This document shows, one piece after another, positions 1 through 64,000 of a stretch of DNA of 64,000 bases (position 1 is its first letter; every line of letters starts with the position of its first letter). The DNA comes from Maribellus sp. YY47 (GTDB lineage: Bacteria; Bacteroidota; Bacteroidia; Bacteroidales; Prolixibacteraceae): the NCBI RefSeq assembly GCF_023111095.1, contig NZ_JALGYW010000017.1:1-64000 (forward strand). Reading direction: 5' to 3'. The notes beneath the pieces are model-generated. The model searched no databases. It was not told the DNA's origin and saw only the letters and a list, made by a program, of their open reading frames with translations. A program made the position numbers and the translations under genes.

Positions 1-369
1 TAATTGCTTGTTTGCATGCAAAAATCCGTATTTTCAATTCAAATCGTCACGCTATCAAAAATCGCTACAAGTACGACTAACAAAGAATTTCAAAGAACGT
101 CTATTAATTTTTAATACCCACTAGTGAGTTAGAACAACAAGTTAGGAAGACCCCAAATGCGGTACATATTAGTTTTGAAGCATAGTTTTGCAATTATGAA
201 GCATTGATGACAAATCCTAAAACCTTTTCAGTCCGGGGATCAAAGTGAATCTATCGGTGGAGAGAGCAGCAATAAAACAGCGGGCACCGGTATAACTAAA
301 TACCCTGCAATCACGTACACCTTTTCGTTGTACCTTCTCCGGATAAACAAAAAGTAAATTACATCAGCT
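1..369. other. Left-edge stretch without a recognised gene
   Basis: No open frame with coding character, RNA gene or repeat was recognised. The last part is the upstream region of the DUF2085 gene that starts at 370. I see no clear TAnnTTTG promoter box or strong ribosome-binding site in it. Confidence 0.5.
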
Positions 370-951
370 ATGATATTCTCCATAACGCTCGAATCGTTTT
401 CTGAAAGTCTGTTTAGTTATGTATGTCACCAGGATGCTTCCATTTTGATAGCGCTGAATGGAAGAACGCTGATGTTGTGTCCGCGCTGTTCGGGTTTGCA
501 AGCCGGTTTTTTTATTACGATGCTGGTGCTGTTACTGGTTAACGGGGTAAAGAATTTAAAAACCGGCCGGGCTTTTAAGAGCCTTGTTGTGGTGGCTTTG
601 CTCTTTTTGTTTTCAGAATGGATGCTGGCTCAAACCGGTATAATTCATTCTACAGCTGCCAGCCGGTTGTTGAGCGGACTGGCGGGCGGTGTGGCATTTT
701 CGCTGCTGGGCATCGCTTACCGGAACCAATTTGTTGGCCAAAGCAGCCAAGTAGCCTCCCGTATTTGCCGGGCAATTCCGATGATATTTATAATCCTGTT
801 TTTGGGATTGCTCTTGTTTCATGCCGATCTCTGGTCGGTGGTAACACTCCTGTTGGTGCTGGCGGTGATTGTGAATGGCCTGTTCATACTCCAAACCGTC
901 ATTCTGCGGGTGTATGCGCTATTTGTCAAAACAAAAAACACAAACGAATGA
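370..951 (+). CDS. DUF2085-type integral membrane protein
   Basis: A 193-aa protein of unknown function. Near the N-terminus it has a CHQ motif (C19), then an NGR segment and a CPRC pair (C37, C40) followed by SGLQAGFF. This pattern of a Cys-His motif, NGR and CxxC entering a membrane segment is the hallmark of the DUF2085 family. About five hydrophobic segments follow, so it should sit in the inner membrane with the Cys cluster near the first helix. The Cys residues may bind a metal; that is inference. The stop codon overlaps the next start as ATGA (948-951), so the two genes are probably translationally coupled. Confidence 0.75.
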   Translation: MIFSITLESFSESLFSYVCHQDASILIALNGRTLMLCPRCSGLQAGFFITMLVLLLVNGVKNLKTGRAFKSLVVVALLFLFSEWMLAQTGIIHSTAASRLLSGLAGGVAFSLLGIAYRNQFVGQSSQVASRICRAIPMIFIILFLGLLLFHADLWSVVTLLLVLAVIVNGLFILQTVILRVYALFVKTKNTNE

Positions 952-1652
952 AAAAATTTTATCCTTTAAACCGGATGGATCTGCTGTTTCTTTTGGGGGC
1001 GGGACTGTTCTTTTTCAGCTGTATTGCAACAACGCTTCAAACCGCCCGGACCAAAGCACCCGGGCAGGTAGAACTTAGTGCCGGGTATTTAAATGCGCAA
1101 AGTACAAATGGTTCTGAAGACGGTGGTTCCACGCAACTCATTGGTATGAATGCCCGTTTGGGAGTGGCGGAAAACCTGGATTTGGGTTTTGAACATACCC
1201 TGGATGTGACCAAAGACAACGATGCCCTCTTTAATACCATTTGGGGAGATGTAAAATATCAGTTTTCGAACCACAGCAACGAAAACAAAAAGTTGACTTT
1301 TTCATCGGGGCTGCTTAAGGGATATGTTTACAAGGAAGATGCGCAGGTACACATCACTACTTTACCGCTTTATTTTAGTTTGCCTGTAAACAACCGGGTA
1401 ATGCCTACTTTTATGTATCGTTACGGATTAATCAGCGATGGATTTTTTCCGAACTCAGACAGTTTTGACGATCCGCGCCATACTTTTATGCTGGGAATTG
1501 AATACGCATTAAAGGAGCCGGATGCTGCAACTTGGATTCCAAAATTTGCCGCATCCATCGGGACCATGCAGTCGTTCGATGGCGAGGACTCAGGTTTGTT
1601 TCTGTTCAATTTCGGATTTAAAATTGATTCTCCGTTTGGGCAAAAGGAATGA
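948..1652 (+). CDS. Predicted lipoprotein, beta-barrel-like
   Basis: A 234-aa protein. The frame is open further upstream to 618, but the start at 948 is chosen because it overlaps the previous stop (ATGA) and opens directly onto an export signal: MKKFYPLNRM, a hydrophobic stretch, and a lipobox-like FFFSC with Cys at residue 25. The rest alternates short polar and aromatic strands (LDLGFEHTLDV, YFSLPVNN, FLFNFGFKID at the end), typical of small outer-membrane barrels of the Bacteroidota. No named family was recognised. It is coupled to the DUF2085 gene and may be anchored to or embedded in the outer membrane. Function unknown. Confidence 0.6.
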   Translation: MKKFYPLNRMDLLFLLGAGLFFFSCIATTLQTARTKAPGQVELSAGYLNAQSTNGSEDGGSTQLIGMNARLGVAENLDLGFEHTLDVTKDNDALFNTIWGDVKYQFSNHSNENKKLTFSSGLLKGYVYKEDAQVHITTLPLYFSLPVNNRVMPTFMYRYGLISDGFFPNSDSFDDPRHTFMLGIEYALKEPDAATWIPKFAASIGTMQSFDGEDSGLFLFNFGFKIDSPFGQKE

Positions 1653-1740
1653 TGGAAACCTGATGTTGTTGTGATAAGGTGTCCATAGAATCACTTTAGC
1701 ACAGACTTTAACCTGGAGCATGAAAGTTTCTCCTCCTGAA

Positions 1741-1839
1741 TTCCCCTTTGTCTGCCGCGCTAAAGCCTTACGCAGACATTTCCCCCTCGGGGGAAATAAA
1801 GTGGAATGTCTGATTTACTATGGAGGAGAAAAGAACGCT
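1741..1839. repeat. Interspersed repeat, copy A
   Basis: This stretch contains CTAAAGCCTTAC within a block that recurs at 24391-24435 with only a few substitutions. Further along, TGGAATGT.TGATTT is also shared (1812-1825 here, about 24531-24544 there), with extra sequence inserted in the second copy. No transposase is nearby. It is probably a short intergenic repeat family. A small open frame across it (1720-1911) is not considered a gene. Confidence 0.5.
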
Positions 1840-1860
1840 GCCGGAATTAAATTCAGTGGT

Positions 1861-2301
1861 TTATACCGGTTGAATGTTTGCGGCATTCAATCCACGTGTG
1901 CCTTTTACTAATTCAAAAGTTACCATATCTCCCTCACGAATTTCAGGATAGGCTTCGGAAATGTGGAAAAAGTACTTTTCAGTACTGGCAGTGTCTTTGA
2001 TAAAACCATAGCCTTTATCTTGTTTGAAGTGTTCCACTCGTCCCGTCAGCGGAACGTCTTCCACCTCTTCTTTTTTAGGTGTCGAAACGGCGATGTCTTC
2101 TACTTTAATCTCTTCCTTTTTCTCGTCTGATGGCATTTCAGTAGTGATCACGCCGTTTTCATCGACATACGCAATCATGTCATCCAAAGAACTGCCGCCG
2201 GCATTGGCTTTACGCTCTTCTTTGCGTTTCAGTTTTTCTTTTCTTTTTTGCTCTCTTTTCTTTTCTAATTCTCTTTTGTTATACGAGATTGATCTACCCA
2301 T
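1861..2301 (-). CDS. Cold-shock-domain protein with basic N-terminal extension
   Basis: A 146-aa protein. Residues 1-35 are extremely rich in Lys, Arg and Glu, probably helical and nucleic-acid binding. An acidic linker follows. The C-terminal 60 residues form a cold-shock domain: TGRVEHF at about 86, the RNP1-like KGYGFIKD (96-103) and the RNP2-like YFFHIS (110-115), then a VTFE strand and an N.A..I end. CspA-family proteins are about 67 aa, so the N-terminal half is an added module. It probably binds single-stranded RNA or DNA as an RNA chaperone. A terminator-like hairpin lies in its leader (2337-2370). Confidence 0.85.
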   Translation of the reverse strand: MGRSISYNKRELEKKREQKRKEKLKRKEERKANAGGSSLDDMIAYVDENGVITTEMPSDEKKEEIKVEDIAVSTPKKEEVEDVPLTGRVEHFKQDKGYGFIKDTASTEKYFFHISEAYPEIREGDMVTFELVKGTRGLNAANIQPV

Positions 2302-2336
2302 TCACTTGTATTTAATGTAATTTTTTTCATTCTCTG

Positions 2337-2370
2337 CTGGTATTTTTGAACGGGAAAATACCAGTTTTTT
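2337..2370 (+). terminator. Terminator-like hairpin antisense to the cold-shock gene leader
   Basis: CTGGTATTTT (2337-2346) pairs perfectly with AAAATACCAG (2355-2364) across an 8-nt loop and is followed on the plus strand by six T. It has the form of an intrinsic terminator for plus-strand transcription. The nearest plus-strand gene ends at 1652, so it could stop read-through transcripts antisense to the cold-shock gene. On the minus strand it would be a leader hairpin 36 bp before that gene's start. Confidence 0.6.
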
Positions 2371-2699
2371 CCTAATTTCTCTGTCCAACACCCGAATGCA
2401 TGGTTCTAAATATCCGTCCGCAATTGAGATGTGATACTCCTTTTAACGGATTGCCCAAACAAGAGGTTGATTTTGAAGACAATTTTCGATCAGAATATCC
2501 GCAAATAAAAGACGGACAAAACATTACGGAGTACTACTCAACAAAACACCAGGCTGTAAGAAAACCAAAGGTAAGAATTTATTGCGACGATTACGAAAGG
2601 ATGGGCGAGATTGGGGATGAGAAAACCGGGAGAAAAGACGATCATAACCAATTCGCATTGAATTACGTAGTCCTTTGTGTTTCACCTAAAATTACCACT
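2371..2699. other. Upstream region of the 2700 gene, open frame but probably untranslated
   Basis: The reading frame of the following gene is open back to an ATG at 2400. The extra 100 residues are polar and match nothing I recognise, and they would bury a clear signal peptide starting at 2700. I therefore treat this as non-coding leader and see nothing else in it. Confidence 0.5.
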
Positions 2700-3470
2700 A
2701 TGAGAAAGTTTACTTTGTTTATTGCCGCATGCCTGATTATGGCATCGCTTTTTGTGAATCCAGGTTATGCACAGGAATCGGAAGATCCGGGTCTCGTCCT
2801 GGTGATGGAAGAATTTGTTGCGCCATCCGACATGCCGCAGTTCTGGAAAGTACAGTCGGAAGCCATGGAACTGTTCGATAAAATGAATTTCGACATGAAA
2901 TTCTGGACCTACCGTACCGATCACAATTCGTTTTACTGGGCGATACCCCTCAAAAATTTTGCTGCGATCGATGAATTCTATACCAAAAGCGTGGAGTTCC
3001 ATCAGCAGTTAATCGAAAACGGTTACGATCCGGCAGCCAAGTTTCGCGATCTTTCCAATATCAGTCAGTTTGTAGTGCGCTGGAATAAGGACCTGTCGTT
3101 TCGCAAGACCGAGAGAGCGGAAGGCGCCGTGCCTGATAAGTTTTATGAATGGATGTTTATTTACCTGAAATCGGGGCATGAGAAGGAAGCCGCCGACGCT
3201 TGTCAGAAATACATCGATTTTTACAAAAGCATTGAAGAAAATTACCCGTGGGAGATGTACGAAGTGGTGTTTGGCGAACATACTCCCTGCTGGATTATGG
3301 AGGTATCGGCCGAAAGCGAAGCCCAGCTGCGTGAAACAGAAGAGGGATTGCAAAAGAAATACAACGAAGATTTCATGAAGCTGTGGCAAAACATGGTACC
3401 GCATGTCCGCGACATTCAAACGCAGAAAGGATGGTTTCTACCCGGCTGGTCGAGGTACGGAAGTAATTAG
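2700..3470 (+). CDS. Secreted protein, possible tandem NIPSNAP-like fold
   Basis: A 256-aa protein from the start at 2700, chosen because it opens a classical signal peptide (MRKFTLFIAA through NPGYAQ). The mature part appears to be two similar halves. Each has a strand with an aromatic or acidic pattern, a helix, then a strand ending in a small helix; compare FYWAIPLKNFAAIDEFY in the first half with CWIMEVSAESEAQLRE in the second. This suggests two dimeric alpha-beta-barrel (NIPSNAP-like) domains, but that is inference from pattern only. It probably works in the periplasm. No operon partner is evident and the function is unknown. Confidence 0.6.
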   Translation: MRKFTLFIAACLIMASLFVNPGYAQESEDPGLVLVMEEFVAPSDMPQFWKVQSEAMELFDKMNFDMKFWTYRTDHNSFYWAIPLKNFAAIDEFYTKSVEFHQQLIENGYDPAAKFRDLSNISQFVVRWNKDLSFRKTERAEGAVPDKFYEWMFIYLKSGHEKEAADACQKYIDFYKSIEENYPWEMYEVVFGEHTPCWIMEVSAESEAQLRETEEGLQKKYNEDFMKLWQNMVPHVRDIQTQKGWFLPGWSRYGSN

Positions 3471-3597
3471 GGCCTGGCAGAAAGATGTTGCGCTGTTAGC
3501 TCTTCTTTTCCTTGAAGCTTGAGGCTTGCTGCCTGAAGCTATCGTACTTTGTTGTATCCATAAAATGGAGCCGCGAACCAAACTCGCCGGTATTTAG

Positions 3598-3605
3598 TAT
3601 CTTTG
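3598..3605 (+). promoter_or_regulatory. Possible -7 promoter box of the 3642 gene
   Basis: TATCTTTG fits the Bacteroidota -7 consensus TAnnTTTG and lies 37 nt before the next start codon. A convincing -33 TTTG at the usual distance was not found, so this rests on the -7 box alone. Confidence 0.35.
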
Positions 3606-3641
3606 AGCGAATCGACAGCAACCGACTAAAAACAAGACACC

Positions 3642-3851
3642 ATGGAAGCAGAAAACATCAGCAAACCGGAAAAGAAGCCGGAAGATACTCCGGAGAAAAA
3701 ACAATCGTGGGTGGATAAGACCGAAGCATTCATCGACGAAGCGGCCGAAAAAATACACAAAAGCGAAACCTATCGGAAAGCGGACCAATCGCTGGAGGAA
3801 GCCACCAAAAAGCTTTTCCGCAAAGCCGGTCGCTGGTGGGGAAAGCTTTAA
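3642..3851 (+). CDS. Small highly charged protein
   Basis: A 69-aa protein with no signal peptide or membrane segment. It is rich in Lys and Glu throughout, with a proline-containing N-terminus (KPEKKPEDTPEKK) and a helical remainder containing VDKTEAFIDEAAEKI and a basic amphipathic end, KLFRKAGRWWGKL. The Trp/Lys-rich C-terminus could touch membranes or nucleic acid. The frame fills most of an otherwise empty interval and follows a -7-like box, so I believe it is a gene. Small proteins of this style are common in Bacteroidota, but no function is known to me. Confidence 0.6.
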   Translation: MEAENISKPEKKPEDTPEKKQSWVDKTEAFIDEAAEKIHKSETYRKADQSLEEATKKLFRKAGRWWGKL

Positions 3852-3911
3852 GTGTGATCGGATGATGTTTTCAGCGTTCGGCTCTGGTTCTGTTTTCTTT
3901 TGACAAAACCC

Positions 3912-3950
3912 CTCGCCATGACGAATATCACAGGTATATCCGGCAGCGGC
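3912..3950. repeat. Isolated fragment of the 212-bp repeat family
   Basis: CTCGCCATGAC, then TATATCCGGCAGCGG, in the same order and nearly the same spacing as inside the units of the 8.2-9.6 kb array. It is a solo degenerate remnant. Confidence 0.55.
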
Positions 3951-4034
3951 CTGACGATCAGTGAAAAGAGACGTTTTAACACGACTTGCTGTTGAAACAC
4001 TTTCGGAGCTGATCTGCGTTAAGAAGTAAAAAAA

Positions 4035-4766
4035 CTAAAAAGCGATTCCCAGACTTATTCCACCCCGGAACATGGGATAAAACAGATTTTTCGCCTTTAC
4101 CGACACGTTTTGGTTGCGCGACGACACTTCTATTTTGTTTTTCCACATCGACGGCAGGTCATCTACTGCATCCAAAACATCATTGTATATTTCATCGACC
4201 TGTTCAGGTTCAGATACATAAATATTTCCTTCGATCTCAGCCAGACCGGCTTCAAGACCAAAAAAGAACAGGTCGAGACTTACGGTTTTCGAAATCAGAA
4301 ACTGATAGCCCAACTGACATCCTGCCCCGATGGTATGAATCTTTGCATCAACGTTTTCGTTGTAAGTCGAAAATCCCTGGTTAGCAGCTATCTCCCTGAC
4401 ATTGTCGGCAGCACCTGAAATTCCCTGGTATTTGATGAACGGGGCGATGTAGAAACCTTTGGGAAGGCTGCTTTTACCCGTGTAGTGGCGATAAGCGGCA
4501 CGCAGCGAAAAAATACCCAGTTCATCGTCGGTAATATTTTCATCCTCACTCCAGGTCATCCCAAACTTATCGACAAACGAACGGTTAATGGGCAAGCCAA
4601 TGCCAAATTCGAAGGCGTTTTTCTCGTTGAGCATGCGTTCGTACTCAAAAGCAGCGCTGTTTAACGAAAAGCTCACCGGTAAAATTTTTATAGCATTTTT
4701 CTTTTCCTGTGCCGAAACGCTGATACAGGTCAGGCTGACAATAATGGCCAATAGCAGGTTTTTCAT
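4035..4766 (-). CDS. Secreted outer-membrane beta-barrel-like protein
   Basis: A 243-aa protein. An in-frame ATG eight codons upstream exists, but the start at 4766 opens directly onto the signal peptide MKNLLLAIIVSL...VSAQ. The mature protein has alternating strands such as FEFGIGLPI, LRAAYRHYTG, FYIAPFIKYQG, CQLGYQFLIS, LDLFFFGLEAGL and ends GGISLGIAF. The final Phe and the alternating pattern point to an eight- to ten-stranded outer-membrane barrel. No family name was recognised. It is divergent from the 5069 gene. Confidence 0.65.
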   Translation of the reverse strand: MKNLLLAIIVSLTCISVSAQEKKNAIKILPVSFSLNSAAFEYERMLNEKNAFEFGIGLPINRSFVDKFGMTWSEDENITDDELGIFSLRAAYRHYTGKSSLPKGFYIAPFIKYQGISGAADNVREIAANQGFSTYNENVDAKIHTIGAGCQLGYQFLISKTVSLDLFFFGLEAGLAEIEGNIYVSEPEQVDEIYNDVLDAVDDLPSMWKNKIEVSSRNQNVSVKAKNLFYPMFRGGISLGIAF

Positions 4767-5029
4767 CGTCTTTGAATATTTGGTTTGCATAAATTTACAA
4801 AAAGAATCAGCTTATAAAGAATGAAGTTGCAAACGAGTGTTGCAAAATCCCATTCGTCAGGAAAATACATTAGTTTGTCCTCACAAAACAACTATCCGTC
4901 GACCCCGAATTAACCTTTTTATAGTTTGAAAGTCAATGGAGTAAACCAGCCGGAATGGAAGTATCAGAAAACAACCGGTTTAGCATAAAGTTGCTTATGG
5001 ATTCAGATTAAGAACAGAGTTATTAACCA

Positions 5030-5054
5030 AAGCGAAACGAATATTCGTTCGCTT
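5030..5054 (+). promoter_or_regulatory. Strong dyad immediately before the 5069 start
   Basis: AACGAATATTCGTT (5036-5049) is a perfect 14-bp palindrome. It is flanked by AAGCG (5030-5034, with one extra A) and CGCTT (5050-5054), giving a nearly continuous 19-bp arm pairing. It ends 14 nt before the ATG at 5069 and runs into an A-rich leader. It could be an operator or an mRNA hairpin controlling translation. The rest of the gap (4767-5029) shows nothing else I can name. Confidence 0.5.
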
Positions 5055-5068
5055 AAAAAAAACAAGTC

Positions 5069-5650
5069 ATGAAAACAAAAAAATTAGCATTCGTATTGGT
5101 GGCCGTTGCATTATCAGTAAGTGCCTATGCAACAAAAATACCGAAAATGAATATTGTTGCAGTCGATGATTCGAAGGCGCTGGTTACGGCCGTTACCGAT
5201 CCCGGGGGGGCCTCCGAATTCTCCATCGTCTCCGAAAACGGCGACATCGTTTATTACAAACGCAGTAAAGCTGCCGCTGTCTTCCGTTCAGTGTTTGATT
5301 TTTCGGCGCTGAGTGACGGAAAGTACACAGTAAAAATCGAAACCGGCACGGCCCAGGTAAAAAGTGAAATTGAAGTGGACGGTGGCGATGTACAGGTAAA
5401 AGCCGTGGAAAAAGAGCTAGCTCCTTACTTTGCGTACGACAGCCAGTTGTTAAAGGTATCGTACCTGAATTTCGACCGGGAAAATATTTCGATGTTAATA
5501 TACAACAATGGCGAGCTGGTGTTTCGGTCAAACCTGGGCAACGACTTTACCATTCAACGCGCTTTCGACGTGTCGAAAATGGTGAACGGCAATTTCGATT
5601 TTGTACTGGCCAGAACTGACGAACCTTACAGCTTTAATGTTACGCGGTAA
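5069..5650 (+). CDS. Secreted beta-sandwich-like protein of unknown function
   Basis: A 193-aa protein with a signal peptide (MKTKKLAFVLVAVAL..AYA). The mature region consists of short beta strands with two similar blocks. GDIVYYKRSKA...FDFSALSDGKYTVKIETG and GELVFRSNLG...FDVSKMVNGNFDFVLAR both read as a strand pair, a linker, then F(D)xSxxxxGxY/F strands. This looks like a tandem duplication of an Ig-like or FlgD-like unit, as in many secreted Bacteroidota proteins. It is probably periplasmic or surface-exposed. A strong dyad sits just upstream of the start. Confidence 0.65.
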   Translation: MKTKKLAFVLVAVALSVSAYATKIPKMNIVAVDDSKALVTAVTDPGGASEFSIVSENGDIVYYKRSKAAAVFRSVFDFSALSDGKYTVKIETGTAQVKSEIEVDGGDVQVKAVEKELAPYFAYDSQLLKVSYLNFDRENISMLIYNNGELVFRSNLGNDFTIQRAFDVSKMVNGNFDFVLARTDEPYSFNVTR

Positions 5651-5748
5651 GCGCAGCAAAGAAAAGAGTAGGAAGTGGGTGACTGCTGCCGGCGAAATGT
5701 ACTTATCGTGTAGGTAAAGAAAATACTGATCATTTTCATTGTGCTGAA

Positions 5749-5807
5749 ATGCCTTGCACCGCTTGATTCCTCGGTTATATATTTTCAGTAATCAAGCGGT
5801 GCGGCAT
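5749..5807. terminator. Long stem-loop between convergent genes
   Basis: GCACCGCTTGATT (5756-5768) pairs perfectly with AATCAAGCGGTGC (5790-5802), extended by ATGCC (5749-5753) with GGCAT (5803-5807). It lies between the plus-strand 5069 gene and the minus-strand peptidase gene. It lacks a strong T-tract, so it may be a bidirectional transcription barrier or part of a palindromic repeat. Confidence 0.45.
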
Positions 5808-5914
5808 TCATGCTTTCAAGTTATAAGCTTTGGGTGACTGTGGTTTGCAACGGAAAGGAATCCGCTTATTCCATTACGATTGACCCGGAGCTGTCCAAAA
5901 AGTTGGCAAAAACA

Positions 5915-6020
5915 GGTTCTTGCAAAGACACAAAAGAAGCGCAAAGATCGCGGATTGCTCATCATTAGCTTCTTTTTTTGCGTGCCTTTGAGTAAATCTT
6001 GGCGTGCTTTGCCTGGCATT
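5915..6020. repeat. CTTTGC-type imperfect inverted repeat
   Basis: The segment carries TTCTTGCAAAGACACAAAAG and GCGCAAAGATCGC, then after a short gap GCGTGCCTTTGAG and GGCGTGCTTTGCC. The two halves are roughly complementary CAAAG/CTTTG-rich blocks. Such CTTTGCG repeats are a familiar intergenic class in Bacteroidota. It is non-coding. Confidence 0.4.
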
Positions 6021-6067
6021 TACTTTTTGGACAAGCCCAATATCTTTAAAAGCGCTAAGCGATGGAT

Positions 6068-7939
6068 TTATTCGAGCATTTTCAGCGACTGTTGCGGATG
6101 GATCAGCAGAATATCCGGTTTTTCAGTCGATGGAGTGGCTCCTTTAATGATCAGGTCTTTTACTTCGGCAACGCTTAAACCGGGGTTTGTGGCCCAGAGT
6201 TTGGCCGCCAGGTTCACCACCTGCGGCGAAGCCATCGATGTTCCCGAATATTTGCGTTTTTCACCTCCCGGGATAAAACTTTCGACCTCGTATCCGTTCG
6301 AATACACATCCACTCCCTTGCCGATGGTGGTAAAGCTGGTTTCTTTTCCTTCGATGTCAACCGCGCCCACTTTCATCAGGTTGGGAAGCGTTAAGCCGGA
6401 AGGAATATTGTTGGCAAAATCAATGTCGTTGTTGGCATTACCCGCCGCAACCACAAACAGGATTTCCGGAGCTTCTTTCATCGCCGTATACAAGGCATCC
6501 TTCTCCATCCCAAACAGTTTTTGGGCCAGGGCTTTTCTTTCTTCTTCATTTTCTCCGATTCCATTCATGGCCAGGAGGCTTTCGTAGTAGTTTTGAGAAT
6601 ACCCCCAACTCATATTCACCACCCTTACCTGGTGGTCTTTAAAATACTGTACCGTGTTTTTATATAGTTCCACCCAGTTTTTCGACGTTTCCAGCGTTGG
6701 AGGAGCAGGAATGTTCTCGTACGGAAAGGTTAAACGTGCAGCCAGTATCCGGGCCTGCGGGTTTCCTTTGGCGGCAATTCCGGCCACATGGGTTCCGTGC
6801 GAAAAATTACCGTACATACCCAGGTTCTCGATAAACGGATTGACTTCCTCGGGAGCGAGTGTTGAAATGTATTTTTTTAGTTCATCGGCTTCCTCGCTTT
6901 TTATCATGGCCTGCAGATCCATTAAGCCTTTGATGTATTTCTCATACTGCTGATAGTTGGCGTTGATCTCGGCAATCGGGAACAGAATTTCGCTGACCTT
7001 GTTGCCCTTAAGGTCGTAGGCAATTCCGTGTACATCATCCACAAAGCCATTGTTGTCGTCATCTTTGCCGTCGGGTTTTTCGGCTTTATTTACCCAGCGG
7101 TTATTTTCGGGGAGCACGGCTTCATCCACTCCTGTATCCCAGATTCCTACCACCACCGGTTTCAGCTGGGTGTTGTTGTCCAGGTCCGCGTCGCGGTCTT
7201 TCCAGATATCCACCAGGGTGACATCAACGTGGTTCTTATCGTAATAAGCCTGAAATACCGGTTTGTAAACATCCGCGACGTAAGGCAGGGTCATGTCGTA
7301 GGTCATGCGCATTCCCAGAAGTTCTTTGGCCACAAATGCGGGGACCTGCTTATCAGCCTTGTCGATGATGGGCTGTAACTGTCCTTCGATGATCCCCTGG
7401 ATGAGATTAGCTGTCAGGATATCCAGCGAGCCGGTCATCCCCTCAACGTCTTCCTGTACCACCGCAAAAGGTATTTTTTCGAGCGCGGCTTCCAGGTTTT
7501 TTTTGAAGGCAGCTTTAAACGCTTCTTCCGGAAGATCGGGATCTTCGAGCCTGGTTTTTATGTACACTTCTTCGGTGAGGTTCCACAGGTATTTATCCGA
7601 TTCTTTTTCGGTCAGTTTCCTGCCGGCGTATATCTGGTCAAGCGCCGGTTGAAGGTCGTTTTTTAAGAAACTGATGGTCGAGAAATTGGAATGATAACCA
7701 CGCAGGGTAGCCTTGTCCTGAATGTCGTATTTTTCCAGGTCGTCTTTCAGGTCCGATTCAATTGTAGCGGCCAGTTCCAGCAGCAGGTCGCGGTTGTTGA
7801 TGTAGTCCATGGCTTTGTTCCCTTTCAGGTCGTAGTAATGTTTGGGAAGGTCTTCGGCACGTTCAATTTTAATTTTGTTTTGTGCCGTAAGCGGTTGAAA
7901 TGCCAGCAATGCAACAAGTGCAAAAATGAGTTTTTTCAT
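6068..7939 (-). CDS. Secreted S8-family subtilisin-like serine protease
   Basis: A 623-aa protein with signal peptide MKKLIFALVALLAFQPLTAQ. Residues 25-240 are a helical N-terminal region, probably a prodomain. The peptidase domain follows with a complete triad: Asp268 in GIWDTGVD, His381 in SHGTHVAGIAA and Ser568 in SGTSMASPQ. The oxyanion Asn501 is in VVAAGNAN. An acidic stretch at 289-302 (DGKDDDNNGFVDD) looks like a calcium-binding loop. The insert between Asp and His (about 110 residues) is long for the family and carries a helical segment (320-370). No sorting domain is visible at the C-terminus, so the product is likely periplasmic or a simple exoprotease. It stands alone. Confidence 0.93.
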   Translation of the reverse strand: MKKLIFALVALLAFQPLTAQNKIKIERAEDLPKHYYDLKGNKAMDYINNRDLLLELAATIESDLKDDLEKYDIQDKATLRGYHSNFSTISFLKNDLQPALDQIYAGRKLTEKESDKYLWNLTEEVYIKTRLEDPDLPEEAFKAAFKKNLEAALEKIPFAVVQEDVEGMTGSLDILTANLIQGIIEGQLQPIIDKADKQVPAFVAKELLGMRMTYDMTLPYVADVYKPVFQAYYDKNHVDVTLVDIWKDRDADLDNNTQLKPVVVGIWDTGVDEAVLPENNRWVNKAEKPDGKDDDNNGFVDDVHGIAYDLKGNKVSEILFPIAEINANYQQYEKYIKGLMDLQAMIKSEEADELKKYISTLAPEEVNPFIENLGMYGNFSHGTHVAGIAAKGNPQARILAARLTFPYENIPAPPTLETSKNWVELYKNTVQYFKDHQVRVVNMSWGYSQNYYESLLAMNGIGENEEERKALAQKLFGMEKDALYTAMKEAPEILFVVAAGNANNDIDFANNIPSGLTLPNLMKVGAVDIEGKETSFTTIGKGVDVYSNGYEVESFIPGGEKRKYSGTSMASPQVVNLAAKLWATNPGLSVAEVKDLIIKGATPSTEKPDILLIHPQQSLKMLE

Positions 7940-8220
7940 TGTATTCGATTATTCGTTTTTTGGGAAAGAAACACTTACTATTGAGGAGAACGGTGGAACA
8001 TTGGGAGAGAATGCCGTTTGGTTACTCCACTCTTTTCCCGTTAGAATAAAGTTTTCAGCCAAACTGCAGGGGATGGTTTTTAAGACCGTTTTAGGACTTC
8101 AGCACAGTACATTGCTTTGAATAAAAGCAGACAATAATTTACGCAAAAAAACAGTGATTTCCAATGACGTATTCCCGCTGCTGCGTTGTTGGTCGCGACC
8201 CTGAAACAATGCCCGGGGTT

Positions 8221-9560
8221 CACACACATGGCTTCGTTCGTTTCACTACCTCGCTATGACAAGTTGTTGGGATTTATCCGGCAGCGGACAGCGGCAAACA
8301 GGTTCACAGCAGATTACACTAGGTCCGCTGCCCGTGATTTTAAAAGCTTGCGTCATTGCGACGACGATCCGTCTGCTGACGGAAGGAGGAAGCAATCTAA
8401 GGGTGTTGTTTGTCCATTAAGTCTTGCCAATTAGGATTTCTTTGATTAATCAAGTCAATTTTCTTTTGACGGGAGCCGGCTTTAAGTTGTTTCTCCCGGC
8501 TTATTGCATCCTGAATATTTAGAAATTCTTCGTAATAAACCAATTTGGTGACTTTATACCTTGATGTAAACGAATTGCGAAAGTATCCTTCTTTGTGTTG
8601 CTGAATTCTTTTACTTAGATCGGAGGTAACGCCAACATATAGTACTGAATTGGTTTTGTTGGTTAGAATGTAGATATAAGCGTGTTGGGTCATCATGAAG
8701 TATTTTTATAAAAGTTACGAAAATTATAAAAACCAAGATAGCTTCGTTCGTTTCACTACCTCGCTATGACAAGTTGTTGGGATTTATCCGGCAGCGGACC
8801 GTGTAGTTTGTTGTCGGAAACCTGATTCTTCTGGTCCGCTGCCTGTTGATTATTAAAGCTTGCGTCATTGCGACGACGAACCGTCTGCCGACGGAAGGAG
8901 GAAGCAATCTGTTTGTTTGGTATTGTGTGCGAAGTCGTGGAATCAAGCCAGATGGCTTCGTTTCGCTCCACTCTCTCGCCATGACAACGGTCTGGTGTAT
9001 ACCCGGCAGCGGACAGCGGCAAACAGGTTCACAGCAGATTAACTACGTCTGCTGCCTGTTGATAACAAAGCTTGCGTCATTGCGACGACGAACCGTCTGC
9101 CGACGGAAGGAGGAAGCAATCTGTTTGTTTGGTATTGTGTGCGAAGTCGTGGAATCAAGCCAGGTGGCTTCGTTCGCTCCACTCTCTCGCCATGACAACA
9201 GTGTGGTGTATATCCGGCAGCGGACAGCGGCAAAAAAGTTCACAGCAGATTACACTAGGTCCGCTGTCTGTTGATAACAAAGCTTGCGTCATTGCGACGA
9301 CGAACCGTCTGCCGACGGAAGGAGGAAGCAATCTGTTTGTTTGGTATTGTGGGCGAAGTCGTGGAATGAAGCCAGATGGCTTCGTTTCGCTCCACTCTCT
9401 CGCCATGACAACAGTGTGGTGTATACCCGGCAGCGGACAGCGGCAAACAGGTTCACAGCAGATTACACCAGGTCCGCTGCCTGTTGATTGTTTGAATGAA
9501 AGTCATTGCGAGCGCGAGTGCGCGGGAGAAGCAATCTCTTTACTCTGCTGTACAACATTT
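8221..9560. repeat. 212-bp tandem repeat array, interrupted by a GIY-YIG gene
   Basis: CGTCATTGCG recurs at 8351, 8863, 9075 and 9287, with AGTCATTGCG at 9501; intact units are spaced 212, 212 and 214 bp. Each unit contains, in order, CATTGCGACGACG, GGAGGAAGCAATCT, a spacer of about 43 nt, GGCTTCGTTTCGCTCC, CTCTCGCCATGAC, then GCAGCGGAC and its complement GTCCGCTGC about 33 nt apart. In the first unit the spacer is replaced by the GIY-YIG gene. The small open frames on both strands here are products of the repeat. Related single copies lie at 3912-3950 and 10556-10745. Confidence 0.85.
8397..8696 (-). CDS. Small GIY-YIG nuclease-superfamily protein
   Basis: A 99-aa single-domain protein of the UPF0213/UvrC-like GIY-YIG group. 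It has YIYIL at 8-12 (the GIY element), YVGVT at 20-24 (the YIG element), the catalytic-type Arg30 in LSKRIQQHK and Glu68 in ISREKQLK. The basic C-terminus (SRQKKIDLIN) is typical of the family. The fold normally cuts DNA; the cellular role of the stand-alone bacterial members is unknown. The gene replaces the spacer of one repeat unit: its TAG stop (8397-8399) overlaps the end of the repeat motif AGCAATCT, and the next repeat block begins at 8741, 44 bp before its start. TAACTTTT on the minus strand just upstream resembles a -7 box. Confidence 0.9.
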   Translation of the reverse strand: MMTQHAYIYILTNKTNSVLYVGVTSDLSKRIQQHKEGYFRNSFTSRYKVTKLVYYEEFLNIQDAISREKQLKAGSRQKKIDLINQRNPNWQDLMDKQHP

Positions 9561-9806
9561 TGATTGTCAGTCCTGTTTTTTATAATTTGCAAACAAGTTA
9601 AAAACCAAATCCAATAAAGTAACCGACAAACAAGCATTTATTCCATACGATTTTCGAAACGATCCCATTGAGCACACATGTACCACAGTACATGTACACG
9701 CCTTCCGAAACCGTTGGCGTGGATACGAAAAAGGCCACCTGCGCCGGCAAGCAAACAGGTGACCCCGAATTAATAATAAGTTCCTTAATTATTAAATCAA
9801 TTAAAT
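9561..9806. other. Intergenic region with a small hairpin
   Basis: ACATGTAC (9676-9683) and GTACATGT (9688-9695) form an 8-bp inverted repeat with a 4-nt loop, about 110 bp before the 9807 start. The remaining sequence becomes AT-rich next to the start codon. No gene or promoter box is clear. Confidence 0.4.
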
Positions 9807-10166
9807 ATGGGAAATTTAACTGAAAGTAAGAAGCGCGATTTTGTAACGCAGCTTACTGGTCTGTTGGAACAGAACACCCAATTATTAACCGATAAAGGTT
9901 ACGATCCTACGGCGAAAATCGCCCAGTTACGAGCTGAAATCATCGCAGCCGACACGGCTGAAGTGAAACAAATGGAAGCCAAGGCGGCCGCCAAAAACGC
10001 GACCAAACTGACGCTCGAAACATTGAATACTGCCTACACCGATGCTTCGGCAACGGTCGATCTTATTTCGGGTTTGTTGGGAAAAAACGACAACCTGTTG
10101 CTCGAAATCAAAAAACTCCGTAATTCCGGAAAATCTTCGAAAAAAGAACCCGTAACGGAGCAATAA
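9807..10166 (+). CDS. Small cytosolic helical protein
   Basis: A 119-aa protein with no signal peptide or membrane segment. Residues 1-115 read as mostly helical and Ala/Leu/Lys-rich: KRDFVTQLTGLLEQNTQLL, then a linker GYDPTAKI, a helix IAQLRAEIIAADTAEVKQM, and a last helix VDLISGLLGKNDNLLLEIKK. The tail is basic, then acidic. It resembles the small four-helix or coiled-coil proteins found in single copy in many Bacteroidota, but I cannot name the family. The gene is monocistronic: upstream is the repeat array, and a perfect intrinsic terminator follows 10 bp after the stop. Confidence 0.7.
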   Translation: MGNLTESKKRDFVTQLTGLLEQNTQLLTDKGYDPTAKIAQLRAEIIAADTAEVKQMEAKAAAKNATKLTLETLNTAYTDASATVDLISGLLGKNDNLLLEIKKLRNSGKSSKKEPVTEQ

Positions 10167-10176
10167 TAAAGTGATA

Positions 10177-10208
10177 AAACCGGAGGAGCTTGCCGGCTCC
10201 GGTTTTTT
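10177..10208 (+). terminator. Intrinsic terminator of the 9807 gene
   Basis: AAAACCGGAG pairs with CTCCGGTTTT across an 11-nt loop and runs into TTTTTTCTTTTT. This is a textbook rho-independent terminator, directly after the stop codon. Confidence 0.85.
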
Positions 10209-10276
10209 CTTTTTCCCGCTCAGCCTTTGTAATTCTCCCCTACGTTTTTAGTTTTCCAAGCCCGGTAATCATGCTT

Positions 10277-10521
10277 TTACCCAAGGTAATTGCTTTCATC
10301 CCCAAGCGGATCATAGATTTTACCTAAAGGATTGTTTCGTTACCCATGGTAATATCTATCATCCTCGAGGTAATGGTTTCGATTACCAAGGTAACCATAG
10401 ATTTTACCTAAAGGATTGCTCTCTTACCAAAGGTAATATTTCTTATCCCCGAGGTAAAAATGCTGATTACCACGGTAAAAATCGTTTTACCCCCGGTAGT
10501 TTGTCCGTTACCAAAAGTTTG
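10277..10521. repeat. Array of twelve 14-bp dyads at 21-bp spacing
   Basis: Consensus wTTACCnnnGGTAAt. Clear examples are TTACCCAAGGTAAT (10277), TTACCCATGGTAAT (10340), ATTACCAAGGTAAC (10382), TTACCAAAGGTAAT (10424) and ATTACCACGGTAAA (10466). Weaker members lie between them at 10298, 10320, 10361, 10404, 10445, 10487 and 10508. Centres are 20-22 bp apart throughout, mean 21, which is two turns of B-DNA, so all sites face the same side of the helix. A right half-site precedes at about 10264. There is no coding potential. Confidence 0.75.
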
Positions 10522-10555
10522 AAATCCGCTGAAAGCCCTGTGAATAAAGGGATAC

Positions 10556-10745
10556 GTGCGCAATGGGCAAGGCAATCAAACCAGATGGCTTCGCTCGCTG
10601 CACTCTCTCGCCATGACGAGAGTCTGGGGTGTGTCCTGCAGCGGACACCGGCAAACAGGTTCACGGCAGATTACACTACGTCCGCTGCCTATTGATTATT
10701 TGAATGAAAGTCATTGCGATCCCGGGCACCCGGGAGAAGCAATCT
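10556..10745. repeat. Solo copy of the 212-bp repeat family
   Basis: GGCTTCGCTCGCTGCACTC, CTCTCGCCATGAC, GCAGCGGAC, GGTTCACGGCAGATTACACT, GTCCGCTGCC, GTCATTGCGA and GGAGAAGCAATCT appear in the same order as in the 8.2-9.6 kb array. It is non-coding; the short open frames here are repeat shadows. Confidence 0.7.
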
Positions 10746-10834
10746 TCCTTACCTGTGTATGAATAATAAAGAGAACAAGCCACTTTTGTCCTTCCCGGGC
10801 AAAGGGGAATAAAAGTGGGATTTCGTTACCCCGT

Positions 10835-11167
10835 TCAGGGCAGCCAGTCGACACCCGGAGGGCGGTACCTGCCTGTTTTTTTAGCCGCTTCGTCGATGTC
10901 TTCGGGTTGCATCAGCGGAATGCAGGTAACGCTTAGCATACCGCTGGCCGAAGCCCGTAACGAAAAGGCCGCCATGCTGTTGTTGTCGGGCATATCGAAG
11001 ATGCCGTAAATATCGTAATCCCCAAAGGCATAATAAACACTTTCCACTCTTCCGCCGAGCGAACCGACCAGTTCATGAATCTCCGAACGCCTGCCCGAGC
11101 CTCCCTCGCTGAGTAAGCCCTGTACTCCTTCACCGATGTATTTTCCGCAAACCAGGTACTTTGCCAT
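10835..11167 (-). CDS. GYD-domain protein
   Basis: A 110-aa protein. The start at 11167 opens on the domain (MAKYLVCGKYIGEGVQGLL); the longer open frame upstream adds only unlikely sequence. It has GEGVQGLL, a conserved-type helix EIHELVGSLGG, VESVYYAFGDYDIYGIFDMP (the glycine-tyrosine-aspartate core) and NNSMAAFSL, the usual order of the GYD family (dimeric ferredoxin-like fold, about 95-110 aa). The biochemical function of GYD proteins is unknown. It stands alone on the minus strand, separated from the 11328 operon by 160 bp. Confidence 0.85.
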   Translation of the reverse strand: MAKYLVCGKYIGEGVQGLLSEGGSGRRSEIHELVGSLGGRVESVYYAFGDYDIYGIFDMPDNNSMAAFSLRASASGMLSVTCIPLMQPEDIDEAAKKTGRYRPPGVDWLP

Positions 11168-11327
11168 ATTATTTCGATTTAAGACACTAGAGTCTGTCAT
11201 GTAAATACAGCCTACGTCGCCCCGTCGAAATGGTTGCAAAGGTGATCGGCGCAAAAGCGGGAAAAATTGATGGGGATGGGTTGGGGAAATAAGACGGTAC
11301 TTACACCTTGCTAGTGAGAGGATGTTC

Positions 11328-11717
11328 TTAAAATTCGTAACAGTCGAACTCGTTGACCGTAATACCTCGTTTACCGCTAAATGCAACTTCCACATATCGC
11401 AAATACTCTTTTCCCGAGCTGTCTTTTGTTTCTACAATGCGGTGATAGCTTTCGTCGGGTGCACTGAATAGTTTAAAGCTTGAAGTATAAAAACTCAGGA
11501 AGGGATTTAAGGGAATGCCATATTTTATTTTATCGGCTGCTTTTAATTTCGAAATACTTACTACCTCGTTGCCCTGTTCCCGGTAATGATCAATAAGCAT
11601 CTTTTCAATCGACTTTAAACTCATTGCCCGGTTGTATGCCTGGTAAAACACTACTACGACGACAACGCCAAACATTGTTCCGATTAAAAGCCATTCATCT
11701 GAGAGGAAGTTGTCCAT
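11328..11717 (-). CDS. Membrane-anchored protein of unknown function
   Basis: A 129-aa protein. Residues 8-28 are one hydrophobic segment (LLIGTMFGVVVVVVFYQAY); the rest is a soluble domain with a helix (LKSIEKMLIDHYREQG) and a strand-rich end (YLRYVEVAFSGKRGI). It is last in a probable minus-strand operon: the start lies 15 bp after the stop of the nuclease-helicase gene. It could anchor or assist that enzyme at the membrane, but this is inferred from position only. No family recognised. Confidence 0.6.
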   Translation of the reverse strand: MDNFLSDEWLLIGTMFGVVVVVVFYQAYNRAMSLKSIEKMLIDHYREQGNEVVSISKLKAADKIKYGIPLNPFLSFYTSSFKLFSAPDESYHRIVETKDSSGKEYLRYVEVAFSGKRGITVNEFDCYEF

Positions 11718-11732
11718 CGAATAACTATGTTT

Positions 11733-13709
11733 CTAGAGAATTTCAAAACCTATCGATTTCAAATACTCAAAAGTGTCACTGTAAAATTCCGGTAATCGAG
11801 TGTGATCTTCCGCATCTCCTTCTGGAACGACAATTACCATTCCTTGTCTAGCTCGGGTTAAAAGAACACGATAAGCATTCTTTAAGTAAAGTTTGCGTTC
11901 TTCTTTATTTATATTTTGCCATTTATTCCCAACAAACGAACGATATTCCCAACCTTGATCGGAATATCTGAAATCTCCATCCCAAGCCACGCAAGCCCAA
12001 TCTAGTTCCAATCCTTGAACCTGAAATTCTGTAGCAACGTCCTCTAAATAATAGGATGAACGAATGTCGTCCTTGTCATTTAAAAACCAATTTACTGGAT
12101 CGATCGGGGATTTTACGTCAATAGCATAAGGCTTTAAACGTTGAGCTTGCGAAGAAACCACGATTCCATATCTTTCTGTTCCTCGCGCTTTTTCCTTTAA
12201 CCATTGTTTGGCTTTTTTAAAATCACGCGTTAAAGCAATTGGGTATTTTGATTTGAGTTCAGACAATGTTTCGCGTGCTTCTTTCCTGTTCAAATCCAGT
12301 ATTTGTTTAACCAGTAAGGAAACATTTTCCGCACGAAACGATCTCATTGAAACCGACAAGTGTAAAGAATCAGAGTGAACAACATTGGTGCGGTGACTAA
12401 TTTGCTGAAGTATTTGCTCAGCATTGTATTCACTATCTGTTAATCGGGTTGACATGTAAATTTTCCAATCAGGAAAGGATCTTTCAAGTGCTTCGATCCA
12501 TTCAGATATACCCGCTTCGCCGGTATTTATTTCCTGGCCTCCTCCAACTAAACAAACCACAACCGCCCAATCAGGATGGCGGTCGAGACAAGAAATAAGG
12601 AATTCCGGTTCAGACTTGTTGAAATCAGGAACACCTTTCTTTTGTTTCATGAAATTCGAAGTTTGTTCTAGTGTCCAAGCTCGTTGTGCTTCGTCGAAAA
12701 GCGTAACATGTTCAATAGGGGCAGAATCATCTCTTAGTCCTTCATCTCTAAAATGATGAACATTTTGAATAAATGCTTGGACCTCGCTTTTGGCAACTTT
12801 CTTTGTCAGCTTTTCTCCCTTTGCTTTAGCTCTTTTTACTTTATCACGAGCTAAAGCTTCTTGGAGAATTTTCACGAGTGGTCCATTTCCCGAAAGAAAA
12901 ACGCTATACAAATCGCTGTCTTTATCGAAATGAGTTGTTGCGACATTTAGTCCTACCAAAGTTTTTCCTGCGCCAGGAACACCCGTCACGAAACAAATTG
13001 CTTTTTCCGAATTATCTCTTGCCTTTTTTATGACGGCTGAAATCTCATCAGAAGTTTGGCTTAAATTAATAGCACTTGCATCGCTTCGGGAAATATCGGC
13101 AACCGAATGATTGGCATAAAGTGAAGTTGCTGCTTCAATTATTGTTGGTGTTGGTTGATAACGTCCTTTCTCCCAGTCTTCAATGTGAAATTGTTCATGA
13201 CCATCAAGAAACAGAATTGCGTTAGAGATGATTTCTTTAAAGCTATTCGTATTTGATTTTATCGGATTAAAAAGTCCATCATCATGTTTCGAAGTAGAAA
13301 GGATTAAGTCAGCGTTTCTAGCTTTAGTCGCTAATAAAACAGGGATAATAATTTTGTCGTGACTTGTTTCATGAAAGTTCTTTAGGTCGAGTGCATAATC
13401 CCAAACTTGATCGAGCGCATGCGAAGGATATTCTTTTTCTCCAACCTTAAATTCGACAACAAATATGAGCGACTTGACGATCAAAAGGACATCAATCCTC
13501 TTTCCCATGCGAGGTATGGCATATTCAAAATAAATGGAACCAGAATATTCGGAAAGCAAATTCTGAAGGTATTCAATTTGAAATTTCCACGCTTCTTTTT
13601 GTGTTTGCTCGGTTGCGAACTCATTATTATCTGCAAGTATTCCGAGAATTTCTTCTTTCGAGGATATTATAAACTGTTCAATTGAGTTTGAATAGTAGGA
13701 TCGGTTCAT
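11733..13709 (-). CDS. PD-(D/E)XK nuclease fused to Schlafen-type (DUF2075) SF1 helicase
   Basis: A 658-aa protein. The N-terminal part (about 30-130) looks like a PD-(D/E)XK nuclease: Glu62, Asp73 in GKRIDVLLI, Glu86-x-Lys88 in VVEFKVG, then a QVWDYA helix at 101. Residues 235-640 are an SF1 helicase of the DUF2075/SLFN-g3 type: Walker [10 protein letters not shown] (242-250), Walker [10 protein letters not shown] (337-345), a motif III-like [12 protein letters not shown], motif V-like [13 protein letters not shown] and motif VI-like [11 protein letters not shown]. All helicase motifs look intact. It probably translocates on and cuts nucleic acid, consistent with a defence or repair role. 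The base composition looks more AT-rich than the flanks, which would fit horizontal gain. Confidence 0.85.
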
Positions 13710-13777
13710 TATTCTGGGAGAGAGTTTTAATGTTAACTATCTCCCAAAGTTAAAAGAATTATGTTTATACGAAATGG

Positions 13778-14077
13778 TTAAATGAAGTAATGAATTCTTG
13801 AATTTGAGCAATCGGATATTAGCTTTGATAACTCGGTTGCTTCATTTTCGGTTTTTACATCTGCAATACAGATTAGACCTCCCTCAATTCTATGCAGGTA
13901 CACGCTCCAAAAATCTTCTTCACCATTATTACAGGTCTCGAAAAAGCCAGTTTCAATTTCTTTAACAGGATGAACTTCTAAAAAATCCCAAGGAACTAAT
14001 TCTTCTGATATATAAAATTCAGGTAGCCTCCTTAAATCACTTTCTGTTACAATATCAAATTCAATATAGATTTTCAT
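13778..14077 (-). CDS. Small acidic protein upstream of the nuclease-helicase
   Basis: A 99-aa soluble protein with no signal or membrane segment. Strands (MKIYIEFDIV, FWSVYLHRIEGGLICIADV) and a final helix (ENEATELSKLISDC) suggest a small alpha/beta domain. It is acidic overall. It lies 68 bp upstream of, and on the same strand as, the nuclease-helicase gene and may be the first gene of that operon. No family recognised. A role as inhibitor or partner of the downstream enzyme is conceivable but unsupported. Confidence 0.5.
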   Translation of the reverse strand: MKIYIEFDIVTESDLRRLPEFYISEELVPWDFLEVHPVKEIETGFFETCNNGEEDFWSVYLHRIEGGLICIADVKTENEATELSKLISDCSNSRIHYFI

Positions 14078-14409
14078 TTGGCATAAAATTATGCCTATGA
14101 TTTATACTGGTCAACGGACTATAAGTAACATTTCAGGCCTGATATTCTTGCCCTTAATGCGGCTCATATTGTACGAGCGGGTAGGTTGATCGTGTACATC
14201 CATCGTTTCCAAAATTACAATTAAAAGCCATTGCTACCATACGGATGCCGGTGGCATTAAATCTCTAAAGAAAAATGGGTGGAGGAATGAGGTATTCGAC
14301 ATTCGTTCATCGACAACCGGAATGCTTTTCCCGGCTCGCAGCTCGTTACTTATGACTCGCAGCTCTCCCTTTATTCGCTTACAGGTGGAGATTCATCACC
14401 CGGTTGGTT
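14078..14409. other. Divergent intergenic region
   Basis: This is the divergent gap between the minus-strand nuclease-helicase block and the plus-strand lipoprotein gene. Apart from the conserved leader described separately (14410-14463), I see no gene or clear promoter. CTCGCAGCTCG-type short repeats occur around 14334-14367. Confidence 0.4.
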
Positions 14410-14463
14410 CATTGCTATTGTGCGCCGGTTTTCGTAAATTATTATTACCAAAAATCAGGCGCA
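14410..14463 (+). promoter_or_regulatory. Conserved 54-bp leader, copy 1
   Basis: This sequence aligns without gaps to 18360-18413, directly before another ATG; by my count 42 of 54 bases match. The fully conserved blocks are CATTGCTATT and GTTTTCGTAAATTATTATTA. It probably holds the promoter and leader of the 14464 gene, although no exact TAnnTTTG is present. Confidence 0.55.
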
Positions 14464-16173
14464 ATGAAAAACCGGTTTTCCTTTCAACTGAGCGGACCCA
14501 GGTATAACCCGCCGCCAAAACTCCGGAAATGGTCGCCCGGGTATCGGCTTATTTCCTGGTTGCTGATCGTGTGTTTGCTCAACCTGTCGGGCTGTATGAA
14601 CTATTTTAAAGTGCGTGGCCCCAGCGCACCGTTGGCCGAAGAAATGGAGAATTTAAGCGCTCAGCACAAGCGAATGATTCTTCATTTCGGGGAAGAGGCC
14701 TGGGTGGCTACAACGCCCAAGGTAACGGCCGATTCCTTAACACTGAATACCTGGGAAAAGTACGAGCCGGTGCTTACCAAACCGGTAGTACCCGATAAAG
14801 CAAACCGCTACCGGACAAAAAATCCCTACCGCGAAAATGCCGTATTAAACGAAGTACACATTTATGCTTCGAGCCTGAATCGTTACCCGGGAACGCTAAA
14901 GGTGGGTATTCCGGTAAGCGATATCCAAAAAATTGAAATCTATGAAAAAGACAAAGGCGCCACCACTGCATCGTGGGTACTGGGCATCCTGGGAGGCACT
15001 GTCGGCGCGTTGGGCGTGCTCACCCTTTTGGTATTGCTGTTAAAATCGTCGTGCCCCTTTATTTATACCTGGGACGGCGAACAGTATGCGCTGGCCGGGG
15101 AAATTTACAGCGGAAGCATTCAGCCGCAACTTGAACGACACGACTTTTTGAAACTGCCCGTTTACTCCCCCGAAAACAGCAACTACCGGGTAAAAATAGC
15201 CAACGAAGTAAAAGAGATCCAGCATACCAACCTGATGGAGATGTGGGTGTTTGATCATTCGCCGGATCTGAACATCTGGGTGGATAAATACGGGAAGTAC
15301 CATACAGTAGGGCAGTTGTTGTCGCCCGTGTCGGCCACCGCTTTCGACGGCTCCGATCTTTTGACCTTGATTGCCCAAAAAGACAGTTTGTTTTTTACCG
15401 GCCGCATCAGCGATCGGGAACTGCCGCTCACCGATGGAATGATCCTGGAATTTCCAAAGCCGGAGAATGCCACTGCTGCGAAAGTATTGATCAGGGCAAA
15501 GAACTCCTTTGTGCTCGATTATATGATCAGCCAGTTTCACGATCAGTTTGGCGACCGCTACAAACGATGGAACAAAAAGCAGCAGAGGGTTCCCGAGGCG
15601 CAGCTGCGGCAATGGTCGGCCGACCAGAACATCCCGTTGACCTTGTCGGTGGAACGAAACGGCGAATGGGAGGCGGTGGATTATTACAACGTGATCGGCC
15701 CGATGGCGTTTAAGGAAGACATCCTTTCGTTCGGGTTAAACGGAACGGAAAGCAACCCGGTAAAAATTAAACTCGAGGCGGGTAACTTTTTCTGGGACAT
15801 CGATTATGTGGGGATCGATTATTCTGCCGACCGCGAGCTCGACCACACGGTGGTGTCGGCAACATCGGCCATTGATCAGTGGGGGAAAGACATTACAAAG
15901 AAAATACTGGCCGACGATCACCACTATTACGATCAGCCCGAAGTGGGAGACTTTGCGGAGCTAAGTTTTGATCTTCCCGCGAATCGTGAGGAAGCGCGTT
16001 CGGTTTTTCTGCACAGCAAAGGTTGGTACCATATTTTGCGCGACCCCGAAGGGACTCCTGATATCGAGTACCTGAAAACGTTCCGGGAACCCGGGCGTTT
16101 TAACCGCTTTGTGAATGAATATCTGCAGCAATTGGCAGGGCATCAGAACAAGGACCAGTTCCCGAACCCATAA
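14464..16173 (+). CDS. Large lipoprotein with a transmembrane segment
   Basis: A 569-aa protein. The start at 14464 is chosen because the conserved 54-bp leader ends there; the open frame runs a little further upstream. A basic N-terminus (1-27) leads to a hydrophobic stretch and lipobox LLNLSGC with Cys44. Residues about 170-200 are a second hydrophobic Gly/Leu segment (VLGILGGTVGALGVLTLL). After it comes CPFIYTWDGEQYALAGEIYSG, then a long, strand-rich, Trp/Tyr-rich soluble region. Several Bacteroidota proteins share the WDG-ALAGEIYSG block, but I know no function. It ends 10 bp before the radical SAM gene, so the two are probably one operon. Confidence 0.7.
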   Translation: MKNRFSFQLSGPRYNPPPKLRKWSPGYRLISWLLIVCLLNLSGCMNYFKVRGPSAPLAEEMENLSAQHKRMILHFGEEAWVATTPKVTADSLTLNTWEKYEPVLTKPVVPDKANRYRTKNPYRENAVLNEVHIYASSLNRYPGTLKVGIPVSDIQKIEIYEKDKGATTASWVLGILGGTVGALGVLTLLVLLLKSSCPFIYTWDGEQYALAGEIYSGSIQPQLERHDFLKLPVYSPENSNYRVKIANEVKEIQHTNLMEMWVFDHSPDLNIWVDKYGKYHTVGQLLSPVSATAFDGSDLLTLIAQKDSLFFTGRISDRELPLTDGMILEFPKPENATAAKVLIRAKNSFVLDYMISQFHDQFGDRYKRWNKKQQRVPEAQLRQWSADQNIPLTLSVERNGEWEAVDYYNVIGPMAFKEDILSFGLNGTESNPVKIKLEAGNFFWDIDYVGIDYSADRELDHTVVSATSAIDQWGKDITKKILADDHHYYDQPEVGDFAELSFDLPANREEARSVFLHSKGWYHILRDPEGTPDIEYLKTFREPGRFNRFVNEYLQQLAGHQNKDQFPNP

Positions 16174-16183
16174 AACCGGCGTA

Positions 16184-17389
16184 GTGAAAGAAAAACAAGA
16201 AAGAATACCTGAACTCATCCATGGCCGGAAAGTATGGTTCCAGGTGCGACGGCTACGTGCCTTTATTTTCTGGCAAATCGTGAAAGTGAACCGCAATCCG
16301 CTGACAGCGGTGAGGGAAGTAAAGCGGCTGAAAAAACTCAGAAGTTCGGTGCACGGAAACCAGCGGATCACCAAGCTGGTAAAATCGGGCAGGCTTTACT
16401 ACTGGGTGACCGATTTCCCCGGGCTTCCATCGGCCAACCTGAAGAAAGTGATGCAGCAGGAGTTTTTCCGGAATAAAAGAGGGAACGGAAGCGGGAATCC
16501 GGGGATGATTCCGCAGCAGACCATTATCTGGGGAATTACGAACCGCTGCCCGCTGCAGTGTTCGCATTGCTACGACTGGGACAACATCGACAGCAGGGAT
16601 CATCTTTCGCTCGATCAGCTAAAAGAGATTCTGCAAAAGATCGAAGAGCAGGGCATACGCCACGTGCAGCTCAGCGGTGGCGAGCCGCTTACCCGTTTTG
16701 ACGATATGATCTCGATCCTGAAAGAAGCCTCCACACGCATTGATTTCTGGTTGCTGACATCGGGTTTTGGATTGACGGAAGAAAAAGCCCGGGCACTTAA
16801 AAAAGCGGGGCTGGTGGGGGCAAACATCAGCCTCGATCACTGGGATGAAGACAAGCACAACAGGTTCCGAAACAATCCCCGCAGTTTTGAGTGGGTGTTA
16901 AAAGCCGTGGAGAACTGCCGGAAAGCCGGGATACTGGTAAGTCTTTCGCTGTGTGCCATCCGCGAATTCACAAGCGAAGAAAACCTGGAAAAATACACTG
17001 AGCTGGCCAAAAACATCGGTGCGCATTTTATCCGCATCCTCGAAGCGCGGCAGGTAGGGCGTTTTTCGGATAAGTCCGTTCACCTGGGAAAGGATCGGAT
17101 CAATCTGATCAGTGATTTTGTGATCCGGATGAACAACGATCCGCAATTCAACGATTATCCCATTGTGGTGTTCTATGGCTATCATCAGCGAAAACTGGGG
17201 TGCATGGGCGCCGGGAACCGCTACCTCTACATCGATGCCAACGGCGATTTTCATGCCTGTCCGTTTTGCCGCGGGCGAAGGGGAAACGCACTCACCGGTT
17301 CGTTTAACAACTCGATTGAAAAACTGCGGTCGGAAGGCTGCCAGGCCTTTAAAACCGTTTCAGTCGGCGAGGAGTTTGAGGGTGTGTAG
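16184..17389 (+). CDS. Radical SAM protein with C-terminal Cys cluster
   Basis: A 401-aa protein starting at GTG 16184, as no ATG lies between the upstream stop and the SAM motif; a start inside the previous gene is less likely. The cluster motif CPLQCSHC (Cys122, Cys126, Cys129) binds the SAM 4Fe-4S cluster. LSGGEPL follows, about 45 residues later. The C-terminal part has GCMGAG and HACPFCRG, a short SPASM/twitch-like set of cysteines for one extra cluster. The N-terminal 100 residues are basic and unusual. It is not an anaerobic sulfatase maturase by motif. It may modify a peptide or the neighbouring lipoprotein; substrate unknown. Confidence 0.85.
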   Translation: MKEKQERIPELIHGRKVWFQVRRLRAFIFWQIVKVNRNPLTAVREVKRLKKLRSSVHGNQRITKLVKSGRLYYWVTDFPGLPSANLKKVMQQEFFRNKRGNGSGNPGMIPQQTIIWGITNRCPLQCSHCYDWDNIDSRDHLSLDQLKEILQKIEEQGIRHVQLSGGEPLTRFDDMISILKEASTRIDFWLLTSGFGLTEEKARALKKAGLVGANISLDHWDEDKHNRFRNNPRSFEWVLKAVENCRKAGILVSLSLCAIREFTSEENLEKYTELAKNIGAHFIRILEARQVGRFSDKSVHLGKDRINLISDFVIRMNNDPQFNDYPIVVFYGYHQRKLGCMGAGNRYLYIDANGDFHACPFCRGRRGNALTGSFNNSIEKLRSEGCQAFKTVSVGEEFEGV

Positions 17390-17436
17390 TTGCAGTATGC
17401 AGTCTTGGTATTCGGTCATTGGTCAATGGGGGGTAT

Positions 17437-18190
17437 AGAAAAGATTGCTTCAGTCTCCGTCAACTGACGGATCCCTCGCAATGACAATCATTCATTATCA
17501 GAAAGCAGCGGACAATTAACATGTTCATTCCGGCATGATTTACTCCTGTCCGCTGCCTTTGCTTCCTATACAGTGTGTGTCTTTGCGAGCGGAGCGAAGC
17601 AATCTGTTAGTCAATCGCAATGGATCTAAGTTAGAAAAGATTGCTTCAGTCTCCGTCAACTGACGGATCCCTCGCAATGACAATCATTCATTAACAGAAA
17701 GCAGCGGACAATTAACATGTTCATTCCGGCATGATTTACTCCTGTCCGCTGCCTTTGCTTCCTATACAGTGCGCGTCTTTGCGAGCGGAGCGAAGCAATC
17801 TGTTAGTCAATCGCAATGAATCTAAGTTAGAAAAGATTGCTTCAGTCTCTGTCAACTGACGGATCCCTCGCAATGACAATCATTCATTAACAGAAAGCAG
17901 CGGACAATTAACATGTTCATTCCGGCATGATTTACTCCTGTCCGCTGCCTTTGCTTCCTATACAGTGTGTGTCTTTGCGAGCGGAGCGAAGCAATCTGTT
18001 AGTCAATCGCAATGGATCTAAGTTAGAAAAGATTGCTTCAGTCTCCGTCAACTGACAGATCCTTCGCAATGACAATCATTCATTAACAGAAAGCGGCGGA
18101 CAATTAACATGTTCATTCCGGCATGATTTACTTCTGTCCGCTGCCTTTGATTCCTATACAGTGCGCGTCATTGCGAGCGGAGCGAAGTAA
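17437..18190. repeat. 196-bp tandem repeat array, four units
   Basis: AAGATTGCTT recurs at 17441, 17637, 17833 and 18029, exactly 196 bp apart, with only a few substitutions between units. Each unit has AGATTGCTTC, CCTCGCAATGAC, GCAGCGGAC, a 34-nt loop, GTCCGCTGCC, TTTGCGAGCGGAGC and GAAGCAATCT. The outer and inner pairs are inverted repeats of each other. The motifs and their order correspond to those of the 212-bp array at 8.2-9.6 kb although the spacers differ. A degenerate tail runs to about 18260. No gene is present between 17390 and 18413. Confidence 0.85.
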
Positions 18191-18359
18191 TTTCAGCCTT
18201 TCCTGCTTAAAAAAGAAGAAGGTGATGAGTCCCGGAGCGAAGCAATCCAATCGTTTTTAGCGACTTCCTGTTACAAACGAGTGGTAGCAGAGTCGTAACG
18301 AAAGGCTACTTTTTAAAACGCTTGGTATACCGTCGGCATATTCTGCTGCTTGCCGGGTG

Positions 18360-18413
18360 CATTGCTATTCTTGATCTGTTTTCGTAAATTATTATTAGCA
18401 AAAACCAAGAGTC
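18360..18413 (+). promoter_or_regulatory. Conserved 54-bp leader, copy 2
   Basis: The second copy of the leader found at 14410-14463, aligned without gaps and again ending exactly at the start codon. The near-invariant GTTTTCGTAAATTATTATTA lies about 35 to 16 nt before the ATG. Confidence 0.55.
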
Positions 18414-19247
18414 ATGAAAAAGCAAATCGCAACGACTTTACTTCTGTTATTCTCATGTATCACACTCTGGGCACAAACACCGGCACAAGACTCGATTTTT
18501 ACCCGCAACGGTACTGTAATTCTCGGGAAAGTGCGTGAAATCGGAACGACCGAAATCCGCTATGTGCAGCCCCAAATCAACGAAGAGGTGGTGATGGTAA
18601 TTCTGAAAAGCGAGGTGGAACGGATTGTTTATGCCAACGGCGTGGAACAGCGTTTTGAAAAAGAAAAGACCGGATTGGAAACGATAGAAGGGAATTCGGA
18701 GGATCTTTTTGCCGTTCAGCGAAAAAAAGCACTCAAACTTGATGTGCTGGGTCTGGCGGTAAATACGCTGAGTCTGACCTATGAACAAAGTTTACGTCCG
18801 GGGCGAAATATTGAGCTGGGCATCGGGGGGATCGGACTCGGGTTTGGGTTGGAAGGCGAGCATGCCAAAGGGATTTTTTTAAAAGGTGGCTATAAGTTTG
18901 CCCAGAATCCGGATCATTATTTAACGGGGATGCGCTATGCCCATATTTTGAAAGGGAAGTATGTAAAGCTCGAATTTGATTTCGCCAGTTACTCGGTTGA
19001 GGCGAAAAAGGACTGGTTCGAAGCCGATCAAAAATATTCGATTACCAAGTTCGCCTTTTTGGTGGTGTTTGGGCATCAATGGATTTACGACGATCGTTTG
19101 CTTATTGATTTGTATACAGGTGTCGGCATTGGTACCAATAACCTGGACGATAACGACCTTTCGTTTCCCTATGGGTTTGCAACTACGGGAAGCGATTTTC
19201 CGGTGGCAGCTTCCTTTGGCCTCCGGTTGGGTTTGCTGATCAATTAG
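18414..19247 (+). CDS. Secreted outer-membrane beta-barrel-like protein
   Basis: A 277-aa protein with a signal peptide (MKKQIATTLLLLFSCITLWAQ). Residues 25-75 form a strand-rich module (SIFTRNGTVILGKVREIG, TEIRYVQPQ, VMVILKSEVERIVYANG). This pattern recurs in Bacteroidota proteins as a small N-terminal periplasmic domain before a barrel. From residue 100 the sequence has alternating strands (VNTLSLTYEQSL, GIGGIGLGFGLEG, FLKGGYKF, KLEFDFASYSV) and ends ASFGLRLGLLIN, consistent with an outer-membrane barrel. It shares its leader with the 14464 lipoprotein gene, suggesting shared regulation. Function unknown. Confidence 0.7.
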   Translation: MKKQIATTLLLLFSCITLWAQTPAQDSIFTRNGTVILGKVREIGTTEIRYVQPQINEEVVMVILKSEVERIVYANGVEQRFEKEKTGLETIEGNSEDLFAVQRKKALKLDVLGLAVNTLSLTYEQSLRPGRNIELGIGGIGLGFGLEGEHAKGIFLKGGYKFAQNPDHYLTGMRYAHILKGKYVKLEFDFASYSVEAKKDWFEADQKYSITKFAFLVVFGHQWIYDDRLLIDLYTGVGIGTNNLDDNDLSFPYGFATTGSDFPVAASFGLRLGLLIN

Positions 19248-19387
19248 AAGTTGGATTTTTGATGCTCGATACTTGGTGTTCGAGGCACGTAGCTCGTAGT
19301 TCTCCGCTTTCTTTTCATTGAAACCCTGGCTGGCACAAGGCAGTAAAACCTAAAACAACGATTATCAGGTTTTAAATCATATCAGCC

Positions 19388-20698
19388 ATGGAACAATTCA
19401 AGAACAACGTAAAAAAAAGGATCGACATACTGGGCAAGGAAATTTCCTGGATGCTCGCGGAGCATGCTGATACCGCAGTGGGTGAGGTGAGTGTAAAGCA
19501 ACTGTTGGGGGGCATGCGCGGACTCACGGCCCTGGTGTGTAATACCTCGTTTGTAGATCCTTACCGGGGCTTGTTTATCAGCGATTATGCCATCCCCGAG
19601 TTTGCCGATAAACTGCCCGAAGAAGTCTTTTATTTGCTTTGTGCAGGGAAGTTTCCAAGCGAAACCGAATTGGCCGAGCTACAGGAAGAATTCAGCTTCC
19701 GGGCCGAACTTCCGGAGTACCTGTGGACATTTATCCGTCAGCTGCCGCACCACCTGCATCCCATGACTATGTTTAGCCTGTGTATTCTGGCCCTGGAAGG
19801 ACAGTCGGTGTTTAAACAGAGGTACGAAGCCGGCGAACTGACAAAGTCGGAATACTGGGAACTGATGCTCGAAGATGCGCTGAACCTGGTGGCCAAACTG
19901 CCGGTTATAGCTGCGGCGATTTACCGCATTCATTTGTTACGCGAGGAGCCCATCGATTACCGCCCGTCACTCGACTGGGGCGCGAACCTGGCAAACATGC
20001 TGGGTGTGAATCCCGAACTTTCGTTTGCCGAACTGGTGCGGCTCTACATGGTGCTGCACTGCGATCACGAAGGCGGAAATGTAAGTGCGTTTACGTCGAG
20101 GGTGGTGAATTCGGCACTGTCGAACCTTTACTATGCCACATCGGCGGGACTAAACGGACTGGCGGGGCCGCTCCACGGACTGGCGAACCAGGTGTGTCTG
20201 AAGTTTATCCGCGCCATTCATGAGCGTTTTGGAGAATCGCCTTCGACCGATCAGCTCGACGATTTTGTAAAGGAAGAGCTCAAAGCCGGTAGGGTAATTC
20301 CGGGTTACGGGCATGCAGTGCTTCGGGTTACCGACCCGCGGTTTACGGCTTTTATGGAATTTGGGAACCGGCATTGTCCGAATTCGCCCTATCTGCAAAC
20401 GGTAAAGAAGCTCTATTATGTGGTGCCCACTATTCTGAAAGCCTACAAAGCCGGCAAGGTAGCCAATCCATATCCCAATGTGGATGCGATTTCGGGGACC
20501 TTGCTTTATCACTACGGGATTACGCATTTCGATTTCTATACCGTGATGTTTGGGATTTCGCGCACCTTTGGTTTTTGTGCACAAAGCATTATTGCACTGG
20601 GGCTGAATCAGCCCATTATCCGGCCCAAGAGTGTGACAAATAACTGGTTGAAGGAATTCCTGAAAAGTAAGAATGCTCCGTCGGAAACAGAGGAGTGA
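19388..20698 (+). CDS. gltA: Citrate synthase, type I (eukaryotic-like)
   Basis: A 436-aa cytosolic enzyme condensing acetyl-CoA and oxaloacetate to citrate, first step of the TCA cycle. The catalytic elements are all present: His227 in HCDHEGGN, His263 in GPLHGLAN, His309 in GYGHAVLRVTDPR and Asp366 in NVDAISG. The spacing matches the eukaryotic-type enzymes, which carry His, His, His and Asp at nearly the same intervals, rather than the shorter Gram-positive type. The closing helix SRTFGFCAQ is also typical. The gene stands alone with a convergent neighbour. A 2-methylcitrate synthase activity cannot be excluded from motifs alone. Confidence 0.93.
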   Translation: MEQFKNNVKKRIDILGKEISWMLAEHADTAVGEVSVKQLLGGMRGLTALVCNTSFVDPYRGLFISDYAIPEFADKLPEEVFYLLCAGKFPSETELAELQEEFSFRAELPEYLWTFIRQLPHHLHPMTMFSLCILALEGQSVFKQRYEAGELTKSEYWELMLEDALNLVAKLPVIAAAIYRIHLLREEPIDYRPSLDWGANLANMLGVNPELSFAELVRLYMVLHCDHEGGNVSAFTSRVVNSALSNLYYATSAGLNGLAGPLHGLANQVCLKFIRAIHERFGESPSTDQLDDFVKEELKAGRVIPGYGHAVLRVTDPRFTAFMEFGNRHCPNSPYLQTVKKLYYVVPTILKAYKAGKVANPYPNVDAISGTLLYHYGITHFDFYTVMFGISRTFGFCAQSIIALGLNQPIIRPKSVTNNWLKEFLKSKNAPSETEE

Positions 20699-20742
20699 TG
20701 AGGTTTGTCTTTTAATAGGGTAGGTTTCTGCCAGGGAACTTT

Positions 20743-20762
20743 CTCCTACTGGATGGTAGGAG
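20743..20762. terminator. Short hairpin between convergent genes
   Basis: CTCCTAC (20743-20749) pairs with GTAGGAG (20756-20762) with a 6-nt loop. It lies between the citrate synthase gene and the convergent 20802 gene. It lacks a T-tract, so its role as a terminator is tentative. Confidence 0.35.
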
Positions 20763-20801
20763 TACACTTAGCCGTCAGCCGGTGGTCGGGGCCACTCTCT
20801 C

Positions 20802-21815
20802 CTATGAAAAGGAGTCATGGCTTTTACTAAAAATAGAATCATCAAAAATGATTTCCTCGATTTTCCCGGCAACTTCGAGAGCGGCATTGCGGCCGGTGTC
20901 GTGAAAAAGGATGTTGCCGTTGCTTTTATCGGAGAGCGTGATCACCAGCTCTGAAGTCATGCTTTCGCTGATGCGTCCCTCCATAAAGCCGGCAATTGGT
21001 GAGGCCAGCTCGGCAGCACGATCTCGGTGTGCCATTACTTTCAGCCGGTAATGTTTGTTCTCCATCAGCAGTTCCACTTTTTGGCTGTCGGCTAACGAAT
21101 GCAGCAGTTTGGTGCCGTTGTAGGTGGTGAACTCAAGTAGCTTACCGTTGAAATAGAAACCGGCAATAAAACCAACAAAAGAACTGCGCAGCCAGGGAAT
21201 TTTAGCTACCGAAGCTTTAAAAGAAATACCGGGCCCGGAAAAGTGATTCGACTGCATCCAGAAATAAGCAGAAGGGAATGAGTGGCCCCAGTCTTTTTCG
21301 ATGTACCCGCGTCCGCCACTAAAATCAATGTTTTTATCCCCGATTCTTAAAGTGCCTTTCAGCTCATGATCCATGCTAACGATGCCGTGATAACATTCCA
21401 TGAAGGGCACAAAAGTATAAGGTCCCATTATCCCGGGGGAATACCATCTTCCGGGCCAGGGAACTTTATTTTTGAATTGAAGTGTTCCGGAATACTTGTC
21501 GTGGTCAAGGTGCATAAAGTCGCCGGTAAATTGATTCCTGTCTATCTCAATCCTGAACGAAGCAGAGGCGGCAGAAAAGGCACTGCCGGGAAATTTTATG
21601 TATTCGGCCGTTTGTGCTTTTCCATCGAGCACCTGGAGAAAGGCGTGTTGTTCGCCTGGCTCGCGTCTGGCAATTCCGGGGATAAAAGCGAAGGCATGTT
21701 GCTCGTTGGCCGAAACTATTTTGTAGTACCAGCCTTCGAAATATTTATTTGAACGTACCCAGCCATGGTAGCGCTCCGGGTGAAACAGGGCCTGTATTTG
21801 TTTGATCCAGCGCAT
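20802..21815 (-). CDS. Tocopherol cyclase-like (PF14249-type) protein
   Basis: A 337-aa protein without a signal peptide. It has the family's opening block WVRSNKYFEGWYYKIVSA, then FAFIPGI, HAFLQVLDG, a central GIMGPYTFVPFMECYHGIVSM, GRGYIEKDWGHSFPSAYFW and FVGFIAGFYFNG. These motifs place it with the bacterial relatives of plant tocopherol cyclase, a lipocalin-like two-domain beta fold. In plants the enzyme closes the chromanol ring; this host has no reason to make tocopherol, so the substrate is probably another hydrophobic molecule. The gene stands alone. Confidence 0.85.
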   Translation of the reverse strand: MRWIKQIQALFHPERYHGWVRSNKYFEGWYYKIVSANEQHAFAFIPGIARREPGEQHAFLQVLDGKAQTAEYIKFPGSAFSAASASFRIEIDRNQFTGDFMHLDHDKYSGTLQFKNKVPWPGRWYSPGIMGPYTFVPFMECYHGIVSMDHELKGTLRIGDKNIDFSGGRGYIEKDWGHSFPSAYFWMQSNHFSGPGISFKASVAKIPWLRSSFVGFIAGFYFNGKLLEFTTYNGTKLLHSLADSQKVELLMENKHYRLKVMAHRDRAAELASPIAGFMEGRISESMTSELVITLSDKSNGNILFHDTGRNAALEVAGKIEEIIFDDSIFSKSHDSFS

Positions 21816-22005
21816 GGTGTTTAAAGGTAGTAAGAATATTTTGTGTTATTGCCGGTGTTGATAATCACAAATTTCAGTACTTGCGATCTCTCAAAGATTT
21901 CCTCATTCACACACTTTCTTAATCACTCTTTTACGATATCGGATGAATCAGTCGTACCAGACAATTCTCTCATCTTGAAGCTTGTGCCCTTATGCAAAGC
22001 GCTGC

Positions 22006-24180
22006 TTAGCGGTCGGTTTTAATAAACCGTTGGGTTAGCACCTGTTTTTCGCCGATGCGCACCTGCATCAGGTAAACGCCAGTTGCCAGGTGATCGGGAA
22101 GAGTGAGGTGCACATGATTTTTCCCGGTGGTCAGCAGTCCCACATCGGTTTGGAGTAGTGGTTGTCCCAGGTTGTTGTAGAGTGTCAGCAAAACCGGCTG
22201 GCCACCGGCGAGCGTGAGGTCCACATTGAGGAAGCTGGTGGCCGGATTCGGATACATTTCGAGTTTGGTATCGTTTTGTACTTCTTCTATTACGGTGTAC
22301 ACTTGTACTTTGGCGAGTTCTTCATCCATCCATTTCCATCGTTGTTCGAGGTAGGTTTTCAAACTTTCCACTTGTTTAGGATAGGTGTCAAGCAATTCGA
22401 ATCCGGGGAGTTCGCGCCATATCAATACCCCGAGGTTGGGCCATTTTTTGAAATTCCGCTCGGTAGCTTCCGTGAGGTTGGTGGCAATGGAGTCGATAAA
22501 CTGGAACATGTTTTCGGTGCTCCATTTATCTTGTCGCAATTCTTCCCAGCGTTTTTTCATCTGGTAACTAAAATACGGTTCATGTATCATGTCCATATAG
22601 AAAGGAGGATCGGGCCACAGGTGGTAATCGATGCTCCATCCCCACCAGCGATCGCCGTCGCGGTAGGTGGAGTTGTGCATTGACTGATCGAAATCCCATA
22701 CGGGCCCGGCTTCGAGCACACTGTTTTTGTCTTTGTGAAAATAGCAGCTCCATCCATAGCCGTCGGGATTACGCGATGCTTCCTGTACCAGCATGTAATC
22801 CACAAAACTCATCACGTCGATCCATTTAGCATATAGCTGTCCGGGATCGTTGGTATTGAATTGTTGCATCGCATATCGGAAATCGTCGTCATATTTTCGG
22901 ATGTACGCCAGTTGTTCAGGGGCCACGTCGTCTATGTCGGGATAGCGCAAACGACGCGCTTCTCCAAATTCACCGTATTGTCCGACTATCTGCCCGGCAA
23001 TTTCATAGATGTATCCGCCGGTCAGATCTTCGCCCGATATTTCGTCGGGATTTAACTTGGCAATATCCAGCCGTTCCTTGGTCCGTTTAATCTTTTCTAC
23101 CAAAATATATACCCCTTGGTATTCTCCGTTTAGTACCACTTCGCAATGCTTGTTCCCACTTGACCAGTTACCTTGCAACCTTGACATTTGGTGGGCTACG
23201 GGGTTGCGCAAGAAAGTGTGGTCGTAATACGAAGCACGAAGTATCCAGTCGTTTTCTGCGGGAAATCCGAGGAGAGCTACATCGTTGTTATCGCCATTTT
23301 CAAGGCGTGTTTCGAAGGTATATGGTTTTTTGGGAAAAGATTGGGTGGAATTGCCTCTTAGTTCAATACCGATTGTTCCGTCGTAGTGATTAAATGGAGC
23401 GCTCAGGTAATTGCGTTTTCCCGGGCCGTTATCGATCACTCCCAGGTGAACATTTACTTTGGGCTCATCCACAATGGTTTGTCCCTGAGTGTCAATCACA
23501 AAAATCGGAAGGTTAGAGCTTGTAAATACCAGCGGAGTCTCCAGTCCTTCGGGTAGTGGCAGGTAGTGCATTTGTTCCGAATTCACCTCAACCGAGAAAA
23601 GCAGGGTTGACGACATGTCGGAAGAGTTGACACTGGAATTATGTACTTCCACCGCCAGTACATTTTCGCCTTCAAGTAGTAATCCGGCAAGTTGGGTCTT
23701 GTCGACCAGAAACGATTCGTATTTTCCACCCTGATAAAGCTGTGCTTCGTGGTTAACGGTTGAAATCTCGTCGAAAGCCGGGAATCCTGCCGAAAGTCCT
23801 CCCGATCGGGCGATCTCCCGCCCGTTGAGGTACGCCACAAAGGCATCGTCGTAATCGATGCTTAAAAGTGCATTTTCGATTTCTGAAGTATTGTGAATGA
23901 AAAAAGTACGTCGCAGAAAAAGTGCGTTGGTAGGATCAATGATTGTATTGTCGTCGTTATCGGCATATCCGATGCCACCTTTGCCTTGGCTCCATCCCGA
24001 TGCATCGAAGTTGAGGTTGCGCCAGTTGCTGTCCGGAGCTCCATCGTTACTTAAAGCATATTGAAAAATGGTATCGGGATGAAAAACGCTTTCCCAATGC
24101 AGGTTCGAAAACGCTTTAACAGGGATTAGACAGAGGAGGTAACACAGCAAGGCATAGCCGTATTTTTGAATAGCAGTCAT
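22006..24180 (-). CDS. Secreted CotH-family protein with type IX sorting tail
   Basis: A 724-aa protein with a signal peptide (MTAIQKYGYALLCYLLCLIPVKA). Residues 25-205 resemble a beta-sandwich carbohydrate-binding region (FDASGWSQGKGGIGYAD, AFVAYLNGREIAR). Residues 230-600 are a CotH domain: ELRGNSTQSFPKKPYTFET, LVEKIKRTKERLD, and the kinase-like WDFDQSMHNST. The last 80 residues form a T9SS C-terminal domain (MYPNPATSFLNV, VYLMQVRIG, QRFIKTDR). CotH proteins of spores are protein kinases with an atypical fold; in Bacteroidota the exported members have unknown targets. The tail implies surface display or secretion through the gliding/type IX system. It stands alone. Confidence 0.88.
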   Translation of the reverse strand: MTAIQKYGYALLCYLLCLIPVKAFSNLHWESVFHPDTIFQYALSNDGAPDSNWRNLNFDASGWSQGKGGIGYADNDDNTIIDPTNALFLRRTFFIHNTSEIENALLSIDYDDAFVAYLNGREIARSGGLSAGFPAFDEISTVNHEAQLYQGGKYESFLVDKTQLAGLLLEGENVLAVEVHNSSVNSSDMSSTLLFSVEVNSEQMHYLPLPEGLETPLVFTSSNLPIFVIDTQGQTIVDEPKVNVHLGVIDNGPGKRNYLSAPFNHYDGTIGIELRGNSTQSFPKKPYTFETRLENGDNNDVALLGFPAENDWILRASYYDHTFLRNPVAHQMSRLQGNWSSGNKHCEVVLNGEYQGVYILVEKIKRTKERLDIAKLNPDEISGEDLTGGYIYEIAGQIVGQYGEFGEARRLRYPDIDDVAPEQLAYIRKYDDDFRYAMQQFNTNDPGQLYAKWIDVMSFVDYMLVQEASRNPDGYGWSCYFHKDKNSVLEAGPVWDFDQSMHNSTYRDGDRWWGWSIDYHLWPDPPFYMDMIHEPYFSYQMKKRWEELRQDKWSTENMFQFIDSIATNLTEATERNFKKWPNLGVLIWRELPGFELLDTYPKQVESLKTYLEQRWKWMDEELAKVQVYTVIEEVQNDTKLEMYPNPATSFLNVDLTLAGGQPVLLTLYNNLGQPLLQTDVGLLTTGKNHVHLTLPDHLATGVYLMQVRIGEKQVLTQRFIKTDR

Positions 24181-24390
24181 TGATTTTTGTTAGATTATTA
24201 CAAAGCTAAGATTTTTTGTGAACACTGGTATGTTCTAAGGTTTCAGACCTTTGGGCGTTTTCTTGCGGGGCTGGTTATGGGAAGGGCTTTGTGCGGGTGA
24301 AGAGGAGTTGATGGCTTATAGTACCGACCACTAGGTCAGCGAAATGATATCTGTTTTCCATGGCAGAACTTGCGTCGCTGCCAACCCTTA

Positions 24391-24435
24391 ACCCCCTTTG
24401 CCCGCCACGCTAAAGCCTTACACAGGCATTTCCCC
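24391..24435. repeat. Interspersed repeat, copy B
   Basis: Copy of the repeat at 1741, containing CTAAAGCCTTAC and CATTTCCCC. The downstream shared part (TGGAATGTTTGATTT) follows about 100 bp later, after an extra segment absent from copy A. The rest of the gap 24181-24686 has no gene I can support. Confidence 0.5.
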
Positions 24436-24686
24436 AAAAACTCTCTGTCTGGGATTACCCATTGCCCTTATGCAGGACATCTGTCCTTCAGGAGAGAAAA
24501 TGGTATTGTGATAAATGGGAGAAACAATATGGAATGTTTGATTTTTGGTGAGGGGAATCGATCTGTGTGTTGAGTTAAAATTTCTAGTGCAGGGGTTGTT
24601 TTGAAAAGGAACTTTCTCTTCCTGATCAGGTGGAGCAACCACTCGGAGTTTCTGAAGACTGGGGGAGGTGATTGTGTGAAGAAGGT

Positions 24687-24746
24687 AAAAAAACAGCCAT
24701 CTGCATGAACGTCGGATGTTTTTACCTTGGTAAATGCAGATGGCTG
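24687..24746 (-). terminator. Intrinsic terminator of the 24780 gene
   Basis: ATGCAGATGGCTG (24734-24746) pairs perfectly with CAGCCATCTGCAT (24694-24706). On the minus strand the stem is followed by seven T (24693-24687). It lies 33 bp after the stop of the minus-strand lipoprotein gene. Confidence 0.85.
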
Positions 24747-24779
24747 CTTTTGGGAAAGAAATCCCTATGTTAATTTCAT

Positions 24780-25568
24780 TTAATCGTCGTCGTGATCATC
24801 ACCGTGATCGTCGTCCCAACCATCGTGGTCGTGGTGATCGCCATGATGTTTGTGTTTATAGCGGGTACGGCAGTCGTGTGCCAGGTTACGCACAATGGTC
24901 TGGTAGATGTCAGCGTTACTGTCGGCCGAGATCACGATCACGCCATCGGTTTGATCGGCATTGTCCAGATCGGCCGGATCGACATCCGCCATCAGTTCAT
25001 CGAGGTAAAGCTGGATCACCGACGTGATATCAATGGCCTCGTCGGTCACCTCCACATCTTCTTTTTCGGTTTTGAAATAAACATTTTGCGTTACGCGTAC
25101 TTCAATCGGCCAGCTGCCAGCGTTGTTTTTGTACATTCCGCTGAGGAAAAATACCGGATCATCGCCCGCGTCTTCCTTCAGTCCTTCAACCTTTAGCTCA
25201 ATTTCATCGTAAATTCCGGGCGCGAGCACAAAATTACCCAGGGTAATTTCAGTGTTTAGCAGGTCGACCAACTCCGTGCCGTGCCATTTGTATTCGATCT
25301 CAACCGAGTCTTCGTTCGTGAGCTGGCTTTTTAACTCTGCTTCAAATTTGATGGTAGATACCACCAGGTGCGCCGAATCCCACACAATGGAGTCGGATTC
25401 AACCGTTGCCGATTTCAGCCCGCTGTTTACCGGGAGCGAAAAACCGGGGTTCAATGCTTCAAACTGAACACCAAATTCAGAAGTGCCGTCGTTCTTGCTG
25501 CTATCATCCTTCTGGCAGGCGGCAAATACCATTGCCAGTGACAGAAAGCCAAGCGCTAAATTTCTCAT
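24780..25568 (-). CDS. Lipoprotein with His/Asp-rich C-terminal tail
   Basis: A 262-aa protein. The start at 25568 is chosen because AAGGAG lies about 10 nt upstream; an ATG three codons earlier would sit almost on it. The signal ends in lipobox MVFAAC (Cys17 of this start). The soluble domain (25-235) has strands such as HLVVSTIKFEAEL and NFVLAPGIYDEIELKVEG, recalling the DUF4382-type lipoproteins, but I am not certain. The last 25 residues are almost entirely His, Asp and Lys (HKHHGDHHDHDGWDDDHGD), a likely divalent-metal binding tail. A strong terminator follows, so it is monocistronic. Confidence 0.75.
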   Translation of the reverse strand: MRNLALGFLSLAMVFAACQKDDSSKNDGTSEFGVQFEALNPGFSLPVNSGLKSATVESDSIVWDSAHLVVSTIKFEAELKSQLTNEDSVEIEYKWHGTELVDLLNTEITLGNFVLAPGIYDEIELKVEGLKEDAGDDPVFFLSGMYKNNAGSWPIEVRVTQNVYFKTEKEDVEVTDEAIDITSVIQLYLDELMADVDPADLDNADQTDGVIVISADSNADIYQTIVRNLAHDCRTRYKHKHHGDHHDHDGWDDDHGDDHDDD

Positions 25569-25916
25569 TCGTATCATACTCCTTTTTTTATGGTTGTGTT
25601 TAGGCAAACGCAAAAGCTTTGCCTCTTATTATAATACCAAAAGGTTTCTTTTTGTTCAGATGAAGAGAAGGCCTCAAACCAAATAAAGAAATTGTACGGA
25701 TTCCGGCCGGGCATTCGAACTTTTGTTTGACTTTAATGTCTTTATACTGTTATTGGCCTGTTTCCGGTTTCTTACCTTGTGGTCAGGAATTGCGAAGCCT
25801 TAAATAAGTGTTTTATTATTGATAAATAGGAAAGAAGATATGAGGTCGTTTTTCAGAAAAATAGTATTTTCCCCCCGAAAAGATAAAAAACACACGGATA
25901 AACCAAAAAGGTAAGG
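25569..25916. other. Divergent intergenic region
   Basis: The gap between the minus-strand lipoprotein gene and the plus-strand kinase gene. It is AT-rich toward the kinase start. I see no gene, clear dyad or convincing promoter box. Confidence 0.4.
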
Positions 25917-28073
25917 TTGATGAATAGAATTGCCCGGCAATACTGCTTCCTGGCACTTTTATGTGGTCAGGTATTATATTCGCATGCCTATGGTCAGACC
26001 AGCTATCGGTCCAGGATAGATAGTCTGAAAAATGAAATTGATTCAAAATCAGCGAAAGAGGCAATTTCTGATCGCCTGGATTTGGCGTTGATGGAAGCTG
26101 GCAGCGACAAACAATTGGCACTGCAATTAACAAAAGAGGCTTTGGCTGCTGCCCAAAAGTTGGGGAACAGAAAGCTTGTAATGCAGGCCTACTATACGCT
26201 CGGACGGGTGTATATTGAAATGGAAAACTACGAAGATTCGCAGGCTTGTATGGATACAGCCTTGTTTATCGTGAATTCGCTAAACGATGACTGGTATAAA
26301 GGCGAGATTCTGTACCGAAAAGCAACCAACAACCATTTTCTGGGAGATCAGATTGAAGCGCTGGATACCTACAGCGATGCTGTTCAGGCTTGCCGAAAGG
26401 CAGATAACTATAAAACACTGGGATCCTCCTATTCCATGATGGGGACTATTTATCGGATGAACGGATTGTATGACCGGGCGATCGAATACATCATTAAATC
26501 GGAGTGGAGTTATGAGAAAGCCGGATTTAAAGAAGGAAAGGCATGGTCCGATTATTTGCTGGGCCGCACATATGCCGACCTGGGGCTTTCGGAAGAAGCG
26601 ATGAACTCCTTTCAGAAGGCGCTGGAAATATACAAGCGATTGTCCTTAGTTGACGGAGATCGGGGAGGAGAGGCTATTTGTTATGCTCAGATCGCCATGC
26701 TGAATATCGCGTCAGGGGATTACGAAGAAGCCCTTAAAAACATTGAAACAAACCGCGAAATCTATGAAGCAAAGGGGTCCAAATTCGGACTGTCGGATGT
26801 ATACAAAGGCCTGGGTGTTTTGGAATATTCAAGGGGGAATTATCGCGAGGCTGAAAATTATTTGCAAACTGCGCTCGAATTGAAAAATGAGCTGGAAGAG
26901 ACACTAAGTCTTGCAAGTATTTATAAGTATATGGGTTTGTGTATGATTGGGGATGGACAGAATGAGGAAGGTATCCGAACGATTCGGAAAGGATTGGATC
27001 AGGCCATTTCCAACGATCAGAAAAAAATTCAACTGGATATTTATGAAAATCTAACGAAAGCATATTTGGAAATTGGAAATCATAACAATGCCATTGAATG
27101 CCAGAAAAAACAGATTGAGATTCAGAACCTGATTCTGGCAGGAGGTGGAAATGTTAAGGCCAGTCAGCTTTCGGCGATGTATGAAATCGACCAGAAGAAT
27201 AACCAGATTGCCGAACTCGAAAAACAAAACAAGATTAATGCCTTAAGTCTTCGTCAGCAGCAGATTACCCGAAAAATCATGATCAGCGGAATTATTCTGG
27301 CATTTTTGATTGCAGGGATCATTTTGGGATTTTACCGCAAACTTAAGCGTACCAATCGCGAATTACACGAAGCAAATGCCGCCAAGGATAAATTTTTCGC
27401 CATTATTTCACACGACCTGCGCGGGCCAATCGGGACGCTAACTTCTTTTTTGCAACACTTAAGCTCTAATTTCGATCATTTCACTCGCGATGAACTAGAG
27501 GAAACGGTAGATGTTCTTTGCAAGTCGGCAGAAAATGTGAGTCAGTTGCTTGAGAACCTGCTTGTCTGGGCAAAATCGCAGGCTGAGAAAATGGAATACC
27601 GTCCCGAACAGCTGAACCTGGTCGACTGTATCGAAAATGTGGTTAACGATTTATCGCATATTGCCGGAAATAAAGAAATTACTGTAAGCTTCGAACGGAA
27701 AGCAGAGATCCTTGTTTTTGCCGACCGAAACATGTTGCAAACGATATTGCGTAACGTACTCAGTAATGCCATTAAGTTTACGCACAGGGGCGGAAGTGTA
27801 AGTATTCAGCCCGAAATAAAGGGAAAAAATTCGGTGATGGTTCGTGTTGCAGATACCGGTGTAGGAATCGAAAAATCAAAGATTGCCACCATTTTCGATA
27901 TCAGCAGTTCGTATCACACTCATGGAACCGAAAATGAGATGAGTACCGGCCTTGGCTTGATTTTGGTGAAAGATTTTGTGGAAAAAAACAAAGGTACCAT
28001 CTCCATCGAAAGCGAACAAAAGAAAGGAACAATCGTGTCGTTTACATTACCTGCAGCGGCTTCTGTTGGTTAA
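25917..28073 (+). CDS. TPR-containing membrane histidine kinase
   Basis: A 718-aa sensor. A signal-like N-terminus leads into a periplasmic region of about 400 residues built from tetratricopeptide repeats (for example AYYTLGRVYIEMENYEDSQ and VYKGLGVLEYSRGNYREAE). A coiled coil (ELEKQNKINALSLRQQQ) precedes the single membrane helix (about 455-475). The cytoplasmic kinase has the phosphorylated His499 in IISHDLRGP, N-box Asn617 in NVLSNAIKF, DTGVGIE and GLGLILVKDF. It has no receiver or output domain and no response regulator beside it, so it must signal to an unlinked partner. The alternative start at the second Met is equally possible. Confidence 0.9.
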   Translation: MMNRIARQYCFLALLCGQVLYSHAYGQTSYRSRIDSLKNEIDSKSAKEAISDRLDLALMEAGSDKQLALQLTKEALAAAQKLGNRKLVMQAYYTLGRVYIEMENYEDSQACMDTALFIVNSLNDDWYKGEILYRKATNNHFLGDQIEALDTYSDAVQACRKADNYKTLGSSYSMMGTIYRMNGLYDRAIEYIIKSEWSYEKAGFKEGKAWSDYLLGRTYADLGLSEEAMNSFQKALEIYKRLSLVDGDRGGEAICYAQIAMLNIASGDYEEALKNIETNREIYEAKGSKFGLSDVYKGLGVLEYSRGNYREAENYLQTALELKNELEETLSLASIYKYMGLCMIGDGQNEEGIRTIRKGLDQAISNDQKKIQLDIYENLTKAYLEIGNHNNAIECQKKQIEIQNLILAGGGNVKASQLSAMYEIDQKNNQIAELEKQNKINALSLRQQQITRKIMISGIILAFLIAGIILGFYRKLKRTNRELHEANAAKDKFFAIISHDLRGPIGTLTSFLQHLSSNFDHFTRDELEETVDVLCKSAENVSQLLENLLVWAKSQAEKMEYRPEQLNLVDCIENVVNDLSHIAGNKEITVSFERKAEILVFADRNMLQTILRNVLSNAIKFTHRGGSVSIQPEIKGKNSVMVRVADTGVGIEKSKIATIFDISSSYHTHGTENEMSTGLGLILVKDFVEKNKGTISIESEQKKGTIVSFTLPAAASVG

Positions 28074-28228
28074 AGCAGCTTATGTTAGTCCGGTACCTAA
28101 CCGGAAATTAAAAAGAAACGAGGAGCATAAGGCTGATCAAATTTGAAGGATTTTCTTGTCTCTTTTAGGAGGTGATTTAGTAACATTGTAAGCGGTTTTC
28201 CGGAACACTGCTGAAAGCCAACATACTT

Positions 28229-29350
28229 ATGGAAGCGCTGCAACTTATCATCGACAGGATTGAAGTATATCAATCGCCGATCAAACTAAAAGAACCCTTT
28301 GTAATCTCGCTGGGGCCGCTGGAATATGCCCAAAACCTGATGGTAGTGATTCGCACCCGCGAAGGCCTGGCCGGATTTGGCGAGTGCAGCCCGTTTATGA
28401 CCATCAACGGGGAGAGCATGGAAACCGGTTTTGTGGTTTCGAAATACCTTGCGCAGATGTTGCTGGGGCAAAATCCCCTCGATATTGCGGCCTGCTCAGC
28501 TGCCATGGATCGTGTTATTTATGGCAACTCCAGTGTAAAAAGCGCTTTTGATATGGCGTTGTACGATATTGCAGCGAAACACGCGGGCGTCCCTTTGTAC
28601 GAATACCTCGGTGGGCATAATCATAAAACACTAATGACTGATTACACGGTTAGCCTGGGAAGCATCGAAAAAATGGTGAGCGACGCGCTCAAAATAAAGG
28701 CTGCCGGATTTAAAGTTATTAAAGTGAAACTGGGGGAGAATGGCGAACAGGATGTTAAGCGGATCCACGCTATCCGCGAGGCCATTGGATTGGATATTCC
28801 CTTGCGGCTCGATGCCAACCAGGGCTGGGGCACCGACGAGGCGATACGGGTTTTGCAGGCCCTTGAACCGTTGAACATCCAGTTTTGTGAAGAACCCATC
28901 CCGCGCTGGAATTATACGGAATTGTCGAAAATAAAAGAGCAGTGCCGGATTCCGGTGATGGGAGATGAGTCGTGTTGTGATCATAATGATGCCAAGCGCC
29001 TGATTGACCTGAAAGCCTGCGATATGTTTAACATCAAACTCGGCAAGTCTTCCGGGATTTTTAAGGCGCTAAAAATTAAGGAATTGGCTGAGCAAAACAA
29101 CATGCCGCTGCAGGTGGGCGGTTTCCTTGAATCGAGACTGGGTTTTACGGCTTCGGCCCATTTTGCCTTGGCCGGAGAAACCATCGTTTTTAACGATTTC
29201 GATACGCCGCTGATGCTGGAAGAAGATCCGGTGATTGGCGGAATCTCGTATGGCGAAAACGGTAAGGTCACCGTTCCTCAGGCACCCGGATTGGGATTAA
29301 CCGTTGACCCGGTATTTTTGAAAAAGCAGGTTTCTGCCGTTTTTTCCTAG
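28229..29350 (+). CDS. Dipeptide epimerase (enolase superfamily)
   Basis: A 373-aa cytosolic enzyme of the muconate-lactonising subgroup. The capping domain (1-130) is followed by the barrel with the full set of catalytic residues: Lys165 and Lys167 in KVIKVKLG, metal ligands Asp195 (LRLDANQGW), Glu221 (CEEPIP) and Asp246 (MGDESC), and Lys270 in NIKLGKSSG. These match L-Ala-D/L-Glu epimerases, which invert one centre of a dipeptide derived from murein, for peptidoglycan recycling. Other dipeptides are possible substrates, as specificity in this family varies. The gene appears monocistronic. Confidence 0.88.
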   Translation: MEALQLIIDRIEVYQSPIKLKEPFVISLGPLEYAQNLMVVIRTREGLAGFGECSPFMTINGESMETGFVVSKYLAQMLLGQNPLDIAACSAAMDRVIYGNSSVKSAFDMALYDIAAKHAGVPLYEYLGGHNHKTLMTDYTVSLGSIEKMVSDALKIKAAGFKVIKVKLGENGEQDVKRIHAIREAIGLDIPLRLDANQGWGTDEAIRVLQALEPLNIQFCEEPIPRWNYTELSKIKEQCRIPVMGDESCCDHNDAKRLIDLKACDMFNIKLGKSSGIFKALKIKELAEQNNMPLQVGGFLESRLGFTASAHFALAGETIVFNDFDTPLMLEEDPVIGGISYGENGKVTVPQAPGLGLTVDPVFLKKQVSAVFS

Positions 29351-29582
29351 TCCTTCAATTCGAACAATAATACAATGCTATTCGTCGGTAAGATCTGATG
29401 ATCAGTTGCTTGCTTTGTTAATCAAGGTTGGGAACTTGTTTTATTAATGACCTAGCTGTGCCGGTTAAAAACTCCGGTAGCTGGAACCTTTACTCTGTAT
29501 CGTTGTTGATTAGGGTGAAGTAAAAAGAAAGCTTCTTGCAGAGTCGGTAAGAAAAGGTTTCTTTGCAACAAACAGATCAATT

Positions 29583-30278
29583 ATGCAGGAATTTACAAAA
29601 GGCGATAAAATGGTGCACCTGGTGCAGGTCAATTATAGCTTATTACCGGTGATTCACCGTTTTGGAATCAGACTGGGCTTTGGAAACAGAACTGTGCAGG
29701 AGCTTTGCAAGTTGTACGGGGTAAATACCGATTTTTTTCTGGCCATTGTGAATACCTTTCACAACAAAAATTTTTTCCCGGAAACACAGTTGCTTTCCTT
29801 TTCACCTTTGTTGATTGTCGATTATCTGAAAAAAACACATGCCTATTATGTCAGTTTTTCGCTGCCTCAAATCGAAGACCTGATTCACCGTCTTTTGCTG
29901 AGTACGCCACAGCAAAACAGTGAAATGAAGATGATCGAGACCTTTTACCTGGCCTATAAACGAAAACTGCTCGAACATTTTAAAGAAGAAGAGGAAACGG
30001 TTTTTCCATATGTGGAGACTTTGGTGCTACGACCGTCCGATATTCAAAACCATAATTTTGATGCCAACTATGAGAAGGAGCACGAGCATGTTGATTTTGA
30101 ACTGGATGATCTGAAAAATCTGATTCTGAAATACCTGGTTCCGGAGTATGATGAGTTGGTTTGCAACAAGCTGATGGAAGAAATCTACCGGTTTGAAAAG
30201 GATATCCGTGACCATTCGCGAATGGAAGATGCGATTTTGATGCCGCAAGTTGCGCATTTATTGAAAGTTGTGAAATAA
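29583..30278 (+). CDS. Hemerythrin-domain protein, RIC/YtfE-like
   Basis: A 231-aa protein. The N-terminal 75 residues contain a helical domain like that of ScdA/YtfE (FGIRLGFGNRTVQELCKLYG). The hemerythrin part then shows the di-iron ligands in order: DYLKKTHAYY, HFKEEEETVFPYVE, YEKEHEHVDFELDDL and RDHSRMEDAILMP. Relatives repair iron-sulfur clusters damaged by nitric oxide or oxidants. Its stop overlaps the start of the LuxR gene by one base (TAATG), so the two are co-translated. Function as a sensor or iron donor is inferred from the family. Confidence 0.85.
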   Translation: MQEFTKGDKMVHLVQVNYSLLPVIHRFGIRLGFGNRTVQELCKLYGVNTDFFLAIVNTFHNKNFFPETQLLSFSPLLIVDYLKKTHAYYVSFSLPQIEDLIHRLLLSTPQQNSEMKMIETFYLAYKRKLLEHFKEEEETVFPYVETLVLRPSDIQNHNFDANYEKEHEHVDFELDDLKNLILKYLVPEYDELVCNKLMEEIYRFEKDIRDHSRMEDAILMPQVAHLLKVVK

Positions 30279-30865
30279 TGGGACAAAAAGTCATCATCGT
30301 TCATCCTGCAGAACTGGTTCGTCGCGGACTTGTTTCGGCACTTGAAGATCTGCAGCGAACCCGGATCATCAGTGTTGCGACATTCGCTGAAGTACGGTCG
30401 GAGGATTACAAGGCAGCGGCAAAACTTTTGCTTTTAGTGCCGGTAACTTGCCACCATACCTCCGAATTGCTGGAATTGAGGACCAAAATCGGTGATCACC
30501 TGTTTATTGGAATCCTTTTACACGATAAGGAAAAATACAAGACCGATCATTTTGATAAAGTTTTACGTCTGGATGCGCCGGCACGTCAGCTTCGGGAGAT
30601 CGCCGAACGCTTTTTTGAACAGGATGACACCGGGTTAAACGATGAACTTACGGCACGCGAAAAGGAGGTGCTGCGTCTCATTGCATTGGGAAACACCAAC
30701 AAAACCATTGCCGAGAGTCTTTTCATCAGTACCCACACCGTTATATCGCACCGAAAAAACATTACTGAAAAGCTGGGGATCAAATCCATTCCCGGCTTGA
30801 CGGTTTATGCCATTATCCAGAAAATCGTAGCTCCCACCGATATTTCAGCCGATCAATTGTCTTGA
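30278..30865 (+). CDS. LuxR-type regulator with degenerate receiver
   Basis: A 195-aa protein. The C-terminal 65 residues are a LuxR HTH: LTAREKEVLRLIALGNTNKTIAE, then STHTVISHRKNI, all typical. The N-terminal 120 residues have receiver-like strands (KVIIVHPAELVRRGL, KLLLLVPV) but the acidic pair after the first strand and the phosphoryl Asp after the third are missing. It may therefore respond to something other than phosphorylation, perhaps to the co-encoded hemerythrin protein. Such hemerythrin-LuxR pairs recur in Bacteroidota. A clear dyad lies just downstream, before the porin gene, and is a candidate target. Confidence 0.85.
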   Translation: MGQKVIIVHPAELVRRGLVSALEDLQRTRIISVATFAEVRSEDYKAAAKLLLLVPVTCHHTSELLELRTKIGDHLFIGILLHDKEKYKTDHFDKVLRLDAPARQLREIAERFFEQDDTGLNDELTAREKEVLRLIALGNTNKTIAESLFISTHTVISHRKNITEKLGIKSIPGLTVYAIIQKIVAPTDISADQLS

Positions 30866-30911
30866 TAAGGAGTCTTTCACTGCTTATGGTAAATCCCAAC
30901 ATGTAGGGATA

Positions 30912-30939
30912 TTATTTTGAATTGTTCAAAATAACTTTG
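30912..30939 (+). promoter_or_regulatory. FNR/CRP-like dyad and promoter of the porin operon
   Basis: TTATTTTGAA (30912-30921) and TTCAAAATAA (30925-30934) are a perfect 10-bp inverted repeat with a 3-nt centre. The core reads TTGA-n5-TCAA, close to the FNR/CRP pattern but one base shorter in the middle. It overlaps TAACTTTG (30932-30939), a fit to the -7 consensus, 23 nt before the ATG at 30963. Position over the -7 box favours repression, or activation by an unusual mode. Confidence 0.55.
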
Positions 30940-30962
30940 CCGCGAAAATCAATTTCAAAATC

Positions 30963-32150
30963 ATGAGCAGAATTACATCGACTATTCTTATCGCAATGCT
31001 TTTTATTAGCCTTGCAACAACCGCCCAAAACAACACAGATAATAATTCGGGTATTAACGCAGCAGAAACTCTGTTGAGTTCAGGGTCGAAATTATCGATT
31101 GGAGGGTATGCCCAGATCGATTACAATCAGCCATTTGTAGAAGGGACACAACAGAATTCGACATTGGATATTCACCGTTTGGTGTTGCTGTTTGGCTATC
31201 GCTTTAACGAAAAAACGAGTTTTGTGAGCGAAATCGAGTTGGAACACGTCGAAGAAGTGTACGTGGAGCAGGCTTTTCTGAATCACGAATTCTTGCCGTG
31301 GCTTAACCTGCGTGGAGGTTTGATGCTGGTGCCTATGGGAATTCAAAACGAATACCACGAACCACCTACGTTTAACGGAGTAGAACGAACCAATCTTGAT
31401 AGTAAAATTGTTCCGACCACCTGGCGCGAAATCGGATTGGGTTTTGCCGGCCGTTTCGATGCTGCTGCGCTAAAGTATCAGCTGTATGTAATGAATGGCT
31501 TTAACGGTTACGATGGTGCGGGCAAGTTCCGTGGATCGGATGGCTTCAGAAGAGGTCGTCAGAAAGGAGCAGAGTCTTTTATGAGTTCGCCTACAGTGGC
31601 CGCACGTGTGGATTACTACGGTATTTCCGGGCTAAAACTGGGAGCCAGCACCTATCTTGGAAAATCACAATCGAGTTTGTATGATGGTTTGGAGAAAGAC
31701 AATAACGCAGCTTTGGCGCAGGCCGATTCTTCGGTAATAAGCATTGCCATGGTGGGGTTAGATGCCCGTTACCGTGCAGGTGGTTTCGAAGCCCGTGGTC
31801 AGTTTAACCTGGCAAGTGTTTCCAATACCGACGAGTACAACGACTTTACCGGCGCAGACCTGGGAAGCCAAATGTTAGGCTGGTACCTTGAAGCCGGTTA
31901 CGATGTTTTCCATGGCTTGCAAAACGACCAGCGTTTGGTGCCGTTTGTGCGTTACGAACGTTACAATACGCACGCAAAAACAGCAGGTAGTTTGGCCAAA
32001 AATAAAGCTTTTGACCGGACCGATGTTACTGTTGGTGCCGGCTGGTGGCTGGCATCGGGAGCAGTATTGAAAGCCGATTATCAGTTTTTTGATACAGCTG
32101 CCGGAAGTGCCGGTGGTCAACTTAACCTCGGAATCGGAATCTGGTTCTAA
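30963..32150 (+). CDS. Porin-like outer-membrane protein (OprO/P-like)
   Basis: A 395-aa protein with a signal peptide (MSRITSTILIAMLFISLATTAQ). The mature part is a beta barrel: LSIGGYAQIDYNQPF at the start, then LDIHRLVLLFGYRFNEKTSFVSEIELEHVEE, PWLNLRGGLMLVPMG, and a C-terminal strand GGQLNLGIGIWF ending in Phe. This is the pattern of phosphate-selective-porin-like proteins of Bacteroidota. The substrate is unknown. A dyad and -7 box lie directly upstream. The FMN-binding protein gene follows 11 bp after the stop, so the two are probably cotranscribed. Confidence 0.85.
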   Translation: MSRITSTILIAMLFISLATTAQNNTDNNSGINAAETLLSSGSKLSIGGYAQIDYNQPFVEGTQQNSTLDIHRLVLLFGYRFNEKTSFVSEIELEHVEEVYVEQAFLNHEFLPWLNLRGGLMLVPMGIQNEYHEPPTFNGVERTNLDSKIVPTTWREIGLGFAGRFDAAALKYQLYVMNGFNGYDGAGKFRGSDGFRRGRQKGAESFMSSPTVAARVDYYGISGLKLGASTYLGKSQSSLYDGLEKDNNAALAQADSSVISIAMVGLDARYRAGGFEARGQFNLASVSNTDEYNDFTGADLGSQMLGWYLEAGYDVFHGLQNDQRLVPFVRYERYNTHAKTAGSLAKNKAFDRTDVTVGAGWWLASGAVLKADYQFFDTAAGSAGGQLNLGIGIWF

Positions 32151-32161
32151 AAGAAGTTAAC

Positions 32162-32674
32162 ATGTTACGTTTCTTAATTTTTGTATGCCTTATAACTGTT
32201 GCCGGTGTCAATGACCCGGCAGCAGATTTTTACCCCCAGGGAAAGGCCATTGGATATCTTCAGAAAAATCTGAAGGCAAAAAAGGTAGAGGTTTCCAATC
32301 GTTTTGATTTAACCGATCAGGTAAAGGACGGACGGAAAACAGTGGTGTATCGGTTTTCCTGTGATAGTAACCCCGATGCGGTGTTTGCGGTTTTCACCGA
32401 GTCGAAAGGCCGGTACGATATGTTTGATTACCTGGTGATCACCAGCGAAAGCGGGCAAATTCAATCTGTGCACGTGTTAAAATATCGATCGGAACACGGG
32501 GGAGAAATTGCTTCAAAAAAATGGCTGTCACAATTTGAAGCTTATTCGGGAGGCAAGCTGATTTACGGTGAGGATATTTCGGCCATTTCGGGGGCGACCC
32601 GGTCAGCGATGTCGATTACCCGTGACATTCCTGAGTTGATTCAATTGCTTCAACAGGCACTGGTAAAAAAGTAA
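32162..32674 (+). CDS. Exported FMN-binding domain protein
   Basis: A 170-aa protein with a short signal peptide (1-20). The C-terminal part is an FMN-binding domain with the flavinylation motif SGAT (143-146; Thr146 would receive FMN through ApbE) and the following RSAMSIT. The usual motif is D-x-x-(S/T)-G-A-T; here the Asp position is Ser140, with Asp138 two residues away, so covalent flavin attachment is uncertain. Such proteins carry electrons across or along the membrane. It is paired with the porin gene, with the hemerythrin/LuxR pair upstream, which suggests a redox-related role. Confidence 0.8.
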   Translation: MLRFLIFVCLITVAGVNDPAADFYPQGKAIGYLQKNLKAKKVEVSNRFDLTDQVKDGRKTVVYRFSCDSNPDAVFAVFTESKGRYDMFDYLVITSESGQIQSVHVLKYRSEHGGEIASKKWLSQFEAYSGGKLIYGEDISAISGATRSAMSITRDIPELIQLLQQALVKK

Positions 32675-32873
32675 AAGGATCATATGTCACCAAAAAGTTG
32701 AGTCAGTATTTTCAGAATTTATTTGTCAGATTAGCCTGTATAATGGTTTGACAAATAGCTTGTTGTTCAATACCGGAGTGTTTGGTCTTTTATGGAATTG
32801 AATTTCTTCATTTGAAATTGTACGTTATTTCTCATAATTTCTGCTAATTTCATCGCCCATTAATAGTCATTTT

Positions 32874-33254
32874 ATGAGTACACTGCTACGTATTGGAACC
32901 ATTGTTGTGGTTTTTGCCTTGGCAGCCTATTCGATAGGTATTTATAGAGAACACCGCAAAAGACTCCTTACAAAATCCATTTTGACTTTTATAACGCTTG
33001 GTGTCATTCTCAACATTATTGCCATTGTTTATATGATTAAGGGATCGCCCGACAGTGCATTTACGCTGCATAAAATTCTGGGTTACCTGGCTTTTGCCGG
33101 CATGTTTACTGATGCCGTATTACTGTGGCGCATTTGCATAAAAGATGGGTTGTATAACCATATTCCAAAGAAAATTCATCTGTACTCGCGTTATGCTTAT
33201 TTGTGGTGGGTGGTGGCCTTTGTTACCGGCGGCTTACTGATTATGCTCGGGTAA
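32874..33254 (+). CDS. Four-helix membrane protein of unknown function
   Basis: A 126-aa protein with four hydrophobic segments (residues about 4-24, 33-54, 68-88 and 105-125), hence an inner-membrane protein. It has a His in TLHKILGYLAF and a His in HLYSRYAYLWW, an arrangement seen in heme-binding or quinone-linked four-helix proteins; that is a guess. The gene lies about 200 bp after the FMN protein gene and may have its own promoter. No family recognised. Confidence 0.65.
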   Translation: MSTLLRIGTIVVVFALAAYSIGIYREHRKRLLTKSILTFITLGVILNIIAIVYMIKGSPDSAFTLHKILGYLAFAGMFTDAVLLWRICIKDGLYNHIPKKIHLYSRYAYLWWVVAFVTGGLLIMLG

Positions 33255-33366
33255 TTCACCATCCTCGATTTTGTGTCAAGCGAAACGGTTCATCAGCAAG
33301 CACGTTTAGTAAGCTACTGGCAACTTCAGACCTTATGATATAAGGTTTGGATGTTTTCTTATATCG

Positions 33367-33777
33367 TTACCCTTTGCTTAGTATGCGATCAACTGAAATT
33401 TTACCTGGTCCCGAAAGTAAAAGCACGATATAGCTGACCAGGTATAGCAAAGCCATTTCTTTGCGTGCAAAGGGATCGGCGCTATGTGCTATAAATGCTG
33501 CTACCGCCATAGTAACAATAAGCGGAAGGGTAGCCAGGCGGGTACCAAGGCCCAGAATCAGTAAGATGGAACAGAAGAACTCGGCGAAAACAGCCAGCCC
33601 CAATGATATACCGGGTCCGAGTCCAAACGGATCGGCAAACTGAACGTTACCTGCCAACAGTTTTAGCAATTTAGGATAACCGTGGGTGAGCATAAAACTG
33701 CCGGCTCCTAAGCGGAGAATGAGTAAGGATAGGTTTGTGGTGGTTGAGTTGAATTGGGTTGAAAAAATTTTGCTCAT
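33367..33777 (-). CDS. DoxX-family membrane protein
   Basis: A 136-aa protein with four membrane segments. Its N-terminal helix LSLLILRLGAGSFMLTHGYPK carries the conserved R, G and HG.PK features of DoxX. FAEFFCSILLILGLGTRLA forms the second characteristic block. DoxX proteins act in thiosulfate oxidation in some archaea and in redox stress in bacteria; the role here is unknown. It is convergent with the 32874 gene and near the sulfatase gene on the same strand (113 bp gap). Confidence 0.88.
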   Translation of the reverse strand: MSKIFSTQFNSTTTNLSLLILRLGAGSFMLTHGYPKLLKLLAGNVQFADPFGLGPGISLGLAVFAEFFCSILLILGLGTRLATLPLIVTMAVAAFIAHSADPFARKEMALLYLVSYIVLLLSGPGKISVDRILSKG

Positions 33778-33890
33778 GGCTTATTCTTTAAAAATTATCA
33801 CACTATCCACTAACAAGTTTGAGGCTGATTTGTTGGAAAAGGAAGCTCAAATCATTGATTTTTCAGCAAAAATTTTCTCCGCGATTACAG

Positions 33891-35453
33891 TCATATTGTT
33901 TCGTCGGGCCAGGGAACAGGTTGGGCGGTGGACTTTAAAAATGGTCGTTGTGCATTTACGCTTCGAAGGTATTCTCCCAGTTTTATAGCCAGTTCTTTTA
34001 CTTTTTCAGGTTCCTGCTCTGCCCGGTTAGCGAGCTCCCCGATATCTTCGCGAATATTGAATAACTCGAAACGTTGGTCGGCGTAGTAATAGATCAGCTT
34101 CCAGTCGCCGCTTCTGATGGTGCAGGTGGCTCCGATTCCCGGCCCCTTTGGGCCCCAGTTGTTGGGGAAATTCCAGAAAAGATCGCGGTCTTCATCTTGG
34201 GCTTCAGTGTTTTTCAGCACAGGAACAAAACTGACGCCATCTACTGGTTGTACGGTTTGATAGTTGCTAACTCCTGCCATTTCGAGTATGGTAGGGAAGA
34301 AATCCTCGATAATGACCATCTTATCGGTCTTGGTTTTTGGGTGAACCACTCCCGGCCATTTTACGATCATCGGTTCGCGAATACCGCCTTCGTGAGCCGA
34401 GCCTTTTCCGCTGTTGAGCGGTTTGTTACTGGCGTGTACGGCAGTTCTGGGCGAGAGGCTAAATCCTCCGTTATCAGACATAAAAAGAATGATCGTGTTT
34501 TCTGTTAATCCGTTTTCATCGAGATAGGTCATCAAATCACCCAGACTTTTGTCCATGCCTTCCACCATTGAAGCATAACGCGCTTCGGCATCAGGCAAAC
34601 CTGCATCCAGGTATTTTTGGTAAAACCGAAGGTCGGCATACAAAGGTACGTGTACCGCATAGTGCGACATGTACAAATAAAAAGGTTGATGTAAATGGCG
34701 GGCAGAATCCAGTGCATGGATGGCTTCTCGGGTGAGTACTTCGGTTAGAAAAATGCTGTCGCCGTGGTATTTTTCCAACCCCGGAATTCCCCAGGGCTCA
34801 GTATGTCCTCCTTTTTCTTTGTTCCCAAAGTTTTCGGTACCATAGTAACTTCCCGGCCCGCCGGCGGCATGCCCGGCAATATTTACATCAAACCCGCAAT
34901 TCAACGGATCTGCCGAGGGTGTTGTCATGGCGCCAAAATGGGCTTTCCCGCAATGGACGGTAAAATAGCCGTTGTCGTGTAAGAGCTGCGGAAGCAGGGT
35001 GGCGTAGGTTGAGTTTTCGATCGAATCTACCGGCTGAATGCCGTTTACACTCCATTGCGGATAAGTCAGCACCGGGTGTTCCGAATCCACCGACTGGTTT
35101 CTTCTTAGGGTCCAGTTGGTGACGCGGTGCCGGGCAGCGTTCATGCCACTCATCAGGCTCACACGGGTAGGCGAGCATACTGAACTGGCATAAGCCTGGG
35201 TAAACATTATTCCTCCTTCAGCCAGTTTTTCCATGGCCGGAGTATGGTAACGCCGGTTAAACTCAGTCTCTTTGGTCCAGAAAGGAACAGAAGTATCCTG
35301 CCAGCCCATGTCATCCACTAAAAACATGATAATATTGGATTGGTTCTGATTCTTATTTCGTTGGCTGGAAGTTGTACAAGCGCTTACTAAAATTGAAAAG
35401 GTCAAAATCATAAAAATCCTGGCCATTCCACGCGATGAGGAGAAACGTTTCAT
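33891..35453 (-). CDS. S1-type sulfatase lipoprotein
   Basis: A 520-aa protein. The start at 35453 opens a lipoprotein signal ending ILVSAC with Cys26; an upstream ATG adds 17 unlikely residues. The catalytic motif is CSPTR (Cys93 to Arg97), where Cys is oxidised to formylglycine. Calcium ligands Asp47-Asp48 (LVDDMGW), MSGMNAARH and a later MSDNGG are all present. It hydrolyses a sulfate ester, probably on a polysaccharide; exo-sulfatases of this type often act on chondroitin, heparan or algal glycans. It lies 1.8 kb before the lyase locus in opposite orientation, so it may act with it. Maturation needs an anaerobic sulfatase maturase, not seen here. Confidence 0.93.
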   Translation of the reverse strand: MKRFSSSRGMARIFMILTFSILVSACTTSSQRNKNQNQSNIIMFLVDDMGWQDTSVPFWTKETEFNRRYHTPAMEKLAEGGIMFTQAYASSVCSPTRVSLMSGMNAARHRVTNWTLRRNQSVDSEHPVLTYPQWSVNGIQPVDSIENSTYATLLPQLLHDNGYFTVHCGKAHFGAMTTPSADPLNCGFDVNIAGHAAGGPGSYYGTENFGNKEKGGHTEPWGIPGLEKYHGDSIFLTEVLTREAIHALDSARHLHQPFYLYMSHYAVHVPLYADLRFYQKYLDAGLPDAEARYASMVEGMDKSLGDLMTYLDENGLTENTIILFMSDNGGFSLSPRTAVHASNKPLNSGKGSAHEGGIREPMIVKWPGVVHPKTKTDKMVIIEDFFPTILEMAGVSNYQTVQPVDGVSFVPVLKNTEAQDEDRDLFWNFPNNWGPKGPGIGATCTIRSGDWKLIYYYADQRFELFNIREDIGELANRAEQEPEKVKELAIKLGEYLRSVNAQRPFLKSTAQPVPWPDETI

Positions 35454-35733
35454 AATTATCGTTTTATGGTCTGTCAGGCACAAAGAAAGCAAAATTGAAA
35501 TCAAAAAAGAGGGATTCTTTTAAGCTTTTCTGGCTGAGAGCCTGACCTGAACGGGTGCTTGTCCAGGTTCCTTCACTGGTTTGGTTGTTGTAGCCGCAGG
35601 TTCCCGAAAGAGTAGAATCTCTATCGGCTTGCTGCCCGCATTTGAAACAATACGAACAACCGGAGGAGTTATGACCAGAAATTCAGCGTATCGAAAGGGA
35701 TGGGTTAATCATTTTTAAGAGGCGGCTTTTCTT

Positions 35734-36648
35734 TTAAGAAATCTTTGAATTGATAAACAACAGCTGTTGTTCGAGCATGGCTACCTTTTTCATTTCGTAG
35801 CCTGCTTTCTGAGCGGCTTTTACCGGAGCTGAATATATGGCTTCCACTTCCAGCGGGCGGTTGTTGTCAAAATCAAGTTTCATACTGGGAGCATAAGGCT
35901 CCATTCCCATGGTCATTTTGATCATTTTCTCAGGAAGGTCGTTCCCGAGGTCGTATCCGCATTTTTGGGCAGCTTCCACCACTTCTGTCATCATTTCGCG
36001 CGACAATTCGCGGATGGATTCGTTTTCCATCAGGTGATCGGTACTGGCATTTAAAACAACACACATTCCGTTAAAAGGAACATTCCAAACCAGTTTGTGC
36101 CATCTGGCGAAACCCAGGCTTTCGGCCACGTGTGCATCAACACCTGCCGCGCAAAAATCAGCACAAACCTGTTCCAGTTGTTCCTTGTTTCCGCGGTACA
36201 AACCCAGGTTAATCCGGCCCAAATCCAAATGAGAAATTACACCCGGGCTGTTTTTCTGTGCACAAATAAATGCGAGACCGCCGGCAATATTTGTGTTAGG
36301 TAATTCTTCTGCCACTTTTTCCTCTACTCCCAAGCCGTTTTGAATGAGCACCACCAGGCTGTTTTCGTGCAAAATCGGCTTCAAAAGCGATGCTAACTGA
36401 TGGTTGGCGGTTGTTTTCAGTCCAACCAAAATAACATCACAGACAGGCATGTCGTTGGTTGAATGGTAGGCAAGAACAGGATTGATCAGGAAATCGCCGT
36501 TGACAGAGTTAATTTGCAGTCCGTTTTTCTTTACCTGCTCAAAATCGCTTCTGAACAGAAAATGAACTTCGTTCCCGGCTTTGGCGAGCTTTCCTCCGTA
36601 GTAACCTCCAATGGCCCCGGTCCCAATAACTGCATATCTTAATCCCAT
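35734..36648 (-). CDS. Ketopantoate reductase family (PanE/ApbA) enzyme
   Basis: A 304-aa NADP-dependent enzyme. The start at ATG 36648 opens on the Rossmann strand MGLRYAVIGTGAIGGYYGG; a GTG three codons earlier is possible. LVGLKTT, IQNGLG, and the catalytic Lys185 in WHKLVWNVPFN follow, then a C-terminal helical domain with Glu in RPLEVEAIYSAP. It reduces 2-dehydropantoate to pantoate for CoA synthesis, or a related 2-oxo acid; paralogues with other roles are frequent, so I give no symbol. The gene stands alone. Confidence 0.85.
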   Translation of the reverse strand: MGLRYAVIGTGAIGGYYGGKLAKAGNEVHFLFRSDFEQVKKNGLQINSVNGDFLINPVLAYHSTNDMPVCDVILVGLKTTANHQLASLLKPILHENSLVVLIQNGLGVEEKVAEELPNTNIAGGLAFICAQKNSPGVISHLDLGRINLGLYRGNKEQLEQVCADFCAAGVDAHVAESLGFARWHKLVWNVPFNGMCVVLNASTDHLMENESIRELSREMMTEVVEAAQKCGYDLGNDLPEKMIKMTMGMEPYAPSMKLDFDNNRPLEVEAIYSAPVKAAQKAGYEMKKVAMLEQQLLFINSKIS

Positions 36649-37070
36649 AACATCCACTTCTGAAAATTCATTTCAAAAATAAGGGGAATGGTCTTGTGTG
36701 GTCGATCTGATGGAAAAGATGAGAGAAGAGTTAACGAAAAGATTTGATAAAGTATCACATTGCAGCAAGATAGAAAGCGCTCGGATTATTTTAAGACTTT
36801 GTTCCGTTTTGGGATGTAATTGAAATGCTGGTATTAAAGATTGAGATTCGTGGCTTTGTGCTCTCGAAAGAGTAGGGATAGATTACAATTATTGTTCATT
36901 TTCGATTCTTTGTTAGGCGCCAAATAATTAAAAGTTGCACAAAAAATGGCAGTTGAATCATGAGGTTACAGCCATCAGTAAATCTTCCCTTCATGCTGTT
37001 AAAGGATATGATAATTAATCTTTTATGTTGCTTTATTTCATCCTCTCTCAACTACATTTGCCGGTAAATG
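36649..37070. other. AT-rich intergenic region before the polysaccharide locus
   Basis: The left part of a 636-bp gap. It has no open frame with coding character and no repeat. The base composition changes here from the more GC-rich left side to the AT-rich polysaccharide locus. The regulatory palindromes lie further right. Confidence 0.5.
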
Positions 37071-37128
37071 TGTTATATAACATATTTTATATATACAAAG
37101 TTGCAATATCTTTATGCAATCGATTGCA
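37071..37128 (+). promoter_or_regulatory. Operator-like palindromes upstream of the polysaccharide locus
   Basis: TGTTATATAACA (37071-37082) is a perfect 12-bp palindrome. TGCAATCGATTGCA (37115-37128) is a perfect 14-bp palindrome with a central CG, the form bound by LacI-family regulators. A TTGCAAT half-site lies at 37101-37107. The second palindrome is 157 bp before the first gene of the locus. No regulator gene lies nearby in the window. Confidence 0.55.
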
Positions 37129-37284
37129 ATTATAGATATGAACAAGAGCTGTTAGACAAATTGTTGTGATCGATCTGATAATTGATTTCATATATGTTGA
37201 GCTTTTTCAGCATTAGAATTCAAAAAATATCAGAATGAAATCGTTGAGAAGAGAAACTAGACTATAAAACTAACGAAGAGTATT

Positions 37285-38472
37285 ATGAAAGTGAAACTTT
37301 GCTTGTTGGCTGTTACTGCATTTTTATTTTCCTGCCAGCAATCCGAACGTTCTGAATCACAGGCTATCAGGGTTATATCAGAGCAGTTAAAGTACGCTGT
37401 AGAACTTGCCGAACCACTTCGAGACAGTGTTCTTACGTCTCCTCGCACTTTTGAAAATGAGCAATTAAAACTTGTGTCAAGCCGGGATTGGACCAGTGGC
37501 TTCTTCCCGGGGAATTTGTGGATGCTGGGAGAATTAACCGTAGACACAACTTGGCAGAATATCGCAATAGATTATACACTTCCACTGGCAAAGGAGCAAT
37601 GGAATGCAAAAACGCATGACATGGGTTTTAAAATGATGTGCAGTTTTGGGCATGCCTACACGAAAACCCGAAATCCTGAATTTCGTCAAATTCTTATCCA
37701 GTCTGCAAAAACTTTAGCTACAAGGTTTAATCCGTCAGTTGGGTGTATCCGATCATGGGATCACAACAAAGACAAGTGGGATTTTCCAGTGATCATTGAT
37801 AATATGATGAACTTGGAATTGTTGACGTGGGCTGCTAAAGAAGCGGGGAACGACAGTTTAAGGAACATTGCCATCACACATGCGTTAACTACGATGAAAA
37901 ATCATTTCAGGGAAGATAATTCATCGTATCATGTAGTTGATTATAATCCGGAAACAGGTGAAGTACAACACAAACAAACACATCAGGGATATGCCGATGA
38001 AAGTGCATGGGCTCGCGGACAAGCCTGGGGGTTGTATGGATATACGATGATGTACCGGGAAACCGGGATGAAGGAATTTCTGAATCAGGCTGAAAAAATT
38101 GCTACTTACATTTTAGCTCAACCCGGAATAAGAGACGGGAAAATTCCTTGCTGGGATTTTAACGTAGCTAATCTTGCTGATGAACCCTATGATGCATCGG
38201 CAGGTGCGATTATGACTTCTGCTTTTTATGAGTTAAGCCAATATTCAGGTAAGGGAAATGAATACAGGAAAGTGGCGGATAAACTATTAGAGTCGTTGGC
38301 TTCGCCTGACTTTCTGGCGGGTGTTGGAGAAAATGGAGGTTTTTTATTAAAACATTCAACAGGACATAAACCAGGTGGTTCAGAAATCGATGTACCCTTG
38401 GTATATGCTGACTATTATTTTCTGGAATCGATTATCCGAAAACAGAAATTCAACAATTCTAACTCCAAATAA
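37285..38472 (+). CDS. GH88 unsaturated uronyl hydrolase, lipoprotein
   Basis: A 395-aa protein that removes the 4,5-unsaturated uronic acid left by polysaccharide lyases through hydration of the double bond. The signal ends in FLFSC (Cys17), so it is membrane-anchored. The alpha/alpha-barrel shows the family motifs: WTSGFFPGNLW (69-79), catalytic-type Asp112 in HDMGF and Asp172 in IIDNMMNLELL, then WARGQAWGLYGY. The Asp pair is 60 residues apart, as in Bacillus UGL. It is the first gene of the locus, 49 bp before susC, downstream of a LacI-type palindrome. A second GH88 lies at 60487. Confidence 0.92.
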   Translation: MKVKLCLLAVTAFLFSCQQSERSESQAIRVISEQLKYAVELAEPLRDSVLTSPRTFENEQLKLVSSRDWTSGFFPGNLWMLGELTVDTTWQNIAIDYTLPLAKEQWNAKTHDMGFKMMCSFGHAYTKTRNPEFRQILIQSAKTLATRFNPSVGCIRSWDHNKDKWDFPVIIDNMMNLELLTWAAKEAGNDSLRNIAITHALTTMKNHFREDNSSYHVVDYNPETGEVQHKQTHQGYADESAWARGQAWGLYGYTMMYRETGMKEFLNQAEKIATYILAQPGIRDGKIPCWDFNVANLADEPYDASAGAIMTSAFYELSQYSGKGNEYRKVADKLLESLASPDFLAGVGENGGFLLKHSTGHKPGGSEIDVPLVYADYYFLESIIRKQKFNNSNSK

Positions 38473-38521
38473 TCAATTTCAATATAATATACATTCAAAT
38501 TAAAACCTAAAATTAAACTCT

Positions 38522-41500
38522 ATGAAAAACAAAAATGGAATTAAAAAAGCATTGCGCTTTTTAATGCTGTATTTCTTTTTCATTGCTGTATGTACCGGAG
38601 TTTATGCTCAAAGTACAGTGAATGGAAAAGTTTTGGATGAAGAGGGGATTCCGCTTCCCGGAGTTGCTGTAATTGTGAAAGGAACAACAATTGGAACAGC
38701 AACAAATATTGATGGAGAATTCAGTATCCCCGATGTAAAAGACGGTGCAACTTTGGTTTTTTCGTTTATGGGGTTGAAAACACAAGAGGTTGTTTTCTCT
38801 GGAAAAACAACATTAAATGTTGTGATGCAACAAGAGTCCATAGGACTTGAGGAAGTTGTTGCCGTTGGATATGGTGTACAAAAGAAGGAAAGTGTTGTAG
38901 GTTCAATTGCTCAGGCATCCGAGGAAGAGCTAAAGCGGACCGGTAATGTAACTGACCTTCGCCAGGCTTTATCCGGAAACCTTCCCGGTATTGTTGCTCT
39001 AACGTCATCCGGAGAACCCGGAGGAATACTTACAGGAGAGAGTTCAACCAATATTTACATTCGCGGACAGAACACCTGGAATGGAGGTCAACCATTGGTT
39101 CTTGTTGATGGTGTTGAAAGGGATATGAACAACATTGATGTAAATGAAGTCGAAAGTATTTCAGTTCTGAAAGATGCTTCCGCAACAGCCGTTTTTGGAG
39201 TAAAGGGAGCCAACGGTGTTATCCTGATTACAACGAAACGTGGAAAAGAAGGAAAAACAGTATTAAATTTCAATTATGTTGCTACGGGTATAATGTTGTC
39301 AAAGCAGCCCGATAAGCTGGATTCTTATGGGGCAATGATGGCTAAAAATGAAATGATAGAGCGTGAAGGGGTTTTAAACGAGCCGTCATGGAACGCCTAT
39401 GTGCCATATGAGATTGTTCAACGTTATCAACTGCCTCAATCAGCTGAATATGCGGTAATTTATCCTAACGTAGACTGGGAGGAGGCAATGTTTAAAGATT
39501 TAGGTTTCTCCCACAAGGCTACGCTTAGTGCACGAGGAGGAAGCAAGTCGGTAAAGTATTACGGATTATTGGGATATACCCACGAAGGTGATATGTTTAA
39601 GGACTATGATAACCTTAAAGGATATGATCCTAATTATAATTTCAACAGGTTTAACTTTAGAAGCAACATTGATTTCCAATTAAGCAAATCAACCAAATTA
39701 TCGGTTAACCTTTCAGGATATTACAGCCAGAAAAATACCAACTGGAACAACGAAGGAAGTACGAGCAGGGCTGACTGGTGGATGTGGGCAGCAACCTATT
39801 ACATTGCTCCCAACCTGATGATACCGATGCATGAAGATGGCCGATGGGGAGCCTATCAGGAAGGTGGAAACAACACCTTAAATCCATTGGCGGTTGTTTA
39901 TAACATAGGTATTCGCGAAACACGGAGCACCCAATTAAATTCAGATTTTTCGCTTACACAAGATCTTGATTTTATCACCAAAGGCTTGAAGTTTAAGGGC
40001 AGTCTGTTTTACGATAACAGTATCCGGTCGCAAGGAGGTATTTGGGACCAGCAAAACAGTATCAGGCCGAATGAGGCACGTACGAATGTTCCCTACAAGC
40101 AGATTTATCCGATGCTTTATGAAGGACCTGACCAGGATCCAAGCGAATACACGGTGTTGCTTCCTGTTAGTGACGAAGAATACGACTGGGTTCTTCAGCC
40201 CTGGAATATCCGGCAGGAGGACATAATTCAAGCCAACTGGTCCAGCGGTATTCCTGTGTCCAGAAGATTATCTTATGAAGCACAATTAAACTGGGCAAGA
40301 ACATTTGATGTGCATAATGTGAGTGCAATGGGCGTGTTTAAACGAGAAGAATATGCCTATGGAAGTATGTTCAAAAATTACCGTGAAGACTGGGTTTTCC
40401 GTACTACTTATGATTATGACTCCCGGTATCTTGTTGAAGTAAATGGTGCTTATAATGGGTCAGAGCAGTTTGGTCCGGGTTATCGCTTCGATTTTTTCCC
40501 ATCGCTTGCCTTAGGATGGTATGTTTCCAACGAGAAATTTTTCGATGTTGACTGGATCGACAGATTAAAGCTCAGGTACAGTATTGGTAGAGTAGGAGAT
40601 GATAAGGTAGGCGGCTCTCGATGGGCATATGCTTCGCAACTCGCATATGGCGGGTATGCACGTTTAAATGAAAGAAGCAACGGGCGAAGTCCTTATACTT
40701 TCTACCGGGAAAAATCTGTTGGGAATCCTGATATTCAATGGGAAACGGCATTGAAACAAAATATTGGTCTGGAACTTGGACTGATGAAAAACATGTTGTC
40801 CTTAAATGTTGATTATTTCACCGAAGACAGGACGGACATATTAATGTCAGGAGGTAGTCGTACGGTTCCTTCATTCTTTGGGGTAACGCCTCCCAGTGCC
40901 AACCTTGGACATGTAAAGGCCAAAGGATTTGAAGTGGAGCTTGGATTTAACAAAAAGGTTGGCCGTTTCGATATTTGGTCTAATCTGGCCATTACCCACA
41001 ACGAAAACGAGATAATCTTTCGCGATGATGCCCCATTACAGTTAGATTATCTAAAGGCAAAGGGATATCCGATTGGCCAACAGAAAAGGCTGATTTCAAC
41101 TGGATTTTACAACAACTGGGACGAAGTATTTGCCAGCGTTCCTACAGAAACCAACGATCTTCAAAAACTTCCGGGGTATTATAATTTACTCGATTTTAAT
41201 GCGGATGGGATAATTAAAAACAATGAAGATACTGCTCCAATTGGGTATTCGAATGTTCCGCAGAATACCGCTAATCTTTCATTTGGTCTTAATTATGGGG
41301 GCTGGAGTTTTATGGTTCAGTTCTATGGTGTTAACAATGCCAACAGGTATATTCCTTTTGATAATTTCCGTAATGATATTGATATTGTTTTTGGTCATGT
41401 TAGCGACTATTGGTCAAAGGATAATCAAAACGCCTCGTCCTTCTTACCTCGGTGGAAAACACCGGCAGAAAACGTAGGTAATTATTACTTATACGATGCT

Positions 41501-41728
41501 TCGTACATTCGGCTAAGAACAGCAGAAATAGCTTATTCATTTAATAAACTGCAATGGGCTAAAAAGGCCGGATTTGATAATCTAAGAATATTCCTTAACG
41601 GTAATAACCTGTTCTTTTGGTCAGATTTACCTGACGACCGCGAAAGCTCATACAGTGGAGGGAGCGATACGGAAGGTGCCTACCCGACGACAAAGAGGAT
41701 TAACTTAGGAATTGATTTAACTTTTTAA
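38522..41728 (+). CDS. SusC-like TonB-dependent outer-membrane transporter 1
   Basis: A 1068-aa protein. A signal peptide is followed by a carboxypeptidase-regulatory-like domain (GKVLDEEGIPLPGVAVIVKG, residues 34-53), the TonB-box region LEEVVAVGYGVQKK, and a plug with LVDGVERDMNNID and SISVLKDASATAVFGVKG. A 22-strand barrel with alternating aromatic strands follows, ending RINLGIDLTF. It imports oligosaccharides produced at the cell surface, with its SusD partner as lid. The susD gene follows after 11 bp. Length is normal for the family. Confidence 0.95.
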   Translation: MKNKNGIKKALRFLMLYFFFIAVCTGVYAQSTVNGKVLDEEGIPLPGVAVIVKGTTIGTATNIDGEFSIPDVKDGATLVFSFMGLKTQEVVFSGKTTLNVVMQQESIGLEEVVAVGYGVQKKESVVGSIAQASEEELKRTGNVTDLRQALSGNLPGIVALTSSGEPGGILTGESSTNIYIRGQNTWNGGQPLVLVDGVERDMNNIDVNEVESISVLKDASATAVFGVKGANGVILITTKRGKEGKTVLNFNYVATGIMLSKQPDKLDSYGAMMAKNEMIEREGVLNEPSWNAYVPYEIVQRYQLPQSAEYAVIYPNVDWEEAMFKDLGFSHKATLSARGGSKSVKYYGLLGYTHEGDMFKDYDNLKGYDPNYNFNRFNFRSNIDFQLSKSTKLSVNLSGYYSQKNTNWNNEGSTSRADWWMWAATYYIAPNLMIPMHEDGRWGAYQEGGNNTLNPLAVVYNIGIRETRSTQLNSDFSLTQDLDFITKGLKFKGSLFYDNSIRSQGGIWDQQNSIRPNEARTNVPYKQIYPMLYEGPDQDPSEYTVLLPVSDEEYDWVLQPWNIRQEDIIQANWSSGIPVSRRLSYEAQLNWARTFDVHNVSAMGVFKREEYAYGSMFKNYREDWVFRTTYDYDSRYLVEVNGAYNGSEQFGPGYRFDFFPSLALGWYVSNEKFFDVDWIDRLKLRYSIGRVGDDKVGGSRWAYASQLAYGGYARLNERSNGRSPYTFYREKSVGNPDIQWETALKQNIGLELGLMKNMLSLNVDYFTEDRTDILMSGGSRTVPSFFGVTPPSANLGHVKAKGFEVELGFNKKVGRFDIWSNLAITHNENEIIFRDDAPLQLDYLKAKGYPIGQQKRLISTGFYNNWDEVFASVPTETNDLQKLPGYYNLLDFNADGIIKNNEDTAPIGYSNVPQNTANLSFGLNYGGWSFMVQFYGVNNANRYIPFDNFRNDIDIVFGHVSDYWSKDNQNASSFLPRWKTPAENVGNYYLYDASYIRLRTAEIAYSFNKLQWAKKAGFDNLRIFLNGNNLFFWSDLPDDRESSYSGGSDTEGAYPTTKRINLGIDLTF

Positions 41729-41739
41729 TACGCAAGAAT

Positions 41740-43542
41740 ATGAAAAGTGCAAAATATAATATAAGCTTTTATGCGATTCTCATGATGTTGATTTTGCTGT
41801 CGACTTCATGTGAAGATTATCTTGACAAAGCTCCGGAAGCCGATATTTCGGAAAAGGATGCCTTCGGAAACTTTTTTAGTTTTCAGGGATCAATTGAAGA
41901 ACTGTACAATTGTGTGATGGATCCTGACAAAGGTGGAGCCTGGAACAACTATTCGTTTGCCGACGAAAACCTGAACAATAAGATATACAACTTTGATATC
42001 GGAAACTACTGGTCCAATGAAGGATATTTTTCAGGCAAGAGTGTAAATACTACTTCAAATGAAGGAAGAGATAGAAGAGTGTATGAGTATGCCTGGTACG
42101 CCATTCGGAAAGCCAACCTGGCGCTTGCCAAACTCGAAGAAGAAGGTTTGTTTGAAGGAACACAGGAAGAGAAAGACTTGCTAAAAGGGCAAGCCCTGTT
42201 TTTTAGGGCTTGGTTTCATTTTGAGCTTGGAAGATATTGGGGTGGATTGCCTTATATAACAAGAGTACTTGAGCCAACCGAAAGTCTTATTACAGAAGAG
42301 TTTAATCGAATCACATTTCAGGAGATGGCCGTTGAAATAGCCAAAGATTTTCGTGCAGCTGCTGATCTTTTACCCAATCATTGGGATGAAACAGAAGCCG
42401 GGCAGGCAACTTTAGGACATAATATGGACCGTGTTAATAAGTTCTTTGCACTCGGTTATCTAGGAAAAGCATTATTGTATGGTGCCAGTCCTATGATGAA
42501 CGAAGAAGCAACCGGAAGCAATTCCTACAACGCTGAGTTATGCCAGCAAGCTGCCCAGGCCTTTGGTGAATTATTAAAACTTGCTGATGATACCGGAATA
42601 TATGGATTGCAGCCTTGGAGTAGTTATACGGATATTTTTTACCGGTTTAACCACGCGAAAACGGGTGGAATAGAAACAATAATGAACCCGACGATATATG
42701 ATCGTGGACGTATTCGCTGGTCAACTGTTGGTGCAACAGTACCATCATCATTTGGATTAAACAGTGGATCGAATGCAGACGTTCCTACACACAATATTGT
42801 GAAAAATTTTGCAATGGCAAACGGATTGCCTATTGACGATCCGGAATCGGGTTACGATCCCAATGATCCCTGGACAAACCTCGAGCCTCGTTTTTCTAAA
42901 TTTATTATAAAAGATGGTGATAATTTCTCAAATATTCGGAGTGCGGATAAATACGCAGAATTATACACCGGAGGTCGACATCGCTCGCAAATAAATCCAC
43001 CGAGTGTTACCGGATACTATTCAAGGAAATTTAATGGAATGGATAAGTCTTTTACTGTGTCCAAAGCCGGAAACCTGGCTGCTTACGTGCCCTACTTACG
43101 TATGGCAGATGTATATCTTATGTATGCTGAAGCAGTTTTATTTAGCAATAACGGAAGTCCTGGTGCAAGTTCATCCAACTACAGCATGACTGCTGCTAAT
43201 GCAGTGAACGCAGTAAGGAACAGAGCTCAATTACCCGACCTGACCGCTAAATATACTGCAAATAAAGACGTATTTTTTGAAGAGATTGTTCGTGAGAGAG
43301 CAGTGGAATTATTTATGGAAGGTGCCCGTTTTTGTGATTTGCGTCGCTGGAACCGTAACGGAGATTCTCGTTATCTTGAAAAAACCGCTATCGATTTTGA
43401 TCGTGACCCCGATGGAAAACCGATCAACATAAACGAAAGAGTTGTGATAAAAAGAGTAGCGGAAAAGAAGCACAACTGGCTTCCTTTACCGGTGTCTGAT
43501 ACCAAGATATTTGAAGGATTTCCACAAAATCCGGGATGGTAA
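41740..43542 (+). CDS. SusD-like surface glycan-binding lipoprotein 1
   Basis: A 600-aa lipoprotein. Lipobox LLSTSC gives Cys24. It has the SusD pattern: a TPR-like helical core (KGQALFFRAWFHFELGRYWGGL), a DNAVNAVRNRA-like segment (AANAVNAVRNRAQLP) and the C-terminal RERAVELFMEGARFCDLRRW. The protein sits on the cell surface over the SusC barrel and captures glycan. Its ligand specificity cannot be read from the sequence. It is cotranscribed with the 38522 gene and followed 29 bp later by the second susC. Confidence 0.94.
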   Translation: MKSAKYNISFYAILMMLILLSTSCEDYLDKAPEADISEKDAFGNFFSFQGSIEELYNCVMDPDKGGAWNNYSFADENLNNKIYNFDIGNYWSNEGYFSGKSVNTTSNEGRDRRVYEYAWYAIRKANLALAKLEEEGLFEGTQEEKDLLKGQALFFRAWFHFELGRYWGGLPYITRVLEPTESLITEEFNRITFQEMAVEIAKDFRAAADLLPNHWDETEAGQATLGHNMDRVNKFFALGYLGKALLYGASPMMNEEATGSNSYNAELCQQAAQAFGELLKLADDTGIYGLQPWSSYTDIFYRFNHAKTGGIETIMNPTIYDRGRIRWSTVGATVPSSFGLNSGSNADVPTHNIVKNFAMANGLPIDDPESGYDPNDPWTNLEPRFSKFIIKDGDNFSNIRSADKYAELYTGGRHRSQINPPSVTGYYSRKFNGMDKSFTVSKAGNLAAYVPYLRMADVYLMYAEAVLFSNNGSPGASSSNYSMTAANAVNAVRNRAQLPDLTAKYTANKDVFFEEIVRERAVELFMEGARFCDLRRWNRNGDSRYLEKTAIDFDRDPDGKPININERVVIKRVAEKKHNWLPLPVSDTKIFEGFPQNPGW

Positions 43543-43571
43543 GCTAAATCATAAATTAAAATCATTAACAA

Positions 43572-46500
43572 ATGAAAGAGAAACATACAATAATATTAGC
43601 TTTTCTATATGTCGTAATGCTATTCGCTCCGAATATAACGCTTGCGCAGTCGGAAAAGCTGGTAACCATTGCGTCAGTTGTTAACGACGAAAATGGAAAT
43701 CCTATTGAAAATGCACAGGTATTTTGTGACATAGCTTATACCAAAACCGATGCTGAAGGGAGATTTAGCTTTAATGTTGAGCGGGGTACGAATATCGTAA
43801 TTGAAGCAGATGGATTTGAAAAAAGTATTCTTACACAGAATGAAGTCAACAATCTGGTAAGTATCAAGCTAAAAAGCACTCCTTTTTTGTATGGTGAAAA
43901 AGATAAAACAAGTGTTGCTTTTGGAAGAATAGCTAAAGGAGATGTTGTGGGAGCAGTTAGCACTCTTAATGCTTCTGAAATTGATGCCATCGATAATACG
44001 ATTTGGGCAAGCGACGTGTTAACAGGTCGTACCTTGGGATTATTGGGAAACAATAGCATTAGGGGAATTGGTATCAATATCAATGTTGCATCGGAGACCG
44101 GAAGTGGTCTGGAATCAGGAAATGCCCTGTATATTGTTGACGGACTTCCTCGCGATATTGAATCTCTCAGGCTATCGGAAATCGAGTCGATTTCAGTATT
44201 GAAAGACGTAAATGCAGCTGTTTTGTATGGTGCTGCCGCGGTTAATGGCGTTATTTTAATTACTACCAAAAGAGGAGAACCGTATAAAAAGAAAATGGAT
44301 TTTTCAGTTAATTACGGAATCTCTACTCCACAGGAGACGCCTGAATACCTGAATTCAGCCGATTACATGACCTATTTTAACAAAGCAAGAGAGAGTGACG
44401 GGCTTACTCCTTTGTATGATGATGAAACCATTGAAAATTATCGCAATGGAAACATTTATCGTTATCCTGATGTAGATTATTATTCAAATGAATATTTAAA
44501 AGATTTCAAAACCTATTTTGACTTGAACGGAGCCTTTTCAGGAGGAAACGAAAATGCAAGTTACTTTGCAGATTTAGGTTGGTATTCTGCAGGAGGGATC
44601 CTGGACTTTGGAGAAGCTGCCAATGCACGGAATAACGTGATGAATGTGAGAGGAAATGTTGACCTGAAGATTAACGATTGGATTAAAACATCGGTAGATG
44701 GTTCATCTCTGTTTGGAAACGACAAAGGGCAGAGAGGAAATTTCTGGGGAAATGCAAGTTCGATCAGACCGTTTGAGTTTACTCCTTTAATTCCGTTTGA
44801 CCTCATCGATCCGGAGAATTCGTTGTTGAAAGCCCGGAAAAATGATGTGGAAGGAAAATATCTTCTGGGAGGTAATTCAAACTTCCTTACCAATTCGATT
44901 GCCGATAGTTATGCTGCAGGCGTTGTTGAGGCTATTTCCAGGAAGTTTTCATTCAACAACCGAATTGATTTTGATTTGAATAAAATAACCCAGGGATTAT
45001 CTTTCCATACCAATATCAGTTTCGACTATTTCACAAGTTATCTTCAGACTATTGGTAACACGTATTCGGTTTACGAAGCGGTTTGGGCCGACGATGAAGA
45101 CCTTATTATTGACTTGAAACAACACGGAAATGATTCTCGTCCTGGGACACAGGTAGTTGGAAATTCATATTTTCAAAGACGTTTCGGCTTTTACGGACAG
45201 TTTAGCTACGACCGGATTTTTGATGATGTACACCATGTTACAGGTTCGTTGCTTGGATATGGGAGCAATTTTAAAGAAGAAGGAAGTTTTCAGGGAGTAA
45301 AAAGCTCACATCTGGGCTTACAGCTTACCTATTCTTATAACAGAAAGTACCTGGTCGATTTTAGCAGCGCTTATGTTAATTCAGTAAAACTTCCTGATGG
45401 AAACAGAGGAGGTTTCTCTCCTTCACTCGGTCTTGCATGGGTTGTAAGCAATGAAGATTTTTTAGCTTCGGCTAACAACATCGACTATTTAAAGCTTCGG
45501 TTTTCGGGGGGAATCCTAAATTCGGACTTACCTATCGGAGGTTTCTTTTATTACGACAACAGATATGGTACATCAGGCAGCTATAGCTGGTATGAAGGAA
45601 CACGGAGTCGCTCCGGAGTTGTATCAAGTTGGAGTAGTAATCCTGAATTAGGATATGCAAAACGTAATGAAATTAACCTGGGGATTGAAGGATTGTTTTT
45701 CGACAAAGTACTGGGAGCAGAAGTAAATTTGTTTTATGATGTTTATAACGATTTGGTAACAAGGCCAAGTACAGCCTACCCAAGTTTTTATTCGAACTTT
45801 ATTCCTTACGAAAATTTTAATGCCAATCAATATAAGGGAATTGAATTTGGACTTAGTTTCAACAAGTCGGTTGGCGACTGGAATTTTTATTTGGCAGCAA
45901 ATGCACTTTATGTAACATCTGAACAAACAAAAGTGGACGAAGTGTACAATAACGACTATCAGTACAGGAAAGGCCATCCGGTTGATGCAACTTTTGGACT
46001 GGAGGCACTCGGTTTTTTTGAAGATCAAACAGACATCGACAACAGTCCGTATCAGACGTTTGGGAGCGTAAAACCCGGTGACATAAAGTATAAAGATCAA
46101 AATGGCGATAATATTATTGATGGAAACGATGAAGTTTATCTGCGACGCTGGCAGGCGCCTTTCTCTGGTGGATTACAATTGAAAGTTTCATACAGGAATT
46201 TAACAATGTTCGTACTGGGCGAAGGCAGAAGTGGATCTGAAACTTTCAAAGAAGGAAGTTATTACTGGATTGATGGAAACGATAAGTATTCTGAGGTTGT
46301 TCTGGATGCCTGGACACCCGAAACAAAGGATGTTGCTTTATATCCAAGAATTAGCTCTCAATCGAACAGTAATAATTTGCGCCGGTCAAGTTTTTGGTTG
46401 TATAACAATGATTACTTCCAGATTCGGAAAATCCAACTCACGTACAATTTTCCGGCATCTGTTTCAAAATCATTGCTAATGAAAGACTTGAATGTGTTTG

Positions 46501-46613
46501 TAAATGGTTCTAATGTTATCCAATTTGCAAAGAACAGAGAAATCAGAGAACGCCGTATTGGTGGAGAACCATACTACCGTACTTTTTCGATAGGTGTAAA
46601 AGCTAATTTTTAA
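43572..46613 (+). CDS. SusC-like TonB-dependent outer-membrane transporter 2
   Basis: A 1013-aa protein. A signal peptide (MKEKHTIILAFLYVVML..LAQ) leads to a regulatory-like beta domain (VVNDENGNPIENAQVF...), diverged from that of the first SusC. The plug carries YIVDGLPRDIESLRL and SISVLKDVNAAVLYGAAAVNG, then ITTKRG. The barrel ends FSIGVKANF. The N-terminal part lacks an obvious copy of the AVGYGVQKK block seen in the first transporter, so its TonB contact may differ. It forms a pair with the 46634 SusD. Two pairs in one locus suggest two oligosaccharide types or sizes. Confidence 0.94.
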   Translation: MKEKHTIILAFLYVVMLFAPNITLAQSEKLVTIASVVNDENGNPIENAQVFCDIAYTKTDAEGRFSFNVERGTNIVIEADGFEKSILTQNEVNNLVSIKLKSTPFLYGEKDKTSVAFGRIAKGDVVGAVSTLNASEIDAIDNTIWASDVLTGRTLGLLGNNSIRGIGININVASETGSGLESGNALYIVDGLPRDIESLRLSEIESISVLKDVNAAVLYGAAAVNGVILITTKRGEPYKKKMDFSVNYGISTPQETPEYLNSADYMTYFNKARESDGLTPLYDDETIENYRNGNIYRYPDVDYYSNEYLKDFKTYFDLNGAFSGGNENASYFADLGWYSAGGILDFGEAANARNNVMNVRGNVDLKINDWIKTSVDGSSLFGNDKGQRGNFWGNASSIRPFEFTPLIPFDLIDPENSLLKARKNDVEGKYLLGGNSNFLTNSIADSYAAGVVEAISRKFSFNNRIDFDLNKITQGLSFHTNISFDYFTSYLQTIGNTYSVYEAVWADDEDLIIDLKQHGNDSRPGTQVVGNSYFQRRFGFYGQFSYDRIFDDVHHVTGSLLGYGSNFKEEGSFQGVKSSHLGLQLTYSYNRKYLVDFSSAYVNSVKLPDGNRGGFSPSLGLAWVVSNEDFLASANNIDYLKLRFSGGILNSDLPIGGFFYYDNRYGTSGSYSWYEGTRSRSGVVSSWSSNPELGYAKRNEINLGIEGLFFDKVLGAEVNLFYDVYNDLVTRPSTAYPSFYSNFIPYENFNANQYKGIEFGLSFNKSVGDWNFYLAANALYVTSEQTKVDEVYNNDYQYRKGHPVDATFGLEALGFFEDQTDIDNSPYQTFGSVKPGDIKYKDQNGDNIIDGNDEVYLRRWQAPFSGGLQLKVSYRNLTMFVLGEGRSGSETFKEGSYYWIDGNDKYSEVVLDAWTPETKDVALYPRISSQSNSNNLRRSSFWLYNNDYFQIRKIQLTYNFPASVSKSLLMKDLNVFVNGSNVIQFAKNREIRERRIGGEPYYRTFSIGVKANF

Positions 46614-46633
46614 TTCATATTAAGAATAATATT

Positions 46634-48397
46634 ATGAGACGATATAAGATATTTTTATTTTCACTAATAGTTCCGGTAATGTTCGGTTCCTGCGACCTAT
46701 TAGAACCTGCTGATGATAATCATAGTACTATTGAACGCGTTTATGAAGATCCATCATTTGGCGAGGGATTGCTCATTCGGGCCTATACTTATATTCCAAC
46801 AAATGATTATCGATACGATGAGGTGGCAACGGACGATGCTGTTTCCAACGACCGGCAAAATTCCTTCATGAGAATTGCAACGGGAGAATGGTCGGCACTT
46901 TATAATCCACAGAGTCTATGGGATAACTGTAATCAAGGAATTTTATATGCAAATAAATTTTTGGATGTTGTTGATTCCATACCCTGGAAGTGGACGGATG
47001 ATAATCTGAATGCATTATATGTAAGACGATTAACCGGCGAGTCGTATGCACTGCGAGGACTGTTTAAGTACTTTCTCTTACGTAATCATGGCGGGTACGC
47101 GCCTGGTGGAGAACTATTGGGAACACCGATCTATGACAAATTCCTGGAGACCGAGGAAGATTTTTCAAGCCCAAGGGCGAGTTTTTCTGATTTTGTAAAC
47201 AGTATTTACACCGATCTTGATAAAGCTCTAACTTATCTTCCGTTAGATTATGGAAATTTGGGCAGTATAGATGACCTCCCCTCCGGATTTGGTGAAATAT
47301 CAGATATCTCTTTTTACAATACCGTTTTTGGTGATGTAACCCAGCAGCGAATAAGCGGCAGACATGTAGAAGCAATGAAAGCGAGGCTTGCACTTCTGGT
47401 TGCCAGCCCGGCATTCAATGCTAACAATACCGGCGTATTGTGGGAAGAAGCTGCTGATCTGCACGCTCAATTATTGGATGAAATTGGCGGTCTGGCTGGC
47501 CTGGATCCCAACGGGCATACATTTTTCCTGAAAGCTCAAGTGGATGATGCAGATATTACAACTGGAAATAAGCAGGATATTGCCGAAATTCTTTGGAGAA
47601 GGCCAATTTATTCCAACCGAACAAGAGAAGCTGATAACTTTCCTCCGTCATTATACGGAAATGGAGAAATCAATCCCACACAGAATTTGGTTGATGCTTT
47701 TCCGATGGCAAACGGATACCCTATTACAGATGAGAATTCCGGTTACGATCCGGCGAATCCATACGCAGAAAGGGATCCTCGTTTGAGTTTGTACATCGTT
47801 TATGATGGAAGCAAGTTGAAAAACACTACGATTAACACGGGAGTAGGAGCCGGAGACGATGGCTTGGATGCTCTACAGAATTCAACGCGTACAGGGTATT
47901 ATCTGAAGAAACTGCTTCGGGAGGATGTGAACCTGAATCCGTCATCTACCAGCGACCAAAAGCATTTTAACACACACATTCGTTACACCGAATTGTTTTT
48001 AAATTATGCTGAAGCTGCTAATGAAGCATGGGGGCCAAACGGAGCCGGAGAACACGGATACTCTGCTAAAGATGTTATTGCAGCCATACGTCAGCGTGCT
48101 GGAATTACTCAGCCTGATGATTATCTGAATTCCATTTCCGATAAAGATGAAATGCGCGCACTAATCCGCAACGAAAGAAGACTTGAACTGTGTTTTGAAA
48201 GTTTCCGTTTCTGGGATTTGCGGCGATGGAAGGCAGATTTGACAGAGCCGGCAAAAGGTGTTCGCATCGAAAACGGTACTTACAACTATTTTACCGTTGA
48301 ACAACGAGCTTATGATAACTCATATATGCACTACGGGCCTATTCCTGATAAGGAAACTGTTAAATTTAATCTGATCCAAAATGATGGATGGAATTAA
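46634..48397 (+). CDS. SusD-like surface glycan-binding lipoprotein 2
   Basis: A 587-aa lipoprotein with lipobox VMFGSC (Cys20). The SusD core is evident: LTGESYALRGLFKYFLLRNHGGYAP, LNYAEAANEAWGPNG, and near the end RNERRLELCFESFRFWDLRRW. It is only distantly similar to the first SusD of the locus. It pairs with the 43572 SusC (20 bp apart). The next gene, a DUF1735-type lipoprotein, follows 27 bp later. Confidence 0.94.
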   Translation: MRRYKIFLFSLIVPVMFGSCDLLEPADDNHSTIERVYEDPSFGEGLLIRAYTYIPTNDYRYDEVATDDAVSNDRQNSFMRIATGEWSALYNPQSLWDNCNQGILYANKFLDVVDSIPWKWTDDNLNALYVRRLTGESYALRGLFKYFLLRNHGGYAPGGELLGTPIYDKFLETEEDFSSPRASFSDFVNSIYTDLDKALTYLPLDYGNLGSIDDLPSGFGEISDISFYNTVFGDVTQQRISGRHVEAMKARLALLVASPAFNANNTGVLWEEAADLHAQLLDEIGGLAGLDPNGHTFFLKAQVDDADITTGNKQDIAEILWRRPIYSNRTREADNFPPSLYGNGEINPTQNLVDAFPMANGYPITDENSGYDPANPYAERDPRLSLYIVYDGSKLKNTTINTGVGAGDDGLDALQNSTRTGYYLKKLLREDVNLNPSSTSDQKHFNTHIRYTELFLNYAEAANEAWGPNGAGEHGYSAKDVIAAIRQRAGITQPDDYLNSISDKDEMRALIRNERRLELCFESFRFWDLRRWKADLTEPAKGVRIENGTYNYFTVEQRAYDNSYMHYGPIPDKETVKFNLIQNDGWN

Positions 48398-48424
48398 TAT
48401 ATTTAATAAGAAAAATTCAGAAAA

Positions 48425-49438
48425 ATGAAAAAGATATTTTTAATACTGCTTATATTTTCAGGGTTAGCCGCATGTCATAATTTTGATATCGAACACCCTG
48501 ATTTTGAATACACGTCTGGCTATTTTCCTTATCAGTTCCCGGTGAGAACCTTGGTGCTGGGTGATTATATTTACGATAATACAAACGACAATGCACACAA
48601 GTTTGTTATCTCTGTTGCAATGGGAGGGGTTTATGAAAATAACCAGGACCGTGAATTTGAGATTGAGGTTGACAACTCTTTGTGCGATCAGATTTTATTT
48701 AACGCTAATGGCGATACGATTAGGGCAATGCCAAGTAGTTACTATACTTTGAGTTCATCAGATAAAATCGTTATTCCAAGTGGCGAAATGAACGGGGGAG
48801 TGATAGTTCAGTTGACCGACGCATTCTTTAACGATCCTTTGGCAATAAAGCTGGGGTATGTTGTTCCAATTCGATTAATCGGATCAACTGATGTTGATAC
48901 CGTTCTGTCAGGAAGTTCTACGAATCCAAATGCCGATGTTCGTGTTTCGTCGCAGTGGGCAGTTGCTCCTAAGAACTTTACCATGTTTGCGGTTAAATAT
49001 ATAAATGAATACCACGGTACCTATTTTCATTATGGTGCAAGTAAAGTGAAAGACAGTGGAGGCAGCGAGCTCGAAAGTAAAACCTACAGTGAAAAGTACG
49101 TTGAGAATAACCCAACTGCCAAGTTGGTAACTACCGGAAGAAACCAGGTTTCATTAACAACGAGCTTGAATTCTGATGTGATGACTGGAGAAATCACAAT
49201 GTTGTTGAATTTCTCAGGAAATAAATGTACGATCACCAGTGCTGAGGGTGCTGCGTATACCGTTAGCGGTACAGGAGAATTTAAGTCGAAAGCCTATTCC
49301 TGGGGCAATAAAGAGCGCGATGGTATTGTGCTGAACTTTACTATCTCTGATGGTCAGCAAACTTATGAAGCAAGCGATGTACTGGTCGCTCGTGATAGAG
49401 GAGTGGTGATGGAAGTATACTCTCCTGTTGTTTATTAA
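48425..49438 (+). CDS. DUF1735-type surface lipoprotein (SusE/F position)
   Basis: A 337-aa lipoprotein: signal MKKIFLILLIFSGLAAC with Cys17. The N-terminal beta domain has the DUF1735 pattern (TLVLGDYIYDNTND..HKFVISVAMGGVYENNQDREFEIEVDN, with the later MPSSYYTLSSSDKIVIPSGEMNG). A second beta domain follows (about 185-330). Proteins in this position bind glycan at the cell surface and help the SusCD complex. It is the last gene before a strong terminator. Confidence 0.85.
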   Translation: MKKIFLILLIFSGLAACHNFDIEHPDFEYTSGYFPYQFPVRTLVLGDYIYDNTNDNAHKFVISVAMGGVYENNQDREFEIEVDNSLCDQILFNANGDTIRAMPSSYYTLSSSDKIVIPSGEMNGGVIVQLTDAFFNDPLAIKLGYVVPIRLIGSTDVDTVLSGSSTNPNADVRVSSQWAVAPKNFTMFAVKYINEYHGTYFHYGASKVKDSGGSELESKTYSEKYVENNPTAKLVTTGRNQVSLTTSLNSDVMTGEITMLLNFSGNKCTITSAEGAAYTVSGTGEFKSKAYSWGNKERDGIVLNFTISDGQQTYEASDVLVARDRGVVMEVYSPVVY

Positions 49439-49450
49439 TATTTAACGAAA

Positions 49451-49499
49451 AGAACTACAATTAATCCGATATTCGGTTTAGTTGTAGTTCTCTTTTTTC
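49451..49499 (+). terminator. Intrinsic terminator inside the polysaccharide locus
   Basis: AGAACTACAA (49451-49460) pairs perfectly with TTGTAGTTCT (49482-49491) and is followed by a T-rich tract. It splits the locus into a transport operon (37285-49438) and an enzyme operon (from 49660). Confidence 0.85.
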
Positions 49500-49579
49500 T
49501 GTCCAATATGTACTGCCTCTTTTTACCTTTCGGTAATGAGTAATGTAACATATCTGCGGTACATGTTAATTTTTGCAGT

Positions 49580-49606
49580 TGTGTTGTTAGTAGAATTAAC
49601 AACACA
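49580..49606 (+). promoter_or_regulatory. Inverted repeat upstream of the lyase operon
   Basis: TGTGTTGTTA (49580-49589) and TAACAACACA (49597-49606) form a perfect 10-bp inverted repeat with a 7-nt spacer, 53 bp before the first lyase gene. It is a probable regulator site for the second transcript of the locus. It differs in sequence from the LacI-type palindrome before the first operon. Confidence 0.55.
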
Positions 49607-49659
49607 TTGCCAGAATGTGGTATTTATCCGTTAGTTATTGATTGTAAAAGGTTACCGGA

Positions 49660-51627
49660 ATGAGAAACTACGCTGTTGGTAAATTCAAAAAACAATTCAG
49701 GCCATACTTCTTTCTGATTGTTACTCTTATATTTTTTAGAGTTGGTCCGGTTTACTCCAGTCAATTTTTAAATGATACCGAAAAATTACTTTCCCGGATC
49801 GACTTGTCTGCCAACGAGCTGGAAAAAGTAAAGCAACTTTCCTCTAGTCCGGATAAAGCTGCAGCGGAATTGCTGGACTATTTCAGAAAACGGAACTCAG
49901 TAAAGCATTTTATAGACCGGAGTCAAAAAGAAAACTTCCTTGGCAAAGCTGCCGGGGAAAAGGATCTTGAAATGGCAGACAATGCTTTGAATCATATTTT
50001 TGTCGGTCAAAGTGCTTATCCCCCCTACTTCTGCGGCGATAATATCGATTGGGGAACACGCCCGGTTGCTGATAATGAATGGGTGTGGCAACTCAACCGA
50101 ATGTATTTCTGGAACGCGATGGCAAAAGCATATTGGCATACCGGCGATGAAAAATATGCCCGAGAATGGTGTGCCCAACTGGTTGACTGGACCGTCAAAA
50201 ATACAAACGACAACGACCATAAGTATGCCTGGCGTTCGATTGAGGCTGGAATCCGTGGGCATAGCTGGACCGAACTGTTCCAGTATTTTATCGATTCTCC
50301 GAATTTTACTCCCGAAGTACTGGTCGCTTTTCTAAACAGCATGTTCGACCACGCTGATTACCTCATGACAGTTTACCGAAGCAAAAGTAACTGGGGATTG
50401 ATGGAAGCTGAAGGAATGGCTTTTATCGCGATCACATTCCCCGAATTTAAAGATGCCGTAAAATGGCGTACCGAGGCTTTCCGGCGCCTGAATAATGAAA
50501 TTAATTTGCAGGTTTATCCCGACGGGCACCAGCGCGAACTGGCGATTGGTTATCATCTTGGCTGCATAAACTGGTTTTTACGCACCTTTGAACTGGCAAA
50601 AATGAACCAGCTCGAAAACATGTTTCCTCCATCCTACCTTAAAACGATAGAGCTTATGTGCGAAGTTCCAATGAAGCTGGGACATCCTGATGGTACGAAT
50701 GCCCAATTTGGCGATGCCTGGGCCGGTTCTCCGGGGCAACATACCAAAAGATATTTGGAATGGGCTGAAAAATTTAAACGCGATGATTTTCTATTTCTTG
50801 CGACAAATGGGGAAAAAGGCCAAGAACCCGATTCAACTGCCTACGCGTTGCCCGAAAGTGGCTTGTATTCCATGCGAAGTAGTTGGGATAATGATGCCAT
50901 TTGTTTGGTGTTAAAGTGCGGCCCCGACGGCGGCGGACACTGTCAGCCTGATAATGGAACATTTGAGCTTTTTGCCGGTGGCCGGAACCTGATGCCCGAT
51001 GCCGGAAGTTTTATATACAGCGGCGATCCGGAGGGAAGAAGATGGTTCCGACAAACAAAAGTGCACCAAACACTTACCTTAAATGGTGAAAATTCAAAAT
51101 ATGCACCCAAACTTGTTTTATGGCAACCGGGTGAGAAACTGGATATACTTGTTGTTGAAAACCAGAGTTATGAAAATCTGGCTCATCGCCGGTCAGTATT
51201 TTTCGTGGATAAAAGGTATTTTGTAATTGTTGATGAAGCAATTGGGACTGCAACAGGCACTGTTGATGTCCATTTTCAGCTGGCTCCCGGGAAGGTATCT
51301 ATAAACTCCGAAGATTTGTCAGTTAATTCTGATTTTAGCGATGGATGGAATGTTCATGTCAAGGCCAATACTCAAAAAGACATCCAATTGTTGAAAGAAG
51401 AGGGCCAGGTTTCATTTTTATATACGAAGAAAGAACCAAGACCGGCATTTTGCTACAGCCTTGAAAAATTGCAAAACCAGGATAAGGTTCGATTTGTGAC
51501 CTTGGTTGCCCCTTATGAAAGTGAAGTTCCGGACATTAAGATTCAATTTGGAAATTCAGAAATCCCTGGGTTGCAACTTAACGTAAATGAAGGCGGAGTG
51601 AGGAAGGAAATTGGATATTCATTGTAG
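49660..51627 (+). CDS. PL12-like heparinase III (heparan-sulfate lyase-type)
   Basis: A 655-aa secreted lyase, very close in length to Pedobacter heparinus heparinase III. Residues 35-390 form the alpha/alpha toroid and the rest a beta-sandwich. Candidate catalytic residues are Asn244 (SKSNWGLMEA), Tyr298 (AIGYHLGC) and His427 (GGGHCQPDNGTFELF), at nearly the same positions as the Asn, Tyr and His known for PL12 enzymes. It would cut a glucuronate- or iduronate-containing glycan by beta-elimination. It is the first gene of the enzyme operon. Family assignment is firm at the heparinase II/III level, somewhat less at PL12. Confidence 0.87.
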   Translation: MRNYAVGKFKKQFRPYFFLIVTLIFFRVGPVYSSQFLNDTEKLLSRIDLSANELEKVKQLSSSPDKAAAELLDYFRKRNSVKHFIDRSQKENFLGKAAGEKDLEMADNALNHIFVGQSAYPPYFCGDNIDWGTRPVADNEWVWQLNRMYFWNAMAKAYWHTGDEKYAREWCAQLVDWTVKNTNDNDHKYAWRSIEAGIRGHSWTELFQYFIDSPNFTPEVLVAFLNSMFDHADYLMTVYRSKSNWGLMEAEGMAFIAITFPEFKDAVKWRTEAFRRLNNEINLQVYPDGHQRELAIGYHLGCINWFLRTFELAKMNQLENMFPPSYLKTIELMCEVPMKLGHPDGTNAQFGDAWAGSPGQHTKRYLEWAEKFKRDDFLFLATNGEKGQEPDSTAYALPESGLYSMRSSWDNDAICLVLKCGPDGGGHCQPDNGTFELFAGGRNLMPDAGSFIYSGDPEGRRWFRQTKVHQTLTLNGENSKYAPKLVLWQPGEKLDILVVENQSYENLAHRRSVFFVDKRYFVIVDEAIGTATGTVDVHFQLAPGKVSINSEDLSVNSDFSDGWNVHVKANTQKDIQLLKEEGQVSFLYTKKEPRPAFCYSLEKLQNQDKVRFVTLVAPYESEVPDIKIQFGNSEIPGLQLNVNEGGVRKEIGYSL

Positions 51628-51695
51628 AGGAATATCCGTAAGAAAAGAGTTTTAAGGATAACAGAGAATAATTGAAAATCTAAATACCAACTAAA

Positions 51696-53576
51696 ATGAA
51701 ATCAAAATCTAACTTTTTTATTTGCCTTGTTATCGTGGCAATCTTTATTTCTTCGGCAGTAAAGGCAGGCACCGAAGAAAAGGAAATTCAGAAACTCGAT
51801 AATCCAATATCGGTACAATATTTAAAGGCCAATTTAAGGAAATCTCAACCTCGCCTGGTCTTGAATTCAGCCATCGAAAGCAATCTGAAAAAGAGTTTAA
51901 AGTCAGATCCGGTGGTTCAAAACATGTATAAAGCCATCAAGTTGAATGCAGAAAGTATTATGGATAAGTCCTTTTTGGAAAGAAAACTGGAAGGCCGCAG
52001 ATTGCTGGGGGTAAGCCGCGAGATGCTTTATCGTATCAACATGTTGGGGATCGTTTATCGAATAGAGAAAAATCCGGTGGTATTAAAACGAATCAACGAT
52101 GAATTGATTGCTGTTTGCAACTTTACCGATTGGAATCCATCACATTTTCTTGATGTGGCAGAAATGTCGATGGCAGTTGCTTTTGCTCTCGACTGGACAG
52201 CAGGGAAACTACCAAAATCGACCATCGAAATGGCAAAAACTGCCTTGATTGAAAAAGGGATAAAACCAAGTTGGCCCGAAAGCGGGAAAGACCCCAGTTG
52301 GGCATACGGACATAACAACTGGAACCAGGTATGTAACGGTGGAATGATCGCTGCTTCCATTTCGATTGCAGAAAAAGACCCGGAGCTTGCTGCCAAAACC
52401 ATAAGCAGAGCACTGGATGGCATGGTACAGGCTTTAAAACAATACTCTCCCGATGGAGTTTACCCCGAAGGTTCAACGTACTGGGGGTATGGTACCAGTT
52501 TTTCGGTAGTTACATCCGCTTTTTTGGAAAGCTCACTGGGAACAGACTTTGGAATTGCTGATTACCCGGCATTTAAAGAAAGCGCTGTATTTCGTTATTT
52601 AATGAATACCCCATCGGGCTGGTATTACAATTTTGCAGATTGCGGTGATAGAAGAAGCAATTCGGGTGATGATATTTTAGCATGGTTTGCGACGAAAACC
52701 GGGAATGCAGCGTTTTTTGAAAAAGAAAGATTCTTAATGCCAGCCGAAGAAATGGGTAAATTGTCGCGACTTGGTGGAGCAGCTTTGGTTTGGTTGTCGC
52801 AATACAAAGAAAGCGAAGATGTTAAAATGCCCAATGCATGGAAAGGTGACGGATCAAATCCGATCGTTGTTTTCAAAGGAGATGCAGATGATAAGCACGA
52901 TTATTACTTTGGAGGAAAAGGAGGCAGGGCAACTACAAGTCATGGAAACATGGATGCCGGCTCTTTTATTTTTGAATTGAATGGCGTGCGCTGGGTGATT
53001 GATCCGGGGAACCAATCTTATAACGAACTGGAAAAAACCGGATTTGATTTGTGGGGAAGTTGCCAGGATTGTGAGCGCTGGACATTACTTACAAAAAATA
53101 ATTTCGGGCACAGCACACTTTCTGTTAACGATCAGTTATTCATTAACGATGGTCAGGCTACCCTGATAGATTTTAAAGGAGGAGAGAATCCAAAAGCATC
53201 ATTTGATTTAACAGCTGTTTACGGAGGAAACCTGACGAAAGCAATACGCAGCTTTGAAAAAGACAGCCCTGTTTCGATCGTCATTGATGATGAAATAGAA
53301 ACATCCGAATCGTCAAAATTAATTACCTGGCAGTTACTCACCACAGCCGATGTTGAAATAACACCAACCGGCGCAATGCTAAAACAAGACGGGAAAGAGC
53401 TTAAGATCGAGAATCTGACTCATCCGAAATTAACTTTTACGGTCATTTCTCTTGACCCTGCTCCAATGCAATTGGATCGTCAGATAAAAGGATTGAAACG
53501 GATAGAGTTACGTATTCCTGCCTGGACCTGTGAAAACGGAAAAGATCATATCCGGATCAGGTTGTCCGAAAACTAA
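51696..53576 (+). CDS. Heparinase II/III-family lyase, paralogue A
   Basis: A 626-aa exported protein (signal about 1-24). A toroid with FTDWNPSHFLDVAEM (143-157), HNNWNQVCNGGM (206-217) and DGVYPEGSTYWGYG (253-266) is followed by the beta-sandwich with SHGNMDAGSFIF (His416). These supply the Asn, Tyr and His of the superfamily. The PL family cannot be fixed by eye; PL21- or PL37-like is plausible. The gene at 55840 encodes a protein of identical length with the same motifs, so the two are duplicates that diverged. The position between the PL12-like and PL8-like genes indicates a uronic-acid glycan substrate. Confidence 0.85.
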   Translation: MKSKSNFFICLVIVAIFISSAVKAGTEEKEIQKLDNPISVQYLKANLRKSQPRLVLNSAIESNLKKSLKSDPVVQNMYKAIKLNAESIMDKSFLERKLEGRRLLGVSREMLYRINMLGIVYRIEKNPVVLKRINDELIAVCNFTDWNPSHFLDVAEMSMAVAFALDWTAGKLPKSTIEMAKTALIEKGIKPSWPESGKDPSWAYGHNNWNQVCNGGMIAASISIAEKDPELAAKTISRALDGMVQALKQYSPDGVYPEGSTYWGYGTSFSVVTSAFLESSLGTDFGIADYPAFKESAVFRYLMNTPSGWYYNFADCGDRRSNSGDDILAWFATKTGNAAFFEKERFLMPAEEMGKLSRLGGAALVWLSQYKESEDVKMPNAWKGDGSNPIVVFKGDADDKHDYYFGGKGGRATTSHGNMDAGSFIFELNGVRWVIDPGNQSYNELEKTGFDLWGSCQDCERWTLLTKNNFGHSTLSVNDQLFINDGQATLIDFKGGENPKASFDLTAVYGGNLTKAIRSFEKDSPVSIVIDDEIETSESSKLITWQLLTTADVEITPTGAMLKQDGKELKIENLTHPKLTFTVISLDPAPMQLDRQIKGLKRIELRIPAWTCENGKDHIRIRLSEN

Positions 53577-53678
53577 AGCGTAAAACAGGTCTTGGGATCT
53601 GAATACGGGAAAAAGCAGAATCTATTTAATGGATATTTTTTTCAGAAAGATCTGGCTTCAAAATTTAAAAATTTGATT

Positions 53679-55829
53679 ATGAGATATGTATTGCAGGCTG
53701 TTGTTGTGGTTCTTCTTCAATTTGTTTTTATCCAAAGCAACGGAACTACCTCTGATATTGATGTTATAAAAAAGCGTGTTTTTGAGCAAGCTGTACAACC
53801 GTTACCCGATAATATTGTAATTGAGAATCTAATTGCTTCTATTAAGGCGGATGGTACTTGGCCGGGAATTGATTATGAGGATGTTTCACGCGAAGGTTTT
53901 CAACATGCAAGGCATTCTTCAAACATGGTTATTTTGGCTAGGGCATATAAAAGTAAAGAGTCAAAATATTATAAGAAAAAGGAAGTAAAAGCAGCGATTG
54001 AAAAAGCCCTGAAAAACTGGGTGGATCACGATTATTTCTGTGAGAACTGGTGGCATAATCAAATTGGAACACCGAATAACCTGGTAACTTTAATGCTGCT
54101 TGTTGGCGATGATCTTCCCAAGGATTTGGTAGAAAAGGCGCAACCTATTATCGGGCGTGCACACCTAACTGCCTCCGGAGCTCGTCCCAGTGGCGACCGG
54201 ATAAAAATTGCGGGCATTCTTGCTAAAAACCTGCTGTTCATTGGCGATAAAGAGCAATTCGATCAGGTGATCAAAGTAATTGAAAGTGAAATAAAATTCA
54301 ACACCGGACAGCGTGGAATGCAACACGATTTCAGTTTCCATCACCGCCAGGACAGGGTAAATAACACCTTGTCGTATGGGCTTGGTTATGCTGATGCTTT
54401 TGCCGAGTGGGCTGCCTATGTGGCGGGTACCGAATATGCTTTTTCAGAAGAAAAAATTGATCAGTTGGTGGATTATTTTCTGGATGGAATCTGTAAACAA
54501 ATGGTTTATGGCCGCACTGATGACCCCGGAACAAAAAACCGCGATGTTTCCCGTCGTGAAAGTGGCAGGCCTGCCGGAACAGCAACTCCTGAGAGATTGC
54601 TGAAATCGGCGGATTACAGGAAATTGGAACTGGAGGAAATAATTAAGATCAGGAAAGGAGAAGCTGCAGCAAGCTTGTCGTTTGGGAAATTTTTCTGGCA
54701 AACCGAACATTATTCCCACCAGCGCCCTGAATATTTTACTTCAGTTCGGATGTTTTCTACCCGAAACCGGAACACGGAAGAACCTTATAACAGCGAAGGA
54801 CTTAAAAACCATCATAAAGCAGACGGGGCCAACTACATTTCAGTTACCGGCGAAGAATATACCAATATTGCACCCGTGTTCGACTGGCAGAAAATACCGG
54901 GGACTACTGTGATGCAAAAACCTGAATTGCCCGCACCCAACGAAATTCAAAAAGATGGCCTAACTGATTTTGTTGGCGCAGTAACAGATGGAATGTACGG
55001 TGCCGTCGGTTTCGATTTTAAAAGTCCGCACGGTCCGCTTTCCGCAAAAAAAGCATGGTTCTTTTTCGATAAAGAATACGTTTGTTTGGGAACAGCAATA
55101 AAAGCACAAAGTAACCTCCCGGTAGCTACCACGCTCAACCAATGTCTGTTGCACGGAGATGTGGCAGTGGGATCAAACAACCAAAAATCAATCCTTGAAA
55201 AAGGAGATCATCAGTTGGTAAATGTTGACTGGATTTTTCATGATGGTATTGGTTACCTGTTCCCGCAACCGGTAAAAGTAAACGTATCAAACCAGGCACA
55301 AACCGGCAGCTGGTATTCCATTAACAAACAGGTTGATTCTCCCAAAGAGGAAGTAAGCCTTGATGTTTTTAATCTTTGGCTGGATCACGGTAGCCGGCCC
55401 GCGAATGAAAGTTACGAATACATTGTGGTGCCCGCCGTTACGGAACAGGAACTGGTTGGTTCTGATGGAAGAGAGATAGAAATTTTGTCGAATTCAGATG
55501 AAATTCAGGCCATGAAACATTCGGGCCTGCAAGTGTGCCAGGCTGTGTTTTACAAAGCCGGTGAGCTTCAAATCTCCGATAAGGTGAAGATTATATCTGA
55601 TCATCCCGGAATTGTAATGATAAAACTGGATGGGGATAAAGTAATCAGTGTATCGGTGGCCGATCCCGCAAGGAATTTGGGGAGATATCATCTTGCCATT
55701 TCAGGAAAGACAGCTGAACAAGGTGATAACTTTATCGCTTCGTGGAATGAAAAAAGCGGGTTGACCCGCATTGCAGTTGACTTACCTCAGGGTGTTTACT
55801 GTGGAAAAAGTGTAAGCATTAAATTATAG
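53679..55829 (+). CDS. PL8-like lyase (chondroitin/hyaluronan-type)
   Basis: A 716-aa protein. The start at 53679 opens on a signal peptide (MRYVLQAVVVVLLQFVF); an upstream in-frame ATG adds 29 unlikely residues. Residues 25-340 form a toroid with the aromatic patch NWWHNQIGTP (123-132) and FHHRQDRVNNTLSYGLGY (220-237), holding His222 and Tyr233. The beta part ends with DHGSRPANESYEYIVVP, a signature of PL8 enzymes. At the place of the PL8 catalytic Asn the sequence reads SGARPSGDR, without an evident Asn. The substrate could be chondroitin, hyaluronan or another glucuronate polymer. Confidence 0.75.
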   Translation: MRYVLQAVVVVLLQFVFIQSNGTTSDIDVIKKRVFEQAVQPLPDNIVIENLIASIKADGTWPGIDYEDVSREGFQHARHSSNMVILARAYKSKESKYYKKKEVKAAIEKALKNWVDHDYFCENWWHNQIGTPNNLVTLMLLVGDDLPKDLVEKAQPIIGRAHLTASGARPSGDRIKIAGILAKNLLFIGDKEQFDQVIKVIESEIKFNTGQRGMQHDFSFHHRQDRVNNTLSYGLGYADAFAEWAAYVAGTEYAFSEEKIDQLVDYFLDGICKQMVYGRTDDPGTKNRDVSRRESGRPAGTATPERLLKSADYRKLELEEIIKIRKGEAAASLSFGKFFWQTEHYSHQRPEYFTSVRMFSTRNRNTEEPYNSEGLKNHHKADGANYISVTGEEYTNIAPVFDWQKIPGTTVMQKPELPAPNEIQKDGLTDFVGAVTDGMYGAVGFDFKSPHGPLSAKKAWFFFDKEYVCLGTAIKAQSNLPVATTLNQCLLHGDVAVGSNNQKSILEKGDHQLVNVDWIFHDGIGYLFPQPVKVNVSNQAQTGSWYSINKQVDSPKEEVSLDVFNLWLDHGSRPANESYEYIVVPAVTEQELVGSDGREIEILSNSDEIQAMKHSGLQVCQAVFYKAGELQISDKVKIISDHPGIVMIKLDGDKVISVSVADPARNLGRYHLAISGKTAEQGDNFIASWNEKSGLTRIAVDLPQGVYCGKSVSIKL

Positions 55830-55839
55830 AAATTGAGCA

Positions 55840-57720
55840 ATGAATAAGTGTTATTTGATAGTCGGATTCATGTTTTTTATTTTGTTTTCATCTTTTGGCT
55901 GCGATAAGGCCGACGGTGAAAATAATCAGGAGGAAGCCAGGAGCATTGATCATCCCCGTATTTTGCTTTTAAAAGGAGAGGAACAGCAAATTAAAGATTT
56001 GATAAATGCCGATCCTACCTGGGCAAAAATGCATCAGGCCATTTTAACTGAATGCAGCAAAATTCTGGCAAAATCGCCGGTGGAAAGAGTTTTAATTGGC
56101 CGAAGGTTGCTAGATAAATCAAGGGAATGTCTTCGTAGGGTATTTTACCTGTCTTATGCCTATCGTATGACGGGTAAAGAAGTTTACTTTATTCGTGCTG
56201 AATCAGAGTTGCTGGCTGTGGCAGAATTTAGTGATTGGAATCCCTCGCATTTTCTTGATGTGGCCGAAATGACCATGGGGATGGCGATTGGCTACGACTG
56301 GCTTTATGACAAGCTGTCGGAAGAATCCCGCAAAAAAATCAGCGATGCCATTGTTTCGAAAGGATTGTATCCTTCATTAGACAGTGATTACAATTGGTTT
56401 TTAACTTCTTCGAATAACTGGAATCAGGTTTGTAATGCCGGTATGACTTACGGAGCGCTTGCTGTGCAGGAAGATTATCCGGAGCTTTCAACAAAAATTA
56501 TCGATCGTGCTTTTGAAACCATTAAATTATCGATGGCAGAATACCAGCCTGATGGCGTTTATCCTGAGGGATATGGCTACTGGGGATACGGAAGTTCCTT
56601 CAACGTGATGTTTTTAAGCGCCGTGGGGAAAGTTCTAGGATCGGATGAAGGATTGACCTCTACGCCCGGTTTCCTGAAGACATCCAAATACCTTGAACAT
56701 GTTCTGGCACCTTCAGGAAAATGTTTTAACTACAGCGATTGCGGACTTAGAGGAAACCTGAATCCCGCTATGTTGTGGTTTGCTGAAAAATCGGACAATC
56801 CTTCGCTGTTGTGGTCGGAAAACAAATTCCTTCAGAACAGTGATTTTTCCAAACTCACCGGCGATCGCCTTCTTCCGGCTATCATGATCTGGGGGAAAAA
56901 CATCCCGCTGGATCAAATCTCCGAGCCATCAGAAAAAAGCTGGATGGGACAGGGAACGAATCCTGTTGCTATGATGCGTACATCGTGGTCCGATGAAAAT
57001 GCTGTTTTTCTAGGATTTAAAGCAGGTTCACCAAGCGTAAACCATGGGCATATGGATGTAGGGTCTTTTGTGATGGAGGCCGAAGGTGTGCGTTGGGCTT
57101 CCGATCCCGGAATGCAAAATTACGAATCGCTGGAGTCAAAAGGAATGTCCATTTTTGGACGAACTCAGGATGCTCAGCGCTGGACCATTTACCGGATGAA
57201 CAATCATTCGCACAACGTTTTAACCGTAAACGATGAGTTGCAGAAAGTATCGGGTTATGCAAAAATTGATAAATTCTCGGATACTGAAAATTTCAGGTTT
57301 GCTGTTTCCGATATTTCATCGGTTTATAAAGATTTGTTGAAAAAAGCAGTTCGTGGCGTTGCTATCATAGACGAAAAATACGTGGTGGTTCGCGATGAGA
57401 TTGAGACACCCGAAAATGCTGTTAAGATAAAGTGGGCAATCTTCACTTTCGCGGGTGTTGAACTGGGTGAAAAGTCGGCTACACTTACCATCGGTGATAA
57501 AAAATTGTATCTGAAGGTGGAAGGGCTGGAGAACCTGACTATGAAAACATGGAGCACTGCTCCTACCAATGACTACGACGCCCAAAATCCGGGAACGGTT
57601 ATGGTGGGCTTTGAATGTGATATTCCGGCAAACACTTCGGAGAGTTTTGAAGTTTTGCTGGTTCCTGAAAAATATGCCGACGTGGCTGTGCCTTCAGACA
57701 ACACATTAAATAAATGGTGA
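55840..57720 (+). CDS. Heparinase II/III-family lyase, paralogue B (lipoprotein)
   Basis: A 626-aa protein, homologous to the 51696 product along its whole length: FSDWNPSHFLDVAEM, SNNWNQVCNAGM, DGVYPEGYGYWGYG and NHGHMDVGSFVME match the four motif blocks. Unlike the paralogue, it carries a lipobox (LFSSFGC, Cys21), so it is membrane-anchored while the other is probably soluble. The two differ in the active-site surroundings and may act on different linkages or on polymer versus oligomer. Its stop codon overlaps the next start (TGATG). Confidence 0.86.
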   Translation: MNKCYLIVGFMFFILFSSFGCDKADGENNQEEARSIDHPRILLLKGEEQQIKDLINADPTWAKMHQAILTECSKILAKSPVERVLIGRRLLDKSRECLRRVFYLSYAYRMTGKEVYFIRAESELLAVAEFSDWNPSHFLDVAEMTMGMAIGYDWLYDKLSEESRKKISDAIVSKGLYPSLDSDYNWFLTSSNNWNQVCNAGMTYGALAVQEDYPELSTKIIDRAFETIKLSMAEYQPDGVYPEGYGYWGYGSSFNVMFLSAVGKVLGSDEGLTSTPGFLKTSKYLEHVLAPSGKCFNYSDCGLRGNLNPAMLWFAEKSDNPSLLWSENKFLQNSDFSKLTGDRLLPAIMIWGKNIPLDQISEPSEKSWMGQGTNPVAMMRTSWSDENAVFLGFKAGSPSVNHGHMDVGSFVMEAEGVRWASDPGMQNYESLESKGMSIFGRTQDAQRWTIYRMNNHSHNVLTVNDELQKVSGYAKIDKFSDTENFRFAVSDISSVYKDLLKKAVRGVAIIDEKYVVVRDEIETPENAVKIKWAIFTFAGVELGEKSATLTIGDKKLYLKVEGLENLTMKTWSTAPTNDYDAQNPGTVMVGFECDIPANTSESFEVLLVPEKYADVAVPSDNTLNKW

Positions 57721-60440
57721 TGAATAGGAATAAAATTGTTCTGCTGATTTTTCTGTTGTTTCCACTCCTTCAGCTTACGGCGCAACAAGGTAATCCACAC
57801 ATTCTGGTTAAACCTGAGAATAGACAGGCTGTATTGGAAAAAATCGAGAGACAAGCCTGGGCAAAAACCATTTTCGACAAAATGCGGAACAATGTGGAGT
57901 CCTATGCTGATCGCCATCAAACCGATAAGGAATGGATATTAAGCCGTTACCTGATGAATCGTGTTCCCGGTAAACGTTACACGACGGTTTATTCGGATAA
58001 CTCGGGGAAGGAGTTGATTAAATGGGAGGGAGATGCCCCGGTTCCCACAGTAAGGGTGAATACTTATTTGCGTACGCCGATAACGGAAAAGGGTACTTCG
58101 TACCGCAAACCCACCATCGAAGAGCTTGTTCCAAATGATACTTGCCGTTTGATGTACTTGTTTAATCCGGAAACGGAGAAGAAGGAGTGGGTTGATCCGC
58201 AGGCTTATATCACATCTATAAACGGTGACATTAACAAACTGGCACAGGATGCAGCCATAATTTACTGGCTTACAGGCGAAGAAAAGTTTGCCACTTTTGC
58301 TGCAGACATTCTTGACCAATGGGTTAAAGGAGCTTATTATCAGGAACCTATTGTAGGACCATGCCGCACAGGCTTTCTCGATATGCAGACTCTCGGTGAT
58401 GCGGTTTCACGTCCGTTGATTCTTGCATACGATTTCATTAAGCCGTTTATGCGGCAGAAAGATTATGATTTAAGTTATTATGATACGGTATTTGAGAAAA
58501 TTGCTTCAACTCTGGCATTTCGTGGTTACTGGAATAACAACTGGTATGCTGCCGAAAGCTCGACAATGGTTTTTGCGGCACTTAGCCTTGATAATCAGCA
58601 AAAACGGGATTATTATCTTCAATTTTTTCTTGAAAAAGATACCATCAACGGTAGTTGCGGGCAACTGGCGTTACCATCAACGGTAGAAAAATGGCTTACT
58701 CACGACGGACACTGGAAAGAACCGGGTGGGTATCACAACTACCCGGTGGGGAATCTGTTGATTTCGGCTCTGTCCCTTGAAAACAACGGATTTGATGTTT
58801 TTCTTCAGTTTCCGGCACTTTTTAGGGCTTCTTATGCGATGTTAAAATATTCGTTTCCAAACCTAACAGTTTCCGCTTTTGGTGATACAGGGCGAGCTTC
58901 GCAAAGCGCCGAATCACTTGAAATCGGGCTTATTGGTGCAGTCAAATACAAACAGCCCGAATTGCCCGAAATGCTGGCTTCGATGAAAAAGCTAATCGAT
59001 GGTGATAAATACCGGCGCGATGAATCAGGATTCCTTGGATTACTTTGTTTTCTTCCTGAAATACCCGAAACAACCTCATCGTTTGAATGGCCCAGAACCG
59101 GAACACTCGATTTCGCTCGCTATTTTCTGCAACGTAACGGAACAGATCCAAAAAAGGGACTGATGGTTGGAGTGCAGGGAGCTACATACAACCACAACCA
59201 TTGCAACGGGATGGCTATGGAATTGTATGGGTTGGGCGAAGTAATGGGAATTGACGCCGGGACAGGACCCAATTATGAACATCCGATACACCGCAATTAT
59301 TACAGCCAGTGGGCTGCACATAACACTGTAGTGGCAGCCGGTGCTTCCAGTTCGGTTCCCTTCAGCGGTTCGGCGGGCACAAAACAAATCGGGCAGATTG
59401 AAATGGAAGCTATGGAACCTATGCCCGACAGTGATGCAGTGTCGCCGGACTATTCGTTTACTGATACGCGTTATTTCGACAAATCCACCAACACTAATCA
59501 ATTGAGAACTTTGGCTGTCGTGCGGACTTCCTCTTCTTCGGGTTATTATGTCGATATTTTCCGCTCCGACAATGAAGTGAGCAACGATTATGTCTACCAC
59601 AACATGGGGGAAGGTCTCGTGTTAACCGACAAAAACAGCGATGTTTTGAAAACGGTTTCAACAACTTATCCGTTGACTGAAAAAGACTATCCGGGATTCC
59701 GCTTTTTTACGGATGTCAGGAAGCTGGAAGATTATGCCGGAAATATTACAGCATTGTTTACTGTCAAAGAAAATGAACATCCCGATAAATATATGCAGGT
59801 CCTTGTTCCGGGGGCAAAGGACCTAACCTACTTCACCGCGTTGTCGCCCAAGGTTAAAACGTCAGGGCATCAATATAAAAATCTTCCACAACCTGTTTTT
59901 ACCATTCGTGCGCGAGGGCAAGCTTGGAATGAGCCTTTTATTGCTGTTTTCGAACCTTTTGAAGGGAACGGGACCCAAACCGTAAGGGAGGTCGAAAAAA
60001 TAGAGGAATTGTGCAGTAACGAAAATACTGTGCTGAAAGTTTATAACAGAAATGACTCGGAACAGATCATCTTACAGGGAAACGATTGTGACTCGAAAAT
60101 TGACGGAAATAACATTCTGTTTCAGGGTTATTTTGGCGTTATTTCGCTAAAAAATGATCAGCCCGAACATCTCTATTTGGGGAAAGGAAAAGAAATTGGA
60201 TACGGCCCGATGGCGCTGACTGCTGAAAGCGACGATCTTTCTGCAGAGATTCGTAGAATAGAAAATGCTTCATATCTAGTTAGTTGCACTCGTCCCGTGA
60301 AGCTTATTCTTGAAAATTCAACGATAGAAGAAGTCATTTTGGTTATAAATGGGTTATCGCAGAAAATAGAGGCAGAGCCGGTTGGGAAGGGAGTATCGGT
60401 TCTAATCCCATCGGTCATGGGAGCAGAGGTGAAATGGTAA
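57720..60440 (+). CDS. Large heparinase II/III-like lyase
   Basis: A 906-aa protein with a signal peptide (MNRNKIVLLIFLLFPLLQLTAQ). The start at ATG 57720 overlaps the previous stop; an ATG two codons upstream is possible. The toroid contains GYWNNNWYAAESSTMVFAAL and DGHWKEPGGYHNYPVGN. The beta-sandwich has ATYNHNHCNGMAMELYG and GIDAGTGPNYEHPIHRNYY, which hold the usual Asn, Tyr and His. It is about 250 residues longer than its neighbours, with the extra length in the N-terminal region and a further C-terminal beta domain (about 700-906). I cannot assign a PL family. It probably cuts a particular linkage or substituted region of the same glycan. Confidence 0.78.
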   Translation: MNRNKIVLLIFLLFPLLQLTAQQGNPHILVKPENRQAVLEKIERQAWAKTIFDKMRNNVESYADRHQTDKEWILSRYLMNRVPGKRYTTVYSDNSGKELIKWEGDAPVPTVRVNTYLRTPITEKGTSYRKPTIEELVPNDTCRLMYLFNPETEKKEWVDPQAYITSINGDINKLAQDAAIIYWLTGEEKFATFAADILDQWVKGAYYQEPIVGPCRTGFLDMQTLGDAVSRPLILAYDFIKPFMRQKDYDLSYYDTVFEKIASTLAFRGYWNNNWYAAESSTMVFAALSLDNQQKRDYYLQFFLEKDTINGSCGQLALPSTVEKWLTHDGHWKEPGGYHNYPVGNLLISALSLENNGFDVFLQFPALFRASYAMLKYSFPNLTVSAFGDTGRASQSAESLEIGLIGAVKYKQPELPEMLASMKKLIDGDKYRRDESGFLGLLCFLPEIPETTSSFEWPRTGTLDFARYFLQRNGTDPKKGLMVGVQGATYNHNHCNGMAMELYGLGEVMGIDAGTGPNYEHPIHRNYYSQWAAHNTVVAAGASSSVPFSGSAGTKQIGQIEMEAMEPMPDSDAVSPDYSFTDTRYFDKSTNTNQLRTLAVVRTSSSSGYYVDIFRSDNEVSNDYVYHNMGEGLVLTDKNSDVLKTVSTTYPLTEKDYPGFRFFTDVRKLEDYAGNITALFTVKENEHPDKYMQVLVPGAKDLTYFTALSPKVKTSGHQYKNLPQPVFTIRARGQAWNEPFIAVFEPFEGNGTQTVREVEKIEELCSNENTVLKVYNRNDSEQIILQGNDCDSKIDGNNILFQGYFGVISLKNDQPEHLYLGKGKEIGYGPMALTAESDDLSAEIRRIENASYLVSCTRPVKLILENSTIEEVILVINGLSQKIEAEPVGKGVSVLIPSVMGAEVKW

Positions 60441-60486
60441 GAGAAATAAATTATTGAATCAAAACAACAACAATAAATTTATACAG

Positions 60487-61683
60487 ATGAAAAGAACATT
60501 CATTTTTATTGCCTTGATCGCAGCAGGCATTTTTTCGCAGTCGTGTAAGAATAAGTCTGGCAAAGCAGCCCCCGATTTTGTGGGAGAGAACGTAGAATTT
60601 GCCGCCGCACAATATGGTTTACAGATAGCTGAGATTGAAAAATCGGACAAAATTCTGAACCCGAAAAGTATCATCAACGGGAAAATGAAATACATTCCGC
60701 CACAGGAATGGACTTCGGGTTTCTTCCCGGGTAGTTTGTGGTACATTTATGAGATGACAGCCGATGAAAAATGGAAACCGTTGGCCATAAAATATACCGA
60801 AGCATTGGATACCATTCAGTATTATACCGATAACCACGATGTGGGGTTTATGATCTATTGCAGCTACGGAAATGCGCTTCGGTTAACCGGAAATGAGGCT
60901 TATAAAAGTGTCATTATCAATGCTGCCAAATCGCTTTCAACCCGTTTCAGACCAGGTGCCGGCATTATCCAATCGTGGAACGCCAATAAATCGAAGGATT
61001 GGATTTGCCCCGTGATCATCGACAACATGATGAATCTGGAACTGCTGTTTGAAGCAACCAAATTATCGGGCGACTCTACGTTTTATAATATCGCTGTAAC
61101 ACACGCCGATAACACCATAAAAAACCATTATCGCGCCGATTACAGTACCTGGCATGTTGTGGATTACGATCCTGAAACCGGGGAAATCCGCCACAAAAAT
61201 ACGGCACAGGGGTATGCTGACGAAAGCTCGTGGGCACGTGGACAGTCGTGGGGAGTTTACGGATATACGCTTTGCTACCGCGAAACCGGCGACCGAAAAT
61301 ATTTGGACCAGGCAGAAAAAGCATTTGAGTTTTTGGCTAATCATCCGAATATGCCTGCCGATGGTGTTCCGTACTGGGATTACAATGCGCCAAACATCCC
61401 GAACGAAAAACGTGATGCAGCATCGGCTTCGATTCTGGCTTCGGCTCTGTACGAGATGTCAACCTACAATAAAAGTGAGTATTACAAGGGGTGGGCTGAT
61501 AAAATTGTGGAGAGCCTGGCTAGCTCTGAATACCGGGCCAATTTAGGTGAAAATGGTAATTTCATTTTGGAACACTCGGTAGGTAGCATTCCTCACAACT
61601 CTGAAGTGGATGTGCCATTGAACTATACCGATTATTATTTTCTGGAAGCGCTGAAAAGAAAACGCGATCTGGAGAAGGAGTAA
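60487..61683 (+). CDS. GH88 unsaturated uronyl hydrolase 2, lipoprotein
   Basis: A 398-aa protein. The start at 60487 gives a lipoprotein signal (MKRTFIFIALIAAGIFSQSC, Cys20); an upstream in-frame ATG adds 11 Asn-rich residues. Motifs as in the first GH88: WTSGFFPGSLW (75-85), Asp118 in HDVGF, Asp179 in IIDNMMNLELL, WARGQSWGVYGY. It shares most of these blocks with the 37285 product, so the two are paralogues bracketing the locus. The GH88 at 37285 is coupled to the transporter operon and this one to the lyase operon, which suggests different subsite preference or sulfation tolerance. Confidence 0.92.
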   Translation: MKRTFIFIALIAAGIFSQSCKNKSGKAAPDFVGENVEFAAAQYGLQIAEIEKSDKILNPKSIINGKMKYIPPQEWTSGFFPGSLWYIYEMTADEKWKPLAIKYTEALDTIQYYTDNHDVGFMIYCSYGNALRLTGNEAYKSVIINAAKSLSTRFRPGAGIIQSWNANKSKDWICPVIIDNMMNLELLFEATKLSGDSTFYNIAVTHADNTIKNHYRADYSTWHVVDYDPETGEIRHKNTAQGYADESSWARGQSWGVYGYTLCYRETGDRKYLDQAEKAFEFLANHPNMPADGVPYWDYNAPNIPNEKRDAASASILASALYEMSTYNKSEYYKGWADKIVESLASSEYRANLGENGNFILEHSVGSIPHNSEVDVPLNYTDYYFLEALKRKRDLEKE

Positions 61684-61708
61684 CCGATGTTTTTTTTCAT
61701 GATATAAA

Positions 61709-61775
61709 AGACAGTTTGAAAGGGGGAGGCGGATAATCGGTCGCGATGACCGGATTCTCTCTTTTCAGACTGTCT
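61709..61775 (+). terminator. Long hairpin between GH88 and the last lyase gene
   Basis: AGACAGTTTGAAAG (61709-61722) pairs with TTTTCAGACTGTCT (61762-61775) with two mismatches. A smaller hairpin (CGGTC/GACCG) sits inside. There is no clean T-tract, so it may attenuate or process the transcript rather than stop it. Confidence 0.4.
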
Positions 61776-61863
61776 CTGAAAAAATAAAATCTGTTGGGAG
61801 AAAGACCTGACAAAACATTCAACTTGCTCTAATAGGCAGCCTGATAACTTAAACCAATTTACC

Positions 61864-63921
61864 ATGACCCATAAATTCATCATCTTTTGTCTGTTCTTTC
61901 TACTGGTATCAAGAGTTTCCCTCTCTAAGGATTGGCCGCGAATACGCTCTGTGGAAGAAGTGTGCTCGGCTTTTCCTGATAAAATGAAGTACATCTTTGA
62001 TAACCTGAATCTGGACTATCCGGGGTTGGAAAAAGTGAAGGAAGCCTGGCAGAATGAAGAGATCGAGAAGGCATGTACAGAACTTCTCGAGTATTATAAG
62101 AACGGAGATAAAATACAGTTTCTTCGAAGGGAGGAACCTGATTTATCTTCAGGAACTGATGCTTTGGCAGATACGATTTTAACCAATGTATTTGTTATTC
62201 AGAACGTGCGAGGAAAGGTTCCGTACGGTGTCGACGGTCATCGCGACTGGTATTATAAAGGGCCGAACAACGACAGGGAATGGGCATGGCTTTCGAACCG
62301 TCACAGCCAGATCAGTTATGTTTTTGATGTGTATTTCGAAACCGGAAATCCCAAATATCTCGATTATATCGACCTGTTTTTACGCGACTTCATTATTAAA
62401 AGCATGCCTTACCCTGCTGCAAAAAGTGGCACATCAGTATGGCGTGGGCTTGAAGTAGCCGCCCGTGTAAAGGTTTGGTCACGGATTTTTTACGGGACAC
62501 TGAATAATGAGGCTTTTTCTGACGCTACCCGTTTGTTGATGCTATGCAGTATCCCCGATCATGCGCATTACAACCGTAATTTTCATGCCCAAAACAACTG
62601 GTTGACCATGGAAATTTCAGCACTGGCTACCGCGGAAACCAACTTTCCTGAATATAAAAAATCAGCAGAGTGGCTGAAATATGCCGCGAATACCATTAGC
62701 GAAAGTATGAAAGGACAGGTTTATCCCGATGGCGTGCAAACGGAGCTTACTTCGCATTATCACAACGTGGCCTTACAAAATTTCGATCTGTTCAAGGAAA
62801 TATGCGACCGGGCAGATTATAAACTGCCTGACTTTTTTAATGAAACCATTGAAAACATGTACCGTTACGCGGCTCTTATTATGCGTCCCGACGGCAATCG
62901 GGTTTTAAACAACGACGGAGATCTTGGCAGTAATGTTCCTTTGGTTTTAAAAGGGGCTGAAAAATATAACAACGCCGAATGGGAGTATATGGCAACCAAC
63001 GGTAAGTCGGGCTCAAAGCCGGAAGTGGGCCCTTCCTATTTTTTCCCGTGGGCAGGGCATTTGATCTCCCGCAGCGGTTTTGACAAAGATGCTCAATGGT
63101 CTTTTTTTGATGTAGGCCCCTGGGGAAGCGGGCACCAGCACAATGATATGTTACATATTTCAGTCTCAGCCTTTGGCCGCGATTTGCTGGTCGATGCCGG
63201 GCGTTTTGCTTATACCGGCGAAGTGGCGGATAAATTCAGGAGATACGCACAAGGTACTCAAGGACATAATTCGGTTCTTATGGATGGCATAGGTCAAATG
63301 CCCGGAGTGAGCGTTACTGAAGAAGCGCTCTCAAAAGATCATTGGGTAATAACGCAGGATTACGACTATGCCTGGGGTGAATTCGGAAAATATAAAGGCC
63401 TGGAAGGTGTAAAACACAACCGGGTGATGATGTATGTGAGAAATGAATTCTGGGTTGTAGTGGATCATATCGAAACCAGTAACCCGATGGAGATTGAGAC
63501 ATTGTGGCATTTTCACCCCGACTGTAAAGTTGAAAATGATAAGCAAGGTGTAATATCAACAGAAAATGAAAGAGGAAACCTGCAAGTTATTCCGGTTGGC
63601 AACACAGATTGGAAGGTGAAAGTTGTGGAAGGGCAGGAAAAGCCTGAAATACAGGGGTGGTATAGTGAGGAATATAATAAGTTCTGTCCGAACAAAGCTT
63701 TCGTGTGTTCAACAAATATACAGGATGATCAGTGTTTTGTCTGGTTGTTACTGCCCTCCGAGAAAGAAGCACCAAAAGTAAGCGCTAAAATTGTAGAGAA
63801 AAGTTCAACATCGGTAAAAGTAAAAGTGACCCAAAACGATAAAAACTGGGAGATGGAGATCCCGTATTCAAATAGTAATAAGGTGAAGTTTGAGTTTACC
63901 AAAATAGCCGGTAAGTTGTAA
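61864..63921 (+). CDS. PL12-like heparinase II/III-family lyase 2
   Basis: A 685-aa protein with a signal peptide (MTHKFIIFCLFFLLVSRVSLS). The toroid has SVWRGLEVAARVKVW (191-205), AQNNWLTMEISALA with Asn245, and DGVQTELTSHYHNVAL with Tyr299. The beta-sandwich has WGSGHQHNDMLHISVSAFG with His424 and His426. It aligns in motif order with the 49660 lyase but is clearly diverged. It probably cuts the same class of glycan at another linkage. It lies 180 bp after the GH88 gene, past a hairpin, and is the last gene in the window. Confidence 0.86.
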   Translation: MTHKFIIFCLFFLLVSRVSLSKDWPRIRSVEEVCSAFPDKMKYIFDNLNLDYPGLEKVKEAWQNEEIEKACTELLEYYKNGDKIQFLRREEPDLSSGTDALADTILTNVFVIQNVRGKVPYGVDGHRDWYYKGPNNDREWAWLSNRHSQISYVFDVYFETGNPKYLDYIDLFLRDFIIKSMPYPAAKSGTSVWRGLEVAARVKVWSRIFYGTLNNEAFSDATRLLMLCSIPDHAHYNRNFHAQNNWLTMEISALATAETNFPEYKKSAEWLKYAANTISESMKGQVYPDGVQTELTSHYHNVALQNFDLFKEICDRADYKLPDFFNETIENMYRYAALIMRPDGNRVLNNDGDLGSNVPLVLKGAEKYNNAEWEYMATNGKSGSKPEVGPSYFFPWAGHLISRSGFDKDAQWSFFDVGPWGSGHQHNDMLHISVSAFGRDLLVDAGRFAYTGEVADKFRRYAQGTQGHNSVLMDGIGQMPGVSVTEEALSKDHWVITQDYDYAWGEFGKYKGLEGVKHNRVMMYVRNEFWVVVDHIETSNPMEIETLWHFHPDCKVENDKQGVISTENERGNLQVIPVGNTDWKVKVVEGQEKPEIQGWYSEEYNKFCPNKAFVCSTNIQDDQCFVWLLLPSEKEAPKVSAKIVEKSSTSVKVKVTQNDKNWEMEIPYSNSNKVKFEFTKIAGKL

Positions 63922-63957
63922 TCGTATATATCCCCGGTTTAGGCCGGGGCTTACCGG
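63908..63957 (+). terminator. Nested hairpin at the end of the last lyase gene
   Basis: CCCCGG (63932-63937) pairs with CCGGGG (63944-63949), nested inside CCGGTAAG (63908-63915) with CTTACCGG (63950-63957). The stop codon lies in the outer loop. It probably ends the transcript although no T-tract follows; other genes of the locus may still lie beyond the edge. Confidence 0.5.
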
Positions 63958-64000
63958 TATAATAGAAAATGAAATTGAACCAATAAAACCGTTATCAGAT

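What the first reader, a model, noticed from the sequence alone, without database searches (positions are those of the whole stretch)
10277..10521. Helically phased array of twelve wTTACCnnnGGTAAt dyads
Twelve imperfect 14-bp palindromes follow each other with centre-to-centre distances of 20-22 bp, mean 21, two turns of B-DNA. Arms are conserved as TTACC and GGTAA while the three central bases vary freely. Such phasing presents every site on one face of the helix, which suits cooperative binding by a dimeric protein, nucleoid structuring or a partition/anchoring site. It lies outside any gene, after a terminator. I know of no named element of this form.
Basis: partly seen in the sequence, partly recalled or inferred. 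Interest (0 to 1): 0.78.

Follow-up and report, generated by a model that had tools for sequence, protein, structure and literature searches.

The report
21-bp palindrome arrays with changing motifs
A stretch of DNA between genes carries a dozen short mirror-image sites spaced exactly 21 letters apart, and it belongs to a wider, apparently undescribed kind of array in which the spacing is kept while the sequence of the sites changes from place to place, often beside a small gene of unknown function.

Summary
The array is real. All eight GGTAA words from 10264 to 10474 sit on an exact 21-bp lattice; only the left arms jitter. Codon-position rates mostly argue against coding and equal G-T and A-C mispairs show no RNA strand. 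Related places occur in the own genome and 10 same-genus relatives.

It is one dialect of a wider class. The gene upstream ("fam1", 119 aa, helical model, unnamed) is followed by a lag-21 array at 30 of 37 loci, with no other lag passing, but the motif differs between loci. Motif similarity follows fam1 identity (r=0.52). In one species pair fam1 and array differ while both flanks are about 95-97% identical, as after a joint swap. PQLLE genes have a 20- or 21-bp array upstream at 20 of 26 loci.

Best mechanism, inferred: a DNA docking track for a cooperative, locus-specific protein, binder unknown. Neighbours scanned were defence-type at 11 of 20 loci (no background rate).

Cooperative binding is plausible, partition or anchoring unsupported, and helical phasing is not the whole story because 20-bp arrays exist.

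The parts
9630..9806 (+). 5' leader of fam1 with a conserved hairpin (about 9733-9764)
   Evidence: 18 leaders aligned; named 9-bp helix pairs in 142 of 162 cells with 3 pairs changed on both sides, slid versions 40-78 of 162, although the +3 slide also shows 3 such pairs. RNAalifold predicted no pairs on this alignment.
9807..10166 (+). fam1, 119-aa protein of unknown function, all-helical in the model
   Evidence: No Pfam family, only sub-threshold NCBIfam hits; homologues in 28 of 149 relatives; AlphaFold2 pLDDT 87.5, pTM 0.52.
10177..10212 (+). terminator-like hairpin and T run after fam1
   Evidence: Pattern match at 10185-10200, flanks read.
10264..10521 (.). the array: first half-site and twelve 21-bp units with imperfect palindromes
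10522..10551 (+). tail shared with some other fam1-linked arrays
   Evidence: Best match 23 of 26 to the reference word in the window; 9 of 37 fam1 loci reach 19 or more, shuffles reach at most 17.
10835..11164 (-). GYD-domain protein, convergent with the array side
   Evidence: Pfam PF08734.
11733..13709 (-). Schlafen group 3 helicase, third gene downstream
   Evidence: Pfam PF09848.

Best explanation
A DNA element between genes: a strictly 21-bp-registered track of palindromic sites that most likely docks a sequence-specific, oligomerising DNA-binding protein, about one dimer per unit, with neighbours touching. It is one dialect of a wider class of 20/21-bp arrays in Bacteroidota that keep the lattice and let the motif change by locus, so each array probably has its own cognate binder. 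In fam1-type loci gene and array can be exchanged together, so fam1 or its oligomer is a candidate partner, no more. Shown: exact lattice, palindrome-shaped constraint, dialects, linkage to fam1, one joint exchange. Inferred: that a protein binds, that it binds cooperatively, what it then does (silencing, insulation or bridging are open), and that fam1 takes part.
For: Exact register. Substitution rates among the window and six copies are 0.00-0.19 at 8 of 10 arm positions and 0.17-0.44 in centre and spacer, with the same tendency in four more groups. No wobble asymmetry: 60 G-T against 60 A-C mispairs of 1338 pairs. Lag-21 arrays after 30 of 37 fam1 loci, no other lag from 15 to 28 passing, against 25 of 2851 560-bp pieces of G029. 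Motif similarity follows fam1 identity, Mantel r 0.52, largest of 5000 permutations 0.36. Joint exchange of fam1 (64% identical) and array (motif similarity 0.46) between flanks 94.8% and 96.9% identical.
Against: No binding protein was identified. Two arm positions vary as much as the spacer (0.33 and 0.29). Arrays occur in G004 and G032, where no fam1 was found. Five PQLLE arrays have a 20-bp period and many PQLLE motifs are not palindromic by eye. 7 of 37 fam1 loci lack a passing array. The fam1-motif correlation can arise from linkage alone. A terminator-like hairpin precedes only 16 of 30 arrays by my rule, so transcription of some arrays is not excluded.
Confidence: 0.42

Rival explanations
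1. RNA-level element: arrays are transcribed and the 21-nt units are tandem binding sites in RNA, for PQLLE-type loci in a 5' leader.
For: PQLLE arrays lie just upstream of the gene in 20 of 26 loci and several carry a sense-strand core such as TAAGGA or TAGGA by eye. The G038 array lies upstream of a 224-aa ORF.
Against: fam1-type arrays show no G-T over A-C excess; the window array lies behind a terminator-like hairpin; single-stranded RNA would not obviously need so exact a register.
Confidence: 0.2
2. Mobile or recombination element comparable to REP/BIME or MITE sequences: spread and exchange are the point, without a dedicated cooperative binder.
For: Scattered copies with unrelated flanks; cassette exchange; Y1 transposases in all 4 genomes searched; cargo differs beside a kept array in L027, L029 and L030; a 272-bp direct repeat that starts in the array end flanks an insert in L024.
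Against: No target-site duplication or element ends were established; I found no empty site because I did not search for one systematically. The 4-fold variety of motifs on one lattice is not expected of one transposed repeat.
Confidence: 0.2
3. Cryptic or former coding sequence: 21 bp is seven codons, and the arrays encode heptad repeats.
For: Exact multiples of 3; open frames across many arrays; group g2 has uneven codon-position rates, 0.119/0.066/0.162.
Against: Window group flat at 0.23/0.23/0.256; g5, the group with most substitutions, flat at 0.292/0.301/0.288; 1-, 2-, 4- and 38-base gaps; other period classes of non-3 length, lag 20, exist.
Confidence: 0.07
4. Neutral minisatellite whose unit length is set by a mutational mechanism.
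For: One 63-bp (three-unit) gap; many unrelated sequences share the unit length.
Against: Palindrome-shaped constraint and concentration beside two gene families, 30 of 37 and 23 of 26 loci against 25 of 2851 random pieces.
Confidence: 0.08

Closest known systems
Plasmid F sopC centromere (recalled: about 12 tandem 43-bp units, each with a short inverted repeat bound by SopB)
   Same: About a dozen tandem units, each with a palindrome, at a near-integral number of helical turns
   Different: Unit 21 bp, chromosomal, several copies and motifs per genome, no ParA or ParB gene found beside it
REP/BIME and REPIN elements (recalled)
   Same: Intergenic palindromes, scattered copies, often behind a terminator
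   Different: Exact 21-bp register over 8-14 units, motif differs by locus, linked to fam1
Replication iterons (recalled: 17-22 bp direct repeats with Rep protein and DnaA boxes)
   Same: Unit length and tandem order; the shared tail resembles a DnaA box in a few loci
   Different: No Rep gene seen nearby, no plasmid match
CRISPR arrays (recalled)
   Same: Tandem units with partly palindromic conserved part
   Different: Units of 21 bp, no long unique spacers; in L084 the array lies between cas9 and cas1 but is not that locus's CRISPR array, as far as its sequence shows

Membership tests
ParABS-type centromere (sopC-like) | tandem palindromic sites | tested here: met
ParABS-type centromere (sopC-like) | adjacent ParA/ParB-type genes | tested here: not met
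   14 distinct window ORFs between 4035 and 21815 scanned by Pfam, no such domain; not every ORF there was scanned
ParABS-type centromere (sopC-like) | bound by a ParB-type protein | not testable with these tools
   needs a binding assay
REP/BIME elements | one palindrome family repeated across the genome | tested here: not met
   own genome holds two dialects in 453 kb; motif changes between loci
REP/BIME elements | RAYT-type Y1 transposase in the genome | tested here: inconclusive
   Y1_Tnp matches in 4 of 4 genomes, but RAYT and IS200/IS605 types were not told apart
Replication iterons | adjacent Rep initiator gene or plasmid context | tested here: not met
   none among scanned ORFs; no plasmid match for fam1 or array
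CRISPR array | near-identical repeats with unique spacers | tested here: not met
   units average 0.49 identity and the pattern is 21 bp
Protein-coding heptad repeat | faster third codon positions | tested here: not met
   flat for the window group; g5 flat, g2 uneven, g3 and g4 mildly uneven
Known RNA family | Rfam match at gathering score | tested here: not met
   seven sub-threshold hits in 9450-10700, none near its gathering score

The most novel reading that the evidence does not exclude
Bacteroidota carry an undescribed class of intergenic elements whose conserved trait is the lattice (20 or 21 bp, roughly 6-16 units) and not the sequence. Each array is a private dialect paired with an orphan gene (fam1, PQLLE and probably others), and gene plus array are swapped as one identity cassette, so that protein and track co-diverge into orthogonal pairs, possibly tied to the turnover of defence loci.
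Probability: 0.33. Interest if true: 0.88.

Novelty: categorically new. Interest (0 to 1): 0.78.

Why it matters
Known binding-site arrays are recognised by their sequence. Here the register is kept and the sequence drifts, across many loci and beside at least two gene families with no detectable similarity to each other (one search compares one PQLLE protein with fam1), which points to an unknown machinery that needs a ruler of about two helical turns. The fam1-array pairs give matched and mismatched partners for a direct test of co-adapted recognition. Arrays of this kind escape repeat annotation that groups by sequence, and they may be frequent: nine segments that I read as non-coding in 1.6 Mb of one genome, a reading made by eye, since mechanical ORFs of 60 codons or more overlap eight of the nine.

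Tried and rejected
Coding heptads: disfavoured by codon-position rates, though group g2 is uneven (0.119/0.066/0.162; 84 differences in 728 comparisons) and g4 mildly so (0.093/0.101/0.152). RNA hairpins in fam1-type arrays: no wobble asymmetry. Recent slippage: rejected for the window. Plasmid or phage origin: no match for fam1 or array. Fold of fam1: no solved relative by sequence (best E 0.094) or by Foldseek at E 0.001. fam1 related to a PQLLE protein or to the G038 224-aa protein: hhalign probabilities 0.13% and 0.07%. Tail as a DnaA box: seen by eye in a few loci only. Leader RNA by RNAalifold: no pairs. Helical phasing as the full reason: weakened by 20-bp arrays and by the lack of 10/11, 31/32 and 52/53-bp arrays in G029.

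Limits. One search dropped arrays with lag-21 score under 15 (13 of 37 fam1-linked and 1 of 14 solo regions) and units with palindrome score under 0.6. One search used loci chosen because they hold arrays. One search left out fam1 copies with stops or under 90 residues and duplicates. In one search the five lag-21 segments of G060 are, by eye, four 7-base simple repeats and one coding-like repeat. Two of the 17 places (G026, G024) do not pass the lag scan. L209 and L211 are neighbouring pieces of one PQLLE locus, counted twice in the 26; L240 and L243 may be coding. L027/L029/L030 and L028/L032/L033/L034 are syntenic sets, not independent loci. ORFs for the Pfam neighbour scans were picked by eye. 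One search also showed one run of N that appears at every lag and was excluded.

Full report
OBSERVATION. The array is at the stated place. All eight GGTAA words between 10264 and 10474 are separated by multiples of 21, while TTACC words jitter by about 1 bp because the centre has 2 or 3 bases; five units have both arms intact. Lag-21 identity is 0.455, against a maximum of 0.373 in 497 other 254-bp pieces of the window. The dialect-blind palindrome-period detector gives 21 as best of 12 periods, 4.4 sd over 20 dinucleotide shuffles. An 84-bp super-repeat shows as lag-84 identity 0.58.

CODING AND RNA TESTS. Among the window and six close copies, rates follow the palindrome: 0.00-0.19 at eight of ten arm positions, 0.33 and 0.29 at the first and third bases of the left arm, 0.17-0.44 in centre and spacer; codon positions are flat, 0.23, 0.23, 0.256. 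Four further groups: g5 flat (0.292/0.301/0.288), g3 0.138/0.194/0.179, g4 0.093/0.101/0.152, g2 0.119/0.066/0.162. There is no consistent codon pattern, but g2 is a result against my reading. In 24 fam1-oriented arrays G-T and A-C mispairs number 60 and 60 of 1338; in 13 solo arrays 37 and 37 of 810. The window array follows a terminator-like hairpin; by my rule 16 of 30 fam1-linked arrays have one before them. No Rfam family reaches its gathering score.

COPIES. Against 61 genomes the 281-bp query finds 17 places at E of 6.1e-5 or better in 11 genomes, all of the own genus, three of them in the own genome. The two weakest genomes, G026 and G024, do not pass the lag scan. The 24 relatives outside the genus give nothing better than 0.0388. 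Several copies have unrelated flanks. Two syntenic sets, L028/L032/L033/L034 and L027/L029/L030, keep the lattice; gaps seen are 2 (L029), 38 and 38 (L034), 4 (L054), 1 and 63 (L057) bases.

THE GENE UPSTREAM. fam1 (9807-10166) has no Pfam family. Homologues occur in 28 of 149 relatives, 32 of 140 genomes of the family and 3 of 395 of the class, the own genome counted each time. The 20 named loci belong to Draconibacterium, Sunxiuqinia, Mariniphaga, Mangrovibacterium, Maribellus, Gaoshiqia, a Marinilabiliaceae bacterium, a Saccharicrinis MAG and unclassified MAGs. The model is all-helical (pLDDT 87.5, pTM 0.52) without a confident relative. The leader holds a conserved hairpin: 142 of 162 cells paired, against 40-78 in slid versions.

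DIALECTS. Of 39 distinct fam1 loci, 37 have at least 300 bp downstream; 32 of these have 21 as best lag among 15-28, 30 pass score 8, and no other lag passes in any. Unit motifs differ: TTACC/GGTAA (L045, L048 and, imperfectly, the window), a TACCC/GGgAAT type (L040-L042), GTACC/GGTAC (L051), GCCCC/GGGG (L053-L055, L057, L068, L225), TATCC/GGATA (L083), GACCC/GGTC (L085), TGTCC/GGACA (L078), TCCCC/GGGGA (L081) and others. In G029, 25 of 2851 560-bp pieces reach the same score. Motif similarity averages 0.36-0.38 below 65% fam1 identity, 0.48 at 65-75%, 0.68 at 75-90% and 0.92 above 90%; Mantel r 0.52, largest of 5000 permutations 0.36. Linkage alone could give this.

JOINT EXCHANGE. L042 (G036) and L055 (G003) share an upstream flank at 94.8% over 459 columns, running into the leader, and a downstream flank at 96.9% over 1006 bp that begins at the array tail. 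Between these, fam1 is 75 of 118 identical (64%) and the array motifs have similarity 0.46, whereas each resembles other loci closely (L042-L040 fam1 107 of 118, L042-L041 motif 0.96; L055-L068 fam1 116 of 118, motif 0.94). This is one clear pair.

WIDER CLASS. A scan of 1.6 Mb of G029 at threshold 12 gives 12 segments at lag 21, 11 at 42, 6 at 63 and 4 at 41; other lags from 8 to 69 give 0-3, and 10, 11, 31, 32, 52 and 53 give none. Of the 12 segments listed I read three as coding coiled coils and nine as non-coding; this is by eye, and mechanical ORFs of at least 60 codons overlap eight of the nine. Two share GTCCGCAG/CTGCGGAC; a lag-42 array at 312044 shares the motif of the one at 1175687. 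One adjoins a PQLLE-family gene (NF052641). PQLLE loci have a passing array within 560 bp upstream in 20 of 26 cases (lag 21 in 15, lag 20 in 5) and downstream in 3 more, including genomes of other families; PQLLE itself was found in 5 of 296 genomes of the phylum. A 16-row array of the same period lies upstream of a 224-aa ORF in G038, of another family. In 453 kb of the own genome six lag-21 segments pass, of which I read four as non-coding arrays: the window, two of its dialect, and a new dialect at C2:160541-160794 (C2 and C3 were chosen because they hold known copies). A 50-kb E. coli stretch has none at 8 or more.

NEIGHBOURS. Pfam scans of ORFs picked by eye near 20 loci found defence-type domains at 11: window and L078 (Schlafen group 3 helicase), L073 (HNH_2, DUF3427 helicase), L077 (HNH_2), L085 (type I methylase and specificity subunits), L084 (Cas9-type and Cas1 on either side of fam1 and array), L021, L027 and L034 (GmrSD_N), L030 (ABC-3C, DUF2326), L072/L031 (PLDc_2, DUF2357 with PDDEXK_7). 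The other nine are L022, L028, L029, L033, L075, L081, L082, L088 (DUF2971) and L089 (AAA_15 upstream, ambiguous). There is no background rate, and syntenic loci are not independent.

MECHANISM. Constraint on palindromes and on register is most simply explained by a protein that reads dyads and touches its neighbours two turns away. Different motifs beside paralogous genes suggest cognate pairs, but arrays in G004 and G032, where no fam1 was found, show that fam1 is not needed for an array to persist. The 20-bp subgroup and the non-palindromic members mean that a helical-face argument is not the whole story.

LITERATURE. Seven searches of the open-access library listed nothing that I recognised as such arrays; I saw listings and abstract openings only and opened no paper. 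sopC, iterons, REP/BIME, CRISPR and DnaA-box features are recalled.

Noticed in passing
L193-L212, L239-L244: PQLLE-family genes (NF052641) have a 20- or 21-bp array upstream at 20 of 26 loci, each with its own motif.
   Followed up: partly
L189:2258-2595: A 16-row 21-bp array upstream of a 224-aa ORF of unknown function in a genome of another family.
   Followed up: partly
window 9733-9764: Conserved leader hairpin before fam1, with some pairs changed on both sides; no Rfam family.
   Followed up: partly
L084:2-6272: fam1 and its array lie between a Cas9-type gene and cas1; L086 looks alike by sequence but was not scanned.
   Followed up: partly
L024:6258-7480: A 272-bp direct repeat starting in the array end flanks an insert that itself holds another roughly 21-bp repeat with a GCATTCCGC motif.
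   Followed up: partly
window 8846-9480: Long near-identical repeats containing CGTCATTGCGACGACGAACCGTCTGCC, next to a GIY-YIG gene at 8397-8696.
   Followed up: no
L253:541-794 (own contig C2:160541-160794): A further non-coding 21-bp array of another dialect in the own genome, after a terminator-like hairpin.
   Followed up: partly
G029:C1 871161-871351 and 931392-931544: Two arrays share the motif GTCCGCAG/CTGCGGAC in opposite orientation.
   Followed up: no
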